DNA of 64,000 bases, from the NCBI RefSeq assembly GCF_024721175.1, contig NZ_CP099399.1, positions 1,178,001-1,242,000 on the forward strand. Reading direction: 5' to 3'. The DNA comes from Rhizobium sp. Pop5. Lineage in GTDB: Bacteria; Pseudomonadota; Alphaproteobacteria; Rhizobiales; Rhizobiaceae. The translations under genes were made by a program, and so were the position numbers. Of this stretch, positions 1 to 64,000 are shown piece by piece. The notes beneath the pieces are model-generated. The model was not told the origin of the DNA. It made no database searches and saw nothing but the letters and a program-made list of their open reading frames with translations. Each line of letters starts with the position of its first letter. Within the stretch, counting starts at the first letter, position 1.

Positions 1-1
1 G

Positions 2-73
2 CGCCTTTCCGTCGGCATCGAGGACGTCAAGGACATCATCGCCGATCTGGAGCAGGCGCTCTCGAAGATCTGA
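2..73 (+). CDS. 3' end of a Cys/Met-metabolism PLP enzyme (partial)
   Basis: Only the last 23 codons are in the window, ending in TGA. The tail reads RLSVGIEDVKDIIADLEQAL followed by SKI, the typical carboxy terminus of trans-sulfuration PLP enzymes (Cys_Met_Meta_PP family) such as O-succinylhomoserine sulfhydrylase or O-acetylhomoserine sulfhydrylase. These make homocysteine or methionine precursors in the cytoplasm. The family is recognisable; the exact member (metZ is my guess) cannot be decided from 23 residues. It is the last conserved gene before the accessory patch. Confidence 0.6.
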   Translation, partial: RLSVGIEDVKDIIADLEQALSKI

Positions 74-583
74 GTGTCCTTCGCAGCAAACGTTTGCAAT
101 TTCGCAGACTATGTTTGCCTAATTCAACCATAGGATCAGCGTCCGATTCGAGCAGAGTCGGGCGCTGATTTCGTTTTGGAAGGGCGGAAAAATTCAAAAA
201 AGTAGGGCTTTCGCGAACGGGCTGAAAACATGGTTAGCAATTCGGTGACGGTCCTCGGAGCTGGCATGCCCCATAAAATTTCGCACTCTTTTGTTAAGAA
301 ACGGATCACCCGCGAAGGGGTCGTCACGTGACGGACGCCGAGGAAGCCGCGGCCCTCGCTGGATTTTCAGAGCCGCGACGAAGACCTCGCAAGAACTCGG
401 TCTAGAGCTTGTGAGGGCTGACGTCTACTTCCGTATTCTACAGGCGCCTTGTGGCACTTGCGGCATATGAGAGCTGCAACATATGTTGCTCTAGTTTCCA
501 GAATCCGTTTCGAGCACACATCTCGTTGACATCAACGCGCTGGAGACTACAATCTTCGATTGATAAAGTACGGAAGCTGACCA
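74..583. other. Intergenic stretch without a supported gene
   Basis: These 510 bases after the sulfhydrylase stop show no reading frame with both a ribosome-binding site and protein-like composition. Short frames on both strands lack any recognisable family. No terminator with a U-tract and no clear repeat was seen. Composition is less GC-rich than the core genes, which fits the start of an accessory region. Confidence 0.5.
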
Positions 584-979
584 GTGAAAAGCCAAGTGCT
601 CAAGGACTACCTTGTCTTTCTCGTGCCCGCGTTTGCCGTTCCGCTGGGCTTATATCTCACTGATCAGACCTCCTCGCCGACCAGTCTCTTCAAGCTGGGC
701 TTGCTGTTTCCGCTCTTTTTGCTGGCGATGAAGGGACTGGCTGGTTTCTTTCCCCCCGAGAATCTGCGGGAACGCTCCGTAGCCCGAATAGCTGAATACG
801 CTATCCTCCAGGGCTTGGTTTTTGCAGCATTTATGTCGATGTTCGGCGGCTTCATGCAACCTGAGTTGCAGTCGAGCTTCCTTTCGACGTTGCGTCAGTT
901 TGCGTTCGCTGCTGTACCGGTGTCTGCGTTCCACTTTGCATCGGCGCTGAACACACAAAAGAAGCTGCGTGCCTCTTAA
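584..979 (+). CDS. Small hypothetical membrane protein
   Basis: The product has 131 residues and about four hydrophobic segments (roughly residues 8-26, 36-54, 72-92 and 100-120), so an inner-membrane location is inferred. I do not recognise the family. The start is GTG, with GGAAG about seven bases upstream. It stands alone, with no gene close on the same strand, inside the accessory patch between the sulfhydrylase and the IS110 element. The hydrophobic pattern and a charged tail (NTQKKLRAS) argue for a real protein. No function is proposed. Confidence 0.55.
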   Translation: MKSQVLKDYLVFLVPAFAVPLGLYLTDQTSSPTSLFKLGLLFPLFLLAMKGLAGFFPPENLRERSVARIAEYAILQGLVFAAFMSMFGGFMQPELQSSFLSTLRQFAFAAVPVSAFHFASALNTQKKLRAS

Positions 980-1589
980 ATGGTTCCACGAGCGCTATGG
1001 CCGAGGACTTAGTTGTCGGGCGGCGTATGCGCAGGTACAACGAAACGAAATTCGTAATCGAGTTGCACGGCATTCGGCCATGTCAGGCGACCACACCCTC
1101 GGCGGATCGGACTAATGTCGGTCATGGCCTCCAACCGGACGCTTCTGCCCACAATACTTACAGAGATGGACGAGCTTTCCAGTTCCGGTTCCGCGGATAC
1201 CGCGGCTTAGGGTTCAGGAGATGTGGCAGGCAGAAGGCAATGGTCGGGTCGCCGGACGTTCCGCCAGCCTACTCTTATGTTCATTTGCAAGCTTTTTGGT
1301 CATGATTTTCCTTTCCGACTTTGACGACGGAGGGACCAGTGTGAAGCTGTTGAACAAAGGAGGAGACAGGGCGTTTTGACGACGGCTGGCATACTCTTAT
1401 GCGCGGGTTGGATACCGCATTTCCGTTTGTTCGTCTGGGGCTACCTCGATCTAGGATCGGGCATGGACGGTGTCCGCCACATAGTAGGCGCGAGGATTCC
1501 CCACCGGAGCCCTGCCTCCATCTTTGTCCAACAGCAGATGACCTTTATGTTTCCACTAAAGCGTTGCTCTTCAAGCTGACCGATGAGGT
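980..1589. other. Non-coding or degraded stretch next to the insertion sequence
   Basis: These 610 bases hold only short frames without family resemblance or convincing start signals. The ten-base string tactcttatg occurs twice (near 1269 and 1392). The part closest to 1590 should include the transposase-distal end of the IS110 element, but that family has no long terminal inverted repeats, so the boundary cannot be read directly. Confidence 0.4.
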
Positions 1590-2708
1590 CTAGCCTTTTG
1601 CCGTGGGTGCGACCTCCTGCCCGATCGCCCACAGGAATGCTGCCATTTCCCGAGCAATGGCAGTGACTGTGATGACCTTCGGCTTGCCTGCCGCCATCAG
1701 CTTGCGATACCGCGCGCAAAGCCTCACTTGGCCTTTCCAGGCAATCTCTCGAACTGTCCTCGGTAATCCCTCTAGCCGGGTCTGGATCTTCGGACTTACA
1801 CGTGCGGGGAAGCGATACGTCCAGGCGCCTTCGATGAGGACCCGACGCACCCTTGCGTTGCCCGCCTTGGTGATCCCGCCCCGCTTGATCCGTGCGCCGG
1901 TTGAGCTCTCCGATGGCACGAGACCGAGATAGGCCATCAGCTGACGAGGATTGTCAAAGCGCCTGACATCGCCGATTTCGACGACAAAGGTAACCGCCGT
2001 CATGAATGCAACGCCGCGCATCGATTGGTAGGCGGCCACAACCGGGGCCATCGACCAGGATGCTGCAGTCTCCACCACCAACTCGGTCAGCCGGTCCAGG
2101 CGTACGCCGGCATCTTCGATGGCTTGGCAATATTCCGCCAACAGGATGTGGTGGGCGGGGTGATCGAAGGTCTGGCGTGCCAGCCATCTTGTATGGGCGC
2201 GCGTCCATGGGGTGCGACCGGTATAAATCCGGCCGTGGCGCAGGAGAAAAGACTGGAGTTGCTGGCGTGCCTGCTTCAACGCGCCGTTGGCAGCCTCGCG
2301 CGCCCGCACCAGGTCGCGGATCGCCTCATGAGCTTCATCCGGAACCCAGACCGCGGTCAACTCGCCCGCGCGGTGCAGGCGCGCCAGGCTGACGGCATCC
2401 CGGCGGTTGGTCTTCACCCGGTCGCCCACTCGCTTGGGCACCAGCGACGGCGCCACCACCACGCAGTCATGCCCCAGTTCGACAATCTGCCGGTAAAGAC
2501 CGTAACCGGTCGGACCTGCCTCATAGCAGAAATGAAGCTTGGCTCCACGCTTGGAAAGCTTGTTGACCATCGATGCCACCGACGCCGGCTCCGAGGAGAT
2601 GTCGCCGAAAAACCGCACCTCGCCGTTGCGCTCTCCATCCGCAACCGCCACTGAAATCTTCAGCTTCGACGTATCCAAGCCGATGAAAGTTACGCTATTC
2701 TCTTCCAT
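1590..2708 (-). CDS. IS110-family transposase (DEDD recombinase)
   Basis: The 372-residue protein begins with GLDTSKLKISVAVAD, the first acidic residue of the RuvC-like DEDD domain. It continues with CYEAGPTGYG and a KTNRRDA motif. Its carboxy-terminal Tnp_IS116/IS110/IS902-type domain includes MRGVAFMTAVTFVVEIGD, LGLVPSESSTG (the region of the catalytic serine) and GGITKAGNARVRR. These are the usual blocks in the usual order at full length, so the enzyme looks intact. The ATG at 2708 is preferred over the longer frame to 2798 because it has an AGGG about six bases upstream. It catalyses movement of its own element. Confidence 0.92.
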   Translation of the reverse strand: MEENSVTFIGLDTSKLKISVAVADGERNGEVRFFGDISSEPASVASMVNKLSKRGAKLHFCYEAGPTGYGLYRQIVELGHDCVVVAPSLVPKRVGDRVKTNRRDAVSLARLHRAGELTAVWVPDEAHEAIRDLVRAREAANGALKQARQQLQSFLLRHGRIYTGRTPWTRAHTRWLARQTFDHPAHHILLAEYCQAIEDAGVRLDRLTELVVETAASWSMAPVVAAYQSMRGVAFMTAVTFVVEIGDVRRFDNPRQLMAYLGLVPSESSTGARIKRGGITKAGNARVRRVLIEGAWTYRFPARVSPKIQTRLEGLPRTVREIAWKGQVRLCARYRKLMAAGKPKVITVTAIAREMAAFLWAIGQEVAPTAKG

Positions 2709-2880
2709 GGTTCGCCCTCGCTTAAGCGTGGGGCTCGGCTCCGGCCTATCCAGAGCAATCCCCGAATTCAGCTTAGCGCGGGGGCGGGCCACCTTCACCC
2801 CACGAACATACGGTCTATTTCTGCTGTGCCGACATTTGCGGCGTCGAAAGTTGTCCGCCTCTCTTGCCCACTACCGTTTA
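1590..2880 (-). mobile_element. IS110-family insertion sequence (ends approximate)
   Basis: The element is defined by its intact transposase gene. The 3' side is set at the transposase stop and the 5' side at an estimated 170 bases of non-coding DNA before its start. In IS110-group elements, that non-coding end is known to encode a bridge RNA that guides target and donor choice. No terminal inverted repeats or target duplication were found, as expected for this family, so both ends are estimates. It lies between two small membrane-protein genes in the accessory patch. Confidence 0.5.
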
Positions 2881-2906
2881 GTAGCTGTTAAAGGTTTCGC
2901 CTTGGT

Positions 2907-3224
2907 ATGCTGATGTTGTTCTTTATCCTTTTTGTTTTGCCGTACATCGTCGGTTTTGTCGCGCTCGCGTTCTGGCGACAAGGGTGGACGCTTATGACGG
3001 CAACTGTCGCAATGGTTGTTGTCTATTTGTATTCCAGAGGATCAGGGGATGGCCCCGGCGCGTTTGCGGCGAATGCCCTTCCAGCTGTCCTCGCGGTTGG
3101 AATTGCAGCCGGGCTAGTAACCAGCGTCATTGCCATGACGTCGAACTATCGATCTAGCCACATTGTGGCGACAATGTTCCCTCTCGGATATATCGCTGGA
3201 TATACCGTAATCAGGTACTTCTGA
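2907..3224 (+). CDS. Small hypothetical membrane protein
   Basis: This is a 105-residue, very hydrophobic protein with three to four predicted membrane segments (about residues 3-22, 28-45, 55-78 and 88-103) and a short tail ending IRYF. I do not recognise the family. An AAAGG lies about 14 bases before the ATG, which is far, and a second in-frame ATG two codons later is equally possible. It lies just outside the transposase-proximal end of the IS110 element and could have lost its original promoter to that insertion. Confidence 0.5.
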   Translation: MLMLFFILFVLPYIVGFVALAFWRQGWTLMTATVAMVVVYLYSRGSGDGPGAFAANALPAVLAVGIAAGLVTSVIAMTSNYRSSHIVATMFPLGYIAGYTVIRYF

Positions 3225-3766
3225 AGCCGTCAGGGCTATCGCTACTGTCTGGAAGGGCTGCGTGGGAGCGGAACATCGACCCTAGTATTCAGGAATTAGC
3301 CTCACGAGCGTTGGTGCTATGCGCACTACCGTTCTTACGTGGCGTTCAACAATACCTTCCACCCCAATTACGGCCCTCGCCAATGCTTCGGCCCCGCCGG
3401 CGGCATTCGACAATGGGGCCGGACGAACGTACATCATTTGTTGCTTCGCACCTGCGGTAATTATCATACGATTGAAAACGCTAAATACTCACAAAAATCA
3501 GTTGCTTGCTCGATGTTTCTCGACTAGATTTTTTGCAGAAGAGTTCCGAATAACCGTCCCACGCCGACGATACTCAGCGGTCGTTTGACCTCGCTTGAGG
3601 GAGGATGATGACTTTGTTTGTCCGACTTCGTTTCTTCGCCATGGCGCAGCGAGTGCGTGATCTCGTCTCGATCCGATACCGACCTACGGCGGCAATCTGA
3701 CGCGTCGTACCCCTTTGTTCCACTTTTCTAAGATGGTGCTCCTGTGTGGCGCGCCCGAGGTCTGCT
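3225..3766. other. Gene-poor accessory stretch
   Basis: No credible gene is seen on either strand across about 540 bases. The part from 3440 to 3540 is clearly AT-richer than the chromosomal core. Overlapping short frames here look like chance, with no family resemblance and no ribosome-binding site. Confidence 0.45.
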
Positions 3767-3976
3767 ATGCAAAGGCAAGCTGTCGTATTCAACGGTCAGG
3801 AAGTCGGGATCGCGGTCCCTGCCGAAAACCGCCTCAAATTCATCGCTGTCCGCTTTAATGTCATCGACCTGGACAACAGGCTCTTCGACACGGTTACCGA
3901 ATCCGGCGCGCCATTACAGAGCATCTCGCGTCCAGCGGTCGTGCGATTACCTCTCACTGAGTGGCATAAACTTTGA
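3767..3976 (+). CDS. Short hypothetical protein, possibly truncated
   Basis: The 69-residue frame begins MQRQAVVFNGQEVGIAVP and continues NRLKFIAVRFNVIDLDNRLF. It reads like the small beta-rich proteins of unknown function found in many copies in Rhizobium genomes. After residue 45 it loses that character (TVTESGAPLQSISRP), which suggests a truncated or frameshifted end. The ATG at 3767 is chosen over 3746 because the protein-like sequence begins there. No function can be given. The resemblance is from memory and unverified. Confidence 0.4.
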   Translation: MQRQAVVFNGQEVGIAVPAENRLKFIAVRFNVIDLDNRLFDTVTESGAPLQSISRPAVVRLPLTEWHKL

Positions 3977-4000
3977 TCACCATCCCGAAGGCGGACTTCA

Positions 4001-4234
4001 AACGCCTTCAAGTACGCCTTCCCGAACGACGATGGCGGGAGCGTGGAGATCACGCTGACCTTTGAAGGAGCGGACATCCTCCGCACTGTGGCAGACAACG
4101 GGGCAGGGTGCCCGCCCGACCTTGGCGATGGGATCGGATCGAAACTCGTCAAGCCGATGGCGGCGCAGTTCCATGGCGAGGTGATCAGGCATCCCTCGGA
4201 GAAGGGGTGCCGTGTCGACGTCAGGCTGAGATAG
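4001..4234 (+). pseudogene. Remnant of an HWE/HisKA_2-type sensor histidine kinase (ATPase end)
   Basis: The frame carries the carboxy-terminal part of a histidine-kinase ATPase domain: an N-box NAFKYAFPNDDGG, then VADNGAGCPPDLGDGIG (D- and G1-box) and GSKLVKPMAAQFHGEV, ending GCRVDVRLR. These are the blocks of HWE/HisKA_2 kinases common in rhizobia. The dimerisation/phosphoacceptor helix and any sensor domain are missing: upstream of the N-box the frame degenerates and no start with a ribosome-binding site is present. It is therefore a relic of about 77 codons, not a working kinase. Confidence 0.7.
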
Positions 4235-4275
4235 CCCGACGAGAAATCGCAGGCTTTGTTCGCTTGTATCGAATA

Positions 4276-4387
4276 TGGTTGTCGGGGCAGGGATTCGAAC
4301 CCCGCGTCACAGCTCGAAAGCTGGAAGCAACCTCGGATACCCGAGGGATGGGGAGAGCGCCGCGCTCCGATTACGCTTACGCCCGAC
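4276..4387 (-). other. tRNA-like element or degenerate tRNA gene
   Basis: On the minus strand a 112-base segment begins GTCGGGC and ends CCCCGAC-A-ACCA, giving a near-perfect seven-base acceptor-like stem and an encoded CCA. Just before the end is a canonical T-arm (CGGGG-TTCGAAT-CCCTG). Near the start is a D-arm-like GCG-TAATCGGAG-CGC. Between them, instead of one anticodon arm with a seven-base loop, are two five-base hairpins, CTCGG-GTAT-CCGAG and CAGCT-TTCG-AGCTG. No legitimate anticodon arm can be drawn. It may be a tRNA pseudogene, an att-site relic or an unusual structured RNA. Confidence 0.45.
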
Positions 4388-4903
4388 TGAAGCATTAACT
4401 CGCGGGCTTTGCGATTGTTCCTGATAGAGTGGCCCTGGGATCGCAAAGCGCAAGATCACCACGACCTTAACGGACAGGATAACTGCCGCCAGTGCCGCGA
4501 CAAATTGATCACCTGGCCAAGGAGGTGTGCTAGGTCCCGTAGCGGCAGGTTCTTTCTCAGGAGAATGACATGATCACCCGACGCTCCGTCTTGACAACAC
4601 CCCTCTTCGAGATTGCGATGCGCAATGCGGCCTCGGTCCGCACCAGCTTTCGTTCCCTGCGAAAGTTGGGCGGTCAGCCCCGCTCCAGCGGACAGGCGCA
4701 TGATTTTCTTGGTCGCAATGTACGCTTTTTTGCGGTTGCAAAACTGAACATAGGTATGCTGCGAGAGCATTGGGGCCGAGCAATGGTATGCTGCGAAGAT
4801 GTTGAACGTATACTGCGAACGCGCATGAAAAATCCAACGATTTCAACCTTGGCCTTGGCCCCCGCAAGCGTCGCTTCGAAGAACACTGAGATCGGAGGAA
4901 CCC
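4388..4903. other. Intergenic region upstream of the cupin gene
   Basis: About 515 bases without a supported gene. The last 150 bases carry three near-identical copies of a GTATGCTGCGA-type repeat, listed separately. They are likely part of the control region of the cupin gene, which starts at 4904. Confidence 0.45.
4753..4818 (+). repeat. Three direct repeats spaced by about helical turns
   Basis: GGTATGCTGCGA occurs at 4753-4764 and again at 4785-4796; a close variant CGTATACTGCGA is at 4807-4818. The start-to-start distances are 32 and 22 bases, about three and two helical turns, so all copies face the same side of the DNA. The array ends 85 bases before the cupin start codon. An activator or repressor site is inferred. 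Confidence 0.45.
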
Positions 4904-5257
4904 ATGGTAACCACCGCGAATTTCATCACCTTCGGCATCGATGACCTCGATCCGGAGTTCGGCGCTCCGGAGCCTGGCCGGATCGTTTCCGGCGATCCGC
5001 AGTTCCGCACCTGGAGCCTGGAGGAGGCCGAAGGTGGCCTCTATTCCGGCATATGGGAGGCGACGCCGGGAAAATGGCGGATCGTCTACGACGAGTGGGA
5101 ATATTTCAGCCTGCTCTCCGGCTATTCGATCGTGACGGAGGACGGCGGCGAACCGGTTCATCTGAAGGCGGGCGACCGGATGATCTTGAGACCCGGCTTC
5201 AAGGGAACGTGGGAAGTCGTTGAAACGACTCGCAAGGACTATGTGATCAAGGTCTGA
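4904..5257 (+). CDS. Cupin-domain protein (Cupin_3/DUF861 type)
   Basis: The 117-residue protein matches the small cupins of the DUF861 (ureidoglycine aminohydrolase-like) group. It has GIWEATPGKWRIVYDEWEYF, then LLSGYSIVTEDGGEPVHLKAGD and MILRPGFKGTWEVVET, the two conserved cupin blocks of a single-domain beta-barrel. Such proteins bind a metal or small ligand; the substrate is unknown. The ATG at 4904 has GGAGG shortly upstream (ATCGGAGGAACCC). It is a monocistronic gene at the edge where the accessory patch returns to core chromosome, with the repeat array before it. Confidence 0.8.
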   Translation: MVTTANFITFGIDDLDPEFGAPEPGRIVSGDPQFRTWSLEEAEGGLYSGIWEATPGKWRIVYDEWEYFSLLSGYSIVTEDGGEPVHLKAGDRMILRPGFKGTWEVVETTRKDYVIKV

Positions 5258-5488
5258 GCAGCGCCCCGCAAACCGGCGACGACACGGGGCCTGTCCCGCT
5301 TTGCGGCGACTGCAGCCGTTTCTTCTGCGAATTGCCGCGTCTCTTTGCCAGATAAAACGCTTTTGATCTTTCGCATTAACGCCGCCTACATCGTCAAATG
5401 CTAGACCTTATCCGCAGCGCATTGCGGACATGATGTCTCCTGCCGTCCCCATAGACATGACCTTGCAATCGATCTTCTCGGAATTTGC

Positions 5489-7615
5489 ATGTCGTCGAAA
5501 CTTGCAGGTAGGCACGTTCGAGCCCAGACGTTTTCCATCATTGCGACAACCGTCTGCTTTCTTGTCGTCGCCCTCTTACTGACCGGCCTCATGAGCCACG
5601 TGGTCATCACGATGACTCGGTCGGCAAACGAGATCGACGACGCCAGGGCCAATCGCGCCGCCCGTGCGGCGATTGCGGCCTTTGTCAGTCGCCTTAGCGC
5701 GACGACAAGGGATAACGCCGTATGGGACGACGCCTATAGCGCGACCTCATCTCCGACTGCAGCCGATTGGGCCTATGAAAACTGGGGGAAAACCAGCGAG
5801 GACTATCCGCTATACGACGGGGCGATCGTGATTGGGCCTGACGGGTCTTCGATCATTTCCGCTTATGCAAAAGGCAAGCCTTTCCAGCCGGGCGCGTTTT
5901 TCGGTGAAGCCTTCTATCGGCAGATCAACGCGGCCGCCGATCCGGGACAGGCACCGATCATCAATTTCATCAGGACCGAAAACGGTCTCGCGGTGATCGC
6001 GTCACAGGCAATCCAGCCGTTCACGATAGATGGCGAGCTGCCGAAGCTCAGCGTCCTGACCCTTTACAAGGAATTCACATCGGAAGTTCTCGACACGCTT
6101 TCGAACGAACACGAGCTTGAAGGGTTGCGCCTTGCGGCCGCGCCCGAACAGGGCCTGCTGGACACGCCGATCAAGGACATGTGGGGTCAGGTTATCGGCC
6201 ATCTCGTCTGGCCCAGCAAAGCGCCGGGAAGCGCCGTATTCCATCAGGTCTATCCTTATATTGCAGCCGCTACCATCATCCTCATGCTGTTCTTGTCCGG
6301 TGTTCTGCTGGTGGGCGCATCCGAGGCTCGACGCCTGCACCAATTGGCGCAAACGGCGCTTTTCGAGGCCACCCATGATAGCCTGAGCGGACTGTTGAAC
6401 AGACATGGGCTTCTCAACCTGCTGGAAGAGCTGGAAGACTCGGGTTCTCCACGCCGCCTCCATCTGGTCGACCTCGATGGCTTCAAAGCCGTCAACGATG
6501 CCTGGGGGCATGCGGTTGGGGACGATTTGATCCGGATGGTCTCGGCCGCCCTGATGTCTTGTCATCCCGAAGTCGTTGATGCGGCCCGGCTCGGAGGCGA
6601 CGAGTTCGCGCTCGTGCAGGTCGGGTCCGCCTCGGGCGAGGAGATGGAAAGAGCCATTCTGGCGCTCTTTGCCGAACCCTTCAAAATCGACGGACGAACG
6701 ATCGAGGTTGGAGCAAGCATCGGCACCGCTGCACGCACAACCGACGTGTCGCCGCTGGAGCTCCTGCGTAGAGCGGATATGGCTCTTTATCGCGCCAAGG
6801 CAAATGGCCGTGGCCAGGCGGTCGAGTACGATTTCGAGCTGGACCGTGAGCGCCAACGTATCGCCGAGCTGGAAGGGCAGTTGAAGAGCGCCATCAATGA
6901 TGGCGCGATCGAAGCCGTTTTCCAACCTCTCGTCTCCGCCTCGACCGGTGCTGTCACGGGTCTTGAAGCGCTGGCGCGCTGGAGAACGGCGACAGGCAAT
7001 ATCAGCCCGGAGATTTTCATCCCTCTCGCCGAGAGATGCGGCCTCATCGATGCGCTCGGCGCTCACATGCTGAAAACATCGATCGAACATGCCAGGAACT
7101 GGCCCGACCTGGCGTTGTCGGTGAATGTCTCGCCGATCCAGCTCTGCAATCCGGAATTTGCCGCCGAGGTGATCTCGCTCCTGCGGGAACTCGATTTCGA
7201 TCCGCATCGACTGACGTTGGAGATCACCGAAGGCGTTCTGATCACCAATCCGGATCAGGCCCGGCGCTCGATCGACCAGCTCAAGCGCGTCGGCATCAAG
7301 TTCGCGCTCGATGACTTTGGCTGCGGCTACGCAAGCATCGGCGCATTGCGGCAGTTCGGCTTTGATCGCATGAAGATCGACCGATCGCTCGTGTCCGCTC
7401 TCGACGAGGCTACAAATGGCGCGGATGTTCTTCGGGCAACCATCTCGCTTGCGACCGCTCTGCAGATTCCGGTCACCGCCGAAGGGATCGAGAACAGCCG
7501 CCAGGCTGCGATCCTGCGAGACGCCGGGTGCGATCAGCTTCAAGGCTATCTGATGGGCAAGCCTATGTCGGCGCGCGACATATCCACCAAGCTGCGGGAA
7601 GAGACCGCCGCTTAG
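5489..7615 (+). CDS. Membrane-bound GGDEF-EAL protein with periplasmic CHASE4-like sensor
   Basis: The 708-residue protein has a membrane helix at about residues 17-42, a periplasmic domain with CHASE4-like features (NAVWDDAYS, WAYENWGKTSEDY, YDGAIVIGPDG) and a second helix around 253-277. A GGDEF domain follows, with an intact RLGGDEF near residue 370, then an EAL domain with intact GLEALARW near 491, ITEGVLI, DDFGCGYAS and a TAEGIEN motif. Both active sites look complete, so synthesis and hydrolysis of cyclic di-GMP are both possible. No RxxD inhibitory site is seen five residues before GGDEF. The gene stands alone upstream of the pst operon. Confidence 0.9.
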   Translation: MSSKLAGRHVRAQTFSIIATTVCFLVVALLLTGLMSHVVITMTRSANEIDDARANRAARAAIAAFVSRLSATTRDNAVWDDAYSATSSPTAADWAYENWGKTSEDYPLYDGAIVIGPDGSSIISAYAKGKPFQPGAFFGEAFYRQINAAADPGQAPIINFIRTENGLAVIASQAIQPFTIDGELPKLSVLTLYKEFTSEVLDTLSNEHELEGLRLAAAPEQGLLDTPIKDMWGQVIGHLVWPSKAPGSAVFHQVYPYIAAATIILMLFLSGVLLVGASEARRLHQLAQTALFEATHDSLSGLLNRHGLLNLLEELEDSGSPRRLHLVDLDGFKAVNDAWGHAVGDDLIRMVSAALMSCHPEVVDAARLGGDEFALVQVGSASGEEMERAILALFAEPFKIDGRTIEVGASIGTAARTTDVSPLELLRRADMALYRAKANGRGQAVEYDFELDRERQRIAELEGQLKSAINDGAIEAVFQPLVSASTGAVTGLEALARWRTATGNISPEIFIPLAERCGLIDALGAHMLKTSIEHARNWPDLALSVNVSPIQLCNPEFAAEVISLLRELDFDPHRLTLEITEGVLITNPDQARRSIDQLKRVGIKFALDDFGCGYASIGALRQFGFDRMKIDRSLVSALDEATNGADVLRATISLATALQIPVTAEGIENSRQAAILRDAGCDQLQGYLMGKPMSARDISTKLREETAA

Positions 7616-7833
7616 TGCCCATTGGATTCCGCCGTCGCTGCCTTGACGGAGGAGGTCGGCTCGGGATTTAATTCTGACGTCTGAGAGCGACATTTTCGGC
7701 CATGGCTGCGGCAATCCACCACAGCGATGCGTCAATCTATCCCAATGTTTTTGCTAAGGCTTTGTTAAATCCCGGATTCGGCGGAAAGACTGCGGGCGCA
7801 GCCTTCGATGCACGGCCTCTCAGTCGGTTTCAA

Positions 7834-7861
7834 CGGTCAAAATCCGTCATCAAACTGCAAT
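7834..7861 (+). promoter_or_regulatory. Possible Pho-box-like direct repeats before pstS
   Basis: CGGTCAA, CCGTCAT and CTGCAAT follow each other about ten bases apart, 115-140 bases upstream of pstS. They resemble degraded PhoB half-sites (CTGTCAT repeated every 11 bases in known boxes), but spacing and sequence are imperfect. PhoB control is expected from the gene's role; this particular site is tentative. Confidence 0.3.
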
Positions 7862-7974
7862 AAAACGCGCCTAGCCCGCCTCGTGTGACGGGAATTTCAG
7901 CGCCCCCGACAATGGACACCCCCTCCATGGTGCTGGTCTCGTTGTCCTTCAATTCCATTAGGGAAGCGCTTCAT

Positions 7975-8997
7975 ATGCTCACCAAGACACTCCTTTCGGC
8001 CTGCCTCGGCGCGGGTCTGGTTGCCGCGCTGGCAGTTTCGGCGTCCGCCGCCGACATCACCGGCGCCGGCTCCACCTTCGTCTATCCGGTCCTCTCCAAG
8101 TGGTCTGCGGACTACAACAAGCAGACCGGCGACAAGCTGAACTATCAGTCGATCGGCTCGGGCGGCGGTATCGCTCAGATCAAGGCTGCAACGGTTGACT
8201 TCGGCGCGTCCGACAAGCCGCTCGAGCCGAAGGAGCTGTCCGACGGCGGCTTCGGCCAGTTCCCGCTCGTTGTCGGCGGCATCGTGCCCGTCATCAACGT
8301 CAAGGGCATCAAGTCGGGCGAGCTGAAGTTCACCGGTAAGGTTCTCGCCGACATCTACCTCGGCAATGTCACCAAGTGGAACGACAAGGCCATCGCCGAT
8401 CTGAACCCGGGCTTGAAGCTGCCCGACAGCCAGATCGCCGTCGTTCACCGTTCGGACGGTTCGGGCACCTCCTTCAACTGGACGAACTACTTCTCCAAGG
8501 TCAACGAGGACTGGAAGAGCAAGGTCGGTGAGGGCACCGCCGTCAACTGGCCGGTCGGCATCGGCGGCAAGGGCAACGAAGGCGTTGCCGCTTACGTCAC
8601 CCGCGTCAAGGATTCGATCGGCTACGTCGAATATGCCTACGCCCTGCAGAACAAACTGCCTTACGCTCTGATCCAGAACGCGGCCGGTCAGTACCCGAAG
8701 CCGAGCGCCGAAAGCTTCTCGGCTGCCGCTGCGAGCGCCGAATGGACCAAGGCTCAGGACTTCTACCTGATCATGACCAACGCTCCGGGCGAAAAGGCCT
8801 GGCCGGTGACCGCCACGACCTGGGCGATCATGTATAAGGACCCGAAGGACGCGGCACGCTCCAAGGCTGCCTTCGCCTTCTTCAAGTGGGCCCTCGAAAA
8901 CGGCCAGAAGGAAGCTTCCTCCCTCGATTACGTTCCGCTTCCGGAGACCCTGGTGAAGCAGATCGAGGACTACTGGACGGCTTCCTTCAAGGGCTGA
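7975..8997 (+). CDS. pstS: Phosphate ABC transporter, periplasmic phosphate-binding protein
   Basis: This 340-residue protein starts with a clear signal peptide (MLTKTLLSACLGAGLVAALA, cleaved after ASA). The mature part begins ADITGAGSTFVYPVL, the PstS signature. It also has YQSIGSGGGIAQI, VDFGASDKPL and VVHRSDGSGTSFNWTNY, which form the phosphate pocket. It captures phosphate in the periplasm for PstCAB. The ATG at 7975 is chosen over the longer frame from 7885 because an AGGGAA lies nine bases upstream and the signal peptide then begins properly. It is the first gene of pstSCAB. Regulation by phosphate through PhoB is expected but only weakly visible. Confidence 0.96.
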   Translation: MLTKTLLSACLGAGLVAALAVSASAADITGAGSTFVYPVLSKWSADYNKQTGDKLNYQSIGSGGGIAQIKAATVDFGASDKPLEPKELSDGGFGQFPLVVGGIVPVINVKGIKSGELKFTGKVLADIYLGNVTKWNDKAIADLNPGLKLPDSQIAVVHRSDGSGTSFNWTNYFSKVNEDWKSKVGEGTAVNWPVGIGGKGNEGVAAYVTRVKDSIGYVEYAYALQNKLPYALIQNAAGQYPKPSAESFSAAAASAEWTKAQDFYLIMTNAPGEKAWPVTATTWAIMYKDPKDAARSKAAFAFFKWALENGQKEASSLDYVPLPETLVKQIEDYWTASFKG

Positions 8998-9098
8998 TCC
9001 CTGCAGGACACGCGTTCGGAGCGGGAAGCCAGGCTTTCCGCTCCGAATGCCTTTGACATTTGACTTTGATACCCCCTCAAAGCAGTCGAGCGTATAAT

Positions 9099-10076
9099 AT
9101 GAGCGAAGCATTGGCATCGCTGCCTGCCTCCGGAGCGGGCGTGAAGCGTCGCGATGGCGCGACCGGCGATCGTATTTTCTATTGGATAGTTTTGGGCTGC
9201 GGCCTGTTTGTTCTCGCAGCATTGCTTGCCGCCGCAACCTCCATGACCCTGGGCGGGCTTCAGGCGTTCCGGACCTTCGGGTTTGGCTTTCTGACCGGCA
9301 CGGAATGGGATCCGGTTGCCCAGCAGTTCGCGGGTCTCGTGCCGATCTACGGCACGCTGGTCACCTCGGCGCTTGCCATGATCATCGGCGTTCCCGTCAG
9401 TCTCGGTATTGCGGTTTTCATCACCGAAGTCGCGCCGCGCTCCATCCGCGGCCCGATCGGCGGCGCCGTCGAGCTTCTCGCCGGCATCCCTTCGATCATT
9501 TACGGCATGTGGGGTCTTTTCACCTTCGCCCCCTTCATGTCGGATTACGTTCAGCCGGTGCTGATCGACTGGCTTGGCCCGATCCCGGTGATCGGCGCGC
9601 TGTTCTCGGGCGCTCCGCTGGGCATCGGCATGCTGACGTCGGGCATCGTGCTGGCGATCATGATCATCCCCTTCATCTCCTCGGTCATGCGCGACGTCTT
9701 TCTGGTCGTTCCTGCGCAACTGAAGGAATCGGCCTATGCGCTGGGTTCGACCAAGTGGGAAGTGGTGCGTGACATCGTCATCCCGCACACGCGCACCGCT
9801 GTCGTCGGCGGCATCTTCCTCGGGCTCGGCCGCGCGCTTGGAGAGACCATGGCGGTGACCTTCGTCCTCGGCAACACCCATAATATCGCCGTGTCGCTGA
9901 TGGAGCCGGGCACCTCGATCGCCGCGACGCTCGCCAACGAGTTTGCCGAGGCCTCGGACGATCTCTACAGATCGTCGCTCTCCGCGCTTGGCCTCATTCT
10001 TTTCGTCGTGACCTTCATCGTTCTGGCCGCCGCCAAGCTCATGCTGGTGCGCATGGCAAAACAGAGGGGAGAGTAA
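9099..10076 (+). CDS. pstC: Phosphate ABC transporter permease PstC
   Basis: A 325-residue inner-membrane permease with about six membrane helices. The first hydrophobic segment is YWIVLGCGLFVLAALLAA. The family blocks are FGFLTGTEWDPV, LVPIYGTLVTSALAMIIGV and an EAA-like loop ALGSTKWEVVRDIVIPHTRT that contacts the ATPase. It forms the membrane channel with PstA. The ATG at 9099 fits the conserved amino terminus (MSEALASLPAS). An upstream TTG at 9060 would add only unconserved residues. It lies 101 bases after pstS and three bases before pstA. Confidence 0.95.
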   Translation: MSEALASLPASGAGVKRRDGATGDRIFYWIVLGCGLFVLAALLAAATSMTLGGLQAFRTFGFGFLTGTEWDPVAQQFAGLVPIYGTLVTSALAMIIGVPVSLGIAVFITEVAPRSIRGPIGGAVELLAGIPSIIYGMWGLFTFAPFMSDYVQPVLIDWLGPIPVIGALFSGAPLGIGMLTSGIVLAIMIIPFISSVMRDVFLVVPAQLKESAYALGSTKWEVVRDIVIPHTRTAVVGGIFLGLGRALGETMAVTFVLGNTHNIAVSLMEPGTSIAATLANEFAEASDDLYRSSLSALGLILFVVTFIVLAAAKLMLVRMAKQRGE

Positions 10077-10078
10077 TC

Positions 10079-10936
10079 ATGGCCACCTATTCGGGCTCCC
10101 TCTACCGCCGCCGCCAGATCGGCAGCGCGATTGCGCTGACGCTCTGCGGTCTCGCCACCGTGCTCGGCCTGGTTTTTCTGGTCTGGATCCTCTGGACGAC
10201 GCTGATACACGGCCTGTCGGCGCTAGGCCCCAGTCTTGTCACCGAAATGACGCCGCCGCCCGGCGAAGACGGTGGCGGTCTCGCCAACGCCTTCATGGGC
10301 AGCCTGCTGATGGTCGCGCTCGCCGTCGTCATCGGCACGCCGATCGGCGTGCTCGCCGGCACCTATCTGTCGGAGTTCAGCCGCGGCAAAAAGATTGGCG
10401 AGACGATCCGCTTCGTCAACGACATCCTGCTCTCGGCGCCGTCGATCATCATCGGCCTGTTCGTCTATGAACTGGTCGTCCGGCCGACGGCGCGCTTCTC
10501 CGGCTTTGCAGGCGGCATTGCGCTTGCCTTCATCTTCCTGCCGGTCGTGGTGCGCACGACCGACGAGATGTTGCGGCTGGTTCCGGATGTGATGCGCGAG
10601 GCGGCACTTTCGCTCGGCATCCCGCGCTGGAAGGTCACGGTCAACATTCTCTACCGCGCCGCTTCCACGGGTATTCTGACCGGCATCCTGCTCGCCATTG
10701 CCCGTATCTCGGGCGAAACCGCGCCGCTCCTCTTCACGGCTCTGAACAACCAGTATTGGAGCCTGGATATGTCGCAGCCGATAGCGAACATTCCGGTCGT
10801 CATCTTCCAGTTCGCTATGAGCCCCTATGAGCAATGGCAGAATCTCGCCTGGGCCGGTGCCTTCGTGATGACCGCTGTCGTTTTGATTCTGAGCGTCGTT
10901 TCGCGCTCTGTCCTGAACCGAAAAGGCGGGAAATGA
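10079..10936 (+). CDS. pstA: Phosphate ABC transporter permease PstA
   Basis: A 285-residue permease with six predicted helices and family blocks [38 protein letters not shown] and the coupling loop [20 protein letters not shown]. It pairs with PstC to pass phosphate through the inner membrane. It starts right after pstC with GGGGAGAG upstream (AGAGGGGAGAGTAATCATGG). Its TGA overlaps the pstB start. Confidence 0.95.
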
Positions 10937-11745
10937 TGCTTCAGTCCTCAGATACTTTCGATGCCGTCAGCAAGTCCGAAAAGGCGAGGGCCAAAGACAA
11001 GATCACTCTCGAGAAAGTCAATTTCTACTATGGCGACGCCCACGCGATCAAAGATGTGAGCCTGAGCTTCCCCGAGCGCCAGGTCTCGGCCCTGATCGGT
11101 CCGTCGGGCTGCGGCAAGTCTACGCTGCTGCGCATCCTCAACCGCATCTACATGCTCTATCCGAAGATGCGCGCGACTGGCTCGATCAAGCTCGACGGCA
11201 AGAATATCCTTGATCCGAGTTTTTCGATGAATGAACTGCGCGCCCGTGTTGGCATGGTTTTCCAGAAGCCCGTGCCGTTTCCGATGTCGATCTATGACAA
11301 CATCGCATACGGCATTCGCCACCACGAGCGCTTGGGCAAGGCCGATATGGACGTCCGGGTCGAGCAGGCGCTGCGCCAGGCGGCTCTCTGGGATGAGGTC
11401 AAGGACAAGCTGAAGGGTAGCGGCCTCGGCCTCTCTGGCGGTCAGCAGCAGCGTCTCTGCATCGCTCGCGGCGTGGCGCTACGTCCTGAGGTTCTGCTTC
11501 TCGACGAGCCGACCTCGGCCCTCGACCCGATCTCGACCGCCAAGGTCGAAGAGCTGGTCTCGCGGCTGAAGGGCGAGTTCACCATCGTGATCGTCACGCA
11601 CAACATGCAGCAGGCAAGCCGTATCTCCGACAACACCGCCTTCATGTATTTGGGCGAGTTGATCGAATACGGCCCGACCACGGAAATCTTCCAGTCGCCG
11701 AAGGTCAAACGCACGGAAGATTACATTACGGGCCGTTACGGCTGA
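10933..11745 (+). CDS. pstB: Phosphate ABC transporter ATP-binding protein PstB
   Basis: A 270-residue ABC ATPase with Walker [11 protein letters not shown]-loop [19 protein letters not shown], signature [14 protein letters not shown] and Walker [14 protein letters not shown], followed by the switch histidine in VTHNMQQA. It powers PstCA. The start is ATG 10933 (or 10936) and overlaps the pstA stop, with GGCGGGAA upstream; the longer frame from 10834 lies inside pstA and is not used. The operon ends here at a strong terminator. phoU and phoB, which often follow pstB, are absent. Confidence 0.95.
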
Positions 11746-11770
11746 TACGGCATTCCCTCCGCGAAAAGAA

Positions 11771-11809
11771 ACGGCCGGTGCGCTGTGAGCACACCGGCCG
11801 TTTTCGTTT
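11771..11809. terminator. Bidirectional rho-independent terminator
   Basis: ACGGCCGGTG at 11771-11780 pairs with CACCGGCCGT at 11792-11801. TTTTCGTTT follows on the plus strand, and a matching A-rich run (GAAAAGAA) precedes the stem for the minus strand. It separates the convergent pstB and cytochrome P450 genes. Confidence 0.85.
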
Positions 11810-11829
11810 GCAGGTGCTGATGTGGCGGC

Positions 11830-13074
11830 CTACCAGACGAGATCCAGGCGATCGAGGCCGTGGAAGTGATAGACGTCCTTGACGATGGGCGTCTTGGCAA
11901 GCTTGAGACTCGGCAGGCGCTGGAACAGGATCGGCAGCACGACGTTGAGCTCCAGCCGTGCCAGCGGTGCGCCGATGCAGAAATGGATGCCGGCGCCGAA
12001 GGAGAGGTTGGGTGCTTCGTTGCGGTCGGGCTTGAAGGTCAGGGGATCGCTGAATTTCGCCGGATCGAGATTGGCGGCGGCGAGGATCATGCTCACCTTG
12101 TCGCCACGCTTGAACTCCACACCGTCGATCTCTGCAGGTTCTAATGCCCAGCGCTGGAAGATGTGGACGGGCGCGCAGATACGCAGGGACTCCTCGACGG
12201 TGCGTTCCGTTGCGGTTTCGTCGCCGAAAAGCTCAGCCGGATCGTAGCCGCTATCCAGAATGATGCGCACCGAATTGCCGATCTGGTGGACTGTCGCTTC
12301 ATGGCCGGCATTGAGCAGCACGATGGTCGTTGAAACCAGCTCGTCTTCCGTCAGGTACTGGCCCTTGTGCTCGGTATGGATCATATGCGTCAGCAGGTCG
12401 TCGCGCGGTTCGGCCCGGCGCTCGGCAATGACGGTCTTCACATAATCGGAAAATTCCCGTGCCGCCTGCTCGGCCGCATCTTCGTCCGCGCGGGTGCGCC
12501 CGAACATGTACATGCGCACATAGGCATGCGACCATTTCAGCAGCTGCGGTCCCATTTCTTCTGGAATGCCGATCATGCGTGCGATCATCGTCACCGGGAT
12601 GATATCGGCAAAGGCCGAAAGAAGCTCGACTTCGCCCTTGTCGGCAAAGGCGTTGATCAGCCTGTTGGCAAGGTCTTCGATTTCCGGCTTCATCTTCTCG
12701 ACATGGCGCGAGACGAAGGCGCGGTTGACGAGGGTGCGCAGCCTCGTGTGTTCCGGCGGCTCCAACTCGAGCAGCGAATAGCGCTCGGCAAGATCGAAGG
12801 CGGCGATATGCGGCTCGGGTTCGGCAAGGCCAAGTTCCTCGCGGCTGGCAATATGCAGGATCTGCCGGCCGAAGCGCCGGTCGCGCAGCAGCCCGTTTAC
12901 ATGATCGTAGCCGGTCACGAACCACTGCTTCTGCTGCTCCCAATAGAAGGTGGGGCAATGGGCATGGAGCGCGGCATAGACCGCGTTCGGGTTGCCGTAG
13001 AAGGCCGGGTCGCTGCCGTCGAGCGACACATGGCGGGTTACGGGATCAATCTTGAGGAAGGGCGGTATCGTCAT
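11830..13074 (-). CDS. Cytochrome P450
   Basis: A 414-residue soluble bacterial P450 monooxygenase. It shows the I-helix LLNAGHEATVHQ (oxygen-binding AGxE-T), the K-helix EESLR (ExxR), and the haem loop FGAGIHFCIGAPLARLE with the thiolate cysteine at about residue 366. Length is normal for the family. It needs an external ferredoxin or other electron donor, none of which is encoded next to it, and the substrate is unknown. It is transcribed against pstB and shares the terminator. Upstream lies a 142-base gap before the GGDEF gene, which is on the same strand but has its own stop. Confidence 0.95.
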   Translation of the reverse strand: MTIPPFLKIDPVTRHVSLDGSDPAFYGNPNAVYAALHAHCPTFYWEQQKQWFVTGYDHVNGLLRDRRFGRQILHIASREELGLAEPEPHIAAFDLAERYSLLELEPPEHTRLRTLVNRAFVSRHVEKMKPEIEDLANRLINAFADKGEVELLSAFADIIPVTMIARMIGIPEEMGPQLLKWSHAYVRMYMFGRTRADEDAAEQAAREFSDYVKTVIAERRAEPRDDLLTHMIHTEHKGQYLTEDELVSTTIVLLNAGHEATVHQIGNSVRIILDSGYDPAELFGDETATERTVEESLRICAPVHIFQRWALEPAEIDGVEFKRGDKVSMILAAANLDPAKFSDPLTFKPDRNEAPNLSFGAGIHFCIGAPLARLELNVVLPILFQRLPSLKLAKTPIVKDVYHFHGLDRLDLVW

Positions 13075-13216
13075 GTCCCGAGGCTTAGCGGATTTGCCGG
13101 GCCTCGGAAAGATGCGGAGGAGGGAACGGTGGAACGCTCAGCATCGGGCGAGCGCTCCATCACTTTAAATTTTCCCTCTAACCCTGAGAATCGATTCCGA
13201 TTTTCGGATCGGCGTG

Positions 13217-14515
13217 TTAGCCGGCCCTCGAGAGCTGGCCCATGCGCCGCAGCGCCTCGACCTGGTCGTCGACCGTCGGCACGAGTTCGCCGGCGGTGTT
13301 GTCCGGCGTCGCTGGCGCCGGGGCTGCTGCCTCCGCTTCGCCGAAGGTGACAGTGCAGTTGCGGCCAGCACCTTTTGCCGCATAGAGCGCCCGGTCGGCG
13401 GCCGAGATCAGCTTGTCGATATTGGCTTCGATCGAGGAGGCCAGCGCGATGCCGATGCTGACCGTGACCGGAACGATCGCCTCGCCGGTGCTGACGGGAA
13501 GACGGCAGAATTCGGTGCGGATCGCTTCGGCAATCGCTTCGGCTTCCGTTTGGTCGGCGACGGCTGCGAAGGCTGCGAATTCCTCGCCGCCCATGCGGCC
13601 GAAGATGTTGTTCGGAATATACTGGCGGGCCATGCGGGCAAACGCGGTCAGCACGGCATCGCCGGACTGGTGGCCGAAGCGGTCGTTGACGCGCTTGAAA
13701 TGGTCGAGATCGAAAAGCATGACCGCGACCTGGCGCTGCTCGTTATGGGCTCTTTCCTGGATGGCGCCGAAATAGCCGAGCAAGCCGCGGCGGTTGAGCA
13801 CGCCGCTCAGCGCATCGGTCAAGGTCAGCGCGCGTAGGTGGCGTTCGGAACGCTCCATGATCAGCCGACAGGTGAAGGCAAAGGCGATGGTAAGCAGGAA
13901 GGCGCTTGCCATGGCGGAGGCGCCGGCGAGATTGGTTGCGTCGATTTCGCTCGGCAGCGTCAGCGCCATCGTCAGCGCAGAGCCGAAGCACAGGCAGCCC
14001 TGAATGACGAAGACGCCCATCAGTTTGACGCGGGTGCGCTCGCGGCGCATGTCGCCGGCGGCAACCGCCATGGCGAGTGCCGTGGCGCCTGTCGCAGAAG
14101 CGAGATTGTAGAGCACGACGCGGTTCGAATAATCATCGTTGACCCAGGGCAGGAAAACTCCGGCCAGCCAGATGACCGGCGGCAGCAGCGCCCACCATTC
14201 GATCCTCTTGCGCTCGAGCGCAAGGAAGCCCGCCACCCAGGCGCTCTGGCCGAGCAGCGCAATGGCATTGCCGGTCTCGATGGAAAGCACGCTCGGGATT
14301 TGGCCACGCAACGCGATCATCGCAAAGCCGATGCCGGTCAGCAGAAAACCGAAGCCCCAATAGAGATAGGCCTCGTTCCTGACGTTGTGACGCCAGGCGA
14401 CGAAGAGCACCAAAGCCAGCGTCATGGCCTCCGAACACCAGATGGCGAGACCCGTAGCGATATTGAACACGGCAGCAAACCCCTTGTCTGTCGGCCCGTT
14501 TCTGTTGGCTCGCAT
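13217..14515 (-). CDS. Membrane diguanylate cyclase (GGDEF)
   Basis: With the start at 14515 the protein has 432 residues. The amino-terminal half has about six to eight membrane helices (for example EAMTLALVLFVAW, WGFGFLLTGIGFAMIAL, WALLPPVIWLAGVFLPW). The carboxy-terminal GGDEF domain contains LTDALSGVLNRRG, MLFDLDHFKRVNDRFGH and the intact signature RMGGEEF. It should make cyclic di-GMP. No RxxD inhibitory site is present. A disordered tail rich in Ala and Pro ends the protein. The start is uncertain: the frame stays open to 14734, with another ATG at 14647. Confidence 0.85.
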   Translation of the reverse strand: MRANRNGPTDKGFAAVFNIATGLAIWCSEAMTLALVLFVAWRHNVRNEAYLYWGFGFLLTGIGFAMIALRGQIPSVLSIETGNAIALLGQSAWVAGFLALERKRIEWWALLPPVIWLAGVFLPWVNDDYSNRVVLYNLASATGATALAMAVAAGDMRRERTRVKLMGVFVIQGCLCFGSALTMALTLPSEIDATNLAGASAMASAFLLTIAFAFTCRLIMERSERHLRALTLTDALSGVLNRRGLLGYFGAIQERAHNEQRQVAVMLFDLDHFKRVNDRFGHQSGDAVLTAFARMARQYIPNNIFGRMGGEEFAAFAAVADQTEAEAIAEAIRTEFCRLPVSTGEAIVPVTVSIGIALASSIEANIDKLISAADRALYAAKGAGRNCTVTFGEAEAAAPAPATPDNTAGELVPTVDDQVEALRRMGQLSRAG

Positions 14516-14780
14516 CCTTGCCGAGGAAGCTCGCCACTTTCTTAATGCCGCTGCACTGCGGTATGGTTTTGTGCCGATATCTGCCGGTAGGCTTTCCGTT
14601 GGGTAAACGTGTGTGAGCACTGTCGAATGGAGTAAGGCTTTCTTCATCCTGTCATGGAGAAAAGCCGGGGGAGACCTTGCGAAGGGCTCGCCGTTAACAG
14701 GCGTTTTGAGGAAAGAGGCTACCACGAGCCGCAAGTAGAGCCGTCTTGCCCCGCCTTCTTAACGTTATCCTCATGCGTGT

Positions 14781-14810
14781 CTTGAAGAGGAGGGCAGGGA
14801 CACTCTATGT
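14781..14810 (+). promoter_or_regulatory. RpoH-type heat-shock promoter for clpP
   Basis: CTTGAA at 14781-14786 is followed after 18 bases by CTATGT at 14805-14810. This fits the rhizobial sigma-32 pattern (CTTGAA, then a CTATNT-like -10) and lies 63 bases before the clpP start. Heat-shock control of clpP is common, so the match is plausible but unproven. Confidence 0.55.
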
Positions 14811-14872
14811 AGGGATAAGACATTTTCTTTGATTCCCGGCGCCGGCCGGCGAGACGTTGACAAAGGACGCAC

Positions 14873-15502
14873 ATGAGAAACCCAGTCGATACCGCAATGG
14901 CCCTCGTGCCGATGGTCGTGGAACAGACCAATCGCGGTGAACGCTCCTATGACATCTATTCCCGCCTGTTGAAGGAACGCATCATCTTCCTGACGGGTGC
15001 CGTCGAGGATCATATGGCGACGCTCGTCTGCGCCCAGCTTCTCTTCCTCGAGGCCGAAAACCCGAAGAAGGAAATCGCGCTTTACATCAATTCGCCCGGC
15101 GGCGTCGTCACCGCAGGCATGGCGATCTACGATACGATGCAGTTCATCAAGCCCGCGGTTTCGACGCTCTGCATCGGCCAGGCCGCGTCCATGGGTTCGC
15201 TGCTGCTTGCGGCCGGCCACAAGGACATGCGCTTCGCCACCCCGAATTCCCGCATCATGGTGCATCAGCCTTCGGGCGGCTTCCAGGGCCAGGCCTCGGA
15301 CATCGAGCGCCACGCCCGTGACATCCTCAAGATGAAGCGCCGCCTGAACGAGGTCTATGTCAAGCACACCGGCCGCACCTATGAGGAAGTTGAAAAGACG
15401 CTTGATCGCGACCATTTCATGGATGCCGATGAGGCCCAGGGCTGGGGCGTGATTGACAAGGTTCTGACCTCGCGCCTCGAAATGGAAGGCGAGCAGGCCT
15501 AG
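14873..15502 (+). CDS. clpP: ATP-dependent Clp protease proteolytic subunit
   Basis: A 209-residue serine protease subunit. The catalytic Ser106 is in [11 protein letters not shown] and His131 in [10 protein letters not shown]; the aspartate of the triad lies in the [13 protein letters not shown] block. The oxyanion-hole region [12 protein letters not shown] is also present. It forms the double heptameric chamber that degrades proteins fed by ClpX or ClpA. The ATG follows AAAGGA by six bases. It is followed 302 bases later by clpX on the same strand. Confidence 0.97.
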
Positions 15503-15586
15503 TAATTAATAGGGATGGTGTTTTCCTCGCCACAGTTCTATCTCATTTGTGATCGAACAAGGCTTTCATCCGGCGACGAAGACGCT

Positions 15587-15631
15587 AATAGTAACTATTA
15601 ATGCTATGTTGAATTTTTATGACATAGCATT
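15587..15631. repeat. Two adjacent palindromes between clpP and clpX
   Basis: AATAGTAACTATT (15587-15599) is a 6+6 palindrome. Directly after it, AATGCTATGT (15600-15609) and ACATAGCATT (15622-15631) form a perfect ten-base inverted repeat with a 12-base AT-rich loop. The block is strikingly AT-rich beside the flanking genes. It could be an operator or an RNA hairpin in the clpX leader. Confidence 0.6.
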
Positions 15632-15804
15632 TGGCATTCGAAGGGGAATTCGTTGCCGCCGGAACCCGGACATGATTGATTGGGCCCGGTTCGTAGCCCC
15701 TGAAGCCCTTCTCGGCAAAGGCTCCGGAAACGGAGTGCCGCCAGGAGCTGATTGAGTGGACCGCGATTTCACCTTGAAATGCGGCGTGCTGGAAGGAAAG
15801 TGAT

Positions 15805-17082
15805 ATGAGCAAGGTCAGCGGCAGCAACGGCGGCGACAGCAAGAACACCCTCTATTGTTCGTTCTGCGGAAAGAGCCAGCACGAAGTCCGGAAACTGATT
15901 GCCGGACCGACCGTGTTCATCTGCGATGAATGCGTCGAATTGTGCATGGACATCATCCGCGAGGAGAACAAGTCCTCGATGGTCAAGTCCCGTGACGGCG
16001 TCCCCACGCCCCAGGACATCATCAAGGTCCTCGACGAATACGTCATCGGCCAGCGGCAGGCGAAGAAGATCCTGTCGGTCGCCGTTCACAACCACTACAA
16101 GCGCCTGGCACACGCCTCCAAGAACGGCGAAGTCGAGCTGGCGAAGTCGAACATCATGCTCGTCGGCCCGACCGGCTGCGGCAAGACCTATCTTGCCCAG
16201 ACGCTCGCCCGCATCATCGACGTTCCCTTCACCATGGCTGATGCGACGACGCTGACCGAGGCCGGTTACGTCGGCGAGGATGTGGAAAACATCATCCTGA
16301 AGCTCCTGCAGGCGGCGGACTACAATGTTGAGCGCGCGCAGCGCGGCATCGTCTACATCGACGAAGTCGACAAGATCTCGCGCAAGTCCGACAATCCGTC
16401 GATCACCCGTGACGTCTCGGGCGAGGGCGTGCAGCAGGCGCTCCTGAAGATCATGGAAGGCACGGTCGCTTCCGTTCCGCCGCAGGGTGGGCGCAAGCAT
16501 CCGCAGCAGGAATTCCTGCAGGTCGACACGACGAACATTCTGTTCATCTGCGGCGGCGCTTTCGCCGGCCTCGACAAGATCATCTCCGCCCGCGGCGAGA
16601 AGACCTCGATCGGCTTCGGTGCGACCGTCAAGGCCCAGGACGACCGCCGCGTCGGCGAAGTCCTGCGCGAACTGGAGCCGGAAGACCTGGTCAAGTTCGG
16701 CCTCATCCCCGAGTTCATCGGCCGTCTGCCGGTTCTGGCGACGCTTGAGGATCTTGACGAGGATGCGCTGATCCAGATCCTGTCCGAGCCGAAGAATGCA
16801 CTGATCAAGCAGTATCAGCGCCTGTTCGAGATGGAAGACGTGGAACTGACCTTCCACGAGGATGCGCTTCGCGAAATCGCCCGCAAGGCGATCGTGCGCA
16901 AGACCGGCGCCCGCGGCCTTCGCTCGATCATGGAGAAGATCCTGCTCGACACGATGTTCGAGCTGCCGACGCTGGAAGGCGTGCGCGAGGTTGTCATCTC
17001 CGAGGAAGTGGTGCGCGGTTCTGCCCGTCCGCTCTACATCTATGCCGATCGTCAGGAAGAAAAGGCCAACGCTTCCGCGTGA
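15805..17082 (+). CDS. clpX: ATP-dependent Clp protease ATP-binding subunit
   Basis: A 425-residue AAA+ unfoldase. It begins with a C4 zinc-binding domain (Cys18, Cys21, Cys40, Cys43), then has Walker A GPTGCGKT, Walker [11 protein letters not shown], a pore loop in the [13 protein letters not shown] region and sensor regions [12 protein letters not shown]. It recognises tagged substrates and threads them into ClpP. The ATG has GGAAGG/GGAAAG just upstream. It follows clpP at a distance that leaves room for its own promoter and ends at a strong terminator. Confidence 0.98.
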
Positions 17083-17110
17083 CCTTGTGACTTTCACACG
17101 ATTATTTTGA

Positions 17111-17142
17111 GGGGCTTGCCGTCGGCAAGCCCCTTTCTATTT
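17111..17142 (+). terminator. Terminator after clpX
   Basis: GGGGCTTGCC (17111-17120) pairs with GGCAAGCCCC (17124-17133), followed by TTTCTATTT. It lies 29 bases after the clpX stop and separates clpX from lon. Confidence 0.9.
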
Positions 17143-17378
17143 GAAAAACCATGCGAGGCACTGTTAGTATTTTGCGGATGGGAACCGCAATTGCCCTTGC
17201 CGATATTGCGCAAGGGGTGGTGCTTGGCAAAGATGCAGTGATTCCGTAAGCCTATTGTTGGCGTTTGTATTTTAGCCGGGTCGGAAGTGGTAAGCGCCGG
17301 TCCAGCCACGCGCTTCATAGTGTTGGCGTTCCGTTGTAACAAAGCTGTCACATCCGGGGAACGCGGGCGTTAGCGTGG

Positions 17379-17408
17379 CTTGAAAAGCGTAGTCAGAACC
17401 TCCACTTG
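17379..17408 (+). promoter_or_regulatory. Possible RpoH-type promoter for lon
   Basis: CTTGAAA at 17379-17385 is followed by CCTCCACTT at 17399-17407, a weaker match to a sigma-32 -10 element. It ends about 80 bases before the lon start. The lon gene is a heat-shock gene in many bacteria, which supports the reading. Confidence 0.4.
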
Positions 17409-17488
17409 TAGAGCCAAGTGAGAGTGCCGGCCGGTCCCAAGCGGCCGTGCAGAGAGCCCGGCAACGGGACGATGGAAAGGACAAAAGA

Positions 17489-19906
17489 ATGACGAAGAAA
17501 ACGTCTGTAGCGAGCAGCACCGCCTACCCTGTTCTGCCCTTGCGCGACATCGTGGTTTTCCCGCATATGATCGTGCCGCTGTTCGTCGGACGGGAAAAGT
17601 CGATCCGTGCGCTCGAAGAGGTCATGGGTTCCGACAAGCAGATCATGCTGGTGACGCAGATCAACGCCAGCGACGACGATCCGGACCCTTCGGCGATCCA
17701 CAATGTCGGCACCGTGGCGAACGTATTGCAGCTGCTCAAGCTGCCTGATGGCACCGTCAAGGTTCTCGTCGAAGGCCGTGCACGCGCCGAGATCGACGCC
17801 TATACCAGCCGCGAGGATTTCTACGAGGCGCTCGGCCATGTGCTCGACGAGCCGCATGACGATCCGGTCGAGTTGGAAGCTCTGTCGCGCTCGGTCGTTT
17901 CGGAATTCGAGAGCTATGTGAAGCTCAACAAGAAGATTTCGCCCGAAGTGGTTGGCGCCGCCAGCCAGATCGACGACTATTCCAAGCTCGCCGATACGGT
18001 CGCCTCGCATCTGTCGATCAAGATCACCGAGAAGCAGGAAATGCTGGAGACCACCAGCGTCAAGGCCCGCCTCGAAAAGGCGCTCGGCTTCATGGAAGGC
18101 GAGATCTCGGTCCTGCAGGTCGAAAAGCGCATCCGCTCGCGCGTCAAGCGCCAGATGGAGAAGACCCAGCGCGAATACTATCTCAATGAGCAGATGAAGG
18201 CGATCCAGAAGGAGCTCGGCGACGGCGAGGAAGGCCGCGACGAGATGAGCGAGCTTGAAGAGCGCATCTCCAAGACCAAATTGTCCAAGGAAGCCCGTGA
18301 AAAGGCCGATGCGGAGCTGAAGAAGCTGCGCCAGATGAGCCCGATGTCGGCCGAAGCCACCGTCGTGCGCAACTATCTGGACTGGCTGCTCGGCATCCCC
18401 TGGGGCAAGAAGTCGAAGATCAAGGCCGATCTCAACAATGCCGAGAAGATCCTTGAAGCCGATCACTTCGGTCTCGACAAGGTCAAGGAGCGCATCGTCG
18501 AATATCTCGCCGTGCAGGCCCGCGCCACCAAGATCAAGGGTCCGATCCTGTGCCTCGTCGGCCCTCCGGGCGTCGGCAAGACCTCGCTCGCCCAGTCGAT
18601 CGCCAAGGCGACCGGCCGTGAGTATGTCCGTATGGCTCTCGGCGGCGTTCGTGACGAAGCCGAAATCCGCGGTCATCGCCGCACCTATATCGGCTCGATG
18701 CCCGGCAAGGTCATCCAGTCGATGAAGAAAGCGAAGAAGTCCAACCCGCTGTTCCTGCTCGACGAAATCGACAAGCTCGGCCAGGATTATCGTGGCGACC
18801 CGTCTTCGGCCCTGCTCGAGGTGCTCGATCCTGCGCAGAACTCGACCTTTATGGACCACTACCTGGAAGTCGAATACGACCTGTCGGACGTGATGTTCAT
18901 CACGACGGCGAATACGCTGAACATTCCTGCGCCTCTGATGGACCGCATGGAGATCATTCGTATCGCCGGCTACACCGAGGATGAAAAGCGCGAGATCGCC
19001 AAGCGGCACCTGCTGCCGAAGGCCATCAAGGAACATGCGCTGCAGCCGGAAGAATTCTCGGTCAGCGACGACGCCCTGATGGCGATCAGCCAGCAGTATA
19101 CCCGTGAAGCCGGTGTCCGCAGCTTCGAACGCGAACTGATGAAGCTCGCCCGCAAGGCGGTCACCGAGATCATCAAGGGCAAGACGAAGTCCGTTCATGT
19201 GACGGCCGCCAACATTGCCGACTATCTGGGCGTTCCGCGCTTCCGCCATGGCGAAGCCGAGGGCGAGGATCAGGTCGGCGTCGTGACCGGTCTTGCCTGG
19301 ACGGAAGTCGGCGGCGAACTGCTGACCATCGAAGGCGTGATGATGCCGGGCAAGGGCCGCATGACGGTCACCGGCAATCTGAAGGATGTGATGAAGGAAT
19401 CGATCTCGGCAGCGGCTTCCTATGTCCGCTCGCGCGCCGTCGATTTCGGCATCGAGCCGCCGCGCTTCGACAAGAGCGACATCCACGTGCACCTGCCGGA
19501 AGGCGCAACGCCGAAGGATGGCCCCTCGGCAGGCGTGGCGATGGCGACCGCCATCGTCTCGATCATGACCGGCATCCCGGTGAACAAGCATGTGGCCATG
19601 ACCGGTGAAATCACCCTTCGCGGCCGTGTGCTGCCGATCGGCGGTCTCAAGGAAAAGCTGCTGGCAGCACTTCGTGGCGGCATCAAGAAGGTGCTGATTC
19701 CGGAGGAAAACGCCAAAGATCTGGCGGAGATTCCGGACAACGTGAAGAACAGCATGGAGATCATCCCGGTATCCCGGATGGGCGAGGTGATCAAGCATGC
19801 ACTGATCCGGCGGCCGGAGCCGATCGAGTGGGATGGCACGGTGGAAACGCCGGTCATCGCATCGGTCGAAGGCCTTGATGATACGGGCGCAGCCATAGCG
19901 CATTGA
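17489..19906 (+). CDS. lon: ATP-dependent Lon protease
   Basis: An 805-residue protease. An amino-terminal substrate domain (YPVLPLRDIVVFPHMIVPLF) is followed by a helical region with a long charged coiled coil. The AAA+ module has Walker A GPPGVGKT and Walker B NPLFLLDEIDKL. The proteolytic domain has the catalytic serine in PKDGPSAGVAM near residue 680 and the lysine in the GRVLPIGGLKEKLLAA block. It degrades misfolded and regulatory proteins. The ATG at 17489 has GAAAGGAC nine bases upstream, which decides against the frame start at 17447. It is monocistronic, between two terminators. Confidence 0.98.
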   Translation: MTKKTSVASSTAYPVLPLRDIVVFPHMIVPLFVGREKSIRALEEVMGSDKQIMLVTQINASDDDPDPSAIHNVGTVANVLQLLKLPDGTVKVLVEGRARAEIDAYTSREDFYEALGHVLDEPHDDPVELEALSRSVVSEFESYVKLNKKISPEVVGAASQIDDYSKLADTVASHLSIKITEKQEMLETTSVKARLEKALGFMEGEISVLQVEKRIRSRVKRQMEKTQREYYLNEQMKAIQKELGDGEEGRDEMSELEERISKTKLSKEAREKADAELKKLRQMSPMSAEATVVRNYLDWLLGIPWGKKSKIKADLNNAEKILEADHFGLDKVKERIVEYLAVQARATKIKGPILCLVGPPGVGKTSLAQSIAKATGREYVRMALGGVRDEAEIRGHRRTYIGSMPGKVIQSMKKAKKSNPLFLLDEIDKLGQDYRGDPSSALLEVLDPAQNSTFMDHYLEVEYDLSDVMFITTANTLNIPAPLMDRMEIIRIAGYTEDEKREIAKRHLLPKAIKEHALQPEEFSVSDDALMAISQQYTREAGVRSFERELMKLARKAVTEIIKGKTKSVHVTAANIADYLGVPRFRHGEAEGEDQVGVVTGLAWTEVGGELLTIEGVMMPGKGRMTVTGNLKDVMKESISAAASYVRSRAVDFGIEPPRFDKSDIHVHLPEGATPKDGPSAGVAMATAIVSIMTGIPVNKHVAMTGEITLRGRVLPIGGLKEKLLAALRGGIKKVLIPEENAKDLAEIPDNVKNSMEIIPVSRMGEVIKHALIRRPEPIEWDGTVETPVIASVEGLDDTGAAIAH

Positions 19907-19951
19907 GTGGCGCTTGCCACATTTATGCCCCATTGGCGCAAAAGACGCGAA

Positions 19952-19979
19952 AAGGCTGGCGGAAACGCCAGCCTTTTTT
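19952..19979 (+). terminator. Terminator after lon
   Basis: AAGGCTGGCG pairs with CGCCAGCCTT around a GAAA tetraloop and is followed by TTTT. It lies 46 bases downstream of the lon stop. Confidence 0.93.
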
Positions 19980-20112
19980 GTGAAAACGTCATGGAGACGC
20001 TTGCTTTTCCTTGATTTGCAGGGCTTTTGGGTTCCCGGCGGGCCTGATGAAACCTATTCTGCGCCTAGCTTACATTTGAGTCGTTTCATACCATTTAGAA
20101 AGGGGTGGAAAC

Positions 20113-20388
20113 ATGAACAAGAATGAACTCGTGTCCGCAGTAGCCGAAAAGGCTGGACTGACGAAGTCTGACGCGGCTTCCGCTGTCGACGCGGTTTTCG
20201 ACGTTGTACAGGCCGAACTCAAGAACAAGGGCGACATCCGCCTCGCGGGTTTCGGTAGCTTCACTGTTTCTCATCGTGCCGCAACGAAGGGCCGCAACCC
20301 GTCGACCGGCGCTGAAGTCGACATTCCGGCACGCAACGTGCCGAAGTTCACGCCCGGCAAGGGCCTGAAGGATGCCGTCAACGGCTGA
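20113..20388 (+). CDS. hupB: DNA-binding protein HU
   Basis: A 91-residue histone-like protein with the classic HU/IHF fold: MNKNELVSAVAEKAGLTKSDA, the dimerisation block GDIRLAGFGSFTVSHRAA, the DNA-binding arm KGRNPSTGAEVDIPA, and the PKFTPGKGLKDAVNG end. It compacts and bends DNA. The ATG follows AAAGGGGTGG at normal spacing. It has its own transcription unit between the lon terminator and the terminator at 20436. Confidence 0.97.
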   Translation: MNKNELVSAVAEKAGLTKSDAASAVDAVFDVVQAELKNKGDIRLAGFGSFTVSHRAATKGRNPSTGAEVDIPARNVPKFTPGKGLKDAVNG

Positions 20389-20435
20389 TTGGATAGTCCG
20401 CCAGCCGTACACGAGAGCGGCTGCGCAGGATTTCG

Positions 20436-20472
20436 GAGGGGTTCGGCATCGCTGAGCCCCTCTTTGTTTTTG
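20436..20472 (+). terminator. Terminator after hupB
   Basis: GAGGGGTTC (20436-20444) pairs with GAGCCCCTC (20454-20462), with one wobble, and is followed by TTTGTTTTTG. It ends the hupB unit and isolates the riboswitch leader that follows. Confidence 0.85.
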
Positions 20473-20512
20473 TCGCTTGCCGCATGCAGCGCTTTGTTCT
20501 ACGAACGAAGCC

Positions 20513-20656
20513 GTTCTCAGGGCGGGGTGAAAGTCCCCACCGGCGGTAAGGGCTGCGGCCCGAGCCCGCGAGCGCCTTCCGAAGCTTTAGCCGGGGAGGG
20601 GTCAGCAGATCCGGTGCGATTCCGGAGCCGACGGTATAGTCCGGATGAAAGAGAAT
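20513..20656 (+). promoter_or_regulatory. FMN riboswitch (RFN element)
   Basis: The closing stem pairs GTTCTC (20513) with GAGAAT (ending 20656). The conserved arms follow in order: AGGGCGGGGTGAAAGTCCCC, ACCGGCGGTAA, AGCCCGCGAGCG, a variable arm, GGTCAGCAGATCCGGTG, TTCCGGAGCCGACGGTATAG and CCGGATGAAAGAGAA. All landmark bases of the RFN aptamer are present. It lies 96 bases before the start codon of a DMT-family transporter, so flavin mononucleotide should repress that gene. Confidence 0.97.
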
Positions 20657-20752
20657 GAGCGTGACCGCATGCGGGCAGGGAACTGCCTGTTTCTGCGTGC
20701 CGTCGCCTCATACGTCCTGATTTATGTTTGGTCCTTGTTCCGGATGGAAGAC

Positions 20753-21652
20753 ATGAATCAGAATTCCCTTGCAGTCCCGCGTTCCCGCGCCTTTGCCGGC
20801 GCAGCCTTCATGGTGCTCGGAGGCGTGGCCTTCTCGCTCCTGAATGTGGTCACCCAATGGCTGACCATGAAGCTCGCCTTTCCCCCGGCCTCCACGGCCT
20901 TCTGGCAATATGGCTTCGCCTTCCTTTTCTCTTTGCCCTTTCTGCGCAAATCAGGCCTTTCCGCCATGCGGACGGATTATCCGTGGCGGCATGTCGTGCG
21001 CGTCGTCTTTGCCGCGCTCGGCGTCGAGGCCTGGGTTTCGGGCCTTGCCTCGGTGCCGATCTGGCAGGCGATCGCACTCGTCATGACCTCGCCCTTTTTC
21101 ATCATCCTCGGCGCCCGCCTGTTCCTCGGTGAACGAGTCGGCCCCGCCCGCTGGGCGGCGACGGCTGTCGGCTTTGGCGGCGCGATGATCATCCTCCAGC
21201 CATGGTCGGACAGCTTCAGCTGGGCAGCTCTGCTACCTGTTCTCTCGGCGCTTCTCTGGGGCGCATCGTCTCTCATCACCAAGAACCTGACCGGCATCGA
21301 GAAGCCCGAGACCATCACCGTCTGGTTGCTGGTGATGCTGACGCCGATCAACGGCGGCCTGGCATTAGCCGCAGGCTTCGTCGTGCCGACGGGCACGACG
21401 CTGGCTCTCTTCCTGCTGGCGGGCCTCCTGACTGTTGTGGCGCAATATCTGCTGACCCTTGCCTATGCCAGCGCCGACGCCGCCTACGTGCAGCCGTTCG
21501 ACGACCTCAAACTACCGCTGAACGTGCTCGCGGGCTGGCTATTCTTCGGCTATGCGCCGGCCGGCTATCTTTGGCTCGGGGCAGCACTCATTCTCGCCGC
21601 GTCGCTTTTCATCATGAGGAACGAGATGCGCCGGGAAAGGGAACCGGCCTGA
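20753..21652 (+). CDS. ribN: Riboflavin transporter RibN (EamA/DMT family)
   Basis: A 299-residue inner-membrane protein with ten predicted helices arranged as two EamA repeats (for example FMVLGGVAFSLLNVVTQWL in the first and LLPVLSALLWGASSLITKN in the second). Homologues under FMN riboswitches in rhizobia are the RibN riboflavin importers, so the aptamer just upstream makes this assignment much stronger than the fold alone. The ATG at 20753 has GGAAG five bases upstream; the upstream in-frame ATGs lie in or just after the riboswitch and are not used. It forms a single-gene unit. Confidence 0.88.
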   Translation: MNQNSLAVPRSRAFAGAAFMVLGGVAFSLLNVVTQWLTMKLAFPPASTAFWQYGFAFLFSLPFLRKSGLSAMRTDYPWRHVVRVVFAALGVEAWVSGLASVPIWQAIALVMTSPFFIILGARLFLGERVGPARWAATAVGFGGAMIILQPWSDSFSWAALLPVLSALLWGASSLITKNLTGIEKPETITVWLLVMLTPINGGLALAAGFVVPTGTTLALFLLAGLLTVVAQYLLTLAYASADAAYVQPFDDLKLPLNVLAGWLFFGYAPAGYLWLGAALILAASLFIMRNEMRREREPA

Positions 21653-21812
21653 CGCAGACCCTCTGAAATGTCGTGGGCGATCGGCACCGGCGGCGACGCG
21701 ACGCTCTGGATCGCCGTCCGTAGGTGATGAAAGCCGCTGGAACTATCAAGCAGACGACTTCGCCTTTCTGTACTCCTTGCCCATCCTGCGAAGGTCGGAC
21801 GGCCCGACGGAC

Positions 21813-22712
21813 CTAGGTCATGAATTTGGGCAGCGCGGCCGCCAATGCGTCGACGGCGAGACGGATCCTGAGCGGCAGGTGCGGTGTCTGCAGCCACAGT
21901 GCATGGCAGTCGTAGAGAAACTCCGGCTGACCCGGCAGCAACACTTCGAGCGCTCCAGCCCGCACGCGGTCGCGGATGAGCCAGTAGGGCAGCCAGGCGA
22001 GCCCCATGCCCGCCGTTGCCGCATCTGCGATCGCATCGAGATCATCGAGCCGCAATCGGCTATTCGGCCGAACTTCCACCGGAGACGGGTCTCCACGTGG
22101 AAAGAGCCATGGGCTGAAGCGGGCAGAGCGTGCATAGATGATCGCGTTGTGCCCGCCAATATCTTCGATCTGCTCCGGTCTGCCATGCGTATCGAGATAG
22201 CTCGCCGAGGCGCAGACCACCATGCGCTGGCGCGCGACGCGTCGGGCGATAATGCCTGACCTGTCTGCCAGTTCACCGGTACGGATCGCGAGATCGTAAC
22301 CGTTATCGGCGAGATCGATAATGGGATCGCTGAGCGAAAGATCGAGTTCGAGGTTCGGATATCGCTTTGCGAGCTCGATCAGAACCGGCAGCGCGCAGTG
22401 CCGCCCAAAATGCACGGGCATTGTGACCCGCAGCTTTCCGCGTGGTTCGGAAAGATGATCGATCGCGAGCGCATCCGCGGCCTCTGTTTCGACAAGGATC
22501 ATCCGACAGCGTTCATAATAGGCGCGTCCGAAATCCGTCAGGCTCTGCCGGCGCGTCGTCCGGCTGATAAGGCTGACCCCCAATCGCTCTTCCAGAAAGC
22601 GGATGTGCTTGCCGACCATGGGTCCGGATAGGCCGAGTGCTGCTGCCGCTGCCGCAAACGAGCCCAGATCCACGGCCTTCACGAAGACGGTCATGCTGGT
22701 GAGACGATCCAT
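21813..22712 (-). CDS. LysR-family transcriptional regulator
   Basis: A 299-residue regulator. The amino-terminal winged helix reads MDRLTSMTVFVKAVDLGSFA, then LGLSGPMVGKHIRFLEERLG, a typical LysR recognition helix. The effector-binding domain follows (GKLRVTMPVHFGRHCALPVL, DLAIRTGELADRSG). It is divergent from the oxidoreductase gene at 22817, the classical arrangement in which a LysR protein controls its neighbour. A palindrome in the shared promoter is listed separately. The inducer is unknown. Confidence 0.92.
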   Translation of the reverse strand: MDRLTSMTVFVKAVDLGSFAAAAAALGLSGPMVGKHIRFLEERLGVSLISRTTRRQSLTDFGRAYYERCRMILVETEAADALAIDHLSEPRGKLRVTMPVHFGRHCALPVLIELAKRYPNLELDLSLSDPIIDLADNGYDLAIRTGELADRSGIIARRVARQRMVVCASASYLDTHGRPEQIEDIGGHNAIIYARSARFSPWLFPRGDPSPVEVRPNSRLRLDDLDAIADAATAGMGLAWLPYWLIRDRVRAGALEVLLPGQPEFLYDCHALWLQTPHLPLRIRLAVDALAAALPKFMT

Positions 22713-22768
22713 ATTGCAAACTCGCAGTTTCTTCTGTCTTGCCTTTTGGCCAATTTATCTTTCTTGAT

Positions 22769-22785
22769 TGAGTTGTCATAGCTCA
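22769..22785. promoter_or_regulatory. Candidate LysR binding palindrome
   Basis: TGAG (22769-22772) and CTCA (22782-22785), separated by nine bases, form an inverted repeat in the 104-base gap between the divergent LysR and oxidoreductase genes. Position and symmetry fit a LysR operator (T-N11-A type). Confidence 0.4.
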
Positions 22786-22816
22786 TTCGGTTCAATTGTT
22801 TTGGAGTTTGTGGGAA

Positions 22817-23806
22817 ATGGCACGCATAATCCGATTTCACGAATTCGGTGGCCCCGAAGTTCTCCGCCTTGAAGATATGGATATTCCTGCCCCCGGGCCG
22901 GGGCAGGTTCAGATCCGCGTCAAGGCTCTTGGGATCAACCGGGCAGAAGCTCTGCTACGATCCCGCACCTATATCGAAACCGCGCCGTTGCCGTCGGGCC
23001 TCGGCCTCGAGGCGGCAGGCATCATCGAGGCCATAGGGGAAGACGTCGACGGCTTTGCGCCTGGCGACGCCGTCAGCATCATTCCGCCGATCTCGATGGT
23101 GCGCTCGCCGGCTTATGGTGAGCTCGTGACATTTCCCGCCGAGCTCATTGTCAGGCATCCATCGACACTTTCCTGGGAGGAAGCTGCCGCTGTCTGGATG
23201 TCGTATCTGACTGCTTACGGCGCTCTCATCGATATTACCCGACTTTCAAGAGGGGAATTCGTGGCAATCACCGCCGCCTCGAGCAGCGTAGCTCTCGCTG
23301 CAATCCAGATCGCCAACGGGATCGGCGCCACACCGATTGCGATCACCAGAACGTCTTCGAAGCGCCAGGCATTGCAGGAGGCTGGTGCCGCGCATGTCAT
23401 CGCATCGGATGAGGAGGACTTGGAAGCACGACTGAAGGAAATCACTGGGCAAGGGGGCGTTCGCGTCGTCTTCGACGCCGTGGCCGGGCCTATTTTCGAA
23501 CCGCTGACGGCGGCGATGTCACCAGGCGGCATTCTCATTGAATACGGTGGATTAAGCCCGCGGCCAACACCGTTTCCTTTGCCTGCCGTGCTCGGCAAAT
23601 GCCTGACGCTCCGTGGCTATCTCGTCCATGAGATTATCCGCGATCCGGCGCGGCTGCAGTCCGCAAAGACCTTTATTTTCGAAGGGCTCGCGTTCGGCAC
23701 GCTGAAGCCAGTCATATCAAGGACATTCCCCTTCGAGCAGATCGTCGAGGCGCATCGCTTCCTGGAATCGAACGAGCAGTTCGGCAAGATTGTCGTGACG
23801 GTCTGA
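22817..23806 (+). CDS. Zinc-type alcohol dehydrogenase-like / quinone oxidoreductase family protein
   Basis: A 329-residue medium-chain dehydrogenase/reductase. It starts MARIIRFHEFGGPEVLRLED, has a GroES-like domain (GLGLEAAGIIEAIGEDVDGF, GDAVSIIPP) and a Rossmann domain (VAITAASSSVALAAIQIANG). The zinc-ligand cysteines of true alcohol dehydrogenases are missing, so it is likely a zinc-free NADPH-dependent quinone or enone reductase. The usual glycine-rich GxGxxG is replaced by ASSSVAL. The ATG at 22817 follows GGGAA. It is divergent from, and probably controlled by, the LysR gene. Confidence 0.85.
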   Translation: MARIIRFHEFGGPEVLRLEDMDIPAPGPGQVQIRVKALGINRAEALLRSRTYIETAPLPSGLGLEAAGIIEAIGEDVDGFAPGDAVSIIPPISMVRSPAYGELVTFPAELIVRHPSTLSWEEAAAVWMSYLTAYGALIDITRLSRGEFVAITAASSSVALAAIQIANGIGATPIAITRTSSKRQALQEAGAAHVIASDEEDLEARLKEITGQGGVRVVFDAVAGPIFEPLTAAMSPGGILIEYGGLSPRPTPFPLPAVLGKCLTLRGYLVHEIIRDPARLQSAKTFIFEGLAFGTLKPVISRTFPFEQIVEAHRFLESNEQFGKIVVTV

Positions 23807-23832
23807 TCCGGCTCTGCTGGATGATGTCTCAA

Positions 23833-23859
23833 GCCCGGCCTGCAACTTGCCGGCCGGGC
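23833..23859. terminator. GC-rich hairpin between convergent genes
   Basis: GCCCGGCC (23833-23840) pairs with GGCCGGGC (23852-23859). No U-tract follows on either strand. Its place between the convergent oxidoreductase and aldo/keto reductase genes suggests a terminator-like role. Confidence 0.4.
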
Positions 23860-23878
23860 CTGAATGATCCGTCAGGGC

Positions 23879-24865
23879 CTACCAGCGCTGATGCACATGC
23901 GGCGCAATCAGCCGCTCGTAGATCTCGCGCGTTGCCGCGATGACATCGGCCGAAAGCGGTGCGAGGCCGGCTGCGGCCGCATTGGCCTCGGCCTGCTCGG
24001 CATTGCGGGCGCCGGGAATGACGACGGTGACGGCATCGCTCATCAGGATCCAGCGCAGCGCGAACGCGGCCATGGTCGCCCCCGCCGGAACGAGCTTGCG
24101 CACTTCCTCGACCGCCTGAAGACCGACTTCGAAGGGAACGCCGGCGAAGGTCTCGCCGACATCGAAGGCTTCGCCGTGGCGGTTGAAGCTGCGGTGGTCA
24201 TCACTTGCAAACTTGGTGTCGCGGGTGATCTTTCCGGAGAGCAGGCCGCTTGCCAGCGGCACGCGGGCGATGATCGCCACGTTCCTGCGGCGCGCTTCCT
24301 GGAAGAACAGGTGATCGGGCCGCTGGCGGAAGATATTATAGATGATCTGGATGCTGACGACGCCGGGATATTCGATCGCCTTCAGCCCGTCCTCGACCTT
24401 TTCGACGCTGACGCCGTAACCCTTGATCTTGCCGGCCCTTTGCAGCTCGTTCAGCCCCTCGAAGACTTCAGGCTGGTAAAGCACCTCGCGCGGCGGGCAG
24501 TGCAGCTGCACGAGGTCGAGGCTGTCGACGGCGAGATTCTCCAGGCTTCGGTCGATGAAGCCTTCCAGATTGGCCTTGGTATAGCCTTCCGCGACATGCG
24601 GGTTGAGGCGGCGGCCCGCCTTGGTGGCGACCATCGGGCGCTCGCTGCCGCGCGTCTTCAAGACGTCGGCAATGATCTTTTCCGAGCGGCCGTCGCCGTA
24701 AACGTCGGCTGTGTCGATGAAGGTCATGCCGGCATCGAGCGCGGCATTCAGTGCCGCGCGGCCGTCGGCCTCGCTGATATCGCCCCAGGAGCCGCCGATC
24801 TGCCAGGCGCCGAAGCCGACATTGGTGACGGTGAACGGCATGCGGCCAAAAGCATGGTGTTTCAT
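23879..24865 (-). CDS. Aldo/keto reductase
   Basis: A 328-residue AKR-fold oxidoreductase. It contains [17 protein letters not shown], the catalytic aspartate/tyrosine block [19 protein letters not shown], the lysine in MVATKAGRR, the histidine in DLVQLHCPP, and the carboxy-terminal NADPH loop [15 protein letters not shown]. It reduces aldehydes or ketones with NADPH; the substrate is unknown. The ATG at 24865 is chosen because GGAGG lies seven bases upstream. It converges on the oxidoreductase gene. Confidence 0.93.
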
Positions 24866-25010
24866 GAAATCCTCCATAGGTGATGAAAGGCACTGGACCT
24901 ATCAGGCAGATGACTTTGCCGCAATTGTCGATCCGGCCTTGATCGGTCGCCCCGATGAAATATCGTCGCGTTACAAGGCTTCAACTGCAATGGATGCAAA
25001 AGGAAAGATC

Positions 25011-25412
25011 ATGGAGTTCAAACCCGCCGGCTCTCGTCCCTCGATGCAGGCCCCGGCCGATTATTTCACCGGCGCTGTTCGTCAAGATCCCCTCATCGAA
25101 GCGCCGTCGCCTGCCCGGGTGAGGGCGACATCCGTCACCTTCGAGCCTGGCGCCCGCTCGGCCTGGCACACGCATCCGCTCGGCCAGACGCTGATCGTCA
25201 CGTCAGGCAAAGGCCTTGCCCAGAGTTGGGGGAGCGAAATCCAGGAGATTCGCCCCGGCGACACGATCTGGTTCACGCCTGGTGAAAAACATTGGCACGG
25301 TGCCGGCCCGGACACGGCGATGACGCATATCGCCATCCATGAAGCGCTGGATGGCAGCGTAGCAGACTGGCTGGAGCAGGTCAGCGACGAGCAATATTCC
25401 GGCAAGGCCTGA
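25011..25412 (+). CDS. Cupin-domain protein
   Basis: A 133-residue single-domain cupin. Motif 1 is [20 protein letters not shown] with the HxH-type metal ligands. Motif 2 is [20 protein letters not shown]. Small cupins of this type often accompany aldo/keto reductases and oxidoreductases in rhizobia. The ATG at 25011 has AGGAAAG upstream; the open frame extends far upstream across the direct repeat but without protein-like sequence. Its function beyond metal binding is unknown. Confidence 0.8.
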
Positions 25413-25417
25413 GGCGA

Positions 25418-26023
25418 TCAGAGCCGTTTCAGGCAATAGGAAAAATGCGCATGTGATTCGACCGTCAGAAACTCGAATTGCCAGCCGTAATCCTTGCAAA
25501 ACTTGGTGACCGCCTCGACGACGCCATAGACGATCGGCTTAACCGTGTTGCCGGTGCAGAAATCATGCCCTGCGATGCGCCCGGTCCGCTTCACCTTCTT
25601 CTCGCAGAGCAGCAGTTCCTGCCAGGTGAGTTCGAAGGAATGATCGGTATCGATATAGGCCCAGTCGAGGAAGTCGTCCTCAAAATCGGCAAGCTTTTCG
25701 AGCGATGTGCCCTGCATCAGATGCAGCCGGCCAGCCTCGATCTCGGCCGCGAACTGCGTATGGATCGAATCGAGACCGGAGCTGTAACGGTCCATCGACC
25801 AGGGATCGATGAGGTAAAGCTGCGCCGGGCGGTTCTTTTGGAGGATCTCCGCCGTATATTCGCCGAAGGCTGCTCCCACCTCGACGCCGATGCCGCCGTT
25901 TGGGATGCGGTAGAGCAACTCGCCGCGATCCGGCAGCAGGCGGGCGTTTTCCATATGGTGGGCGCTGAGCGCAGTGCGCGGCATGTTCGCCCGGAGCGCC
26001 TGCCTTTCTTCACGTGTCTTCAT
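25418..26023 (-). CDS. Class I SAM-dependent methyltransferase-like protein
   Basis: A 201-residue protein with the SAM-binding motif I IGVEVGAAFGEYTAEIL and an acidic strand-2 end (LYLIDPW). The DWAYIDTDHSFE block matches the Methyltransf_24 type (small-molecule or sugar methyltransferases). The substrate is unknown. The start is set at the ATG at 26023 (MKTREERQALRANMP), where protein-like charged sequence begins; the frame is open to 26107 but that part looks non-coding. It is convergent with the cupin gene. Confidence 0.75.
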   Translation of the reverse strand: MKTREERQALRANMPRTALSAHHMENARLLPDRGELLYRIPNGGIGVEVGAAFGEYTAEILQKNRPAQLYLIDPWSMDRYSSGLDSIHTQFAAEIEAGRLHLMQGTSLEKLADFEDDFLDWAYIDTDHSFELTWQELLLCEKKVKRTGRIAGHDFCTGNTVKPIVYGVVEAVTKFCKDYGWQFEFLTVESHAHFSYCLKRL

Positions 26024-26186
26024 CTTTGATCTCGGATTGCGGGCGATCGATGCCCTGATGCGGTTCGAGGGGAACGTAGGAGCAGCCGATGCTGATGACA
26101 ACAGCATGACAGGAATTTGCTTCTTTCAGACAAACCGCTAAGTTCCACCAGTGGACTGACGGAAAAGCCTCGGGAGGAGCGATTTC

Positions 26187-26540
26187 ATGAGACGCATTTG
26201 GCCTGAAGAATTCAACGCCATCATCAGCGGAGCCGAAGAGGTCACGCTGGAGGCACCGGCCGAAGTGGGCGAAGCGCCGCTACGTCGCCAGGCGCTGAAA
26301 GCGCGGATCACCATGGAGGATTACGAGCGGATCTGGCCGCTCGCCGAAATGCGCTTCCGGCTTGGTGAAAAAGATGGCAAGGCCATCACCCTGATCACCA
26401 CCAATCCTCACTATCACGCCTGGCACCCGAAGGACGGCGGTAGCGTCGATGCCGTGTCGGAGAGCGGTCGGCACTACAAGACCGATTATATCGTCGTGCA
26501 CTTCCTGCTCGATGACGTAAAGGAAACGTCCCCAGCCTGA
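26187..26540 (+). CDS. Hypothetical protein
   Basis: A 117-residue soluble protein (MRRIWPEEFNAIISGAEEVT, later LITTNPHYHAWHPKDGG) with no signal peptide or membrane segment. I do not recognise a family. GGGAGGAGC lies nine bases before the ATG, and the balanced composition supports a real gene. It precedes the glutathione peroxidase gene on the same strand with a hairpin in between, so co-transcription is possible but not shown. Confidence 0.7.
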   Translation: MRRIWPEEFNAIISGAEEVTLEAPAEVGEAPLRRQALKARITMEDYERIWPLAEMRFRLGEKDGKAITLITTNPHYHAWHPKDGGSVDAVSESGRHYKTDYIVVHFLLDDVKETSPA

Positions 26541-26551
26541 CATAGGTTGAG

Positions 26552-26580
26552 CACCGGTGCGGCCGGAAGCCGCACCGGTG
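26552..26580 (+). terminator. Hairpin after the hypothetical gene
   Basis: CACCGGTGCGGC (26552-26563) pairs perfectly with GCCGCACCGGTG (26569-26580). There is no following T-run, so it may pause or terminate only weakly before the glutathione peroxidase gene. Confidence 0.5.
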
Positions 26581-26676
26581 GCGTCCTCAAGCCAAGTTGA
26601 TTCCGACCCTGATGACAGCGGCAGTGACATCGCTAAGCTTGGCGAAACTTATCTTTTGAGAAATCGGAGGGCTCCC

Positions 26677-27225
26677 GTGACGGGCAATGTACTGGATATC
26701 GCTGTCAAAACAGTGGACGGTCGTGATACTACACTCAACGAATATAAGGGCAGAGTGCTCCTGATCGTCAACGTCGCCTCGAAATGCGGCCTGACACCGC
26801 AATATGAAGGGCTTGAAAAGCTCTATGAGGAAAAGCGCGAGCGCGGTTTTGTCATCGCCGCTTTCCCCGCCAACGATTTCAAGGGCCAGGAGCCCGGCAC
26901 CGACGCCGAAATTGTCGATTTCTGCACTCTCACCTATGACGTCAAGTTCCCGATCTTCTCCAAAATCTCCGTCAAGGGTGCGTCTCAGCACCCGCTTTAC
27001 CGGCAACTGACCAAGTCGGGTGTCGCGACGACAGGTGACGGGCCGATGCGCGAGCGCCTGAAAGCCCACGGCATATCAGGCGGCGAAGAGGACGATATCC
27101 TCTGGAACTTCGAAAAATTCCTGATTGGCCGGGACGGCAAAGTCGCGGCCCGTTTCGCGCCAGATGTCACGGCCGATGATTCGCGGCTGGTTTCCGCGGT
27201 GGATAAAGAACTGGCGAAGGGATGA
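26677..27225 (+). CDS. Glutathione peroxidase family protein
   Basis: A 182-residue thioredoxin-fold peroxidase. The peroxidatic cysteine is in VNVASKCGLTPQYEGLE. The WNFEKFLIGRDGKV block carries the conserved Trp-Asn. The usual FPCNQF motif is FPANDFKGQEPG here, so the second cysteine is lost and Gln is replaced by Asp. It reduces hydroperoxides with thioredoxin or glutathione. The start is GTG at 26677: GGAGGG lies right before it, and no ATG in frame fits as well. Confidence 0.9.
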   Translation: MTGNVLDIAVKTVDGRDTTLNEYKGRVLLIVNVASKCGLTPQYEGLEKLYEEKRERGFVIAAFPANDFKGQEPGTDAEIVDFCTLTYDVKFPIFSKISVKGASQHPLYRQLTKSGVATTGDGPMRERLKAHGISGGEEDDILWNFEKFLIGRDGKVAARFAPDVTADDSRLVSAVDKELAKG

Positions 27226-27291
27226 AATGCACTCGGGCTGCCAGGCGCACCATTGAACTGCGATGATTGGCGAAGAATCGGAGGAGGATCT

Positions 27292-27504
27292 TCAGATCCC
27301 CAGCACTGTGATAAGCGGTGGCGTAAAGTCCTTGTAGCCCAGTCTCGGCCAGTCGCACCTTGCGTCGAATTTGGTCTTTGGTTCGTGGCGCTCGCATTTC
27401 GGATTCGTCTTGAAGGCGTATCCGGGCAGCCTGACATAGATGGCGCTTGGCATGCAAAGGGCAACCGCGATGCATAGCGTCAATGCGGAGAGCAAGGTCC
27501 TCAT
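27292..27504 (-). CDS. Small secreted protein of unknown function
   Basis: A 70-residue protein with a clear signal peptide (MRTLLSALTLCIAVALCMPS) and a short mature part containing two cysteines (NPKCERHEP, ARCDWPRLG) that could form a disulfide. GGAGG lies seven bases before the ATG, a very strong start signal. The open frame upstream of the ATG is not protein-like. The family is not recognised; a periplasmic location is inferred. It stands alone between the peroxidase gene and tRNA-Val. Confidence 0.65.
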   Translation of the reverse strand: MRTLLSALTLCIAVALCMPSAIYVRLPGYAFKTNPKCERHEPKTKFDARCDWPRLGYKDFTPPLITVLGI

Positions 27505-27761
27505 GGCACACCTCCAGGCGTCGTATGCCTTTAAGCGCGGAGATTTTCCGGGCGACGAATTCTCCCACTTTCGCCGAATCCTATCCATTCGCCCAATAGG
27601 AGGTGGCACTCCGGCGGGAGTAGTCCGTTTTGGTGGAACGTTGGCCTGCGGACCACAGGCCTGAATCTGCCGGGCGTGATGCCGGATACGGTGAGAAGAC
27701 AGCGCCGGTGTCAGGCCGCGAGCCTTGGGTATCCGTCGGGTACTTGGCAGTAAGGGAAAAA

Positions 27762-27837
27762 TGGTGGGCGATGAGAGACTCGAACTCCCGACATCCTCGG
27801 TGTAAACGAGGCGCTCTACCAACTGAGCTAATCGCCC
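27762..27837 (-). tRNA. tRNA-Val (anticodon TAC)
   Basis: The minus strand starts GGGCGAT and ends ATCGCCC-A-CCA, a perfect seven-base acceptor stem with encoded CCA. The anticodon arm is CCTCG-TTTACAC-CGAGG, giving TAC. The D-arm (GCTCAGTTGGTAGAGC) and T-arm (GTTCGAG loop) are canonical. It has 76 bases. Confidence 0.97.
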
Positions 27838-27882
27838 ATCGCAAACGAAGCCGCATCGGCCCGCCGCGTTGGTGGCCGTGAT

Positions 27883-28134
27883 CTATGCGGATCGCGGCAA
27901 AACCGCAAGAGTGTTTGTGAAGATTTTTTGATTTTTTTGGCAACGATCCTGTGTCCGGCGATGCCGATCAGGCTGTCTCCGGCTGTGGATAAAGGGGAGG
28001 GGAAGGCGCGGGGATATTCGTTTCAAGTGCTTCGTCGTCTTCGATCGGGCGCGCGGCGCGGCGGCAGGCGAGGGAATTGCGGGCTTTTCCATCTTCTCGC
28101 GCCGGCTTTGCCGAAACAATTCAACGACTGTCAT
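27883..28134 (-). CDS. Possible short basic protein
   Basis: An 83-codon frame starts MTVVELFRQSRREKMEKPA with GGAG ten bases upstream of the ATG. The rest is rich in Arg, Lys, Pro and His (KTTKHLKRISPRLP, RRQPDRHRRTQ), with no recognised family and no membrane segment. It fills the otherwise empty 414-base gap between tRNA-Val and tRNA-Asp. It may be chance; only the start signal supports it. Confidence 0.3.
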   Translation of the reverse strand: MTVVELFRQSRREKMEKPAIPSPAAAPRARSKTTKHLKRISPRLPLPFIHSRRQPDRHRRTQDRCQKNQKIFTNTLAVLPRSA

Positions 28135-28251
28135 GGTTTTGTCTCCAAACCTGCTTGACACTAAAAGGCGAACCCCGTAGTTAGCCGCTCATCGAAACGG
28201 GCAGCTGTTTCGGAGAGGGTGCGAAGGCATCCGGATTGCTTGAAATGAAGT

Positions 28252-28328
28252 GCGGGTGTAGCTCAGTCGGTTAGAGTGCCGGCCTGTCACGCCGGAGGTC
28301 GCGGGTTCGAGCCCCGTCACTCGCGCCA
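28252..28328 (+). tRNA. tRNA-Asp (anticodon GTC), first copy
   Basis: The acceptor stem GCGGGTG pairs with CACTCGC, followed by G and encoded CCA. The anticodon arm CCGGC-CTGTCAC-GCCGG gives GTC. It has 77 bases and is identical to the second copy 51 bases downstream. Confidence 0.98.
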
Positions 28329-28379
28329 TTTCAAAGCCGGCGACATCCGTCGCTGTCCGGCTCTTCTCATCCGTTATGC

Positions 28380-28456
28380 GCGGGTGTAGCTCAGTCGGTT
28401 AGAGTGCCGGCCTGTCACGCCGGAGGTCGCGGGTTCGAGCCCCGTCACTCGCGCCA
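28380..28456 (+). tRNA. tRNA-Asp (anticodon GTC), second copy
   Basis: Same sequence as the copy at 28252 over all 77 bases, including CCA. The two are probably one tandem transcription unit. Confidence 0.98.
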
Positions 28457-28703
28457 TTTTCTTCGCAAAGCCATGCAGTTTCCAGTGGTCAGCCATGCGC
28501 CTTCAAACGGCTTGCGCGGATTTGTCGCGACATCGTTGCATCTGCTTGATAATGTCCGCGCGCACTCGTCGAATTGCCTCTGTATAAAGTCTTGCGCCGG
28601 GGCTTCGGCTGCGCTAACCACGGCTTGTTGCAACGCACGTTCGCTTGCCGGGCATTTGCCCATATGCGCCGCCTGGCGCCGCCGGCAAGCAGGGATGAAC
28701 ATG

Positions 28704-29069
28704 ATGACTGAACTGCTCAGTTCTTATATTCCGATCGCCATTTTCATTGGTATCGCGCTTGTCATTGGCCTGGCGCTGCTCATTGCGCCGTTCGCCGTGG
28801 CTTTCAAAGCGCCCGATTCGGAAAAGCTTTCCGCTTACGAATGCGGCTTCAACGCTTTCGACGATGCCCGCATGAAGTTTGACATCCGCTTCTACCTTGT
28901 GTCGATTCTCTTCATCATCTTCGACCTCGAAGTCGCCTTCCTCTTCCCCTGGGCCGTTTCCTTCGGCGCCATCGGCTGGTTCGGCTTCTGGTCCATGATG
29001 GTCTTCCTTCTCGTGCTGACCATCGGCTTTATCTATGAATGGAAGAAGGGAGCCCTGGAATGGGAGTGA
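28704..29069 (+). CDS. nuoA: NADH-quinone oxidoreductase subunit A
   Basis: A 121-residue membrane subunit of complex I with three helices: [20 protein letters not shown], the middle segment around [21 protein letters not shown], and [20 protein letters not shown]. The conserved loop [20 protein letters not shown] contains the family cysteine. The start is ATG 28704 or 28701; AGGGA lies eight or five bases upstream. It opens the nuoA-N operon and its end overlaps nuoB by ten bases. A promoter within 28457-28690 is expected but no clear one was seen. Confidence 0.96.
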
Positions 29070-29644
29070 CCCCTGTGAGCAATCAGCCGCTTGTCGCCCA
29101 GCAGCCGAAGGGGATCATCGATCCCTCGACGGGCAAGCCGATCGGCAGCAACGACGCCTTCTTCGGTGAGATCAACAATGAGCTCGCCGACAAGGGTTTT
29201 CTGGTCACCTCGACCGACGAACTGATCAACTGGGCTCGCACCGGCTCGCTGATGTGGATGACCTTCGGCCTTGCCTGTTGTGCCGTCGAAATGATGCAGC
29301 TGTCGATGCCGCGTTATGACGTCGAGCGCTTCGGTTTTGCGCCGCGCGCCTCGCCACGTCAGTCTGACGTGATGATCGTCGCCGGCACGCTGACCAACAA
29401 GATGGCACCGGCACTGCGCAAGGTCTACGACCAGATGCCAGAGCCGCGCTACGTCATCTCGATGGGCTCCTGCGCCAACGGCGGCGGCTACTATCACTAT
29501 TCCTATTCGGTGGTGCGCGGCTGCGATCGCGTCGTGCCGATCGACATCTATGTGCCGGGCTGTCCCCCCACGGCAGAGGCGTTGCTCTACGGCGTGCTTC
29601 TGCTGCAGAAGAAGATCCGGCGCACCGGCACGATCGAACGCTAA
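29060..29644 (+). CDS. nuoB: NADH-quinone oxidoreductase subunit B
   Basis: A 194-residue peripheral-arm subunit carrying the last iron-sulfur cluster, N2. The tandem cysteines are in [20 protein letters not shown]; the others are in [18 protein letters not shown] and [17 protein letters not shown]. It hands electrons to quinone at the junction with NuoD and NuoH. The amino-terminal extension before SNDAFFGEI is typical of alphaproteobacteria. The ATG at 29060 lies inside the end of nuoA. Confidence 0.97.
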
Positions 29645-29662
29645 GGGTTAAGGACCAGGCAT

Positions 29663-30265
29663 ATGAGTGAAGCCCTGACAGAGCTTGCGTCTTACCTTGG
29701 CGAAGCGCGCGGCAATTTGATTGCCGCATCGCAGATGAAGTATGGCGAGCTGACGCTGACGGCGACGGGTGAGAACCTGATCGCGCTCCTGACCTTCCTG
29801 CGCGACGACGCCAAGTGCGGTTTCGTCAACCTGACGGACATTTGCGGCGTCGACTGGCCGCAGCGCGAGCTGCGCTTCGACGTCGTCTATCACCTGCTGT
29901 CGCCGAAGAAGAATCTGCGCATCCGCGTCAAGGTCGCAACCGACGAGGATACGCCCGTTCCGTCGGCCTGCGCCGTTTATCCCGGCGCCGACTGGTTCGA
30001 GCGCGAGACCTGGGACATGTACGGCGTGCTCTTCACCGGTCATCCGGATCTGCGCCGCATCCTGACCGACTACGGTTTCGAAGGTCACCCGCTACGCAAG
30101 GACTTCCCGACCACTGGTTTCGTTGAGGTCCGCTACGACGACGCGGCAAAGCGCGTTGTTTACGAGCCGGTCGAGTTGAAGCAGGAATTCCGAAACTTCG
30201 ACTTCATGTCTCCCTGGGAGGGCACGGATTATGTGCTTCCTGGCGACGAAAAAGCGAAGCAATAA
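29663..30265 (+). CDS. nuoC: NADH-quinone oxidoreductase subunit C
   Basis: A 200-residue hydrophilic subunit of the 30-kDa family. The signature is [20 protein letters not shown] followed by [17 protein letters not shown]. It scaffolds NuoD in the Q module. It is a separate gene here, unlike the fused nuoCD of enterobacteria. The ATG follows AAGGACCAGG. The gap to nuoD is 68 bases. Confidence 0.97.
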
Positions 30266-30333
30266 ATTCAAGGCGGCTGGCGGGCTCTGCGCCCGTCATT
30301 CACTGATTATCTGAGAACGCGAGCCTGATCGCC

Positions 30334-31524
30334 ATGACAGAACATAACGTCCGCAACTTCAACATCAATTTCGGACCGCAGCATCCGGCGGCGCACGGCG
30401 TTCTTCGTCTTGTCCTGGAGCTTGACGGCGAAATTGTGGAGCGTGTCGATCCGCATATCGGCTTGCTTCATCGCGGCACCGAGAAGCTGATCGAGACCAA
30501 GACATACCTGCAGGCCGTTCCCTACTTCGATCGCCTCGACTACGTGGCGCCGATGAACCAGGAACATGCCTATGCGCTGGCGGTCGAAAAGCTGCTCGGC
30601 ATCGAGATCCCGATCCGCGGCCAGTTGATCCGCGTTCTCTATTCTGAAATCGGCCGTATCCTCTCGCATCTCCTGAACGTCACGACGCAGGCCATGGACG
30701 TCGGTGCGCTGACGCCGCCGCTCTGGGGCTTCGAAGAGCGTGAAAAACTGATGGTGTTCTACGAGCGCGCCTCCGGTTCGCGCATGCATGCGGCCTATTT
30801 CCGTCCGGGTGGCGTTCACCAGGATCTACCGGAAAAGCTGGTGCAGGACATTGGCGGCTGGTGCGACCCGTTCCTGAAGGCGCTCGACGACATCGACGAC
30901 CTGTTGACTGGCAACCGCATCTTCAAGCAGCGCAACGTCGATATCGGCGTCGTCTCGCTGGAGGATTGCTGGGCCTGGGGCTTCTCCGGCGTCATGGTAC
31001 GCGGTTCTGGTGCTGCCTGGGATCTGCGTCGCGCCCAGCCTTACGAATGCTATTCCGATCTCGAATTCGACATTCCGATTGGCAAGAACGGCGACAACTA
31101 CGACCGTTATCTGATCCGCATGATCGAAATGCGCGAATCGGTCCGCATCATGAAGCAATGCGTCAACCGCCTGCTCTCGGATGCGAAGACCGGTCCGTTC
31201 TCGTCGATCGATGGCAAGGTCGTGCCGCCGAAGCGTGGCGAAATGAAGCGTTCGATGGAAGCGCTGATTCACCATTTCAAGCTCTACACCGAAGGCTATC
31301 ACGTGCCGGCCGGCGAGGTTTATGCCGCCGTCGAAGCGCCGAAGGGCGAGTTCGGCGTCTATCTCGTCTCCGATGGCAGCAACAAGCCCTATCGTTGCAA
31401 GATCCGCGCTCCCGGTTACGCGCATCTACAGGCGATGGACTTCATGTGCCGCGGCCACCAGCTTGCCGACATCGCGGCCGTCCTCGGTTCGCTCGACATC
31501 GTCTTCGGTGAGGTGGATCGCTGA
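30334..31524 (+). CDS. nuoD: NADH-quinone oxidoreductase subunit D
   Basis: A 396-residue 49-kDa-family subunit that lines the quinone pocket. It has [21 protein letters not shown] with the conserved histidines of the quinone site, then [14 protein letters not shown]. It ends [25 protein letters not shown], the family's typical tail. Full length. Its TGA overlaps the ATG of the small secreted-protein gene that follows. Confidence 0.98.
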
Positions 31525-31796
31525 TGCAGCGTCTGCCGCTCGTCGTCGCAATGCTCCTTTCGGCATCCGGGCTTTCGGCCCAGGAGGCCGACACCCTCGG
31601 TACGCCGCTGGGCCATAAGGAAGTGACGCCGCCGGCACAGCAATCGTCCATGGGCGAGCTTTTGTCCAAGGGCTATCAGATCAAGGCTGCCGTTCCGAAT
31701 GGCAGTAAATTCGTAGTGTTTATGCAGAAAGACCAGTCGGCCTATGCCTGCGAAATGCAGTCTTTGACCGCTTCGCGGTGTGGAACCCTAAACTGA
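31524..31796 (+). CDS. Small secreted protein inside the nuo operon
   Basis: A 90-residue protein beginning with a signal peptide ([20 protein letters not shown]). The mature part is EADTLGTPLGHKEVTPPA, then a compact domain (GYQIKAAVPNGSKFVVFMQK, SAYACEMQSL, SRCGTLN) with two cysteines. It overlaps nuoD by ATGA-type coupling and is followed 16 bases later by nuoE, so it is translated as part of the operon. It is not a complex I core subunit. A periplasmic role near the complex is inferred. I do not recognise a named family. Confidence 0.8.
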   Translation: MQRLPLVVAMLLSASGLSAQEADTLGTPLGHKEVTPPAQQSSMGELLSKGYQIKAAVPNGSKFVVFMQKDQSAYACEMQSLTASRCGTLN

Positions 31797-31812
31797 CAAG
31801 GCGTGAGGAAGA

Positions 31813-32979
31813 ATGTCCGTTCGTCGATTAGCCGAAGATCAATTTCAGCCTGCCGCATTCGCTTTCAGCGATGACAATGCGGTCTGGGCGGACAAGACGA
31901 TCCAGAAATACCCCGCCGGCCGCCAGCAATCGGCTGTTATCCCGCTATTGATGCGGGCTCAGGAGCAGGACGGTTGGGTCACGCGCGCGGCGATCGAAAA
32001 GATCGCCGACATGCTCGACATGGCTTACATAAGAGTGCTCGAGGTCGCGACTTTCTATACGCAGTTCCAGCTGCATCCCGTCGGCACGCGCGCCCATGTC
32101 CAGGTCTGCGGCACAACGCCCTGCATGCTGCGCGGCTCGGAAGCGCTGATGTCGGTCTGCAAGAGCAAGATCCATGCCCATGCCTTCGAGCGGAACGCTG
32201 AAGGCACGCTGTCCTGGGAAGAGGTCGAATGTCTCGGGGCCTGCGTCAACGCCCCGATGGTGATGATCGGCAAGGATACTTACGAGGATCTCACGCCCGA
32301 GCGTCTCGAAGAAATCATCGATGCCTTTGCCGCCGGAAACGGCGCGGATATCAAGCCCGGCACCCAGATCGATCGCGTGTTTTCGGCGCCTGAAGGCGGC
32401 CCGACCTCGCTGACGACGGAAGAGCCGAAGGCAAGGACGCGCGCCAAGAAGACGGATGCCGAAACCGTGTCGGCTCCGGTCGACCGCGCTCCGGTTCCGC
32501 CATCAGAAGCTGCCCGTCCGAAGAGCACCGACGCGGAAACCAATGCCGCCCTGAAGACGCCGGCAACGGCGCCGAAGGCTGCGGCGAAGAACGCAAAGGC
32601 TGCCCAAGAGCAGCCGATATCAGGCACCGCGCCTGCTGAACCGAAGCCCGCGGCTGCCGTCAAGGCCGAATCAGCTCCGGCGGCAAAACCCAGCCTGACC
32701 GACAAGAACCGTCCGTCCGGCATCGAGAAGCCCGCTGCGCCGGATGATCTGAAGATGATCTCCGGCGTCGGTCCGAAGATCGAGGCGACGTTGAACGAAA
32801 TCGGCATCTTCACCTTCGCGCAAGTCGCGGGCTGGAAGAAGGCCGAGCGCGAATGGGTCGATGGCTACCTGAATTTCCGCGGCCGCATCGAGCGAGACGA
32901 CTGGGTCAAGCAGGCCAAGGCGCTCGCCAAGGGCGGCGAAGCGGAATATATCAAGGTCTTCGGCAAGAAGCCGCGGTAA
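31813..32979 (+). CDS. nuoE: NADH-quinone oxidoreductase subunit E with carboxy-terminal extension
   Basis: The 388-residue protein is about twice the usual length. Residues 1-190 are the thioredoxin-like 24-kDa subunit with the [2Fe-2S] N1a ligands Cys99, Cys104, Cys140 and Cys144 (CGTTPCMLRG, ECLGACVNAPMV). A long Ala/Pro/Lys-rich linker runs to about 310. A separate carboxy-terminal domain then begins PDDLKMISGVGPKIEATLNE, a helix-hairpin-helix-like fold, and continues GRIERDDWVKQAKALA. The same domain ends the protein encoded at 34297. The ATG has GAGGAAG upstream. It works in the NADH-oxidising tip with NuoF and NuoG. Confidence 0.95.
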   Translation: MSVRRLAEDQFQPAAFAFSDDNAVWADKTIQKYPAGRQQSAVIPLLMRAQEQDGWVTRAAIEKIADMLDMAYIRVLEVATFYTQFQLHPVGTRAHVQVCGTTPCMLRGSEALMSVCKSKIHAHAFERNAEGTLSWEEVECLGACVNAPMVMIGKDTYEDLTPERLEEIIDAFAAGNGADIKPGTQIDRVFSAPEGGPTSLTTEEPKARTRAKKTDAETVSAPVDRAPVPPSEAARPKSTDAETNAALKTPATAPKAAAKNAKAAQEQPISGTAPAEPKPAAAVKAESAPAAKPSLTDKNRPSGIEKPAAPDDLKMISGVGPKIEATLNEIGIFTFAQVAGWKKAEREWVDGYLNFRGRIERDDWVKQAKALAKGGEAEYIKVFGKKPR

Positions 32980-32989
32980 GAGGTGAAGC

Positions 32990-34294
32990 ATGTTACAAGA
33001 TAAAGACCGCATCTTTACCAATATCTACGGCCTCAAGGACAAATCCCTGAAGGGCGCGATGAGCCGCGGCCACTGGGACGGCACCAAGCAGATCCTGGAA
33101 AAGGGCCGCGACTGGATCATCAACGAGATGAAGGCATCCGGTCTTCGCGGCCGTGGCGGCGCCGGCTTCCCGACTGGCCTCAAATGGTCCTTCATGCCGA
33201 AGGAAAGTGACGGCCGTCCGCACTATCTCGTCGTCAATGCCGACGAATCCGAGCCCGGCACCTGCAAAGACCGCGACATCATGCGCCACGATCCGCATAC
33301 GCTGATCGAAGGCTGCGTCGTCGCAAGCTTCGCCATGGGCGCCAATGCAGCCTACATTTACGTGCGCGGCGAATATATCCGCGAGCGCGAAGCGTTGCAG
33401 GCGGCGATCGACGAATGTTATGATCACGGCCTGCTCGGCAAGAACAACAAACTCGGCTGGGACATGGACATCTTCGTCCATCACGGTGCCGGCGCCTATA
33501 TCTGCGGCGAGGAAACCGCGCTTCTCGAAAGCCTCGAAGGCAAGAAGGGCCAGCCGCGGCTGAAGCCGCCGTTCCCGGCCAATATGGGCCTCTACGGCTG
33601 CCCGACGACTGTTAACAACGTCGAATCGATCGCTGTTGCGCCGACGATCCTGCGTCGCGGCGCCGGCTGGTTCTCGGCCATTGGTCGTCCGAACAATGTC
33701 GGCACGAAGCTGTTCATGCTCTCTGGTCACGTCAACAAGCCGTGCACCGTCGAAGAGGAAATGGGCATCACCTTCCGCGAACTGGTCGACCGTCATGCAG
33801 GCGGCATCCGCGGCGGCTGGGACAACCTGCTCGCCGTCATTCCGGGTGGCGCATCCTGCCCGATCGTTCCGGCCAAGGATATCATCGACTGCCCGATGGA
33901 TTTCGACGGCCTGCGCGGCGTCGGCTCCTCGTTCGGCACCGCCGCTGCGATCGTCATGGACAAGTCCACCGACGTCATCAAGGCAATCGCGCGCATCTCC
34001 GCCTTCTTCAAGCACGAAAGCTGCGGTCAGTGCACGCCCTGCCGTGAAGGCACGGGCTGGATGTGGCGCGTGATGGAGCGCATGGCCAAGGGCAATGCCC
34101 AGAAGCGCGAAATCGACATGTTGTTCCAGGTGACGAAGCAGATCGAAGGCCACACCATCTGTGCGCTCGGCGATGCGGCCGCATGGCCGGTGCAGGGTCT
34201 GATCCGTAACTTCCGCCCCGAGATCGAAAAGCGCATCGACCAGTATACGGCAAGCGCGCTCGATCATGGTGCGGTTCTGGAGGCGGCTGAATAA
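32990..34294 (+). CDS. nuoF: NADH-quinone oxidoreductase subunit F
   Basis: A 434-residue 51-kDa subunit that binds NADH, FMN and cluster N3. The NADH/FMN region reads [16 protein letters not shown] and [20 protein letters not shown]. The [4Fe-4S] ligands are in [15 protein letters not shown] plus a distal cysteine in [10 protein letters not shown]. Full length. It starts ten bases after nuoE with AGGTGAAG upstream and is followed two bases later by the membrane/HhH protein gene. Confidence 0.98.
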
Positions 34295-34296
34295 TC

Positions 34297-34971
34297 ATGG
34301 TGGACAAGGCATCTCAGGCGAGGATTCTCGCCGAAGGCACGAAGAAGGAAGAGGCTGCCGATTTCGCGGCCGGCTTCGGCCGGCTTGCTGCCGAGATGCT
34401 GGAAAATGCACGGGCGATGCCGGTGCATCCGCTGATGGCGCATCCCGCCGCAGCTTTTGCCGCCGCAACGGCGATCGGCGTCGGTCTTTCGACCCAGATG
34501 GCGGGCGCCTTCTTCGGCGCTTTCCAGAGCGCCCTGGAAACCACGGGCAAGCTCGCCGCCGCACTCGACGATACGCCGCCGGAAGAGCCGGAGCCCGATA
34601 TGGATATCCGGCCCGAGAATATTCGCCCCGCTGCCAAGATCTTGAACAAGCCGGCGGTCGAGAAGAAGGCCAGGCCGAAACTGACGGTGGTCGCGGCTGG
34701 GCCTGCCAGCAAGCCGGAACCGGTCGCGAAGGCGAAGCCGGCTCCTCGGACTGTGAAGGCAGATGATCTGAAGCTGATCACCGGCATCGGTCCGAAGCTG
34801 GAGCAGGTGCTGAATTCCAGGGGCATTCGCAGCTTCGCCGAGATTGCCGGCTGGAGCGACGAGGACATCGCCAGGCTCGATGCCGAACTCGGCTTCAGCG
34901 GCCGCATCGGGCGCGACGACTGGTCCGGCCAGGCAAAAATTCTCGCGACACGGGGTCGCAGGAAGAAATGA
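34297..34971 (+). CDS. Membrane-anchored protein sharing the NuoE carboxy-terminal domain
   Basis: A 224-residue protein inserted between nuoF and nuoG. Residues 45-95 are hydrophobic and alanine-rich (AAAFAAATAIGVGLSTQMAG) and could form one or two membrane helices. A Pro/Lys-rich linker follows. The last 70 residues (DDLKLITGIGPKLEQVLNSR, then GRIGRDDWSGQAKILA) are clearly related to the NuoE extension. It is often annotated in rhizobia only as an NADH-dehydrogenase-associated protein. A role in complex I assembly or anchoring is inferred from position and the shared domain, not demonstrated. Confidence 0.85.
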   Translation: MVDKASQARILAEGTKKEEAADFAAGFGRLAAEMLENARAMPVHPLMAHPAAAFAAATAIGVGLSTQMAGAFFGAFQSALETTGKLAAALDDTPPEEPEPDMDIRPENIRPAAKILNKPAVEKKARPKLTVVAAGPASKPEPVAKAKPAPRTVKADDLKLITGIGPKLEQVLNSRGIRSFAEIAGWSDEDIARLDAELGFSGRIGRDDWSGQAKILATRGRRKK

Positions 34972-35196
34972 GAAGTGTCCGGCCGTATCAATCGGCCGGA
35001 AAAACGGGCAGATCGGCGGACGGGCGGGGGCCTCAAGCTGCAGATGCCAAGCGGGTTTCGGATCTGGAACGCGCGACAGAGAATTTGGGCGACATCAGAT
35101 GTCGGCAGGACGAAAGATCCGGCTTGGCAATAAGAGTGTTGCAAAAATAGGTTTGTTTGCCGTCATCAGGCAAACGGGAAACAGGACTGAGCGACG

Positions 35197-37278
35197 ATGG
35201 CAAAACTGAAGATTGACGGCAACGAGATCGAAGTTCCGGATCATTTCACGCTATTGCAGGCGTGTGAGGATGCCGGTGCCGAGGTTCCGCGCTTCTGCTT
35301 CCATGAGCGCCTGTCGGTTGCCGGCAATTGCCGCATGTGCCTCGTCGAGGTGAAGGGTGGCCCGCCGAAGCCACAGGCATCCTGCGCCATGAGCGTTCGC
35401 GACATTCGCGGTGGCCCGAACGGCGAACTGCCTGAGGTCTTCACCAACACGCCGATGGTCAAGAAGGCCCGCGAAGGCGTGATGGAATTCCTGCTGATCA
35501 ACCATCCGCTCGATTGCCCGATCTGCGACCAGGGCGGCGAATGCGACCTGCAGGACCAGGCGATGACCTTCGGCATCGATACCTCGCGCTATCAGGAAGA
35601 CAAGCGCGCCGTCGAGGACAAGTATATCGGCCCGCTCGTCAAGACGGTGATGAACCGCTGCATCCATTGCACGCGCTGCGTCCGCTTCACCACCGAAGTC
35701 GCCGGCATTTCCGAACTCGGCCTGATCGGCCGCGGCGAGGATGCCGAGATCACCACCTATCTCGAACAGGCGATGACCTCCGAGCTGCAGGGCAACGTCG
35801 TCGACCTTTGCCCGGTTGGCGCGCTCACCTCCAAGCCCTTCGCCTTCACCGCGCGCCCCTGGGAGCTGAACAAGACCGAATCGATCGACGTCATGGATGC
35901 CGTTGGTTCGGCGATCCGCGTCGATACCCGCGGCCGTGAAGTCATGCGCATCCTGCCGCGCGTCAACGAGGCGATCAACGAGGAGTGGATTTCCGACAAG
36001 AGCCGCTTCATCTGGGACGGCCTGAAGACGCAGCGCCTCGACCGGCCCTACGTCCGCCGCGACGGCCGCCTGCAGCCCGCGACGTGGGCCGAGGCTTTCG
36101 GCGCGATCAAGGCTGCCGTCAGCGCCACCTCGGGCGACAAGATCGGCGCGATCGCGGGCGATCTCGCCTCCGTCGAAGAAATGTATGCGCTCTCCGAGCT
36201 GGTGAAGTCACTCGGATCGGAGAACCTCGACTGTCGCCAGGATGGGACGGCACTCGATCCGTCGCTCGGTCGCGCAAGCTACCTCTTCAACCCGACCATC
36301 GCGGGCATCGACCAGGCCGACGCGTTGCTGATCATTGGCGCCAATCCGCGCTTCGAGGCGGCCATTCTCAACGCCCGCATCCGCAAGCGCTGGCGCCGCG
36401 GCAAGTTCCCGATCGGCGTGATCGGCGAGCCCGGCGAACTGCGCTACAGCTATGATTACCTCGGCGGCGGTCCCGACACGCTGAAGGATCTGGTCGACGG
36501 CACCCACGCCTTTGCTGATGTTCTGAAGAATGCGGCAAAGCCGATGATCATCATCGGTCAGGGCGCGCTGTCGCGCACCGATGGCGCCGGCGTTCTCGCA
36601 AGCGCTGCCAAGCTCGCCGGTTCGGTCGGCGCGGTCGTCGAAGGCTGGAACGGTTTTGCTGTCCTCCACACCGCTGCCTCGCGCGTCGGCGGCCTCGATC
36701 TCGGCTTCGTGCCGGGCACCAAGGGCGTCAATGCCGCCGAGATGCTGACGGCGATGGACGTGCTCTTCCTGCTCGGCGCCGATGAACTCGACTTCACCAC
36801 CAAGAAGGCCAAGTTCACCGTCTATATCGGCTCGCATGGCGACAACGGCGCGCATCATGCCGACGTCATTCTGCCGGCCGCAGCTTACACCGAAAAATCC
36901 GGCACCTGGGTCAACACCGAAGGCCGCGTCCAGATGGGTAACCGCGCAGGCTTTGCGCCGGGCGATGCTCGCGAAGACTGGGCGATCATCCGCGCTCTTT
37001 CCGACGTGCTCGGCAAGAAGCTTCCCTTCGATTCGCTCGGTGAATTGCGCGCGAAGCTCTACGCCGCTTTCCCGCATTTCGCCGCCATCGACGAGATCGC
37101 CGAAACCGATCGCGCCCAAATTGCCGCAGTCGCGAAAAAAGCCGGCAAGATGAACAAGTCAGGGTTTGCGTCGCCGGTGAAAGACTTCTATTTGACGAAC
37201 CCGATAGCGCGTGCCTCGGCTGTCATGGCCGAGTGCTCGGCATTGGCCCGCAACAACTTCAAAGTCGCGGCAGAGTAA
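35197..37278 (+). CDS. nuoG: NADH-quinone oxidoreductase subunit G
   Basis: A 693-residue 75-kDa subunit. The amino-terminal ferredoxin domain has CFHERLSVAGNCRMC. Then come HPLDCPICDQGGECDLQ and CIHCTRCVRF for the N5 and N4 clusters, and a molybdopterin-oxidoreductase-like domain (RDGRLQPATWAEAFGAIKAA) without cofactor. The length fits the alphaproteobacterial and mitochondrial type, not the 900-residue enterobacterial one. A 225-base gap with no supported gene precedes it. Confidence 0.98.
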   Translation: MAKLKIDGNEIEVPDHFTLLQACEDAGAEVPRFCFHERLSVAGNCRMCLVEVKGGPPKPQASCAMSVRDIRGGPNGELPEVFTNTPMVKKAREGVMEFLLINHPLDCPICDQGGECDLQDQAMTFGIDTSRYQEDKRAVEDKYIGPLVKTVMNRCIHCTRCVRFTTEVAGISELGLIGRGEDAEITTYLEQAMTSELQGNVVDLCPVGALTSKPFAFTARPWELNKTESIDVMDAVGSAIRVDTRGREVMRILPRVNEAINEEWISDKSRFIWDGLKTQRLDRPYVRRDGRLQPATWAEAFGAIKAAVSATSGDKIGAIAGDLASVEEMYALSELVKSLGSENLDCRQDGTALDPSLGRASYLFNPTIAGIDQADALLIIGANPRFEAAILNARIRKRWRRGKFPIGVIGEPGELRYSYDYLGGGPDTLKDLVDGTHAFADVLKNAAKPMIIIGQGALSRTDGAGVLASAAKLAGSVGAVVEGWNGFAVLHTAASRVGGLDLGFVPGTKGVNAAEMLTAMDVLFLLGADELDFTTKKAKFTVYIGSHGDNGAHHADVILPAAAYTEKSGTWVNTEGRVQMGNRAGFAPGDAREDWAIIRALSDVLGKKLPFDSLGELRAKLYAAFPHFAAIDEIAETDRAQIAAVAKKAGKMNKSGFASPVKDFYLTNPIARASAVMAECSALARNNFKVAAE

Positions 37279-37290
37279 GGGCAGGGGACT

Positions 37291-38334
37291 ATGGATTCTT
37301 TCTTTTCAACCTATGTCTGGCCGGCGATCATCATGATCGGTCAGTCGCTGCTGCTTCTCGTCTGCCTGCTCGTCTTCATCGCCTACGTGCTGCTCGCCGA
37401 CCGCAAGATCTGGGCGGCTGTGCAGTTGCGCCGCGGCCCGAACGTGGTCGGTCCCTTCGGCCTGTTCCAGTCCTTCGCCGACCTGCTGAAGTTCGTCTTC
37501 AAGGAGCCGATCATTCCGGCCGGTGCCAACAAGGCGGTCTTCCTGCTTGCGCCCCTGGTCACCGTGCTTCTGGCGCTCTCCACCTGGGCGGTCGTGCCGC
37601 TCGCCGACGGATGGGTGATTGCCAACATCAATGTCGGCATTCTCTATATTTTCGCGATCTCCTCGCTGGAGGTCTACGGCATCATCATGGGCGGCTGGGC
37701 TTCGAACTCGAAGTATCCGTTCCTCGGCGCGCTGCGTTCGGCAGCACAGATGGTGTCCTATGAGGTCTCGATCGGCTTCGTCATCGTCACCGTGCTTCTC
37801 TGCGTCGGTTCGCTGAACCTGACCGATATCGTCAATGCCCAGCATACCGGCCTCGGCACCATGCTCGGCCTGCCGGCGTCGTTCCTCGACTGGCATTGGC
37901 TGTCGCTCTTCCCGATGTTCATCGTCTTCTTCATTTCGGCGCTCGCCGAGACGAACCGTCCGCCTTTCGACCTTCCGGAAGCCGAGTCGGAACTCGTTGC
38001 CGGCTTCATGGTCGAATACGGCTCGTCGCCATACATGATGTTCATGCTCGGCGAATATGCGGCCGTCTGCCTGATGTGCGCGCTGACGACGATCCTCTTC
38101 CTTGGCGGCTGGCTGCCCCCGGTTGATATCTGGATCCTCAACTGGGTTCCCGGCATCATCTGGTTCACGTTGAAGGCCTGCCTGGTGTTCTTCATGTTCG
38201 CGATGGTCAAGGCCTTCGTTCCGCGCTACCGCTACGACCAGCTCATGCGTCTCGGCTGGAAGGTCTTCCTGCCGCTGTCGCTCGCCATGGTCATCATCGT
38301 TGCATTCGTGCTGAAACTGATGGGATGGGCTTGA
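37291..38334 (+). CDS. nuoH: NADH-quinone oxidoreductase subunit H
   Basis: A 347-residue membrane subunit with eight predicted helices that forms the lower side of the quinone tunnel. Family blocks: [40 protein letters not shown] with the conserved charged loop, and [20 protein letters not shown]. It has 12 bases to nuoG. Confidence 0.98.
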
Positions 38335-38374
38335 TGACGTCCGCTCTCGTTTCCGGCAAAATTGGAGGTTGAAG

Positions 38375-38866
38375 ATGGCCAGCTTGTCCAGCTCCATCAA
38401 CTCGCTGTTCCTCAAGGAATTCGTCGGCGCGTTCTTTCTGTCGATGCGCTATTTCTTCCGCCAGAAGGCGACGATCAACTACCCCTTCGAAAAGGGTCCG
38501 GTTTCCCCGCGTTTCCGCGGTGAGCATGCGCTACGCCGTTATCCGAACGGTGAGGAACGTTGCATCGCTTGCAAGCTCTGCGAGGCGATCTGTCCTGCCC
38601 AGGCGATCACCATCGAGGCTGGTCCGCGCCGCAACGACGGCACGCGTCGCACGGTCCGCTACGACATCGACATGGTGAAGTGCATCTATTGCGGCTTCTG
38701 CCAGGAAGCCTGCCCGGTCGACGCCATTGTCGAAGGGCCGAATTTCGAATTTGCGACGGAAACGCGCGAAGAACTGTATTTCGACAAGGCGCGGCTTCTG
38801 GATAACGGAGACCGGTGGGAGCGTGAAATCGCGCGCAACATCGCGATCGATTCTCCGTACCGCTGA
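38375..38866 (+). CDS. nuoI: NADH-quinone oxidoreductase subunit I
   Basis: A 163-residue ferredoxin-like subunit with two [4Fe-4S] motifs, [14 protein letters not shown] and [14 protein letters not shown], for clusters N6a and N6b. The ATG at 38375 is chosen over an in-frame TTG at 38369 because GGAGG lies seven bases before it. It passes electrons from NuoG to NuoB. A 139-base gap to nuoJ holds no gene. Confidence 0.98.
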
Positions 38867-39005
38867 TCGAGATTTTGAAATGCCGCGGTAGTGCCTAGGC
38901 CATCGCGGTCAATATGCACAGGAGCTTTGCCGGTTAGCGCCGTGGAAAGCTCCATCGGGCAGGGAAACTCCCGGCTGCCCGGGGGAAGATGAAAAAGGCA
39001 CCAAC

Positions 39006-39620
39006 ATGGGTCTGCAGGCTCTATTTTTCTATCTTTTCGCCTTTGTCGCGGTGGCGTCGGCGTTCATGGTCATCTGGGCGAAGAACCCGGTTCACTCGGT
39101 TCTGTTCCTGATCCTGGTGTTCTTCAATGCCGCCGGTCTCTTCCTGCTGCTCGACGCCGAATTCCTGGCGATGATCCTGCTTGTCGTCTATGTCGGCGCG
39201 GTTGCGGTTCTCTTCCTCTTCGTGGTGATGATGCTCGACATCGACTTCACCGAGCTTCGCGCTGGTGTTCTCGAATATGCGCCGATCGGTGGTCTGATCG
39301 GGGTCATCCTTGCAGCCGAGCTGATCGTCGTTATCGGCGGCAGCGTGATCTCGCCTGAGATCGCCAAGACGGTCGCCATGCCGATCCCGGCGCTCAGCGA
39401 GCGCACCAATACGGCCGCTCTCGGCGACGTTCTCTACACCAACTACGTCTACTTCTTCCAGATCGCCGGCCTGGTGCTGCTGGTGGCGATGATCGGCGCG
39501 ATCGTTCTGACGCTGAGGCATCGCACCAACATCAAGCGGCAAAATATTTCCAGGCAGGTTGCCCGCACGCCCGCCACCGCCGTCGAGGTGGTGTCGGTCA
39601 AGCCCGGGCAGGGCGTCTAA
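39006..39620 (+). CDS. nuoJ: NADH-quinone oxidoreductase subunit J
   Basis: A 204-residue membrane subunit with five predicted helices ([19 protein letters not shown], then [20 protein letters not shown] and [19 protein letters not shown]). It sits beside NuoK and takes part in coupling quinone reduction to proton pumping. The carboxy-terminal tail after RHRTNIKRQ is basic and probably cytoplasmic. Confidence 0.97.
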
Positions 39621-39643
39621 AGGCAGGTCAAGGAACAAAGAAC

Positions 39644-39952
39644 ATGGTCATCGGACTTTCCCACTACCTGACGGTCAGCGCCATTCTCTTCACGCTCGGT
39701 GTCTTCGGCATCTTCCTCAATCGGAAGAACGTCATCGTCATCCTGATGTCGGTCGAACTGATCCTGCTTGCCGTCAACATCAACATGGTCGCCTTCTCCT
39801 CCTTCCTGAACGACATCGTCGGCCAGGTCTTCGCGCTGTTCATCCTGACGGTCGCGGCCGCCGAGGCGGCGATCGGTCTTGCAATTCTCGTTGTCTTCTA
39901 CCGCAACCGCGGCTCGATCGCGGTCGAAGACGTCAATATGATGAAGGGCTGA
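39644..39952 (+). CDS. nuoK: NADH-quinone oxidoreductase subunit K
   Basis: A 102-residue, three-helix membrane subunit related to MrpC. The conserved membrane glutamates appear in [16 protein letters not shown] and in [20 protein letters not shown]. It belongs to the proton channel. AAGGAAC precedes the ATG. It lies seven bases before nuoL. Confidence 0.97.
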
Positions 39953-39959
39953 GTGGCTC

Positions 39960-41960
39960 ATGTTCCTCTATAAGGCTATCGTCTTTCTTCCCTTGATCGG
40001 CGCGATCATCGCCGGCCTTTTCGGCCGCGCGATCGGCGCCAAGGCTTCGGAATATGTCACCAGCGGCCTGATGATCATCGCGGCCGTCCTGTCCTGGTTC
40101 GTCTTCTTCACCGTCGGCATGGGCCATGCCGAAGGCGGCCCGATCAAGGTCGAGGTGCTGCGGTGGATCCAGTCCGGCGGTATCGACGCGTCCTGGTCGC
40201 TGCGCGTGGACACGCTGACGTCGGTTATGCTGATCGTCGTCAATACGGTCTCGACGCTGGTGCATGTCTATTCGATCGGCTACATGCACACCGATCCGCA
40301 CCGCCCGCGTTTCTTCGCCTATCTCTCGCTGTTCACCTTCGCCATGCTGATGCTGGTGACCTCGGACAATCTTGCCCAGATGTTCTTCGGCTGGGAAGGC
40401 GTCGGTCTCGCCTCCTATCTCTTGATCGGCTTCTGGTTCAAGAAGCCATCGGCGACGGCAGCGGCGATGAAGGCTTTCATCGTCAACCGCGTCGGCGACT
40501 TCGGTTTCGTACTCGGCATTGCCGGCGTCTTCGTGCTGTTCGGCTCGATCAATCTCGACACGATCTTCGCCAATGCTTCGAACTTCGCCCCGCATGAAGG
40601 CGGCGGCGAGGCGGGCGAGGTGATCCTCAACCTCTTCGGCATGCAGCTCGACAAGGCGCATGCGCTGACCGGCATCTGCCTGCTGCTCTTCATGGGCGCG
40701 ATGGGCAAGTCAGCGCAGTTCCTGCTGCACACCTGGCTGCCGGACGCCATGGAAGGCCCGACCCCAGTCTCGGCCCTCATCCATGCCGCCACCATGGTCA
40801 CCGCCGGCGTCTTCCTCGTCGCCCGCATGTCGCCGCTGTTCGAATTGTCGCCGGATGCGCTCGTCGTCGTCACCGTGATTGGCGCGATCACCGCCTTCTT
40901 CGCGGCGACCGTCGGCCTGGTGCAGAACGACATCAAGCGCGTCATCGCCTATTCCACCTGCTCGCAGCTCGGCTACATGTTCGTGGCGCTCGGGGTAGGG
41001 GCCTACGGCGCGGCGATCTTCCATCTCTTCACGCATGCCTTTTTCAAGGCGCTGCTCTTCCTTTGCGCCGGCTCGGTCATCCATGCCGTCGATGGTGAGC
41101 AGGACATGCGCTACATGGGTGGCCTGCGGCCGCACATCAAGATGACGTTCTGGATGATGATCATCGGCACGCTGGCGATCACCGGCGTCGGCATTCCCTT
41201 TACGCCGATCGGTTTTGCCGGCTTCTTCTCAAAGGACGTGATCATCGAGGCGACCTATGCTTCGCATTCGCCGGTCTCGGGCTTCGCGTTCGCGCTGCTC
41301 GTCATCGCGGCTCTCTTCACGAGCTTCTATTCCTGGCGCCTGATCTTCATGACCTTCTTCGGCAAGCCGCGCGCTTCGCACGAGGTCATGCATCACGTCC
41401 ACGAATCGCCGCAGGTCATGCTGGTGCCGCTCTATCTCCTCGCAATCGGCGCGGTATTTGCGGGCTTCCTCTTCGAGGGCCGGTTCTACGGTGAGGAGTA
41501 TGCCGAATTCTGGAAGGGCGCGCTCTTCACCGGCGCCGAGAACGAACTCGTCGAACAGTTCCACCACGTGCCGGCGCTCGTGGGCTTGAGCCCTTTCATT
41601 GCCATGGTGCTCGGCTTCGTCACCGCCTGGTACATGTATATCCGCTCGCCGCAGACGCCGCGCATCCTCGCCAAGCAGCATCGCGTGCTCTACCATTTCC
41701 TGTTGAACAAGTGGTACTTCGACGAGCTCTACGACTTCCTCTTCGTCCGCACGGCAAGAGCCCTCGGCCGCTTCTTGTGGAAGAAGGGTGATGTCGGTGT
41801 CATCGATACCTACGGCCCGAACGGCGTCGCCGCTCGTGTCGTCGCCGTCACCGATCGCGTGGTCCGCCTGCAGACCGGTTACCTCTATCACTATGCCTTC
41901 GCGATGCTGATCGGCATTGCGGCGCTCGTTACCTGGATGATGCTCGGGAGTTCCTTCTGA
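39960..41960 (+). CDS. nuoL: NADH-quinone oxidoreductase subunit L
   Basis: A 666-residue antiporter-like subunit with about 16 helices and the long lateral helix near the carboxy end. The proton path is marked by [18 protein letters not shown] (glutamate) and by lysines in [20 protein letters not shown]. It is the most distal pump module. Its TGA overlaps the nuoM start. Confidence 0.98.
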
Positions 41961-43471
41961 TGACCGATTGGCCTATTCTTTCAACGGTCACTTTCCTGCC
42001 GCTGGTCGGCGTCGTGCTCCTGTTGCTGATGAACGGCGAGAGTGAAGCCGGCCGGAAGAACGTGCTGTGGATCTCCCTAATCACCACGGTCTTCACCTTT
42101 GTCGTCTCGCTCTTCATCTGGACCGGCTTCGACAATGCCAACCCAGGCTTTCAGATGCTCGAGAAGCATGATTGGCTCGGCACCGGCATCGGTTATCATG
42201 TCGGCGTCGACGGCATCTCCATGCTGTTTATCATCCTGTCGACCTTCCTCATGCCCTTCTGCGTCCTGGCGAGCTGGCTCTCGATCGAGAAGCGCCTGAA
42301 GGAATACATGATCGCCTTCCTCATCCTCGAAACGATGATGGTCGGCGTCTTCGTCTCGCTCGATATCGTGCTCTTCTACGTCTTCTTCGAGGCGGGCCTC
42401 ATTCCGATGTTCCTGATCATCGGCGTCTGGGGCGGCAAGGACCGTGTCTACGCGAGCTATAAGTTTTTCCTCTACACGCTGCTCGGCTCGGTGCTGATGC
42501 TGCTCGCCATCATGGCGATGTATTGGCAGGCCGGCACGACCGACATCACCGCGCTGCTCGCCTACAAATTCCCGCCGGCGCTGCAGACCTGGCTATGGCT
42601 TGCCTTCTTCGCCTCCTTCGCGGTGAAGATGCCGATGTGGCCGGTCCATACCTGGCTTCCGGACGCGCACGTTCAGGCGCCGACGGCAGGCTCGGTGATC
42701 CTGGCCGGCGTGCTCCTGAAGCTCGGCGGTTACGGCCTCATCCGCTTCTCGCTCGGCATGTTCCCAGTCGCCTCCGACTATTTCGCGCCGCTCGTCTTCG
42801 CCATGTCGGTGATCGCCATCATCTACACCTCTCTGGTGGCGATGATGCAGGACGACATCAAGAAGCTGATTGCCTATTCCTCCGTCGCCCACATGGGCTA
42901 CGTGACCATGGGCATCTTCGCGGCCAATGTGCAGGGCGTTCAGGGCTCGATCTTCCAGATGCTCTCGCACGGCATCGTCTCCGGCGCACTCTTCCTCTGC
43001 GTCGGCGTTGTCTACGACCGCACCCATACCCGCGAGATCAACGCCTATGGCGGCCTCGTCAACAACATGCCGAAATATGCCGTGGCGATGATGGTCTTCA
43101 CCATGGCCAATGTCGGCCTTCCCGGCACGTCGGGCTTCGTCGGCGAATTCCTGACGCTGATCGGCGTCTTCCGGGTCAATACCTGGGTCGCGCTCTTTGC
43201 CGCCACCGGCGTCATCCTCTCGGCCGCCTACGCGCTCTGGCTCTATCGCCGCGTAATCTTCGGCGCGCTCGAGAAGGAAAAGCTGAAGGCATTGCTCGAT
43301 CTTTCGCCTCGCGAGCAGCTGATCCTCTATCCGCTGGTCGCGCTGACCATCCTCTTCGGCGTTTACCCGGCTCCGGTCTTCGATGCGACAGCCGCCTCGG
43401 TGGATCTGCTTGTTAACAACTACACGGCCGCCGTGCACGCAGCGCAGAATGTTGCGCTGTCTATGAATTGA
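41960..43471 (+). CDS. nuoM: NADH-quinone oxidoreductase subunit M
   Basis: A 503-residue antiporter-like subunit with about 14 helices. Key residues lie in [20 protein letters not shown] (glutamate), [20 protein letters not shown] (lysine) and [20 protein letters not shown]. It pumps protons in the membrane arm. It overlaps nuoL by one base. Confidence 0.98.
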
Positions 43472-43489
43472 TGACGGGACTTATCGGAC

Positions 43490-44935
43490 ATGACCGCTGA
43501 AACAATCCTCCTCAGTCTGCATCTTTCCGTGCCGGAGCTCATCCTCGCGGTCGGCGCCCTTGTCCTGTTGATGGTCGGCGTCTTCTCGGGCGAGCGGTCA
43601 GGCCCCGTCGTCACCGGCCTTGCCATGATCCTGCTCCTGGCTTCGGGCCTGTGGCTGCTTTTCGTGCCCGCGGAAGGCCTTGCCTTCGGCGGCGTCTACA
43701 TGGCCGATGGCTTCTCGCGCTTCATGAAGCTGGTCGCGCTCATCGGCTCGCTGGTCGCCCTGTTCATGTCGCTCGGCCACGGCCGGGAAAACCAGCTCGA
43801 CAAGTTCGAATTCCCGGTTCTCCTGGTGCTCGCGACTCTCGGCATCCTGCTGATGATCTCGGCCAACGATCTGATCTCGCTCTACCTTGCGCTTGAACTG
43901 CAGTCGCTGGCGCTTTATGTCGTAGCTGCAATCAACCGCGACAGCCTGAAGTCGACCGAAGCCGGCCTGAAATATTTTGTTCTCGGCGCGTTGTCTTCCG
44001 GCATGCTGCTTTACGGCATGTCGCTGGTCTACGGCTTCACCGGCCACACGCATTTTTCCGAGATCGCCCAGGCGCTGACCGTCGAAGGCGCACGTTCGCT
44101 CGGCCTCGTCTTCGGCTTGGTCTTCATCCTCGCCGGCATCGCCTTCAAGATCTCGGCCGTTCCCTTCCACATGTGGACGCCGGATGTTTATGAAGGTGCG
44201 CCGACGCCGGTCACCGCCTTCCTTGCCGCAGCGCCCAAGGTTGCCGCCATGGCGATGATGACCCGCATCGTCATCACCGCCTTCCAGCCGGTTCTGGCGG
44301 ACTGGCAGCAGGTTGTCGTCTTCATCTCGATCGCCTCGATGCTGCTCGGTTCGTTTGCCGCGATCGGCCAGAAGAACATCAAGCGACTGATGGCCTATTC
44401 CTCGATCGGCCATATGGGCTATGCGCTTGTCGGTCTTGCCGCCGGCAACCAGACCGGTGTCTCCGGTGTCATGCTTTACATGGTCATCTACATGGTCATG
44501 ACGCTTGGCAGCTTTGCGATCATCATGTCGATGCGCCGCAAGGACGGCACCGTCGTCGAGGAGGTCAACGATCTCGCCGGCCTGTCCACCACGAACCCGT
44601 TCATGGCTGTGGTGCTGACGGCGCTGATGTTCTCGCTTGCCGGCATCCCGCCGCTTGCCGGCTTCTTCGCCAAGTACTTCGTCTTCGTCGCCGCCATAGA
44701 AGCCAAGCTCTATGCGCTCGCCATCATCGGCGTTCTCGCCTCGGTCGTCGGCGCTTATTACTATCTGCGCGTCATCAAGCTGATGTGGTTCGATGAGGCG
44801 ACCGGTGAATTCGCCCGGGTCTCCGGCGCGCTACGCCTGGTCTTCGGCCTTTCCGGCCTCTTCGTCACTGCCTATGTCCTGATCGGCGGTCCGATCGGCG
44901 GCGCGGCAGAGCTTGCTGCAGCGACGCTCTTTTAA
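43490..44935 (+). CDS. nuoN: NADH-quinone oxidoreductase subunit N
   Basis: A 481-residue antiporter-like subunit, the third pump module. Conserved segments include [18 protein letters not shown] (glutamate), [20 protein letters not shown] (lysine) and [20 protein letters not shown]. It ends the core nuo operon. Its TAA overlaps the birA ATG by one base, so birA is probably translated from the same message. Confidence 0.98.
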
Positions 44936-45699
44936 TGGCTTCCGACGGACGGCGCCGGATATCGCTCGGCGATTTCAGGCACGAGGCTCTGTCGGAAACA
45001 TCGTCCACCAACAGCGAATGCCTCGCCCGCGCTCGGGCGGGGGATAGCGGCAACCTCTGGGTGACCGCCGAAAGACAGACCGGCGGTCGCGGCCGCCGGG
45101 GCAGGCTCTGGGTTTCCGAACCCGGCAATCTCTACGCCTCTCTTCTCCTGATTGATCCGGCGCCGATGGAGCGCCTCGGCTCGCTGCCGCTGGCGGTCGC
45201 CGTCGCCGTGCACCAGGCGATCAGCAGGGTGCTGCCGCCGGGCGCCGAGCCGCTCGAGGTCAAGTGGCCCAATGATATTCTTATCGGCCGAAAGAAGACC
45301 TGCGGCATTCTCGTTGAAGGCGAAGGGATGCCGGACGGGCGCTACGCGCTGATCGTCGGCATCGGTGTCAATGTCTCGGTGATGCCCGACAATCCGCTTT
45401 ATCCCGCTACTTGCCTGCGTCAGCAGGGGGGAACAGCCTCGCCAGAGGAACTCTTCGCGCATCTCTTTGCCGCAATGGCCGATGTGCTCGACATATGGGA
45501 TCAGGGCCGCGGTGTCAGCGAGATCACCGCGCGGTGGCGCGCGATCGCTTGCGGCATCGGCGAAAAGATCACCGTCAATTTACCGGACCGCTCGATTTCC
45601 GGACAATTCGCCGGGATTGATGATAATGGCTTGTTGATGCTCGATACCGGCGCTGGCAGGATGATGTCCATTGCTGCCGGCGATGTGTTTTTTGGATAG
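44935..45699 (+). CDS. birA: Biotin--[acetyl-CoA-carboxylase] ligase
   Basis: A 254-residue ligase that attaches biotin to the biotin carboxyl carrier protein. The biotinyl-AMP loop reads QTGGRGRRGRLWVSEPGNLY. Further blocks are VKWPNDILIGRKKTCGILVE and IVGIGVNVSV. The amino-terminal helix-turn-helix of the enterobacterial repressor form is absent, so it should only be an enzyme. It is coupled to nuoN by overlap, an unusual partner for complex I but the standard order in rhizobia. Confidence 0.95.
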   Translation: MASDGRRRISLGDFRHEALSETSSTNSECLARARAGDSGNLWVTAERQTGGRGRRGRLWVSEPGNLYASLLLIDPAPMERLGSLPLAVAVAVHQAISRVLPPGAEPLEVKWPNDILIGRKKTCGILVEGEGMPDGRYALIVGIGVNVSVMPDNPLYPATCLRQQGGTASPEELFAHLFAAMADVLDIWDQGRGVSEITARWRAIACGIGEKITVNLPDRSISGQFAGIDDNGLLMLDTGAGRMMSIAAGDVFFG

Positions 45700-45716
45700 C
45701 GGAAAAAACGAAAATT

Positions 45717-47387
45717 ATGGCGAAACAGGACGAACTGGTATTCCTGCCTCTGGGCGGCGTTGGCGAGATTGGTATGAATCTCGCTCTTTATGGCTACGGC
45801 CCGCCCGAGCATCGCCAGTGGATCATGGTCGATTGCGGTGTGACTTTTCCAGGACCCGACCTGCCGGGCGTTGACCTCGTGCTGCCCGATATCCGCTTCC
45901 TCGCCAGCGAGCGCAAGAACCTCAAGGCGATCATCATCACCCATGCGCATGAAGACCACTATGGGGCTCTCGCCGATCTCTGGCCCGGCCTCAATGTGCC
46001 GGTCTACGCCTCCGGCTTTACCTCAGGTCTGCTCGAAGCCAAGCGCAATTTCGAGAAGGCATCGATCGGCGAAGTGCCGGTGACGCCGTTCAAGGCAGGC
46101 GATACGATCAATGTCGGCCCCTTCAGCATCGAAGGCGTGGCTGTCAACCATTCGATCCCCGAGCCGATGTCGCTGATGATCCGCACGCCGGCCGGCAATG
46201 TCATTCATACCGGCGACTGGAAGATCGACCACGAGCCGTCACTCGGGCCTCTGACTGACGAGACGCGCTTCCGCCAACTCGGCGACGAGGGTGTTCTGGC
46301 GCTGATGTGCGATTCCACCAATGCGCTGCGCGACGGCGTTTCGCCCTCCGAGAAGGATGTGTCGGAAAGTCTGCGCAAGATTATCGAGGATGCGGAGGGC
46401 CGGGTGGCGATCACCACCTTCTCCTCGAATGTCGGGCGTATCCGTACCGTTGCTGAGGCCGCCGAGGCTGCCGGCCGTGAAGTGCTGCTGCTCGGCAGCT
46501 CGCTGAAGCGGGTCGTCGACGTCGCCCAGGATATCGGCCTGATGGAAGGCGTGAAGCCCTTCATCTCAGAGGAAGAATACGGCTATATCCCGCGCGACAA
46601 GGTCGTCGTCATCCTCACAGGCAGTCAGGGTGAGCCGCGGGCAGCCCTTGCCAAGCTCTCGCGCGACGAGATGCGCAATGTGGCCTTCGCCGCAGGAGAT
46701 ATCGTCGTTTTTTCCTCGCGCGCCATTCCCGGCAACGAGAAGGCCATCCAGGATATCAAGAACGGTCTCGTCGAGCAGGGCGTGCATATCATCACGGATA
46801 CCGAGGCGTTGGTCCACGTGTCCGGCCATCCGCGCCGCAACGAGCTGCAGCGGATGTACGAATGGACACGGCCGAAGATCGTTGTCCCCGTGCACGGCGA
46901 GGCGACGCATCTGACGGCCCACAAGGAACTTGCGGAACAATCGGGAATAGCGATCGTACCCCGCGTACGCAACGGCGACATCCTGCGGCTGGCCCCCGGT
47001 CCCGTCGAGGTGATCGGCGAGGCGCCGCATGGCCGCATCTATAAGGACGGCACGCTGATCGGCGATTTTGACGAGATGGGTATCGGGGAACGCAAGAAAC
47101 TCTCCTACGTCGGCCATGTCGCGGTCAACATCGTGCTCGATGCCCGCTATGACATCATGGGCGATCCCGATCTCGTTTCGATCGGCCTGCCGGTCTATGA
47201 CGACGAGGGCGAAGAGATGGAGGATACGCTTTACGACGCGGCCATTGGCGCCATCGAAAGCATTCCGCGCGCCCGCCGCAAGGATCTCGACATGCTGCAG
47301 GAAGCCGTGCGCCGCGCCGTCCGCGCGGCCGCGAACCATGCCTGGGGCAAGAAGCCTGTCGTCACCGCCTTCGTCACCAAGGTCTGA
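45717..47387 (+). CDS. rnj: Ribonuclease J
   Basis: A 556-residue metallo-beta-lactamase/beta-CASP nuclease. The zinc site is THAHEDHYGAL (His76, His78, Asp80, His81), followed by NHSIPEPMSLMIRTP and HTGDWKID. The beta-CASP part carries MCDSTNALRDG and ITGSQ-like LTGSQGEPRAAL. It processes and degrades RNA with 5'-exonuclease and endonuclease activity. It follows birA by 17 bases and is followed two bases later by the epimerase gene. Confidence 0.96.
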   Translation: MAKQDELVFLPLGGVGEIGMNLALYGYGPPEHRQWIMVDCGVTFPGPDLPGVDLVLPDIRFLASERKNLKAIIITHAHEDHYGALADLWPGLNVPVYASGFTSGLLEAKRNFEKASIGEVPVTPFKAGDTINVGPFSIEGVAVNHSIPEPMSLMIRTPAGNVIHTGDWKIDHEPSLGPLTDETRFRQLGDEGVLALMCDSTNALRDGVSPSEKDVSESLRKIIEDAEGRVAITTFSSNVGRIRTVAEAAEAAGREVLLLGSSLKRVVDVAQDIGLMEGVKPFISEEEYGYIPRDKVVVILTGSQGEPRAALAKLSRDEMRNVAFAAGDIVVFSSRAIPGNEKAIQDIKNGLVEQGVHIITDTEALVHVSGHPRRNELQRMYEWTRPKIVVPVHGEATHLTAHKELAEQSGIAIVPRVRNGDILRLAPGPVEVIGEAPHGRIYKDGTLIGDFDEMGIGERKKLSYVGHVAVNIVLDARYDIMGDPDLVSIGLPVYDDEGEEMEDTLYDAAIGAIESIPRARRKDLDMLQEAVRRAVRAAANHAWGKKPVVTAFVTKV

Positions 47388-47389
47388 CC

Positions 47390-47794
47390 ATGCTCGGCCG
47401 GGTGAACCATATCGCCATCGCCGTTCCCGATCTTGCTGCGGCGACGGCTGCCTATCGTGATACGCTGGGTGCTGTGGTGTCGCAGCCACAGGCTTTGCCG
47501 GAACATGGCGTCACCGTCATCTTCGTCGAACTGCCGAACACCAAGGTCGAATTGCTGCAGCCCCTCGGCGACGCCTCGCCGATTGCAGCCTTCCTGGAAA
47601 AGAACCCGTCCGGCGGCATGCACCACATCTGCTACGAGGTGGACGATATTCTTCTCGCCCGCGACCGACTGCTCGCGGCAGGGGCGAGGGTACTCGGCGA
47701 TATCAAGCCGAAGACCGGTGCGCATGGCAAGCCGGTGCTCTTTCTGCACCCGAAGGATTTCTTCGGAACGCTGATCGAACTCGAACAGGTTTGA
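47390..47794 (+). CDS. mce: Methylmalonyl-CoA epimerase
   Basis: A 134-residue VOC-fold enzyme. Metal-binding and catalytic blocks: VNHIAIAVPDLAAATAAYRD, VELPNTKVELLQPLGDASPI, GGMHHICYEVDDI and the glutamate in GTLIELEQV. It interconverts the (2R) and (2S) forms of methylmalonyl-CoA in propionate breakdown. It lies directly after rnj, probably co-transcribed. Confidence 0.95.
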   Translation: MLGRVNHIAIAVPDLAAATAAYRDTLGAVVSQPQALPEHGVTVIFVELPNTKVELLQPLGDASPIAAFLEKNPSGGMHHICYEVDDILLARDRLLAAGARVLGDIKPKTGAHGKPVLFLHPKDFFGTLIELEQV

Positions 47795-47907
47795 ACCGGG
47801 CTGCGGCAGAGTGACCCAAAAGGGGCTAAACCTCGCGTCGGCTTTGAGTTGTTCGCCATTCCGCCGTATAAGGACGCGCAAGTGCCGATGCGGCGTTAAC
47901 GGGAAAC

Positions 47908-48186
47908 ATGATGCTCCAGATTTTTCTCCAGGGATTTGCCGTCTATTTCATTGTCTGGTGGCTCACGCTTTTCGCGGTCCTGCCGATCGGCCTGCGCACC
48001 CAGGCCGAGGACAATGACGTCGTGCTCGGCACCGTTCCGAGTGCGCCCACTCGCTTTCGCGCCGCTTTCGTCTTTTCGCTGACGACGCTGATTTCGGGTG
48101 CGATCTACGGCCTCTGGTATGTTTCCGACACCTATTTCGGCTGGGGCTTCGATGCCCTTCCACAACTCGGTCCTAGCTTCTATTAA
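47908..48186 (+). CDS. DUF1467 family membrane protein
   Basis: A 92-residue protein with two membrane helices (FAVYFIVWWLTLFAVLPIGL and FVFSLTTLISGAIYGLWYVS) and the conserved GLRTQAED loop between them. This is the DUF1467 family, restricted largely to alphaproteobacteria and found in this same position between mce and proS. Function unknown. GGGAAAC precedes the ATG pair at 47908. Confidence 0.88.
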   Translation: MMLQIFLQGFAVYFIVWWLTLFAVLPIGLRTQAEDNDVVLGTVPSAPTRFRAAFVFSLTTLISGAIYGLWYVSDTYFGWGFDALPQLGPSFY

Positions 48187-48349
48187 GAAGTAGCTTTTGC
48201 TCAAACTTTGAGCAGATGTAAAATTGGAACCTCATATCCCGTCATACTAACGTCATGCTTTTACGGCAAAGAGCTTGCGTAACGGAATGAGGCCCATCTC
48301 CTTACGTTAGGCAACTTGCTGTGAGGATGGGTTGGAAGCCGAAAAACCA

Positions 48350-48491
48350 AAAAAAAACAAGGCTAAAAGCCTTGTTTTAAGTATCGCGTGATCTGTAACC
48401 GTTGCCGGGGCTGCGACGAGCGCGCCTAAGATCTGATCCTCCCAAGACTTGACCGCGAAATGGCAAGAATTAACTTCCTTGCCTGTTTTGT
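48350..48491 (-). ncRNA. Candidate small RNA upstream of proS (alpha-r9/Smr9C-like position)
   Basis: On the minus strand ATGACA (48526-48521), a 17-base spacer and TAGCTT (48503-48498) form a promoter-like pair with a predicted start near 48491. About 115 bases further is a ten-base terminator stem AAAACAAGGC / GCCTTGTTTT (48378-48354) with a run of about nine Ts. The predicted transcript is about 142 bases, with an internal GGGAGGATC. The gap holds no gene on that strand. As I recall, the S. meliloti sRNA Smr9C lies in this same gap and orientation; that was not checked. Confidence 0.6.
48354..48378 (-). terminator. Strong minus-strand terminator
   Basis: A perfect ten-base stem around a five-base loop, followed on the minus strand by about nine T residues (the A-run 48349-48357 of the plus strand). 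No minus-strand protein gene ends nearby, which points to a small RNA. Confidence 0.85.
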
Positions 48492-48570
48492 GAGCTAAAG
48501 CTAGCTCAAACATTGGGCTTTGTCATTACCTTTTTTTGCATTTTTGCTACACCCTAGCAAAATTTTTCTG

Positions 48571-48600
48571 TTGACAAGATTTTCGTTCAAGTCCTTATAA
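48571..48600 (+). promoter_or_regulatory. Sigma-70-type promoter upstream of proS
   Basis: TTGACA at 48571-48576 and TTATAA at 48595-48600 are separated by 18 bases. The proS start follows 175 bases later, leaving a long leader without an obvious structure. Confidence 0.6.
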
Positions 48601-48775
48601 ACACGCGCTTTTTCATGCCCTTTCATTTTGCGGGTGCGAACATGCGCCTCCGGGAGGTTGCCGGCATCAGTTGCGGGTTTCCTTCCAGCCGCGAAGCGGC
48701 TATGAACGCTCCCGACATTAACAATTGCCTTCGATTCCGCTTGCCGGCGGGATCTCAACTGGTCCGGAATCCGCC

Positions 48776-50098
48776 ATGCGTCTGTCCCGCTATTTCATGC
48801 CCATCCTCAAGGAAAACCCCAAGGAGGCGGAAATCGTCTCCCACAGGCTGATGCTGCGCGCCGGCATGATCCGTCAGCAGTCGCAGGGCATCTATTCCTG
48901 GCTGCCGTTGGGTAAGAAGGTGCTGGACAAGGTCAACAACATTATCCGCGAGGAGCAGAACCGCGCCGGCGCCATCGAGCTTTCGATGCCGACCCTGCAG
49001 TCGGCCGAGCTCTGGCAGGAAAGCGGCCGCTACGACGCCTACGGCAAGGAGATGCTGCGCATCAAGGACCGCCAGGATCGCCCGATGCTCTACGGTCCCA
49101 CCAATGAGGAGATGGTGACGGATATTTTCCGCTCCTCCGTCAAGTCGTACAAGGACCTGCCGCTCAATCTCTATCATATCCAGCTGAAGTTCCGTGACGA
49201 GATCCGTCCGCGCTTCGGCACCATGCGCTCGCGCGAATTCATGATGAAGGATGCCTATTCCTTCGACCTGACGCGCGAAGGGGCGGAGCATTCCTATAAT
49301 AAGATGTTCGCCGCCTACCTCAGAACATTCGATCGGCTCGGCCTGCGCGCCATCCCGATGCGCGCCGATACCGGCCCGATCGGCGGCAATCTCAGCCATG
49401 AATTCATCATCCTCGCCGACACCGGCGAATCCGAAGTCTTCTGCCATAAGGACTTCGTCGGTTTCGATACCCCTGGCGAAAACACCGATTTCGACAGCGT
49501 CGAAGGCCTGCAGGCGATCTTCGACAAGTGGACCTCGCTCTATGCGGCGACTTCCGAAATGCACGACGAGGCGGCCTTCAACGCCGTTCCCGAAGGCGAT
49601 CGCCTTTCGGCCCGCGGCATCGAGGTCGGCCACATCTTCTATTTCGGCACGAAATATTCTGAGCCGATGGGCGCGAAAGTGCAGGGGCCTGACGGCAAGG
49701 AACACTTCGTCCATATGGGTTCCTACGGTATCGGCCCGACACGCCTTGTTCCCGCCATCATCGAAGCATCGCATGATGAGAACGGAATCATCTGGCCGGC
49801 ATCGGTCGCGCCCTTTGATGTTGTGGTGATCAACATGAAGGCGGGCGATCAGGCCTGCGACGATACTTGTGAGCTCATCTATGCCGCGCTGAGCAAGGCC
49901 GGCAAGGACGTGCTCTACGACGATACCGACGATCGGGCCGGCACGAAATTCGCGACCGCCGACCTGATAGGGGTGCCTTTCCAGATCATCGCCGGCCCGC
50001 GCGCGGTCGCAAACGGCGAAGTCGAGGTGAAGGACCGCAAGACCGGCGCGCGCGAAACGATGACCATCGAAGCGGCTATCAACAGGTTCGTGGCTTAA
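48776..50098 (+). CDS. proS: Prolyl-tRNA synthetase
   Basis: A 440-residue class II synthetase. Motif 2 is in [23 protein letters not shown] and motif 3 in [16 protein letters not shown]; the anticodon-binding domain ends the protein. The INS editing domain of the 570-residue enterobacterial enzyme is absent, as is usual in alphaproteobacteria. The ATG at 48776 begins the conserved [15 protein letters not shown]. It is followed 15 bases later by lolC. Confidence 0.96.
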
Positions 50099-50113
50099 GG
50101 AAACGGAGGCGAA

Positions 50114-51418
50114 ATGGCAGAGGCAGCAGTGGACCGGAGTTCAAAATCCGGCTTGGGTCCGGCTGGCAGGCCATTTTCCACCTTCGAACGCCTCGTGGCG
50201 TGGCGCTATCTGCGCGCCCGCCGCAAGGAGGCCTTCATCTCGGTCATCGCCGGCTTCTCCTTCGTCGGCATCATGCTCGGCGTCGCGACGCTGATTATCG
50301 TTATGGCCGTCATGAACGGCTTCCGCACCGAGCTCGTCTCGCGCATCCTCGGCATTAACGGCCATATGATCGTGCAGCCGGTCGACGGCCCCTTCACCGA
50401 CTATCCCGAACTTGCCGGCAGGCTCGCCGGTGTGCCCGGCGTCAAGATGGCGCTGCCCCTGGTGGAAGGCCAGGTGCTTGCCTCCGCCCAGGCCGGCGGC
50501 AGCACCGGCGCTCTGGTGCGTGGCGCCCGCGCCGAGGATTTGGCCAAGCTCAAGACGATTTCGGATAACATCAAGTCTGGCGACATGGTGGGCTATGCCG
50601 CCGGCCAGGGCGTGCTGATCGGAACCCGTATGGCCGATCAGCTTGGCCTCCGCGTCGGCGACCTCATCACGCTGACGTCACCGGAAGGTGACATCACGCC
50701 GATGGGCGTCAATCCGCGCGTCAAGTCCTACAAGGTCTCCGGCCTCTTCGAGATCGGCATGTCGGAATACGACTCGTCGATCATCTTCATGCCGCTCGAG
50801 GAAGCCCAGCTCTATTTCAATGCCGAGGGACTGGTACAGTCGATCGAGCTCTTCGTTGACAAGCCTGACGATATCGACAGTCTGAGGCCAAAGGTGGAAG
50901 AGGCTGCCGGCCGTCAGATCGCCGTTACCGACTGGCGCCAGCGCAACCAGACCTTCTTCTCCGCACTTCAGGTCGAGCGCAACGTCATGTTCATGATCCT
51001 GACGCTGATCGTGATTGTCGCGGCGCTGAATATCATCTCCGGCCTCATCATGCTGGTGAAGGACAAGGGCAGCGATATCGCCATCCTGCGCACCATGGGC
51101 GCCAGCGCCGGAGCGATCATGCGCATCTTCTTCATGACAGGGGCGGCCATCGGAATTGTCGGTACCGTTGCAGGCGTGCTGCTCGGCGTCCTCGTCTGCG
51201 TCAACATCGAATCCATCCGTCAGTTCTTCTCCTGGGTCTCAGGTACCGTGATCTTCAATCCGCAGGTCTATTTCCTCAGCCAGCTGCCGGCAGAAATGGA
51301 TATCAGCGAAACGATCTCGGTTGTTGTCATGGCTCTTAGCCTCTCCTTCATCGCGACCATCTTCCCGGCCTGGCGCGCCTCCAGGCTCGATCCGGTGCAG
51401 GCTCTGCGCTACGAATAA
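50114..51418 (+). CDS. lolC: Lipoprotein-releasing ABC transporter permease (LolC/E type)
   Basis: A 434-residue permease. It has one amino-terminal helix ([20 protein letters not shown]), a large periplasmic domain (residues about 75-290) and three carboxy-terminal helices ([20 protein letters not shown] and following) of the FtsX/MacB fold. It ends DPVQALRYE. It extracts lipoproteins from the inner membrane for LolA. Rhizobia have one such permease, probably a homodimer, hence LolC/E. Confidence 0.92.
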
Positions 51419-51432
51419 GGAATGCCGCATTC

Positions 51433-52116
51433 ATGAAACGCAACGTCGTCCTCAATCTTACCGGCGTCGAGCGCCATTACGGGCAGGGCGATACGCTGCT
51501 CACCATCCTGAAAGGCGCTGACTTTTCGCTGTCGAAAGGCGAGATCGTCGCCCTCGTGGCGCCGTCCGGCACGGGCAAGTCGACGCTGCTGCATGTCGCG
51601 GGTTTGCTTGAGCATCCTGACGGCGGCGAAGTCACCATCAACGGCAACGCCTGCGACGGTCTTTCCGACGAGAAGCGTACTGCGATCCGCCGCCGCGAGA
51701 TTGGCTTCGTCTATCAGTTCCACCATCTCCTGCCGGAATTTTCGGCGCTCGAGAATATCATGATGCCGCAGCTGATTGCCGGGCTGTCTTGGAAGGAAGC
51801 TCAGGAGAGGGCTGGCCAGCTTCTCGATTACATGCGCATCGGCCATCGCGGCTCGCATCGCCCTGCCGAGCTTTCCGGTGGCGAACAGCAGCGCGTCGCG
51901 ATCGCCCGAGCCGTCGCCAACGCGCCGACGCTGCTTCTTGCCGACGAACCGACCGGTAATCTCGATCCGGACACCGCAAGTTATGTCTTCGATGCGCTGG
52001 AGGCGCTGGTGCGCCAGTCCGGCCTCGCCGCCCTCATCGCCACCCACAATCACGAACTCGCACGCCGCATGGACCGGCGTGTGACGATCTCCGACGGAAA
52101 GATCGTCGACTTCTGA
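51433..52116 (+). CDS. lolD: Lipoprotein-releasing ABC transporter ATP-binding protein
   Basis: A 227-residue ATPase with Walker [11 protein letters not shown]-loop [20 protein letters not shown], signature [14 protein letters not shown] and Walker [13 protein letters not shown]. It powers the permease encoded 14 bases upstream. It ends a probable proS-lolC-lolD unit and is convergent with the DUF5680 gene. Confidence 0.95.
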
Positions 52117-52123
52117 GGCTGGG

Positions 52124-52588
52124 TCAGGGGATGACCAGCCCGCCGCGATAATCGAGCACATAGGCCTTCCGGCCGCCGACCATGATGCATTCGTGACCGT
52201 TGAAGCGATCGCAGCTGCCTTCGCTGCGATCGAGATAGCGGCCGAGCGGATGTTCGAATTCCATTCCGCCAAGAAACCGGCCCTCGCGATACATCGCTGA
52301 AAGAGCCGCTTTGATGATAGTTCCGGCCGCTGTGCCGTCGATAAGAGCCGGCGCGATGACGCAGCCGAAATAATTCATTGCCCAGACGGGCTCGCCGGCA
52401 AACCACACGACTTCCTGTCCGGCAAAATCCGTGCCACCGAAATAACTGTCGAGATAACGCCAGTCGCCACTGAAGTAGCCGATATCGTGAGAACCCGGCC
52501 GGCAGGGCTGGCGCGGCACGCCACCGCCGACATAGGTGGCGGCCTTGGCCTCAACGATGAAGTCGTTCAGCATCGCAGTATCGAGCAT
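52124..52588 (-). CDS. DUF5680 family protein
   Basis: A 154-residue soluble protein matching the DUF5680 pattern: DFIVEAKAATYVGGG near the start, then HDIGYFSGDWRYLDSYFGGT, DFAGQEVVWFAGEPVWAMNY and the end LDYRGGLVIP. The function is unknown. GGGAGAAG precedes the ATG. It is convergent with lolD and divergent from the 28-codon SOS peptide gene. Confidence 0.8.
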   Translation of the reverse strand: MLDTAMLNDFIVEAKAATYVGGGVPRQPCRPGSHDIGYFSGDWRYLDSYFGGTDFAGQEVVWFAGEPVWAMNYFGCVIAPALIDGTAAGTIIKAALSAMYREGRFLGGMEFEHPLGRYLDRSEGSCDRFNGHECIMVGGRKAYVLDYRGGLVIP

Positions 52589-52838
52589 TATCGTCTTCTC
52601 CCGGACTCAGCTGATATGGATATAGCAGGATACCGAGAACATAAGAAGAACAGAATAGCGAGCGTCGCTCAATCGCCTGGGCAATTGCGTCAGACCTCGA
52701 TGATCTGTGCCGATCGGGCTGGGGTCGGGAATGTCGGAGCCGGCAGCCGACCATGTTCAAAGCCGGCTCCGAGGTGAGGGCCGATTCGCAGCACGCGACG
52801 GCATTTTTCAAACGCAAGTGCGGAGGAAAAGATTCCTG

Positions 52839-52862
52839 TTGACATGTGAACATAGATGGAAC
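52839..52862 (+). promoter_or_regulatory. LexA box over the promoter of the 28-codon peptide gene
   Basis: GAAC (52848-52851), seven bases, GAAC (52859-52862) is a perfect alphaproteobacterial SOS box (GTTC-N7-GTTC on the other strand). It starts three bases after a TTGACA -35 element (52839-52844), so LexA would block RNA polymerase directly. No strong -10 is visible at 17-18 bases. A second SOS box of the same type lies before dinB. Confidence 0.8.
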
Positions 52863-52895
52863 AAATTGAAAACATAACGAGTAAAGGAGAGCCAA

Positions 52896-52982
52896 ATGAC
52901 TGACATGATCCGTGATATCGCAGCATTCACCTCCATCGCAATGTTCGTTGCCAGCTTCTCGCTCATCGTCATCGCGCTCTAA
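52896..52982 (+). CDS. 28-residue SOS-controlled membrane peptide (SidA-like candidate)
   Basis: The frame encodes a charged head (MTDMIRDIA) and one hydrophobic helix of about 20 residues (AFTSIAMFVASFSLIVIAL), ending directly at the stop. AAAGGAGAG lies five bases before the ATG, a near-perfect ribosome-binding site. The LexA box ends 33 bases upstream of the ATG. Size, single-pass topology and SOS control match Caulobacter SidA, a 29-residue LexA-regulated inhibitor of cell division that acts on FtsW/FtsN. Homology is not claimed; the similarity is in architecture. It is transcribed toward dnaE. Confidence 0.7.
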   Translation: MTDMIRDIAAFTSIAMFVASFSLIVIAL

Positions 52983-53099
52983 AGTTTTCAGGGGATCGCA
53001 TGGCAGTCATGCGGTTCGGACGCGGGACTTCTTCTGGACATCATCGCCCTCAATGCCGACAATGCGTTCGATTCATTCGGGCGATTGGGAAGGCATATC

Positions 53100-56597
<3,498 letters not shown>

Positions 56598-56605
56598 TCA
56601 ACCCG

Positions 56606-56638
56606 GGGTGATCGTGATCACCCACGGGTGATCGTGAT
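56606..56638. repeat. Tandem 13-base repeat forming a hairpin at converging gene ends
   Basis: GGGTGATCGTGAT occurs at 56606-56618 and 56626-56638, 20 bases apart. The first copy is part of the palindrome GGGTGATC-GT-GATCACCC (56606-56623). The repeat spans the stop of the L,D-transpeptidase gene and lies 8 bases after the dnaE stop. A shared, U-less terminator is possible. Confidence 0.55.
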
Positions 56639-57874
56639 GAAATCCGTGCCTTCGCCGGTCTCCCGTCCGAGGCCGGTATCGGAGATCGTCAGCGTCGAGC
56701 CGGGCGCGATCAGCGCGTCGATCCTGCGGCGGGTCTCGTCGGGGATTGTGATGCGGCTGAGCGAACGCGTAATCGGCTTGCCCATGACGATCGCGCTTTC
56801 CTGATTGGTAATGCCGAGCCGCTTCATCGCCTCGCGGGAGAGGTTGTTCTCGAGCGTAATGCCGAGCCAGTCAGCCGTTCCGGCCGTTTCATCGACCGCA
56901 TGCAGCGTGAAGAAATGTGTGCCGAGCGCCAGGCTCGGATCGGCGATCGTCACCGGCGCTTCGAAGATCGGCTTGAAAGCCCGCCGCACCATGATGACGC
57001 CGTTCGGCGGCTCGCCTTTGCCAGCCGCCGCATAGACGGATTTGAGGAGCGTGTCGGAGATCAGGCTTCTGTCGCCGGCAAATTCGGCCGGCCGCAGGGT
57101 CTTGAAAGTCTTGATCGCCTGCACGGTCGACGAGCCGAGCAGTCCGTCCGGATCGCCGGCGGAAAAGCCGAGCTGGTTAAGAAGGGTCTGGATGTCGATT
57201 ACCGTTTCGCGCAGCGTTCGGCGGGTGATCAACATGCTGATCGGCTCGGACGGCGGCTCGGGTTCGGGCGTTGCAATCGGTTCTGCCGCAGGCATCGGCA
57301 TCGCTGCCGTGTCGTTCATCGCCACCTGCACCGGCTTTTGCGGGCTGTCGGGCATGGCGGGCCGCAGCTCGACATCCGACAGCAGCGGCATCGCCGCCGG
57401 TACGTCCGGATGAAAAAGGGTCGGATGGTCGATCGGCTGCGGCACCAATTCCCGATCGCTGATGATGACGGGGACACCGGTCTCGGTCATTCCGTAGAGC
57501 ATTTTCGCAAAGGCGCCCGGCATGCGCACGCAGCCGTGCGAGGCCGGATAACGCGGCACGGAATTGGATTCGTGCAGCGCGATGCCGGACCAGGTCAGCC
57601 TTTGCATGAAAGGCATAGGTGCCGCCGAATAGAGATTGGATTCGTGGTATTTCTGCTTTTCGAGTACCGAGAAAATGCCGCTCGGCGTCGTGTGCCCGTC
57701 CTTGCCGGTCGAGACCTTCGAAGTCGCGACGACCTCGGTGCCGTCATAGACCGCAAGCGACTGCTTGTCCTTCGAAACGAAGATCTGCAGCAGGCGCGTA
57801 TCCGCGGCAAGAGCAGGGTGCACGAGTGCGGTGGCCGACAGCAAGCCGAGGCCGAAGACGAGACGCGAGAACAT
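56618..57874 (-). CDS. L,D-transpeptidase (YkuD) with peptidoglycan-binding domain
   Basis: A 418-residue exported enzyme. A signal peptide (MFSRLVFGLGLLSATALVHP) is followed by a YkuD domain with the catalytic histidine/cysteine block HESNSVPRYPASHGCVRMP. A Pro-rich linker and a PG_binding_1 domain (IDIQTLLNQLGFSAGDPDGL) follow, then a further carboxy-terminal domain. It cross-links peptidoglycan (3-3 bonds) or ties proteins to it in the periplasm. The ATG at 57874 starts the signal peptide; the frame to 57907 would spoil it. It is convergent with dnaE. Confidence 0.9.
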   Translation of the reverse strand: MFSRLVFGLGLLSATALVHPALAADTRLLQIFVSKDKQSLAVYDGTEVVATSKVSTGKDGHTTPSGIFSVLEKQKYHESNLYSAAPMPFMQRLTWSGIALHESNSVPRYPASHGCVRMPGAFAKMLYGMTETGVPVIISDRELVPQPIDHPTLFHPDVPAAMPLLSDVELRPAMPDSPQKPVQVAMNDTAAMPMPAAEPIATPEPEPPSEPISMLITRRTLRETVIDIQTLLNQLGFSAGDPDGLLGSSTVQAIKTFKTLRPAEFAGDRSLISDTLLKSVYAAAGKGEPPNGVIMVRRAFKPIFEAPVTIADPSLALGTHFFTLHAVDETAGTADWLGITLENNLSREAMKRLGITNQESAIVMGKPITRSLSRITIPDETRRRIDALIAPGSTLTISDTGLGRETGEGTDFITITRG

Positions 57875-57966
57875 GATACCCAACCATACGCAATACTGGT
57901 ACGGCACATTATGGGACGAAGTTTAAGGAAGATTTTATCGGCCGGATCGGGCGCCGGCCTCACGCT

Positions 57967-59259
57967 TTAGTGATCGCGCTTGCCGCTGCCGAAAGTATAG
58001 CCGGTCTCGACCGTGTTCTTGCCGAACTTGTCGCGCAGCTTGTCCATCGCCGCCTCTGCCGCCGCCCGCCGGCCCGATTGCCGGTCGATCAAATCGGGCG
58101 GATCAGCGCGGGCGGCATCGCCGAGATCGGTGACGCCGATGCCGAGCAGGCGGAATTTCGTGCCGTCCGTCTCCTTTTCAAGCAGTTCGAGCCCGATGCG
58201 AAAGATCCTGTCGGCAAGCTGGGTCGGATCTTCAAGCTTGCGGTTGCGCGTGCGTAACTTGAAGTCGGCGCTCTTCAGCTTCAGGACCACGGTCCGGCCG
58301 GCGATATCGTTTTTCTTCAGCCGCCAGGAGACCTTTTCGGAAAGGTTGCGCAGGATCGGCACCAGATCGTCATAACGTGAGATGTCGTCGAAGAAGGTCG
58401 TCTCGGCCGACACGCTCTTGGCCGCATCGTTGAGATGCACCTCACGGTCGTCGACGCCGCGCGACAGTCGAGCAAGCCGCTGGCCGATGCTGCCATAGCG
58501 GCGCATCAGGTCGTTCTCCTCCATTTGCTGTAACTGGCCGATCGTACGGATGCCATCGGCCTCAAGCGTCGCTGCGAAGGCCTTGCCGACGCCCCAGATC
58601 GTGGTGACGGGACGCGGCGCCAGGAATTCCACCGCTTCTTCGCGGCCGATGACGGAAAAGCCGCGCGGCTTCTGCAGGTCGGAGGCAACCTTGGCGAGGA
58701 ATTTGCAATAGGAAAGCCCGACCGAAACGGTAATGCCGATCTCCTTTTCGACGCGTCGCGCGAATTTGGCGAGTGTGCGCGCCGGTGGATCATGGTGCAG
58801 CCTCTCCGTGCCGCCCAACTCCAGGAAGGCCTCGTCGATCGACAGAGGCTGTACCAGCGGCGTCAGATCCTGCATCAAGGCCCGCACCTGGCGCCCGACC
58901 CGGACATATTTTTCCATGTCGGGGCGGATGACGATCGCCTCGGGACATGCCTCCAGCGCCTTGAACATCGGCATGGCCGAACGCACCCCATGAATGCGCG
59001 CGATATAGCAGGCGGTGGAGACGACGCCGCGTTTGCCGCCGCCGATGATGACGGGCTTATTGGCAAGCTCCGGATTGTCGCGTTTTTCGACGGCTGCGTA
59101 GAAGGCATCGCAATCGATATGGGCGAGCGTCAATGCGTAGAGTTCGCGATGGCGCACGAGGCGGGGACTGCCGCAGGAAACGCAGCGGCGTGCCTCGCCC
59201 TTCTGCTCGGCAAGGCAGTCGCGACAGAAGCCGGGTGTCTTGTCAGGCGCGGGTGTCAT
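57967..59259 (-). CDS. dinB: DNA polymerase IV (Y family)
   Basis: A 430-residue translesion polymerase. It has an unusual amino-terminal zinc-finger-like stretch with four cysteines (Cys12, Cys15, Cys26, Cys29). The catalytic core follows: [19 protein letters not shown] and [10 protein letters not shown], then the little finger. No clear beta-clamp peptide was seen at the end. The ATG at 59259 is preferred because the longer frame to 59289 runs through the LexA box. The SOS box six bases upstream implies induction by DNA damage. Confidence 0.95.
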
Positions 59260-59264
59260 GTTGA

Positions 59265-59279
59265 GAACAAAGGTTGAAC
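59265..59279 (-). promoter_or_regulatory. LexA box upstream of dinB
   Basis: GAAC (59265-59268), seven bases (AAAGGTT), GAAC (59276-59279) is a perfect SOS box of the rhizobial type. It lies between the dinB start and the divergent GNAT gene, within the leader of dinB. Confidence 0.85.
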
Positions 59280-59328
59280 GTCGCGACACTACGCCCTAAG
59301 CTTCCGAGTCACAAGAGAGGTCGGAGCT

Positions 59329-59922
59329 TTGCCTTTGGATAACGAACTTCGTTTTGAGCCGGTGACGCCGGAACGTTGGGATGATTTCGAAATCCTCTTC
59401 GGCCCGCAGGGCGCATTCTACAATTGCTGGTGCGTCGCGCTGCGCCTGCCGCATGCGGTGAGGACGAAAATGTCGGCCGGCGAGCGCAAGACGCATATGC
59501 GGGAACGGATCGAGGCAGGCCCGCCGCCGGGCATTCTCTGTTACGCCGATGGCGCGCCGGTGGCCTGGGTACAGGTGGGGCCGCGCCACGACGTGCCGCA
59601 GTTCAATTCGCCGCGCACCGTTTCGCGGCCGCTGGAGGAGGGCGATGCGCATGACCCATCCATCTGGGCCGTGAGCTGTTTCTTTCTGCTGCCGAAACTT
59701 CGCGGCAAGGGAATGAGCCATCGCCTGCTCGCCGGCGCAATCGAGCATGCCCGACGCCAGGGCGCGCGGTTTCTCGAAGCCTGTCCGATCGATCATGTGA
59801 AGCAGTCGAAATCCGTCACGCTGTGTATCGGCTCGACGGCGACCTTCGACGCTGCCGGTTTCGAGACGGTGGCACGGCGCAAGGATGGCCGTCCGCTCAT
59901 GCGGCTGGAACTGCGCGACTGA
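59329..59922 (+). CDS. GNAT-family N-acetyltransferase
   Basis: A 197-residue protein with a GNAT fold. The acetyl-CoA loop is VSCFFLLPKLRGKGMSHRLL and strand beta5 is GARFLEACPID. The amino-terminal NCWCVALRLP resembles a subgroup common in rhizobia. The substrate is unknown. It starts with TTG at 59329, with GGAG four bases upstream. It is divergent from dinB and so partly shares the region of the LexA box. Its 3' end overlaps the HAD-like gene by 26 bases. Confidence 0.85.
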   Translation: MPLDNELRFEPVTPERWDDFEILFGPQGAFYNCWCVALRLPHAVRTKMSAGERKTHMRERIEAGPPPGILCYADGAPVAWVQVGPRHDVPQFNSPRTVSRPLEEGDAHDPSIWAVSCFFLLPKLRGKGMSHRLLAGAIEHARRQGARFLEACPIDHVKQSKSVTLCIGSTATFDAAGFETVARRKDGRPLMRLELRD

Positions 59923-60577
59923 CGGTGTTGGAAAGGAAATGCGTTTCGATGAGCTCGGCCGCATGCGCCCAGTCGGCGGCGCGGGTGATGTTGTCGGCTG
60001 CGGCCGGTGCGAAACGATGGACGGGCGAATTCGGCATCAGGTGAATGAGCAGACAATCGGCGACATGATCCCTGACCGAATGCAGATTGTGCGCCATATC
60101 ATCGATAAAGACGACGGGAAAGGAGCGGCTGGCATGCAGCGCGTGAACGATCGGCCCCTTGGGCTGTTCGCTGGCAAGCAGCGGAAAGAGAAGGCCTGTT
60201 CTGTCAAGCAAACGTCGGCGCTGATCCTGGAACCTGGGCGGCATGGCTGTCAAGAAAAGGACGTCGGCCCCTTGCGAAAGCCGGCCGAGCGTCTCGACGA
60301 CGCGGTCGAGCGGCGTCTGCCACAGCTCCTGCGCTTCGAAGAACTCTTCGATGAGCCGGCTGACCTGCCGATCCTCGATCGCAACCCCGTCCGCCTTCGA
60401 GACGATGTTGCCGTGAAGGCGGAACGAGCGCGGCAGGAATTCATGGCCCTGGCTTTTGAGGAAAAGCTGGAAAGGGCCGATGAACTGCAGCACGACGTCA
60501 TCGACATCGCAGACGATCAGCGGCCGCTCGCCAAGGCGGATATGCGAAATATCGAGTTCCCCAGACGTCACCGTCAA
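59897..60577 (-). CDS. HAD-like hydrolase
   Basis: A 226-residue protein. The first motif is LIVCDVDDVVLQFIGP (nucleophilic Asp, then Asp), the second is ADVLFLTAMPPR and the last is FPVVFIDDMAHNLHSV with the acidic pair. This order matches the HAD superfamily; the substrate is unknown. It starts with TTG (60575-60577) overlapping the stop of the DUF3572 gene, so the two are translationally coupled. Confidence 0.8.
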   Translation of the reverse strand: MTVTSGELDISHIRLGERPLIVCDVDDVVLQFIGPFQLFLKSQGHEFLPRSFRLHGNIVSKADGVAIEDRQVSRLIEEFFEAQELWQTPLDRVVETLGRLSQGADVLFLTAMPPRFQDQRRRLLDRTGLLFPLLASEQPKGPIVHALHASRSFPVVFIDDMAHNLHSVRDHVADCLLIHLMPNSPVHRFAPAAADNITRAADWAHAAELIETHFLSNTVSRAVPAA

Positions 60578-60882
60578 TATTCCCCGGAATCGAGGCCGGG
60601 CGAGGAAAAATGCCGCCAGGCGGCAGTCACCGCCTCGGGACTGATGCCGCTCGCCGCGCAGAAGGCCGTCGCCGTCGGTTCGTGGTTCATCAGGAAGTCC
60701 ATCATGCCGGCAAGGAATCCCGGATCGTTGACCGCGCTGCGCACTTGGCTCGGCGCCACGCCGGTGAGCGCGAGGAAACGGCCGAACATGTCGGGATCAT
60801 CGGCAAGCCAGCCAAGCACCGCGATCGCCGTCTCGTGCGGATCGGCGGCTGGTTGTTTCGAAGTCTTGAAGTTGCTTTGCAT
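60574..60882 (-). CDS. DUF3572 family protein
   Basis: A 102-residue protein. The conserved core is AIAVLGWLADDPDMFGRFLA then TGVAPSQVRSAVNDPGFLAG and a FLMNHEPTATAFCAASGISP segment, the DUF3572 pattern of alphaproteobacteria. It is small, helical and soluble; its function is unknown. It precedes divK on the other strand with a 133-base divergent promoter region. Confidence 0.85.
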   Translation of the reverse strand: MQSNFKTSKQPAADPHETAIAVLGWLADDPDMFGRFLALTGVAPSQVRSAVNDPGFLAGMMDFLMNHEPTATAFCAASGISPEAVTAAWRHFSSPGLDSGEY

Positions 60883-61015
60883 TTCGAGGGGTAAGTTACC
60901 TTTTCTTCAACCAAATACCGCTAGCGTGCGCTATCGGTTTCACGGAGCTATTTGTCCGTATGTGCATTTCTCATAGGACGAACGACTGCGCGAACGGACG
61001 TAGGGACAGCTTGTC

Positions 61016-61387
61016 ATGCCCAAACAGGTAATGATTGTAGAAGATAACGAGCTTAACATGAAGCTCTTTCGCGACCTGATCGAGGCGTCCGGTTATACCA
61101 CGATTCAGACGAGGAACGGCATGGAGGCGCTCGATCTGGCGCGCAAACATCGCCCCGACCTCATCCTCATGGATATCCAGCTTCCCGAGGTCTCCGGCCT
61201 CGAAGTCACCAAATGGCTGAAGGAAGACGACGAACTGCACGTGATTCCCGTCATCGCCGTCACCGCCTTCGCGATGAAGGGCGATGAGGAGCGGATTCGC
61301 CAGGGCGGCTGTGAGGCCTACGTTTCCAAGCCGATCTCGGTTCCGAAATTCATCGAGACGATCAAGACTTATCTGGGCGATGCCTGA
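61016..61387 (+). CDS. divK: Single-domain response regulator DivK
   Basis: A 123-residue receiver. The phospho-acceptor is Asp53 in [13 protein letters not shown]; the acidic pair is in [11 protein letters not shown] and the conserved lysine in [11 protein letters not shown]. In alphaproteobacteria DivK is part of the PleC/DivJ-DivK-CtrA circuit that sets cell polarity and cell-cycle progress. The gene precedes pleD by 18 bases, the classical arrangement. Confidence 0.96.
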
Positions 61388-61405
61388 GGCATCGGAAAGA
61401 CGCTA

Positions 61406-62779
61406 ATGACTGCGCGAATACTGGTGGTTGACGATATTCCTGCGAACGTAAAGCTGCTCGAAGCGCGGCTGCTTGCAGAGTATTTCGACGTGATGACCGC
61501 AGCCGACGGCTACGAGGCTCTGGCAATCTGCGAGCGCCACCAGGTCGATCTCATCCTGCTCGACATCATGATGCCGGGGATAGACGGTTTCGAGGTCTGC
61601 GAGCGGCTGAAGGCCAGCCAGAAGACCGCACATATTCCCGTCGTCATGGTCACTGCGCTCGACCAGCCGGCCGATCGCGTGCGCGGCCTGAAGGCCGGCG
61701 CCGACGATTTCCTGACCAAGCCGGTCAATGACCTGCAGCTGATCTCGCGGGTGAAAAGCCTGCTGCGGCTGAAGACGCTGAGCGATGAGCTGCGTATCCG
61801 CGCCGACACCGCTCATACGATGGGCATGGACGATATCATGCGCGCGGGCGAGGGGCGCGCCGACGAGACCGGCCAAGTCCTGCTCGTCGACGGCCGCGCC
61901 AATTCCCAGGAGCGCATCATCAAGGCGCTGAAGCCCATCGCCGACGTGCTTGCTCTTTCCGATCCGCAGGCCGCCCTCTTCGAGGCCGCGGAGAGCCCGT
62001 TCGACCTTGTCATCGTCAACGCCAACTTCGACGATTACGATCCGCTTCGCCTGTGCTCGCAACTGCGCTCGCTGGAACGGACGCGTTTCCTGCCGATCCT
62101 GATCATCACCGAGCAGGGCTCCGACGAGATGGTCGTCCGCGCGCTCGATCTCGGCGTCAATGACTACATCGTCCGCCCGGTCGATCCCAACGAACTGGTT
62201 GCCCGCAGCCTGACGCAGATCCGCCGCAAGCGCTACAACGACCGCCTGCGCAACAGCGTCAAGCAGACGATCGAGCTTGCCGTGACCGATCCGCTGACCG
62301 GTCTCTACAACAGGCGCTATCTCGACAATCACCTGAACGTGCTCTTCAATCGTTCGATGGCGCGCGGCCGGCCGCTTTCGGTGCTGATCACCGATATCGA
62401 CCGTTTCAAGCAGGTGAACGACACCTACGGCCATGACGGCGGCGACGAGGTGTTGCGGGAATTCGCAAATCGCGTCCGCTCGACCATCCGCGGCGCCGAT
62501 CTCGCCTGCCGCTACGGTGGCGAGGAATTCGTCGTCGTGATGCCCGACACTTCACCGGAAGTTGCCGCCTCTGTCGCCGAGCGCCTGCGCGCCGCGGTCG
62601 AAAGCACTTCGTTCGCGCTGAAACATTCCGGTCATGCGCTGAACGTCACCGCTTCCTTCGGCATCGCCTCGCGCATCGCCTCGGTGCTGACACCCGACCA
62701 ATTGATGAAGCAGGCGGATCTGGCACTCTACGAAGCCAAAAATACGGGCCGCAATCGCGTGGTCGCCGCGGCTGCCTAG
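61406..62779 (+). CDS. pleD: Response regulator diguanylate cyclase PleD
   Basis: A 457-residue protein with two receiver domains and a GGDEF domain. The first receiver has its aspartate in LILLDIMMPGIDGFEVC. In the second, the acceptor position is Asn (VIVNANFDDYDPL), so it is probably a dimerisation adaptor, as in Caulobacter PleD. The cyclase shows an intact YGGEEF and, five residues before it, RGAD, the RxxD inhibitory site. It makes cyclic di-GMP after phosphorylation during the cell cycle. Confidence 0.97.
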   Translation: MTARILVVDDIPANVKLLEARLLAEYFDVMTAADGYEALAICERHQVDLILLDIMMPGIDGFEVCERLKASQKTAHIPVVMVTALDQPADRVRGLKAGADDFLTKPVNDLQLISRVKSLLRLKTLSDELRIRADTAHTMGMDDIMRAGEGRADETGQVLLVDGRANSQERIIKALKPIADVLALSDPQAALFEAAESPFDLVIVNANFDDYDPLRLCSQLRSLERTRFLPILIITEQGSDEMVVRALDLGVNDYIVRPVDPNELVARSLTQIRRKRYNDRLRNSVKQTIELAVTDPLTGLYNRRYLDNHLNVLFNRSMARGRPLSVLITDIDRFKQVNDTYGHDGGDEVLREFANRVRSTIRGADLACRYGGEEFVVVMPDTSPEVAASVAERLRAAVESTSFALKHSGHALNVTASFGIASRIASVLTPDQLMKQADLALYEAKNTGRNRVVAAAA

Positions 62780-62987
62780 CGAATCATTTGCCGCTTTAGA
62801 CGCCACATTGGAGTTTTCCACTGCGGTAAGTGAATTATTACCGATTTTTAATGCTCGCCTGCGCTATGGGCGGTGAAAATTTTGCGCCTTAATAGCCCAA
62901 AAATGGACTTCCCGCATTGCTGCGAATGTGCTGACATTCGACAGTCTTGAAAACGTTAGGCCGTCCCCAGGTTCGAAATAGAGACTA

Positions 62988-63065
62988 TAAAAAAGCCTGC
63001 CGCCAACAGGCGACAAATAGATTGCGCCGACGTCACCTCACGTAAGGGAAGGGGAGGCGTAAGTT
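62988..63065 (-). ncRNA. Candidate minus-strand small RNA with CCTCCCC motif
   Basis: On the minus strand, a TATAAC-like -10 (just above 63065) precedes a stretch with CCTCCCCTTCCC and a terminator stem GCCTG/CAGGC (63011-62995) followed by TTTTTT. The predicted transcript is about 78 bases. The C-rich motif could pair with Shine-Dalgarno sequences, as in some alphaproteobacterial sRNAs. The -35 is poor, so this is tentative. Confidence 0.35.
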
Positions 63066-63254
63066 ATTAGGTTATATTGTCGAATTTCTTCGACGGTTCA
63101 TGCATTGCGCTTCGCGCCCCAAGCAAACTCCATGAATCTTGTATGTGCCAAAATTGGACTTTTAACCATAGAATCAAGCTCGGAAAAATAACCCTTAAGA
63201 ATTTGTTGATTTTCTTTCATTTTTGCGCAAATTATCGGCTCATAAGAGAAGCGC

Positions 63255-63428
63255 TCCCGTAGAGGAGTTGTCCATACCCCATGATGCTCAGGTCCGCCGC
63301 ATCTCCTGGGTCGTGGGGTCGGTCGGCTAGTAGGCAAGCTATAGCGGTTCCTCGTGCCGCTTTGCATGCTGGCCGACCCCCTTTCAAGAAAACGCCGCCA
63401 CTTCCCGAAGATGGAAGGGCGGCGTTTT
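63255..63428 (+). ncRNA. Candidate structured RNA with alternative hairpins and terminator
   Basis: CCCCATGA (63277) can pair with TCGTGGGG (63311-63318), while GGGGTCGG (63315-63322) can instead pair with CCGACCCC (63373-63380). The two folds share GGGG and exclude each other. The segment ends in a strong hairpin AAAACGCCGCC / GGCGGCGTTTT (63389-63428). No gene on the plus strand follows, so a small RNA is more likely than a leader. No firm promoter was found. Confidence 0.4.
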
Positions 63429-63430
63429 GT
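63389..63430 (+). terminator. Strong terminator-like hairpin
   Basis: AAAACGCCGCC (63389-63399) pairs with GGCGGCGTTTT (ending 63428), with an inner CTTCC/GGAAG stem. Symmetric A and T flanks allow function on both strands. Confidence 0.75.
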
Positions 63431-63488
63431 CTGTTTGCGCTATCATATTCAATTGCGATCTGATCCGGGGCGAGCCAATCCGGACAAT

Positions 63489-63521
63489 AAAAAACGCGCA
63501 ACCCTGGGGCGCGCGCTTTTT
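63489..63521. terminator. Terminator after rpmG (bidirectional)
   Basis: AAAAAACGCGC at the left and GCGCGCTTTTT at the right form a stem around CAACCCTGGGG. On the minus strand it ends with TTTTTTATT, 22 bases after the rpmG stop. Confidence 0.8.
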
Positions 63522-63543
63522 CGAAATCCCTGGGACCAAGTAA

Positions 63544-63711
63544 TTACTTGATCTTGGTTTCCTTGAACTCGACGTGCTTCTTTGCAATCGGGTCGTACTT
63601 CGTCTTCGTCATCTTGTCCGTCATCGTACGGCTGTTCTTCGTCGTGACGTAGAAGAAACCGGTGTCGGCTGTCGACAGCAGCTTGATCTTGATTGTTGTA
63701 GCCTTGGCCAT
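63544..63711 (-). CDS. rpmG: 50S ribosomal protein L33
   Basis: A 55-residue ribosomal protein: it starts [20 protein letters not shown], then [20 protein letters not shown], and ends [10 protein letters not shown], the standard L33 pattern. The zinc-binding cysteines of some L33 forms are absent, so it is the cysteine-free type. It is on the opposite strand to divK-pleD, as in other rhizobia. Confidence 0.97.
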
Positions 63712-63727
63712 GGTCGTCCTGCCTTTA

Positions 63728-63767
63728 AGAAAATGAAAGCCGTGGAAGCCGGATGAGGCTCCACGGC
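63728..63767 (-). terminator. Terminator of the MFS gene
   Basis: GCCGTGGA (63739-63746) pairs with TCCACGGC (63760-63767), with an inner GCC/GGC. On the minus strand it is followed by TTTCATTTTCTT. It lies between the MFS gene and rpmG. Confidence 0.75.
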
Positions 63768-63804
63768 AAATTCTGGCGCGAAACTACGAATCCCGCCCGA
63801 AAAG

Positions 63805-64000
63805 TCAAGCCCGTTTTCGAATGAACATCAGCCTGATGCCGGAAAGTAGGGCATAGAGGCCGAAGAAAGCAGCAATCGCCCAGGCAAAACCGTTATTGCC
63901 GGCGACATCGATCGCCGCGCCGATCACCTGCGGCCCTGCGACCGTTCCCATCGCATAACAGAAGACGAAGGCCGCATTCGCAGCCGCAAGGTCGGAACCC
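63805..64000 (-). CDS. MFS transporter (partial, carboxy-terminal end)
   Basis: The last 65 codons are in the window and end in TGA. They encode the final two membrane helices (NAAFVFCYAMGTVAGPQVIG and WAIAAFFGLYALLSGIRLMF) and a basic tail IRKRA, typical of major facilitator superfamily sugar or drug transporters. The substrate cannot be told. It continues beyond the window edge and is followed by rpmG on the same strand, behind a terminator. Confidence 0.75.
   Translation of the reverse strand, partial: GSDLAAANAAFVFCYAMGTVAGPQVIGAAIDVAGNNGFAWAIAAFFGLYALLSGIRLMFIRKRA

Follow-up and report, generated by a model that had tools for sequence, protein, structure and literature searches.

The window, by which is meant the whole 64,000-nucleotide stretch of Rhizobium sp. 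Pop5 DNA that was analysed, carries a frame of 28 codons between lolD and dnaE (Table 1). The encoded peptide is MTDMIRDIAAFTSIAMFVASFSLIVIAL. Its only charged residues are D3, R6 and D7, and the best 19-residue Kyte–Doolittle mean, 2.35, starts at residue 8. A LexA box begins 48 bases 5' of the ATG and is separated by 3 bases from an upstream TTGACA. The layout described in the initial annotation (TTGACA, 3 bases, LexA box, ribosome site, 28 codons and a hydrophobic helix) proved exact to the base. A consensus scan found no sigma-70 pair that includes this TTGACA, and hence no matching –10 element. The dnaE start is either ATG 53100 or TTG 53085. Between the peptide and dnaE lies one weak promoter-like site (53035-53063); no terminator-like site was found there on the plus strand, and the RNA fold of this gap was unremarkable (z –0.85). 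The gene upstream is presumably lolD, a name that we take from its sequence and from the lolC-like ORF preceding it.

Table 1. Features at the peptide locus in the Rhizobium sp. Pop5 window.
Feature	Position	Strand	Basis or remark
lolD, lipoprotein-export ABC ATPase	51433..52116	+	ABC_tran; upstream neighbour of the peptide, same strand
DUF5680 gene, between lolD and the peptide	52124-52588	minus	Domain match
TTGACA, –35-like hexamer	52839..52844	+	Sequence read
LexA box GAACATAGATGGAAC, GAAC-N7-GAAC	52848..52862	+	Sequence read; kept in relatives
AAAGGAGAG, ribosome-binding sequence	52883..52891	+	Sequence read; genus alignment has a similar purine stretch
SidA-like 28-residue SOS membrane peptide (putative), ATG 52896, TAA included	52896..52982	+	Frame and conservation
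Single predicted transmembrane helix, residues 8-28	52917..52979	+	Hydropathy only
Inverted repeat 3' of the peptide stop, without a T run	52993..53017	+	RNA fold; also in close relatives
dnaE, DNA polymerase III alpha subunit	53100..56597	+	PHP and DNA_pol3_alpha; downstream neighbour

A frame that was not conserved in related genomes had been regarded beforehand as evidence against the peptide. The comparison was made, and start, length, helix and box were all found to be kept in the family. A DNA match to the stretch was present in 24 of 24 other genomes sampled from the genus and in none of 16 from other families, and the peptide was readable at each of the 24 matching loci. A first peptide profile matched 154 of 199 family genomes at a lax E of 10. 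A broader profile, drawn partly from the same genome sample, matched 178 of the 199 at E 0.05, a threshold at which about 10 of 199 chance matches are expected; the matches cover 99 of 109 genera, and 158 genomes matched at E ≤ 0.001. The 21 family genomes lacking a profile match at E 0.05 are not all small: among the 20 unmatched genomes listed, 9 are 2.0 Mb or less. Frame length was exactly 28 codons in 90 of 95 family loci, a set in which two genomes were entered twice and the start with the best score was chosen.

Substitution patterns were determined for 83 distinct frames. The median dN/dS was 0.262 (1988 pairs), and pooled pS was 0.66 compared with 0.28 for nonsynonymous sites. The two shifted reading frames contain stops in 79 and 57 of the 83 sequences. 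The best-kept residues after M1 are D7, F17, S13, A9, A10, F11, R6 and S20, and beyond position 8 the peptide is charge-free in 68 of 71 distinct rhizobial sequences. Helical periodicity of the conservation was not significant (p 0.12), and no binding face is therefore claimed. Searches of NCBIfam, PHROGs and Pfam returned no family for the window peptide. As judged from the sequence comparisons, the peptide is under amino-acid selection.

The motif GAAC-N7-GAAC occurs five times in the 64-kb window against 1.81 expected, and at least five copies were found in 4 of 100 shuffles. Across the whole genome it was counted 197 times, compared with 129 for the mirrored pattern. A single occurrence could thus be due to chance, and conservation across relatives decides. 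Among relatives, 93 distinct upstream regions were compared; 87 have the exact box at –80 to –15, in 54 cases at –48 or –47. In the same 93 regions the controls were nearly absent: the mirrored CAAG-N7-CAAG and a spacing of N8 gave none each, and a spacing of N6 gave two. A TTGAC within 14 bases 5' of the first box accompanied 69 of the 87 box-bearing relatives, compared with 17 of 68 Caulobacteraceae loci. The peptide's box is beyond chance because it is conserved in relatives, not from its lone occurrence. The lexA gene of this genome (G000:C2:1537527-1538240, minus) is itself preceded by GAAC-N7-GAAC at 1538288-1538302 (minus). A tandem arrangement, GAAC-N7-GAAC-N7-GAAC, was seen in 12 of the 93 upstream regions (e.g., L032, L053 and L064) and may perhaps allow tighter repression.

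The window has four other matches. One, at 52637-52651, precedes the divergent DUF5680 gene, whose start is 49 bases away. Nine genus loci (L001-L009) have a box with a varying spacer at 237-260 bases upstream of the peptide ATG; of the other 16 genus loci, 14 have no such second box in the examined stretch and two have one nearer. The DUF5680 gene is perhaps a second SOS gene standing back to back with the peptide. Another box (59265-59279) belongs to a gene for a Y-family DNA polymerase with IMS domains (57967-59289, minus) and is six bases upstream of its likely ATG at 59259; this is a probable further SOS gene in the window. The two remaining matches are at 7085-7099 and 47766-47780.

A same-strand dnaE was found 3' of the peptide in 92 of 95 family loci, 89-669 bases away; in 68 of the 95, the 5' flank examined contains a LolD match. 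An initial selection comprised 88 match rows, after most rows of E > 0.02, some rows in longer frames and some second matches per genome had been dropped; two of the dropped second matches (G202 and G228) are second peptide copies lacking a box. A dnaE position was available for 76 of the 88 rows, and 71 of these 76 lie 116-678 bases before a same-strand dnaE match.

This steady placement, together with the lack of a terminator-like site before dnaE, would suit a leader peptide (uORF) that adjusts dnaE expression by being translated. Such a role has been suggested for sORFs in 5'-UTRs. According to PMC10117765, the small frame sORF25 of S. meliloti 2011 lies in the 5'-UTR of dnaE1, is translated as shown by Ribo-seq and is perhaps a uORF. 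The copies of the peptide that stand apart from dnaE bear on this reading. Thirty-four such copies, distant from dnaE or placed on a different contig, were picked by eye, along with six second copies discussed below. No dnaE was found in the roughly 1 kb of downstream sequence examined for each of the 34, and all 34 retain the peptide and a perfect LexA box, with lolD upstream in 27. The mirrored motif was found at none of the 40 loci. The LexA box stays with the peptide where dnaE is absent, and a leader-peptide role is therefore disfavoured. Amino-acid selection on the peptide, its steady length and the nature of its Caulobacteraceae counterpart, SidA, a protein effector, also speak against it. 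We consider a leader function very unlikely.

Beyond Rhizobiaceae, the peptide profile matched 38 of 199 genomes at E 0.05 in a sample of the order, Rhizobiaceae itself accounting for six. Other families of the order gave 24 examined loci; 20 of these precede dnaE, 16 with a perfect box. In a class sample drawn nearly all from other orders, 2 of 239 other genomes matched, both weakly and with no box, so that outside the order the rhizobial profile finds essentially nothing. A profile of 28 residues fades fast, and the place before dnaE was therefore examined instead. Upstream regions of dnaE were taken from 96 of 152 genomes of other families with a dnaE match, mostly the larger ones, a few at contig edges being omitted. 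A LexA box was present within 600 bases in 23 of the 96 regions and the mirrored motif in 3. A small hydrophobic frame follows the box in 16 of the 23. Among the other seven is a Brevundimonas (G477), with a 29-residue frame, MARWVREMLSLASCGGFVWMAWQAALLAY.

Two sets of Caulobacteraceae loci were then compared. A LexA box preceded dnaE at 19 of 30 loci in the first set; at the other 11 the box was missing or the dnaE start could not be read. The second set comprised 80 loci with a Caulobacter-type DnaE, nearly all from Caulobacteraceae or its genera. Both a LexA box and a small helix peptide were found before dnaE at 68 of these loci, and the remaining 12 lacked a box or a readable dnaE start. 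A LolD match was present 5' of the peptide at 38 of the 68. The loci yielded 54 distinct peptides of 29-31 residues; if several starts were possible, preference was given to ATG codons and to lengths close to 29. The peptide of Caulobacter segnis at this locus is MALRIARESLALASVAGFVWMMCSMAFLVA.

The curated NCBIfam equivalog model NF033228 (div_inhib_SidA, 'cell division inhibitor SidA', cut-off 35 bits) scored four of five tested Caulobacteraceae peptides at 57.5, 59.7, 67.3 and 41.2 bits. The fifth, a Brevundimonas peptide, reached 20.5 bits, below the cut-off, and the window peptide gave no match to this model. Within the rhizobial peptide alignment A4, the model touched 2 of 50 members, both weakly (best E 0.031, 14.2 bits); residues 4-22 of the best member fell on model positions 4-22. 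Since the cut-off was not reached, the rhizobial peptide is named SidA-like and kept outside NF033228.

Comparison of the two peptide groups by hhalign gave a local probability of 86.5 (E 4.6e-6) for 22 columns that are in register from the N terminus, but a global probability of only 13.3. The controls for the cross-profile scores were 450 small hydrophobic frames read opposite dnaE on the other strand; 2500 shuffles served as a second reference. With the rhizobial profile, 51 of 54 Caulobacteraceae peptides scored above the 99th percentile of the controls and 44 above their maximum. With the Caulobacteraceae profile, the corresponding figures for rhizobial peptides were 70 and 60 of 71. The best of the 2500 shuffles was exceeded by 37 of the 54 Caulobacteraceae and 21 of the 71 rhizobial peptides. 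The signal is clear against the hydrophobic controls but softer against the shuffles. We conclude from these sequence scores that the two groups are remotely homologous, with helix composition alone lending some of the score.

The place of sidA in C. crescentus was approached through published locus tags. The gene is CCNA_02004 (PMC10769358). Caulobacter dnaE and lexA are CC1926 and CC1902 (PMC1839093), and lexA is also CCNA_01979 (PMC11535069); recN is CC1983 (PMC1839093) and CCNA_02062 (PMC12700426). The tag offsets for lexA and recN, together with the identity of CCNA_02005 as a nucleoside hydrolase (PMC3667746), imply that C. crescentus dnaE should be CCNA_02003. As deduced from locus tags alone, dnaE should therefore lie beside sidA.

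The initial annotation had read the peptide as SidA-type. This reading gained support from the shared place beside dnaE, the LexA box, the NF033228 scores in Caulobacteraceae and the reciprocal profile similarity. Given the conserved frame and box, the shared dnaE-side place, the NF033228 scores and the profile link, the window peptide is most likely a remote orthologue of SidA at an ancestral lolD-sidA-dnaE locus. It would belong to the SOS-induced small membrane division inhibitors, though outside the formal NF033228 family.

It is quite probable that the peptide is the rhizobial branch of SidA, a LexA-controlled helix that would delay septation, most likely via FtsW. SidA is described as an inner-membrane peptide of 29 residues that works via FtsW (PMC4211646). 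Of the two SidA partners named in the initial annotation, FtsW agrees with this source; FtsN does not, being the partner of DidA (PMC4211646). A delta-lexA strain of Caulobacter filaments through SidA (PMC12700426). The helix of YneA binds FtsW at TM7; for SidA, binding to the same TM7 is a prediction of less than high confidence (PMC13396833).

The box (52848-52862) closely follows the –35-like TTGACA, and its presence there suggests that bound LexA would keep RNA polymerase off. After DNA damage, RecA-driven cleavage of LexA would free the promoter. Such cleavage after damage is established for this repressor. The 28-residue single-pass peptide would then enter the inner membrane, presumably with its short charged end inside. 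By analogy with Caulobacter SidA, its helix would bind the complex that synthesises septal peptidoglycan, most likely at FtsW, and septation would wait during chromosome repair. An ftsW gene is present in the window genome.

Two other membrane activities were weighed against this mechanism. TisB of E. coli is a LexA-controlled peptide of about 29 residues with one charged amphipathic helix and an antisense antitoxin. A peptide acting like TisB would depolarise the membrane and make persisters, and the LexA control, length and single helix fit that description. The lack of charge after position 8 in nearly all of the rhizobial peptides is unlike the amphipathic TisB, and place and profile are shared with SidA; we consider a TisB-like role improbable. 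Alternatively, an SOS membrane peptide might target LolCDE, elongation or some other envelope system instead of division. The presence of lolD upstream in both families would agree with this, as would the local profile match, which spans the first 22 residues only. Against this, SidA at the corresponding locus works via FtsW (PMC4211646, PMC13396833), and we regard another envelope target as highly improbable. A chance frame next to a chance GAAC-N7-GAAC, of which 1.81 are expected in the window, is refuted by dN/dS, by the family spread of a frame of constant start and length, and by the conservation of the box compared with the mirrored motif; its probability is negligible.

Second copies of the peptide (L411-L416) were seen in six genomes that also have a dnaE-side copy, and a LexA box precedes none of the six. 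Two of them (L411 and L415) adjoin exonuclease genes of phage families (PHROGs). A pattern derived from L411 retrieved seven IMG/VR contigs (L417-L423), one of which is probably the contig of L411. The frames on all seven viral contigs are relatives of about 32 residues; two have GTG starts, and none has the box. A tblastn search of one phage-side copy against phage records gave no match. These sequences suggest that the second copies and the viral-contig frames are SidA-like peptides borne by phages or prophages.

An analysis of alpha-proteobacteria recovered genes already reported as SOS-regulated, including Caulobacter dnaE (PMC3323433). This is presumably dnaE proper, since dnaE2 is given separately there. 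The reported SOS-regulated dnaE may correspond to the peptide's box credited to dnaE. Going by its description, the S. meliloti sORF25 is most likely an orthologue of the window peptide; the main text of PMC10117765 makes no mention of LexA. In the open-licence literature searched, mostly titles and abstract starts, no such inhibitor was named for Rhizobiaceae and no SidA was placed before dnaE. Nothing in that material joined the SOS report on dnaE with sORF25 and SidA.

On balance, we lean towards a broader interpretation. SidA would be the ancestral alphaproteobacterial SOS division checkpoint rather than a peculiarity of Caulobacter, born at lolD-sidA-dnaE and overlooked because of its 28-33 residues and the crediting of its box to dnaE. 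Rhizobial phages would have taken box-less copies and may use them to arrest host division at times that suit the phage. Should the window peptide act as SidA does, rhizobia and related genera would gain a candidate SOS division inhibitor, the reported 'LexA-regulated dnaE' would become a LexA-regulated peptide and the translated S. meliloti sORF would be explained. It would also provide a natural helix family with which the inactivation of FtsW by a membrane peptide could be mapped.

Among known systems, TisB resembles the rhizobial peptide in LexA control, in a length of about 29 residues and in having one helix; its helix is charged and amphipathic, whereas the rhizobial helix is uncharged in 68 of 71 sequences. 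The sORF25 of S. meliloti is a small frame upstream of dnaE as well; it is translated and was read as a possible uORF (PMC10117765). YneA of B. subtilis, ChiZ, SosA and DidA are small membrane proteins that block late steps of division after DNA damage. YneA and ChiZ differ in having LysM domains (PMC13396833), and DidA in its 71 residues and its independence of LexA (PMC4211646). SidA of Caulobacter shares the LexA box, the length of about 29 residues, the single helix and the place before dnaE. An N-terminal pattern of R-D/E (positions 6-7), S13 and F-V (17-18) is also common to both. Compared with SidA, the window peptide has 28 residues, D7 in place of E and, after F-V, A in place of W, and so does not have the tryptophan found in most Caulobacteraceae peptides.
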